In this document: piece after piece, positions 1-11,360 of the stretch
Layout: every line of letters begins with the position of its first letter
Numbering within the stretch: the stretch's first letter is position 1
NCBI GenBank assembly: GCA_030616165.1
Contig: JAUWXV010000115.1
Span: 1-11,360, forward strand
DNA from: a bacterium
Lineage (GTDB): Bacteria; SM23-31; JAUVVT01
Direction of reading: 5' to 3'
Length of the DNA stretch: 11,360 nucleotides
Made by a program: the position numbers and the translations under genes
Notes under the pieces: model-generated
What the model was told of the DNA's origin: nothing
The model's database searches: none
Seen by the model: the letters and a program-made list of their open reading frames with translations, nothing else

Positions 1-1616
1 ATATTTACAGCTAATTCAACCTCTCCAATGCTGAGATTTAATTCTCTTGCAACCTCTGAAATATCTTTATTCTGATTTAATAAACTATTGATTTCTTTAA
101 AATTAATCCTTTTATTTATTTCTTTTTTATTTTCTGGTCTCATATTTAATGAAAGCCTTACCTCTTCAACCTCCATATGAAGCTCTTTTGCTATCTTTAC
201 ATCATCCCATCCAAGATCATTCAACTTGTATACCGCAATATATTTATCTTTAATTGTAAAGAAATTATTATTTAATTTATATTTATTTTTTAGATTCGGC
301 GTTAATTCTTTTAAAGTTAAAATTTTATCAATTTTATTATTTCTATGTAAAATTTCCTCTTCAAGTAGGTCTACTTTTTCATACCTTCTTTTCTTTATAA
401 TATTGCTCTTCTTATTAGTTTTTGAATAGGTATCAACCAGTTTTTCCCGGAATTTATCTTTACTGGAAGTAGGGTAATATTTAGGAATTCTACCAAGTTT
501 TATATCCTTTTCAACAGACTTTTTGAAAACCTTTTCTAAATATTTCGACTCTTTACCTTTCCTTTTTTTATCTCTATTAAATAACTTTCTTGCAAGTAAA
601 AACCCTGCCGTTAATGCAAGAATCCCTCCAGTAGTATAAAAATACCACCAATTGAACAATAAAATTTTACCATCATTTTTTATATTCTCTTCTTCTAAAT
701 TTATCCCGGCATTAAAAAAATTAATTTTCTCTTTGATTGCATTTATTTCTTCTTCTTTATTTGTCTTCAGGGAGTCTATATCTGAAATATTGAACAAATT
801 ATTTTCGATTTGGTAACTATTTGTCTGTTCTTCTTCATCGCTGGGATTTAAATCAAATTTTTCATCAATAACTTCGGCAATTTCAGAAGAAACATAATCT
901 TCTTCACCTTCATCATCTCTATTTGTGGGCTCATCATTTTCGTTCCCGATTTTCTCTGATTCAAGAATCTGGAAAATATAACTAACGGTATTTTTGCCAA
1001 GGGATGAATTTTCCGGAATTTTTCTGAAATTTATTAATGCTTTTTGAGGTTCTCCAATCAGCATCCGAATTATTCCAGCATGAAAATATGATTCTTGATG
1101 ACCTGGTTCAATAGATATTGCTTTTCTGTATTCCTGAAGCGCCTTTTTATATTCACCACTATTTTCATATTTTAATCCGCGCCTGAAATATTCATTCGCC
1201 GATAACTCTTTCAGAACTATTTTAACATCAACTGCAAGTCGTAGAGGATCATTTAATTTAACTATATTGGTTAAAAATTCATTATTTGCCGAAATTACAA
1301 CATCTAACTCATTATTATTTATTTTGTTGAAATTAATTTCTTTCAAAACTATATTATCGAACCTAATACTTTTTGTATTAAAATTGTCGTCAAAAGTTGA
1401 ATTTAAAAACGAAATGACAATCTTTTTTTCAAACCAATCCTCCTTTATTTGGTATTTGAAAGGGGAATCAAAATCAAAAACCAGCCTCATACTTGTTCCG
1501 CGAAAACTATACCTTAAATCAGTAAGTTTACATTCCTGACCATTTAATAAAGAAACTGGAACCATCAAATAAAAAAGAAAAATAAACTTCTTAAATTTTT
1601 GCAATCTTTTTATCAT
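1..1616 (-). CDS. Exported AMIN-like/TPR membrane protein with two cytoplasmic HTH-like repeats (C-terminus cut by window edge)
   Basis: An uninterrupted frame from ATG at 1616 runs off the left edge after 538 complete codons. Order: N-terminal signal sequence (about 1-26, basic start, hydrophobic core, ending LLNGQ); a beta-rich AMIN-like domain (about 29-132, with LTDLRYSFRGTSMRLVFDFD and closing LNDPLRLAVDVK); TPR helices (about 138-220, with YFRRGLKYENSGEYKKALQE and ISIEPGHQESYFHAG); an acidic low-complexity linker (about 223-315); one membrane helix (about 325-343, TTGGILALTAGFLLARK, nucleotides near 644-588); a basic cytoplasmic linker; then two similar helix-turn-helix-like units at about 459-492 (KLNDLGWDDVKIAKELHMEV) and 505-538 (NQNKDISEVARELNLSIGEV). 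The second resembles the C-terminal module of SwrB-type and DUF2802 flagellar proteins. It starts 46 bases after the GAF gene, and its ribosome site is weak. Function unknown; it may link the envelope to flagellar assembly. Confidence 0.88.
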   Translation of the reverse strand, partial: MIKRLQKFKKFIFLFYLMVPVSLLNGQECKLTDLRYSFRGTSMRLVFDFDSPFKYQIKEDWFEKKIVISFLNSTFDDNFNTKSIRFDNIVLKEINFNKINNNELDVVISANNEFLTNIVKLNDPLRLAVDVKIVLKELSANEYFRRGLKYENSGEYKKALQEYRKAISIEPGHQESYFHAGIIRMLIGEPQKALINFRKIPENSSLGKNTVSYIFQILESEKIGNENDEPTNRDDEGEEDYVSSEIAEVIDEKFDLNPSDEEEQTNSYQIENNLFNISDIDSLKTNKEEEINAIKEKINFFNAGINLEEENIKNDGKILLFNWWYFYTTGGILALTAGFLLARKLFNRDKKRKGKESKYLEKVFKKSVEKDIKLGRIPKYYPTSSKDKFREKLVDTYSKTNKKSNIIKKRRYEKVDLLEEEILHRNNKIDKILTLKELTPNLKNKYKLNNNFFTIKDKYIAVYKLNDLGWDDVKIAKELHMEVEEVRLSLNMRPENKKEINKRINFKEINSLLNQNKDISEVARELNLSIGEVELAVN

Positions 1617-1662
1617 AATTTTATTTCAATTTCTCATTTAAGTGTTTTAACTGAATTTTTGT

Positions 1663-2439
1663 TTAACCTTTCGAGAAGGAATTTAATTTACTTTTATATT
1701 TTTTAACAATTTTTCCAGAATCTCTTAATTTTTTATTTACCCTTATATTCTCAATAGCAATTGCAGCCTGCTCCGTAAGAAGAGCTAACATCTCAAGGTC
1801 CTGTTTAGTAAATTTATTTTTAGGCTTTTTAGTATAAATCACATATATTCCCAAATCTTCACCAAGGATATATAAAGGAACAAAGACATAATTTCTCTCT
1901 GAGCCATTTTTCGGGTCATTAGAAAGTGTTTCAATATCAGAAACAACAACCGTCCTCCTCTCTTCAATTACCCAATTGATAATTCCCTCTTCCATATAAT
2001 TTTTTACTGCCCTATTGAGCCCTGAATCTTTATTCTTCAAGGTTAGTGATTTATATTCATTCCTTTCTTTATCAAAAAGAAAAATATCGCTTTCTTGTAC
2101 AGGCAAAACCTGTTTGGTTATATTAGTGAGTATTTTTAATATTCCAGATATCCTTTTAGAAAATCTTATAGTTTTAGACAATTTCTGCATATACAAGAGT
2201 TCATCAAAAGAATCTTTCAACTGCCTCTTTTCATCTTTTTTTTCTGAAATCGCTTTCTCTAAATCTTTGATTCTCTTTTCCAAGTTTGTTATCGTCCTCC
2301 GGTAGAGCCTATCAACATTTTTAAAAGATTTTATAATTTCCCTTACTTTATTCCGTTCATTACTATTTAGCATTCCAACAATTTTATTAAAATTATTTAT
2401 CTCTTTTTCTAAAATTTCATTAAAATCACTGGCTAACAT
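1663..2439 (-). CDS. Coiled-coil GAF-domain protein
   Basis: A soluble protein of 258 residues from the ATG at 2439; a TTG two codons earlier (2445) is possible. The first 85 residues or so are heavily charged and helical (EKEINNFNKIVG, NLEKRIKDLEKAISEKKDEK), very likely a dimerising coiled coil. A GAF domain follows at about residues 93-235: the helix ILTNITKQVLPVQESDIFLFD, ..IINWVIEERRTVVVSD, FVPLYILGEDLGIYVIY and the closing DLEMLALLTEQAAIAIENIR. GAF domains bind small ligands or act as dimer sensors. No GGDEF, kinase or ATPase output is attached, so it probably signals through a partner, most simply the HDOD protein, whose gene it overlaps by 14 bases. Neither start has a clear ribosome site, which fits translation coupled to the HDOD stop. 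Confidence 0.88.
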   Translation of the reverse strand: MLASDFNEILEKEINNFNKIVGMLNSNERNKVREIIKSFKNVDRLYRRTITNLEKRIKDLEKAISEKKDEKRQLKDSFDELLYMQKLSKTIRFSKRISGILKILTNITKQVLPVQESDIFLFDKERNEYKSLTLKNKDSGLNRAVKNYMEEGIINWVIEERRTVVVSDIETLSNDPKNGSERNYVFVPLYILGEDLGIYVIYTKKPKNKFTKQDLEMLALLTEQAAIAIENIRVNKKLRDSGKIVKKYKSKLNSFSKG

Positions 2440-3391
2440 GAGCAATTTTTTTATTTTTTATTTCTTTATCTTCTGATTCTAAAATTTCTTTTCCTTGAAT
2501 CAGATTAATGAATGTTTCTGCTTTTGTAAGCTCTTCTCTTAATTCAAAAATATAATAATCTAAATTAACGCTGCCATCCTTATTTCTTTTTAATTTTAAA
2601 CTATCAGCCACATCCGTATCAAATTTAGGTATTCCATTATCTCCAGAATTTCCGATTTTTGCAACTCTGGTAAGATAATTTGAAAAATGAACAATAGCAG
2701 ACTGCAGATAATCTTTCTCCGAATCTTTAGGATTATGATGATAAGCAATTAAATCAACAAGACGTTTGGGAAGATTCCACCTATCGGCAAGCCAGCTTCC
2801 TATCATCGCATGACTTATGCCGATTACTTTTTCTTCCGCCTCTATAAACAGCAAATTCTCATTTTTGACAGTCTCAATTATTTTTTTAAATTCAGGTTTT
2901 ATATACTGCTTAAGAACTAATTTCCCAATGTCGTGCAGAAGCCCTCCAACAAATACCTCCCCACTTATCATATATCCGCGGTCTCTTGCAATCATCCTTG
3001 CTGCAACTCCGCACGTTATCGAATGTTCCCAGAACCTGCTCATATCAAAATTGCTGTCTATATCCTTATCTGAAAACCATTCCCTCATCGAAGCACTTAT
3101 ACACAAATTTTTCAATGTATCAAAACCAAGCACCACAAGGGCAAGAGTTACAGTTGAAATCCTCCTTGGAAAACCGTAAAAAGATGAGTTTGCAAGTTTA
3201 AGAATCCTCGCAGTTAATACTTGGTCAGTAGATATAAGTTTTCCTAAGCTCTTGGCATTGGTCTTTGGATTGTCTATCATCTCTATTAATTTCGCAATTA
3301 ATGTCGGAAGAGGAGGAAGACTCAAAACTCTCTGTGCTATTCTCTTTATCCATTCTTTATTTCCAGAATGATTCAATTTTTTCTCCTGCAT
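2426..3391 (-). CDS. HDOD-domain signalling protein
   Basis: A 321-residue soluble protein with one HDOD domain, a relative of HD phosphohydrolases found in bacterial signalling. The domain spans about residues 15-245: the entry ..RVLSLPPLPTLIAKLIEMID, then SLGKLISTDQVLTARILKLANSSFYGFPRRISTV split over 48-81, FWEHS (120-124), GLLHDIGKL (150-158), GISHAMIGSWLADRWNLP (191-208) and AYHHNP (216-221). Histidines at 123, 153, 194 and 218/219 and Asp154 are kept. The last metal-ligand position, usually Asp in active HD enzymes, reads Asn in VHFSNYL, so catalysis is doubtful, as for HDOD proteins generally. Residues 250-321 form a charged helical tail with no recognised output domain. The start may be the TTG at 3376 rather than the ATG. 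The 3' end overlaps the GAF gene. A role in motility control is inferred from position only. Confidence 0.9.
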   Translation of the reverse strand: MQEKKLNHSGNKEWIKRIAQRVLSLPPLPTLIAKLIEMIDNPKTNAKSLGKLISTDQVLTARILKLANSSFYGFPRRISTVTLALVVLGFDTLKNLCISASMREWFSDKDIDSNFDMSRFWEHSITCGVAARMIARDRGYMISGEVFVGGLLHDIGKLVLKQYIKPEFKKIIETVKNENLLFIEAEEKVIGISHAMIGSWLADRWNLPKRLVDLIAYHHNPKDSEKDYLQSAIVHFSNYLTRVAKIGNSGDNGIPKFDTDVADSLKLKRNKDGSVNLDYYIFELREELTKAETFINLIQGKEILESEDKEIKNKKIAHVSQ

Positions 3392-3741
3392 TTATTCTGC
3401 CGATAATTCATCAAATAACAATATCTATCTTTTTTTCCACGATGGGATTCTTTTCTTTGTAATTTTTTTTGTTCTTCCTTTTTCTCTTCTTCTTCTTTCT
3501 CTTTTTTCTTTCTTTCTTTTTTAGAAAGGTTTAATTGTCTTTCTTTTTCTTTTTCAATTTGTATTCTTGCTTCTCTGGTTTGTGGAGTAGCCTGCGCTTC
3601 TTTCAATTTTTGGTCTTCTGCCTGCTGAACAATTGATGTATACTGCCTCTGTTCAGATTCCGGCTGTTGTGGTCTCGTCTGGTGTGCTCTTTCCACACCA
3701 GGAGTCTGAGCAATTATATTCTGAAAATCAACAGCCCTCAT
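3373..3741 (-). CDS. Charged coiled-coil protein of flagellar operon; probable frameshift near 3' end
   Basis: As read, 122 residues. It begins MRAVDFQNIIAQTPGVERAHQ, continues through a Gln-rich segment (about 20-50) and then a Lys/Glu-rich segment (about 60-98) likely to be helical or coiled coil. No signal peptide or membrane segment is seen, so it should be cytoplasmic. From memory, short proteins of this pattern (Q-rich start, charged middle, an IDI-type C-terminus) occur in flagellar operons of several phyla without known function. The last 19 residues as read, including RYCYLMNYRQNKC, look like out-of-frame sequence. If one A is removed from the A7 run at 3436-3430 the product ends GKKIDIVI at a TGA (3413-3411), giving about 109 residues and leaving a normal gap before the HDOD gene. 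AAGGAATT precedes the ATG. I am sure it is a gene, not of its function. Confidence 0.75.
   Translation of the reverse strand: MRAVDFQNIIAQTPGVERAHQTRPQQPESEQRQYTSIVQQAEDQKLKEAQATPQTREARIQIEKEKERQLNLSKKERKKKEKEEEEKKEEQKKLQRKESHRGKKDRYCYLMNYRQNKCRRKN
3374..3387 (-). promoter_or_regulatory. Ribosome binding site suggesting a TTG start for the HDOD gene
   Basis: Minus-strand AGGAG (3387-3383) is followed after six A residues by TTG (3376-3374). It lies inside the first codons of the ATG-started frame (ATG at 3391), which itself has no ribosome site. A TTG start would shorten the product by five residues (MQEKK). The TTG overlaps the TGA that ends the unshifted reading of the upstream gene. Confidence 0.5.
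3411..3436 (-). other. A7 homopolymer with likely frameshift; alternative gene end
   Basis: The minus strand reads GGA followed by AAA AAA GAT. Skipping one A gives GGA AAA AAG ATA GAT ATT GTT ATT TGA, translated GKKIDIVI and a stop at 3413-3411. Frame as sequenced runs on for 12 more codons past this stop, to TGA at 3375-3373. A shift in the other direction meets TAG at once, so only one frame gives a sensible terminus. Assembly error, true mutation, or slippage during transcription are all possible. Confidence 0.6.
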
Positions 3742-3760
3742 ATTTTATAATTCCTTTTAA

Positions 3761-4522
3761 TTATGCTTTTATAGCTTCCCGCAACTTCCCTTTTAAACTC
3801 AGTATAGTTTTAGTATGAATCTGCGAGATGCGAGATTCTGAAAGCTGCAAAACTTGTCCTATTTCATGAAGAGTCAACTCTTCATAATAATATAATGCTA
3901 TAACCAGTCTTTCAACCTCCGGAAGATTATCTATTGCTTTAATCATTATCTCTTTTAGTTCTCCTCTATTTATCTCTTCCATCGGATTTTCAGCCTTTTT
4001 ATCCTCTATGACCTCATGCAGACTGGCTTTCCCCCCATCTCCATTAAATATTGTCTCGTCCAACGACAAAAGGCTTGAGGTACCAATCTCTTTAAGTAGT
4101 TCAAAATATTCTTCCAGCGAAATATTAAGACTTTTTGAGATTTCTTCATCTGTCACAGGTCCTCCCTTTTTGCTTTCAAGTTTATAAATAGCCCTTTCAA
4201 GTTCTCTTGCTTTACTTCGCACAGAGCGAGGAACCCAATCCAATTTCCTTAATTCATCAAGAATCGCCCCTTTTATTCTGGGAATCGCATAACTTTCAAA
4301 CTTTACACCATATTGGGGATCATATCGGTCAATTGCATCAATTAATCCCATTATCCCACTACTTTCAAGATCATCCAGTTCTACCGAAGGCGGAAGAGAT
4401 ATCATCATCCGACCAGCCACATATTTTACCAATGATATATATTTGACTATCAGCTGTTCCTTGGTCTTTGTCTCCCTCTTCTTTTCATATTTCTCCCATA
4501 ATGGATCTTGTTGAAAACTCAT
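3761..4522 (-). CDS. fliA: FliA/SigD, flagellar sigma-28 RNA polymerase sigma factor
   Basis: Alternative sigma factor that directs RNA polymerase to late flagellar promoters (filament, motor, chemotaxis). At 253 residues it has the usual FliA/SigD/WhiG length. Region 2 spans about residues 23-100, with LVKYVAGRM, DDLESSGIMGLIDAIDRYDP and FESYAIPRIKGAILDELRKLDWVPRSVR, all diagnostic of this group rather than of sigma-70. Region 3 is about 104-150. Region 4 is about 188-250, with LPEVERLVIALYYYEELTLHEIG and a DNA-binding helix-turn-helix ending LSESRISQIHTKTI. AAGGAAGG lies about eight bases before the ATG. No anti-sigma FlgM gene is visible here. The gene follows the small membrane protein and precedes the charged protein by 19 bases, as part of the same unit. 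sigD is the name used in Bacillus. Confidence 0.95.
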   Translation of the reverse strand: MSFQQDPLWEKYEKKRETKTKEQLIVKYISLVKYVAGRMMISLPPSVELDDLESSGIMGLIDAIDRYDPQYGVKFESYAIPRIKGAILDELRKLDWVPRSVRSKARELERAIYKLESKKGGPVTDEEISKSLNISLEEYFELLKEIGTSSLLSLDETIFNGDGGKASLHEVIEDKKAENPMEEINRGELKEIMIKAIDNLPEVERLVIALYYYEELTLHEIGQVLQLSESRISQIHTKTILSLKGKLREAIKA

Positions 4523-4556
4523 CTTTTATACCTTCCTTAATTTTTTATCTCCTCAC

Positions 4557-4585
4557 AGATATTTTTATTTCACTTATAAATATCT
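4557..4585 (-). repeat. 8-bp perfect inverted repeat in the fliA leader
   Basis: On the minus strand AGATATTT (4585-4578) is followed after 13 bases by its exact complement AAATATCT (4564-4557). It lies entirely in the 71-base gap before fliA, upstream of two purine-rich ribosome-site-like stretches, GAGGAG and AAGGAAGG. No T-run follows, so it is not a typical terminator. It could be an operator or an RNA hairpin near the sigma-factor start. In DNA this AT-rich, chance is a real alternative. Confidence 0.35.
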
Positions 4586-4593
4586 AATCTCTT

Positions 4594-4833
4594 TTACTCT
4601 TCGGAGATTCCGCTCTCTTCTACCAATTCCTCTTCTTCCTCTACAATTTCTCTTCTTATTTTTTCAGTCATTTTTATAAATGAAACAGCAATCAATACAA
4701 GCAGTGTCTCTACTGCAATAAATGCGACAAACGAACGAAATATCAATGTTGCAGTCGGGATATTTCTCCATACACCTGCTATAAACAATACTGAAAAAAT
4801 TAAAAGACCCAATTTAAGAATTAATGCCTTCAT
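4594..4833 (-). CDS. Small two-helix inner-membrane protein with acidic tail, function unknown
   Basis: A 79-residue protein that I do not recognise as a named family. It has two predicted membrane helices, about residues 2-21 (ALILKLGLLIFSVLFIAGVW) and 31-53 (IFRSFVAFIAVETLLVLIAV), joined by a short turn with WRNIPTAT. A cytoplasmic tail follows: a basic start (KMTEKIRRE) and then a Glu-rich end (VEEEEELVEESGISEE). Positive residues lie at the extreme N-terminus and just after helix 2, so both ends are probably cytoplasmic. It lies 24 bases after flhG and 71 before fliA. No clear ribosome site precedes the ATG, and an in-frame stop three codons upstream rules out a longer form. Base composition resembles its neighbours. 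The operon position suggests an accessory role in basal-body assembly or sigma-factor control, but that is inference. Confidence 0.8.
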   Translation of the reverse strand: MKALILKLGLLIFSVLFIAGVWRNIPTATLIFRSFVAFIAVETLLVLIAVSFIKMTEKIRREIVEEEEELVEESGISEE

Positions 4834-4857
4834 AGTTTAAAAATATCTATGTTTACC

Positions 4858-5760
4858 TTAAGTAACAGTCTTCATATGAGAATTGAAAATTCTATCGAAA
4901 AATGATATCTTTTTTAATGAAACTTCTTTACTATTATAATCCAAAATAATTCTTTTCGCTATATTTCTAACACAAATCGAAGCAATTGACCTTGGATATT
5001 CAAGAACAAAGGGATTCTGTCTTCTGACCGCATTAATAACATTCTTATCGAAAAATACAGCACCCAAAATATTTATTTTAATATCAAGAAATTTATCCGC
5101 TGCATATTTTAACTTATTAATCGCATCTCTTCCTTCCTTCACAGACTTTATTTGATTTGCAATAATATTAACCTTTACATCATTTCCTTTTGCTGTGGAA
5201 ATCTTTATAAGGGCATAGGCATCCATAATTGATGTAGGTTCAGGTGAAACCAAAACTATCATTTCGTTCGCATTCGCAACGAAGTCAACTACATACTCAG
5301 CAATGCCAGCAGCAGTATCTATAAGAATCATATCATATTCTTCTTCAAGGGCTGCAAATTCTTTAATAAGCCGATTCTTAACTGAATTTTCAATCCCTAT
5401 AAAATCAAAAATGCCCGAAGGTGAAGGAAGTAAATATATTCCTTGAGGACCTTTAATAATAACTTCGCTTAATCTTTTATCCCCAGTTATAAAATCCTTT
5501 ATAGTATGGACAGGAGAAATCCCCATCAATACATCAAGATTTGCAAGGTTTAAATCTCCATCTATCAGAAGAACCCTTTTCTTAAACACAGATAAAGAAA
5601 TTGCGAGATTAAGGGCAAAATTTGTCTTTCCTACACCACCTTTTCCACTTGTTATTGCCAAAATCCTCGCATGACTTTTTTGGATATCATCCACAATATT
5701 TAATCTTCTCCCCACTTTCTCTTTTATCTCTCTAAGTCTTGATGCCTGGTCTTTTTTCAC
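4858..5760 (-). CDS. flhG: FlhG (YlxH/FleN/MinD2), ATPase controlling flagellar number
   Basis: MinD/ParA-type ATPase that partners FlhF to limit flagellar number and position. At 300 residues it has family length. The N-terminus has the DQAxxLR motif (DQASRLR, residues 4-10), known in this family as the helix that stimulates FlhF GTPase activity. The deviant Walker A is GKGGVGKTN (39-47). LLIDGDLNLANLD (64-76) is the ParA-type aspartate segment, and MILIDTAAGI (144-153) is the Walker B/switch II region. The C-terminus contains a basic-hydrophobic stretch, LKKISFFDRIF, which may be the membrane-binding amphipathic helix. The start is GTG at 5760, and GTGA overlaps the flhF TGA stop. AAGGAG lies nine bases upstream of the GTG, supporting this start. 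The name ylxH/minD is also used. Confidence 0.94.
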   Translation of the reverse strand: MKKDQASRLREIKEKVGRRLNIVDDIQKSHARILAITSGKGGVGKTNFALNLAISLSVFKKRVLLIDGDLNLANLDVLMGISPVHTIKDFITGDKRLSEVIIKGPQGIYLLPSPSGIFDFIGIENSVKNRLIKEFAALEEEYDMILIDTAAGIAEYVVDFVANANEMIVLVSPEPTSIMDAYALIKISTAKGNDVKVNIIANQIKSVKEGRDAINKLKYAADKFLDIKINILGAVFFDKNVINAVRRQNPFVLEYPRSIASICVRNIAKRIILDYNSKEVSLKKISFFDRIFNSHMKTVT

Positions 5761-5775
5761 AGGAAATTTCTCCTT
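5757..5775 (-). promoter_or_regulatory. flhF/flhG coupling junction: ribosome site plus overlapping stop and GTG start
   Basis: Minus-strand AAGGAG (5775-5770) sits inside the last flhF codons, nine bases before GTG, which shares GTGA with the flhF TGA. This is the classical layout for coupled translation. It matters because FlhG counteracts FlhF, so their ratio affects flagellar number. Confidence 0.7.
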
Positions 5776-6905
5776 AGTATAATCTTTGCAATTTTTCTGG
5801 AATCTGCCTTTTCAATATCTTCTGGAACATTTTGTCCGAATGTAATATATGAAATTGGTTTTCTTACCTTTTCTGCTACATTCAAAATTAATCCAAGACT
5901 TGTTGTCTCATCAAGTTTAGTAAAAATAATCCTATTAATAAAAAGCGTCTTAAACTTCTCTAATATATCAAGAATATCTTTGTACTTTGTTGTAACACTC
6001 AAAACCAAATACACCTCCCCTGGTTCAACAGATGAAAGCATATTTCCAATCTCTTTTAGATTCTTTTTATCTTTTTGACTTCTTCCAGTTGTATCAATAA
6101 AAATCAAATCCATTCTGCTGAATTTAGCGACAGCATTCTTTATTTCATCCATAGAATAAACCACTTCGAATGGGATTTCAGCTATATTTGCAAATGTTTT
6201 TAACTGTTCCACTGCTGCAATTCTGAATGTATCAGCAGATATTATCGCAACTTCTTTCCCATCGATCAACTTAGCCTGTGTAGCAAGTTTTGCAATGGTT
6301 GTAGTTTTTCCCACACCTGTTGGTCCCACAAAGGCGATGATTCTTGCAGTCGAATTTATCTTACTGTTTTGGGGGGTTGTTTTTACCATAGCCGAGATTT
6401 TGCCAATAAGTTTCCTAAGGATGAGCCTCAAATCATCATATTCCTCACCTTTTAAACTCATATGAACTTCTTGAATAAGCCTTTTTGCAAGTATCTCCTC
6501 AACCTCACAGTCTAACAACTGCTTTAAAACAAGAAGAAGATTTTCTGGAAGACTGGGCAGATTTCTGTATCTTAGAAAGTCAGCAATTTTTGCTACAGTG
6601 ATTCGGATTTCACCAAGTTCTTCCTTTATAAGTTCGATTTCTTGCAATTTCAGATTATCATCACTGTTAAACTTTATATCTTCAGTCTTATTTCTCGAAA
6701 ATTTTTGCTCCGTATTCTTTTTATTTGGGTCTCTATAATTATCTAACGCAGCAAGTATCTCCATTCTTTCCTTTTTGGAAAAATCGAAAATCCCATCCTT
6801 TTTTACCTTCCTTGATTCAAGAATAATTGCATCACTTCCAAGTTCCTTCTTCATTTGACCCACTGCTTCCTTCAGTGTTGGGGCTGAAAATCTTTTAATC
6901 CTCAT
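5757..6905 (-). CDS. flhF: FlhF, SRP-family GTPase controlling flagellar placement
   Basis: GTPase of the signal-recognition-particle family that sets where, and in polar flagellates whether, the flagellum is built. The 382 residues comprise a B domain starting MRIKRFSAPTLKEAVGQMK, a charged linker (about 58-90), a helical N domain (about 90-180) and the NG GTPase domain. GTPase motifs are all present: P-loop GPTGVGKTTT (194-203), DTFRIAAVEQL (225-235), DTTGRSQKD (271-279), TKLDET (329-334) and the closing GQNVPEDIE (357-365). A Shine-Dalgarno-like GGGAGGGA lies rather far (about 13 bases) before the ATG, but the product begins as FlhF proteins normally do. It overlaps flhA by 11 bases at its start and flhG by 4 at its end, which fits balanced production with its partner FlhG. 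Confidence 0.95.
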   Translation of the reverse strand: MRIKRFSAPTLKEAVGQMKKELGSDAIILESRKVKKDGIFDFSKKERMEILAALDNYRDPNKKNTEQKFSRNKTEDIKFNSDDNLKLQEIELIKEELGEIRITVAKIADFLRYRNLPSLPENLLLVLKQLLDCEVEEILAKRLIQEVHMSLKGEEYDDLRLILRKLIGKISAMVKTTPQNSKINSTARIIAFVGPTGVGKTTTIAKLATQAKLIDGKEVAIISADTFRIAAVEQLKTFANIAEIPFEVVYSMDEIKNAVAKFSRMDLIFIDTTGRSQKDKKNLKEIGNMLSSVEPGEVYLVLSVTTKYKDILDILEKFKTLFINRIIFTKLDETTSLGLILNVAEKVRKPISYITFGQNVPEDIEKADSRKIAKIILRRNFL

Positions 6906-8970
6906 TTTCTAAATTTATCCCTCCCAATGATTCTATTTGTATTGTTGGAGTTAATTCACCATAAGATAATACTGTAATATTCGGATAAATTGATTCTATT
7001 AATTTTCTGAAATACATTCTTACAGATGGTGAACAAACAATAATAGGTGTTAATCCTCGAGAAATTACCTCCTCTGACCTCTTCGAAATCGAATTATAAA
7101 GTTTTTTTATTGCATCAGGTGGAATTGCAAACCCTTCTCCAGTTGTCTTTGCCCGTCTTACAGCCTCATCTATCATTTGTTCTACTTTTGGGTCGAGTGT
7201 TAATGCATTTATCACACCCTCTTCAGTTTGATATAATTTTGTAATTGTACTGCCCAAAGCCTGCCTCACATATTCGGTGAGAACTTCTGTATCTTTTGTA
7301 ACTTGAGCATAATCTGCAAGAGTTTCAAGGATAGTTACAAGGTCTTTTACGGGAATTCTTTCTCTCAATAAATTCTGTAAAACCTTTTGAACCTGTCCAA
7401 GTGTTAAAAGACCTGGAATCAACTCTTCCACAATCGTTGGATAATTCCTTTTAACATTATCAATCAGCATCTGAGTATCCTGTCTTCCAAGAATTTTATC
7501 AGCGTTGGATTTAATAACCTCCATTAAATGAGTGGCTACTACTGCGGATGATTCAACTACTGTGTATCCGGCAAGCTCAGCCTTCTCTTTTTGAGATTCA
7601 CTTATCCAGTATGCAGGAAGTCCAAAAGCAGGTTCTATTGTCTCTTCTCCTTCCAGTTTTTCTGTTGCGGTGCCCGGATTCATAGCAAGAAACTGACCTA
7701 TCATTACCTCCCCCTTTGTAACCTCAACCCCTCTTATTTTTATTATATAATCGTTCGCACCTAACTGAATATTATCTCTGATTCTTATGGGCGGTACTAT
7801 AATACCCATCTCAATTGCAAGTTGTTTCCTCATAGTAGTTATTCTTGTCAGCAGATCACCATTCTGCTCGACATCTACAAGGGGTATTAAACCATATCCA
7901 ATTTCAAGTTCCATAGGGTCTACTTGCAAATAACTTTCTATCCGCTCCTCAACTTCTGGAGGAGCCTCTTCCTCTTTAATTATCATTTTTCTCTCCTTCT
8001 CAGCCTGCAAACTTAAATATCCTATAATCCCAACTATCAATGACAATATAAAAAATGGAACCATTGGAAGACCCGGTGTAACACCAAAGAAAAACAAAGC
8101 ACCAGATGCAACAAACAATGCTTTGGGCTGTGCAAATATCTGTTTCTGGAGGTCTCTTCCCAAATTTTCTTCTGTCGCTGCCCTTGTTACTATTATACCC
8201 GCCGATGTGGAAACAATTAAAGCCGGTATTTGACTAACAAGACCATCACCAATAGTGAGAAGAGTATATGTTTGAACCGCTCCAGAAAATGTCATCCCGA
8301 GCTGCACAACTCCAATTATTAATCCTCCTATAATGTTAATTCCTGTAATAATCAAAGCTGCAATGGCATCCCCTCTTACAAATTTACTGGCACCATCCAT
8401 TGCCCCATAAAATTCGGCTTCTCTTGAGATTTCTACTCTTCTTCCTCTTGCTTCAGCCTCATTTATAATCCCAGCATTGAGGTCAGCATCAATTGCCATC
8501 TGTTTTCCCGGCATAGCATCCAATGTAAATCGAGCTGCAACTTCCGCAATCCTTCCTGATCCTTTCACTATTACTAAAAAGTTTATTAGTACAAGTATTA
8601 AAAATATCACAAATCCCACTACATAATTCCCTTTTACCACAAATGTCCCAAAAGCCTCTATAACTTTACCAGCGTATGCTTGTCCAAGTATTAATCTTGT
8701 CGATGCAATATTTAATGACAGTCTAAATAGTGTAAGAATTAAAAGCATACCCGGAAAAACAGCAAAATCCAGCGGTCTTACTATATACATTGTTATCATC
8801 AATACAACAAGAGCCGATGATATACTCACAGTAAGAAAAACATCCAGTGTCCAAGTTGGAAGTGGAATTACCATCAATGTAAGTATTACAATTACACTTA
8901 TTGCAAGAATTACATCACTGTTTCTTATAATGGCTGTCAATACTGGATTTACAGGCCTTTCTTCCGGCAT
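6895..8970 (-). CDS. flhA: FlhA, flagellar type III export gate protein
   Basis: Large export-gate protein: the nonameric ring whose cytoplasmic domain docks chaperone-substrate complexes and whose membrane part couples proton flow to export. The 691 residues match the family's usual 680-710. About eight membrane segments fill residues 18-325. The FHIPEP signature is clear as RFTLDAMPGKQMAIDADLNAG near residues 147-167, followed by EAEARGRR and YGAMDGASKFVRGDA. After an acidic, Glu-rich linker (about 335-350) comes the four-subdomain cytoplasmic part, including GYGLIPLVD, PPIRIRDN, GEVMIGQFLAMNPG and PAYWI. The start ATG (MPEE) is preceded by TTAGGAAAATGT. The 3' end overlaps flhF by 11 bases, which suggests coupled translation. 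I see no oddities. Confidence 0.97.
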   Translation of the reverse strand: MPEERPVNPVLTAIIRNSDVILAISVIVILTLMVIPLPTWTLDVFLTVSISSALVVLMITMYIVRPLDFAVFPGMLLILTLFRLSLNIASTRLILGQAYAGKVIEAFGTFVVKGNYVVGFVIFLILVLINFLVIVKGSGRIAEVAARFTLDAMPGKQMAIDADLNAGIINEAEARGRRVEISREAEFYGAMDGASKFVRGDAIAALIITGINIIGGLIIGVVQLGMTFSGAVQTYTLLTIGDGLVSQIPALIVSTSAGIIVTRAATEENLGRDLQKQIFAQPKALFVASGALFFFGVTPGLPMVPFFILSLIVGIIGYLSLQAEKERKMIIKEEEAPPEVEERIESYLQVDPMELEIGYGLIPLVDVEQNGDLLTRITTMRKQLAIEMGIIVPPIRIRDNIQLGANDYIIKIRGVEVTKGEVMIGQFLAMNPGTATEKLEGEETIEPAFGLPAYWISESQKEKAELAGYTVVESSAVVATHLMEVIKSNADKILGRQDTQMLIDNVKRNYPTIVEELIPGLLTLGQVQKVLQNLLRERIPVKDLVTILETLADYAQVTKDTEVLTEYVRQALGSTITKLYQTEEGVINALTLDPKVEQMIDEAVRRAKTTGEGFAIPPDAIKKLYNSISKRSEEVISRGLTPIIVCSPSVRMYFRKLIESIYPNITVLSYGELTPTIQIESLGGINLENED

Positions 8971-8997
8971 ACATTTTCCTAATTTTGATAAAATTTA

Positions 8998-10071
8998 TTA
9001 TGCAACTCTTTTTCTTTTTAATCTATAAACATAAGCCAATATCTCTGCAACTGCCTGGAAAAATTGTTCTGGAACTTCATCTCCAACTTCACAAGATTTA
9101 TAAAGAGCCTGAGCAAGGGGTTTGTTTTCAACTATCGGAATATCGTTTTCAAGAGCAATCTTTTTTATATTTTCTGCTATAAGTCTTGCACCTTTTGCAA
9201 CAACTGTCGGTGCTGACATAGTCTTTGTATCATATTTTAACGCAACTGCTATTAAAGTCGGGTTAGTAACAACAACATCTGCTTCCGGAACCTCACTCAT
9301 CATTCTTCTCCTCGCCATATCTCTCTGAATACTTCTGATTCTTGCTTTAATCAAAGGATCCCCCTCCATTTGCTTTAATTCTTCTCTTACTTCAAACTTT
9401 GTCATCTTTATATTCCGCTCATATTCATATCTCTGAAACAAATAATCAAATATCGATAAAAGTATCAAAGCGATTGCTATTTTTAATCCAACCGAAAAAG
9501 TAGCATTTGCAATAAACAAGAAAATATGATAAATCTCTTTATCCATTAATATTATATAATCATGAACAACGCCGCTAACCGCTGAGTATCCTATATAACC
9601 AACTATAATTATTTTAGTAAACCCTTTCACTAATTCAACAAGAGACCTTTTTGATGCAAATATTCTCTTAAAACCTGCCAACGGATTTATTTTATTCCAT
9701 TTCGGAAGAAGCGGCTCTACTGTGAAGTAAACTCCCACTTGCCCAAAATTTATCAACAGACCTATCCCGAGCATCACCGCCATAATTGGAGCAAGCAATA
9801 CCATAACCTTTAAAAGAACAATACTAACATACCCCGAAATATTATCAGTGGTTATATAAATCGTTCCTATATTTTCAAATACCACTCTTCCATAATACAA
9901 AGATTTATCTATAAAATAATCTTTATAAAAATATATAAATATAAATGTTACAAACAGAATTACTGCAGTATTTATTTCAATACTTTTTGTTACCTGTCCC
10001 TTTTTCCTCGCTTCTTCTCTCCGCTTCGGGGTTGCTGTTTCTGTTCGCTCCTGCTGATTTTCTTCCGGCAT
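8998..10071 (-). CDS. flhB: FlhB, flagellar export switch protein with variant NPTL cleavage motif
   Basis: Inner-membrane export-gate protein that switches substrate specificity from rod/hook to filament proteins. At 357 residues it has normal length. The N-terminus carries the family mark TETATPKRREEARKKGQV (about residues 10-27). Four membrane segments follow, at about 33-50, 82-110, 150-168 and 184-209. A basic linker, with EVREELKQMEGDPLIKARIR near 227-246, leads to the cytoplasmic domain. The self-cleavage motif, normally Asn-Pro-Thr-His, reads VVTNPTLIAVALKYD, with N270, P271, T272 and Leu273 in place of His. The codons are clean (AAC CCG ACT TTA) and the flanking VALKYD and downstream P..ENKPLAQALY are intact, so this is not a frameshift. 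Asn and Pro, which drive cleavage by Asn cyclisation, remain. The gene lies between fliR and flhA, 27 bases before the flhA start. Confidence 0.96.
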   Translation of the reverse strand: MPEENQQERTETATPKRREEARKKGQVTKSIEINTAVILFVTFIFIYFYKDYFIDKSLYYGRVVFENIGTIYITTDNISGYVSIVLLKVMVLLAPIMAVMLGIGLLINFGQVGVYFTVEPLLPKWNKINPLAGFKRIFASKRSLVELVKGFTKIIIVGYIGYSAVSGVVHDYIILMDKEIYHIFLFIANATFSVGLKIAIALILLSIFDYLFQRYEYERNIKMTKFEVREELKQMEGDPLIKARIRSIQRDMARRRMMSEVPEADVVVTNPTLIAVALKYDTKTMSAPTVVAKGARLIAENIKKIALENDIPIVENKPLAQALYKSCEVGDEVPEQFFQAVAEILAYVYRLKRKRVA

Positions 10072-10104
10072 TTTTACAAACCAAAGTTATGTCTATCTCA
10101 CATA

Positions 10105-10872
10105 TTATATAATTTTCATTATTTCAATCAAATCTCTTTCAAACATATGATAAATCTTATTAAAAATATATAGAAAAAATGGGAGTGTTACAAAAATCAT
10201 AACAAATCCCACAGATATCTTAACCGGAAATCCAATAATAAAAACATTCATCTGAGGGACAGTTCTTGCTATTATTCCCATAATAAAATTTGAAATAAAC
10301 AGTGCAGCCAACGCTGCACTCGCCACTTTAACAGCTATAGTAAAGATTTCTCCACTCATAGAAATAAGTTTATTCACAGATACAGTCGAAAAAGAGCCAC
10401 TTGCCACCGGGACTATATCAAAACTCAACTTTAGTGCCTGAATAAGAAAATGATGTCCATTTATCCCCAAAAATAACAATAATGCAAGAAGATATTTGAA
10501 TTGACCCACTATTGATACCTGCTCACCTGAAAGGGGATCAATAACATTGACAATTCCAAATCCCATATCAAGACCAATAATCTCTCCTGCAAATCTTATT
10601 CCTACAAATATTATATTTGCCGTAAAACCGATAACCATTCCTATTATTATCTCATTCATTACCATTATTACAAAAGGAATAAACTCTATTGGAATTTTAA
10701 GACCTGTTTTATCTAAAAAAGGAAAAAGCAAAAGAGCAAACATCGCAGCCAAACCGGCTTTAACATGCACAGGAACAGCATCGAAACCGAAAATTGGAAC
10801 AGTTACCAAAATGGTCGACGTACGGACAAATATTAAAAAAAATAAAATAAATTGATGAAACGAAACATTCAT
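10105..10872 (-). CDS. fliR: FliR, flagellar type III export gate protein
   Basis: The 255-residue product is almost wholly hydrophobic, with about six membrane segments, and has the usual FliR length of about 250-265. Family marks are visible: an N-terminal FVRTSTILVTVPIFG, the P.HVKAGLA.MFALLLFP stretch, GEIIGLDMGFGIVNVIDP with the conserved small-residue/Asp-Pro turn (about residues 96-113), and ARTVPQMNVFIIGFPVKI (about 203-220), which matches the FliR/SpaR/EscT family signature. FliR completes the FliP5-FliQ4-FliR1 export channel and contacts FlhB, encoded next. The start is an ATG eleven bases after the fliQ stop, with only a weak GAGAG ribosome site. There is no frameshift or missing segment. 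Confidence 0.95.
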   Translation of the reverse strand: MNVSFHQFILFFLIFVRTSTILVTVPIFGFDAVPVHVKAGLAAMFALLLFPFLDKTGLKIPIEFIPFVIMVMNEIIIGMVIGFTANIIFVGIRFAGEIIGLDMGFGIVNVIDPLSGEQVSIVGQFKYLLALLLFLGINGHHFLIQALKLSFDIVPVASGSFSTVSVNKLISMSGEIFTIAVKVASAALAALFISNFIMGIIARTVPQMNVFIIGFPVKISVGFVMIFVTLPFFLYIFNKIYHMFERDLIEIMKII

Positions 10873-10883
10873 TTTTTATTCTC

Positions 10884-11153
10884 TCAGTGTGCAACTAAAG
10901 ATATATTTGAAATTAACCCAATTGTAAAAGTCAGTAAAACTCTCATCATCCAGGGAGCAAATATAACAATAGCCATAAATACAACAATTATCTTTGGAAT
11001 AAACGTGAGAGTCATCTCATTTATTGAAGTTACTGCCTGAAATATACCAATTAGAAGACCCACAATAAGTGCAAGTCCAAGCATAGGCGCTGCAATAAGC
11101 ATTGTATAATAAATTGCTTCACGGCTTAAATTTATCACAAATTGTTGTGTCAT
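10884..11153 (-). CDS. fliQ: FliQ, flagellar type III export gate protein
   Basis: Small inner-membrane export-gate subunit that wraps the FliP/FliR core. From the chosen ATG at 11153 the product is 89 residues, the normal FliQ length, starting MTQQFVINLSREAIYYT. It has two hydrophobic helices (about residues 13-37 and 51-75) separated by the conserved segment FQAVTSINEMTLTFIPK. A longer frame from an ATG at 11168 adds five residues, MKGEN. I prefer 11153 because AAAGGTGA lies at the right distance before it, and because nothing resembling a ribosome site precedes 11168. The fliP stop is 121 bases upstream, a wide gap for this operon, and fliR starts 11 bases after the TGA. The call is secure; only the start is a judgement. 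Confidence 0.95.
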   Translation of the reverse strand: MTQQFVINLSREAIYYTMLIAAPMLGLALIVGLLIGIFQAVTSINEMTLTFIPKIIVVFMAIVIFAPWMMRVLLTFTIGLISNISLVAH

Positions 11154-11157
11154 ATTT

Positions 11158-11165
11158 TCACCTTT
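11158..11165 (-). promoter_or_regulatory. Ribosome binding site that decides the fliQ start
   Basis: AAAGGTGA on the minus strand, with five bases between its GGTG core and the ATG at 11153. The upstream in-frame ATG at 11168 overlaps this site and is preceded only by an AT-rich stretch without a Shine-Dalgarno match. This supports the 89-residue FliQ rather than the 94-residue version. Confidence 0.6.
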
Positions 11166-11274
11166 CATTAAAAATAACTACTTAAAAAAACTCTCTGACA
11201 TTTTTTATTCCCTGAGTAAAAAGGAACAAACATTAATTTTTTAAACCATTTCCTTCTCAAATAAAGTTGTATAA

Positions 11275-11360
11275 CTAACTGAAACTTCTCACAACAGAAT
11301 CTACAATAAGATACCATCCATCCACAAGAACACACACAAGAATTTTAAATGGCAGAGATA
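11275..11360 (-). CDS. fliP: FliP, flagellar type III export gate protein (C-terminal fragment, cut by window edge)
   Basis: Only the last 27 codons are inside the window, read from 11358 down to a TAG stop at 11277-11275. The visible end reads LPFKILVCVLVDGW followed by YLIVDSVVRSFS, the typical FliP C-terminus: the last membrane helix with the VDGWYLIV..S.V.SF signature. FliP is an inner-membrane protein that forms, with FliQ and FliR, the helical export channel at the centre of the flagellar basal body. The next gene downstream is fliQ, as expected for the conserved fliP-fliQ-fliR order. The fragment is too short to be listed by length-filtered gene callers. Identification is by motif and context and is secure; the N-terminal part lies beyond the right edge. 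Confidence 0.93.
   Translation of the reverse strand, partial: SLPFKILVCVLVDGWYLIVDSVVRSFS

Follow-up and report, generated by a model that had tools for sequence, protein, structure and literature searches.

The window, a stretch of 11,360 nucleotides that makes up all of contig C27 in an incomplete genome (G000; 343 contigs), ends a flagellar operon with a gene for a protein that joins a periplasmic AMIN domain and TPRs, through a single transmembrane helix (TM), to two cytoplasmic HTH modules. The double HTH is best read, from its relatives, as the DUF6115/DUF2802 module of SwrB/FipA-type proteins. Judging from sequence, there is an even chance that the whole is a wall-anchored, FipA/SwrB-type single-pass inner-membrane factor for flagellar assembly or placement that recruits FlhF. 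How might such a protein work? The AMIN domain would anchor it to peptidoglycan or else to some part of the basal body in the periplasm, while the TPRs would bind a periplasmic partner. The SwrB/FipA-type module or modules would recruit or activate the FlhF encoded in the same operon, and FlhF would thereby bring the early basal body or the export gate to that site. By analogy, we lean slightly toward peptidoglycan binding by the window protein; binding of FlhF, also argued by analogy, may or may not occur, with the balance about level. Placement could be the role or not in roughly equal measure, and export-gate activation is a more doubtful role.

The gene (ORF 3-1616, minus strand, from an ORF reading of the whole window) is open for 538 codons, with its 3′ end off the contig. 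A 54% identical relative in genome G001 continues for about 14 residues past the point where the window protein stops, so very little of it is missing. The gene is present in 6/6 genomes of its phylum that were examined and is therefore not a chance ORF. An earlier note, made from the letters of this DNA, had described a 538-codon frame with a signal peptide, an AMIN-like domain, TPR, an acidic linker, one TM, and two HTH-like repeats, and Pfam, a structural model, and the charges bear out all of these parts (Table 1). The charge pattern around the TM (-20/+18) indicates that the N-terminal part is extracytoplasmic and the C-terminal part cytoplasmic, the topology that the note had claimed. 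The periplasmic part comprises some 290 residues, with the AMIN domain and about two to three TPRs; the latter match Pfam TPR_2 at 35.6 bits (cut-off, 27).

Table 1. Features of the window protein and of its neighbors
Feature	Position	Strand	Basis
Full protein: signal peptide-AMIN-TPR-TM-double module	3..1616	-	538 codons; orthologs
Signal peptide, residues 1-27	1536..1616	-	Predicted from sequence: net +5, then hydrophobic core
AMIN domain, residues 28-134	1215..1535	-	Ortholog over Pfam cut-off; structure match 4aqz/4bin; profile matches
TPR repeats, residues 138-226	939..1205	-	Pfam; high pLDDT; VIA-align Z 14.6-12.6 to TPR folds
Periplasmic linker, acidic and largely disordered, residues 227-320, net -20	657..938	-	Model, sequence
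Single transmembrane helix, residues 321-345	582..656	-	Sequence; flanking charges -20/+18
Cytoplasmic stretch, basic and largely disordered, residues 346-453, net +18	258..581	-	Model, sequence
HTH1, residues 454-492: SwrB/FipA-type module with G469, E485, L488	141..257	-	Module profile, alignment
HTH2, residues 504-538: N516 replaces G, E532, L535; end possibly cut	3..107	-	Module profile
GAF-domain protein, cassette partner	1663..2445	-	Pfam; synteny
HDOD protein, cassette partner	2426..3391	-	Pfam; synteny
Small charged protein, pairs with module protein across phyla	3373..3741	-	Relatives found by sequence search
fliA (sigma-28)	3761..4522	-	Pfam
flhF, proposed partner	5757..6905	-	TIGR03499 208.8 bits, over cut-off

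The AMIN relation is established through an ortholog and a fold match; in the window protein itself, Pfam gives no AMIN match at E<=1. Ortholog P0003 scores 24.5 bits against AMIN (PF11741), above the cut-off of 20.5, and P0005 and P0002 come near it with 18.9 and 15.8 bits. An AlphaFold model, built from three sequences and of good confidence at the domain level only, has beta strands at residues 27-133 (pLDDT mostly 65-80), and its pLDDT is about 80-93 in the TPRs, 72-77 in HTH1, and 65-87 in HTH2. Foldseek ranks the PilQ-B2 AMIN domain 4aqz (E 1.7e-5) and AmiC 4bin (E 2.2e-4) second and third for this model. AMIN domains of PilQ bind peptidoglycan and localize PilQ (PMC5285504). Other searches mostly returned the TPRs: VIA-align with the model listed only TPR folds, which is uninformative on AMIN and HTH, and a PDB sequence search with a profile of the family protein found mainly TPR proteins. 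The same search with the module profile gave designed HTH repeats and generic HTHs. NCBIfam on the window family yielded weak TPR matches and a weak SpiroCoCo C-terminal match to the module, and the double HTH folded alone reached a mean pLDDT of 55.8, a low confidence. The AMIN, TPR, and HTH relations for which the note had proposed Pfam and structure checks were all found, directly or through relatives.

Could the AMIN-TPR part instead be a spoke of the PflA/MotK kind, building or anchoring the motor, with the cytoplasmic modules merely a tether? The best PDB match of the model by Foldseek is 9hmf chain K (773 residues, E 1.5e-5), which we take to be mature PflA. The entry is that of the Campylobacter jejuni periplasmic scaffold (PMC12222027), and MotK, too, has the order signal peptide-AMIN-TPR. 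We nevertheless think a motor scaffold unlikely: the rmsd is 20 over the whole 9hmf match, PflA is predicted to have 16 TPRs where the window protein has two or three followed by a TM and cytoplasmic modules, and the gene sits among flhF, flhG, fliA, and regulators, away from mot genes. PflA and MotK share the signal peptide, AMIN, and TPR with the window protein but are periplasmic, with many more TPRs and no cytoplasmic module. Membership in their group was rejected given the TM at residues 321-345, the cytoplasmic half, and the low number of TPRs.

Two other kinds of protein invite comparison with the proposed wall-anchored FlhF recruiter. HubP/FimV resembles it in having a wall-binding arm, a TM, an acidic stretch, and TPR, and the trait to compare is polar placement of FlhF; by description, however, HubP/FimV carries LysM instead of AMIN, and its TPR and acidic part are cytoplasmic. 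To our knowledge, HubP/FimV has no SwrB/FipA module. FliO with an AMIN or LysM arm (in Campylobacterota, Myxococcota, and others) likewise combines a periplasmic wall-binding arm, one TM, a small cytoplasmic domain, and a flagellar role, but its cytoplasmic part is a beta-sheet core rather than HTH. Both arms have been reported for FliO, whose AMIN arm has an effect on flagellation in C. jejuni (PMC12403147), so a wall arm on a flagellar membrane protein has a close precedent. Pfam finds no FliO (PF04347) match in the window protein, and its identity as a FliO with an AMIN arm was rejected on account of a separate FliO in the phylum (L037, PF04347 59 bits).

The cytoplasmic half leads to the SwrB and FipA proteins. 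We built an HMM from ten modules of the window family and ran it on 80 FlhA loci of named genomes; all 17 matches (E<1e-3; 9,581 ORFs) are encoded at -93 to +2,617 bases relative to the fliA end. Apart from those in L056 and L057, the matched proteins are short, mostly with one predicted TM, and come from Firmicutes and deltaproteobacterial-type genomes. Compared profile to profile, the modules of long and short proteins match with a probability of 99.4% (E 1.4e-21), the two sets having been gathered with a family-seeded profile. DUF6115, an independently built Pfam model, matches 14 of 17 family members, several of them above cut-off (among relatives, L056, L057, L192, and L200). DUF2802 matches 5 of 17 relatives, all below cut-off among those viewed individually, and the short module proteins tested match DUF6115 and mostly DUF2802 too. 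The two families had been named in the note as candidates, and this stands for the relatives; the window protein itself reaches 15.6 bits with DUF6115 (cut-off, 27) and has no Pfam match to DUF2802 at E<=1. Its own genome holds no second copy of the module at E<=1e-4.

Residue by residue, the module can be compared with FipA, whose DUF2802 domain binds FlhF and has three fully conserved residues, two of which (G and L) are needed for that binding (PMC11620751). The spacings of FipA G110, E126, and L129 (16 and 3) equal those of module columns 12, 28, and 31, where G is conserved in 48/59, E in 63/63, and L in 53/62. HTH1 of the window protein keeps this G-x15-E-x2-L pattern with G469, E485, and L488, while HTH2 (N516) and both modules of the G005 ortholog are without the G. 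At this FlhF-binding position, 33 of 34 short proteins have G versus 13 of 23 modules from long proteins, 7 of which have N. These losses count against the proposed FlhF recruiter. Since G and N are both favored at helix C-caps, N in place of G may keep the module fold.

The likeness to FipA, a gammaproteobacterial DUF2802 protein, extends to the single TM, the cytoplasmic C-terminal position of the module, and the gene order: fipA lies just downstream of flhA-flhF-flhG-fliA (PMC11620751), as does the module gene in the window. FipA, however, has 5 periplasmic residues versus about 290 with AMIN and TPR, and one module (a single DUF2802 repeat) versus two, the second without the G. The note had spoken of DNA- or protein-binding modules. 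Small cytoplasmic modules they are, but a generic DNA-binding HTH was rejected as their identity, the closest relatives being SwrB/FipA modules. Might the protein still be a membrane-bound transcription regulator, its two HTHs gripping DNA while the periplasmic part senses the wall? Generic profiles (HTH_7, HTH_23, GerE, sigma r4) do match the relatives' modules, mostly weakly, and two HTHs could grip DNA; yet the nearest module with a demonstrated partner, that of FipA, binds the protein FlhF, and relatives with a single module are common. Net charge of the module, set against sigma region 4, did not discriminate DNA binding. We regard such a regulator as very improbable.

SwrB/DUF6115 proteins of Bacillus and relatives have the module at the C terminus, like the window protein, and their gene follows fliA/sigD beside the same small charged protein; they differ in being about 160-200 residues long, with the TM at the N terminus and no wall domain. 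The window protein is set apart as a member of neither the FipA nor the SwrB group. The module gene of Bacillus sp. PS06, Rossellomorea, and Psychrobacillus is flanked by sigD and a ribosomal protein S2 (rpsB)-like gene, which is the place of swrB in B. subtilis. This occupation of the swrB slot by Bacillus-type module proteins favors a further reading, in which the modules act on FliP or rotor conformation to permit hook export, the AMIN-TPR arm relaying the wall or basal-body signal that gates it. SwrB itself works at a basal-body checkpoint via FliP (PMC4526659). Weighing against this reading, which we rate as improbable, are the conserved module residues, which are those that bind FlhF in FipA, and the way the module tracks FlhF (below); it may, moreover, be no separate mechanism from FlhF recruitment. 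It comes nearest to the checkpoint reporting wall or basal-body state that the note had proposed, an idea compatible with SwrB action, although a wall-anchored recruiter of FlhF is at least as good a fit. FlhF recruitment, export-gate activation, and periplasmic scaffolding are not mutually exclusive.

Does the module travel with FlhF? Of 386 genomes searched, 55 have the module, 98 have FlhF (over cut-off), and 168 have FlhA (E<=1e-120), some FlhA matches possibly being injectisome proteins. FlhF is present in 44 of the 55 genomes with the module versus 54 of the 331 without. Among FlhA-positive genomes, the strict FlhF cut-off gives 44/50 with the module versus 51/118 without (P = 3e-8, uncorrected for relatedness); when FlhF hits of about 130-170 bits are also accepted, the figures are 48/50 versus 64/118 (Fisher P about 2e-8, likewise uncorrected). 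Two genomes of one family, G145 and G282, keep the module protein without FlhA or FlhF, that of G145 with an AMIN-like arm. This suggests that the protein there outlives the flagellum as a relic or has another, nonflagellar use. As a flagellum-less family retains a similar protein, the role need not be strictly flagellar. The G145 protein (L194:5252-6298; AMIN-like-TM-module) is encoded beside comEC- and mutS-like genes in a genome that is 99% complete.

The flagellar association suggested in the note is confirmed by the fliA/flhF/flhG operon and by recurrence beside fliA elsewhere. The order fliA-small protein-HDOD-GAF-module protein is kept in G002, G003, and G005 within the limits of their contigs, and appears outside the phylum in KSB1 bacterium 4484_219 (L056), Modern_marine.mb.49 (L057), and G219 and G078 (L196 and L197, whose proteins likewise carry two modules). 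G195 (L190) also has this order, but its gene at the GAF place does not match the window's GAF protein; the GAF proteins in L056 and L057 bear histidine-kinase domains. With fewer cassette neighbors, the architecture is found in G299, G160, G226, and the G056/G198/G329 family. The survey beside fliA that the note had proposed turned up the architecture in several GTDB families besides the window's own; the 80 loci of named genomes were gathered through FlhA, the family protein being too divergent for a pattern scan. Profile comparisons support the AMIN(-TPR) relation in L057, L185, and L194, and the L190 match lies mainly over the TPRs. Counting against the proposed flagellar factor, the G004 copy has no flagellar surroundings in its contig.

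The same module also occurs with other arms. One protein (L146:1483-2835, G023) unites a LysM domain (44.4 bits), a TM, and the module; proline-rich arms are found in L145 and L199; and a 1,714-residue coiled-coil protein (L193:6281-11422, G308) has the module at its C terminus. The NCBIfam SpiroCoCo match suggests, on sequence grounds, that the spirochete protein may belong to this set. A 1,041-residue AMIN-type protein encoded after fliA in G226 (L204:323-3445) contains more than one module. That the inner module stays the same while the outer arms are exchanged, and that two of these arms are of wall-binding types, speaks for wall contact as part of what the proteins do in these lineages. 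Tentatively, SwrB, FipA, DUF6115, and DUF2802 might form one ancient superfamily of membrane receptors for FlhF placement, members of which, in several deep-branching lineages, read the wall with an arm of their own (AMIN-TPR, LysM, or proline-rich) and sometimes have serial modules. Were this true, flagellum placement would be read directly off the wall, with no separate HubP-like polar landmark in between.

What would this mean? One polypeptide could bind both the wall, on the outer side, and the FlhF system, on the inner side, which suggests a physical tie, in some bacteria, between the wall and where or when the flagellum is built. It bears on how FlhF finds its place without a known HubP-type landmark and on how SwrB acts. 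The family also suggests that SwrB (Bacillus) and FipA (Vibrio and Pseudomonas), studied separately, share a module, so that what is learned about either protein can be tested in its counterpart. The parts are known singly, AMIN arms having been described in FliO, PflA, and MotK; what appears to be new is how they are combined (AMIN-TPR-TM-module), how widely the combination occurs, and the module link between SwrB and FipA. In the open-access literature searched, with subscription papers mostly outside it, we found no description of the architecture, in agreement with the note, which knew of none. Neither SpiroCoCo nor DUF6115 occurs in that literature, and the names SwrB and FipA were found together in a single paper, whose main text is silent on SwrB.

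Several smaller observations concern the neighborhood. The small charged protein, whose gene is separated from the module gene in the window by the HDOD and GAF genes, has a DFQ-type N-terminal motif, and its relatives end in IDI-type residues. In Deltaproteobacteria and Firmicutes, its gene is kept after fliA, just upstream of a SwrB/FipA-type gene (L088, L118, L071, L117, L080, and L099), and relatives outside close lineages match with E down to 7.8e-15. Between flhG and fliA (4594-4833, minus strand), the window encodes a 79-residue protein with hydrophobic segments and no Pfam match; akin small ORFs occupy the same place in L057 and L060. The gene after that of the module protein looks FliK-like by eye in L057 (15423-16445; no Pfam match) and L056 (9774-10064), a position that is off the contig in the window. 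FliM carries an N-terminal SQxEIDALL motif that binds FlhG and CheY; the L204 protein has six 26-residue repeats holding QSNIDALF, reminiscent of that motif.
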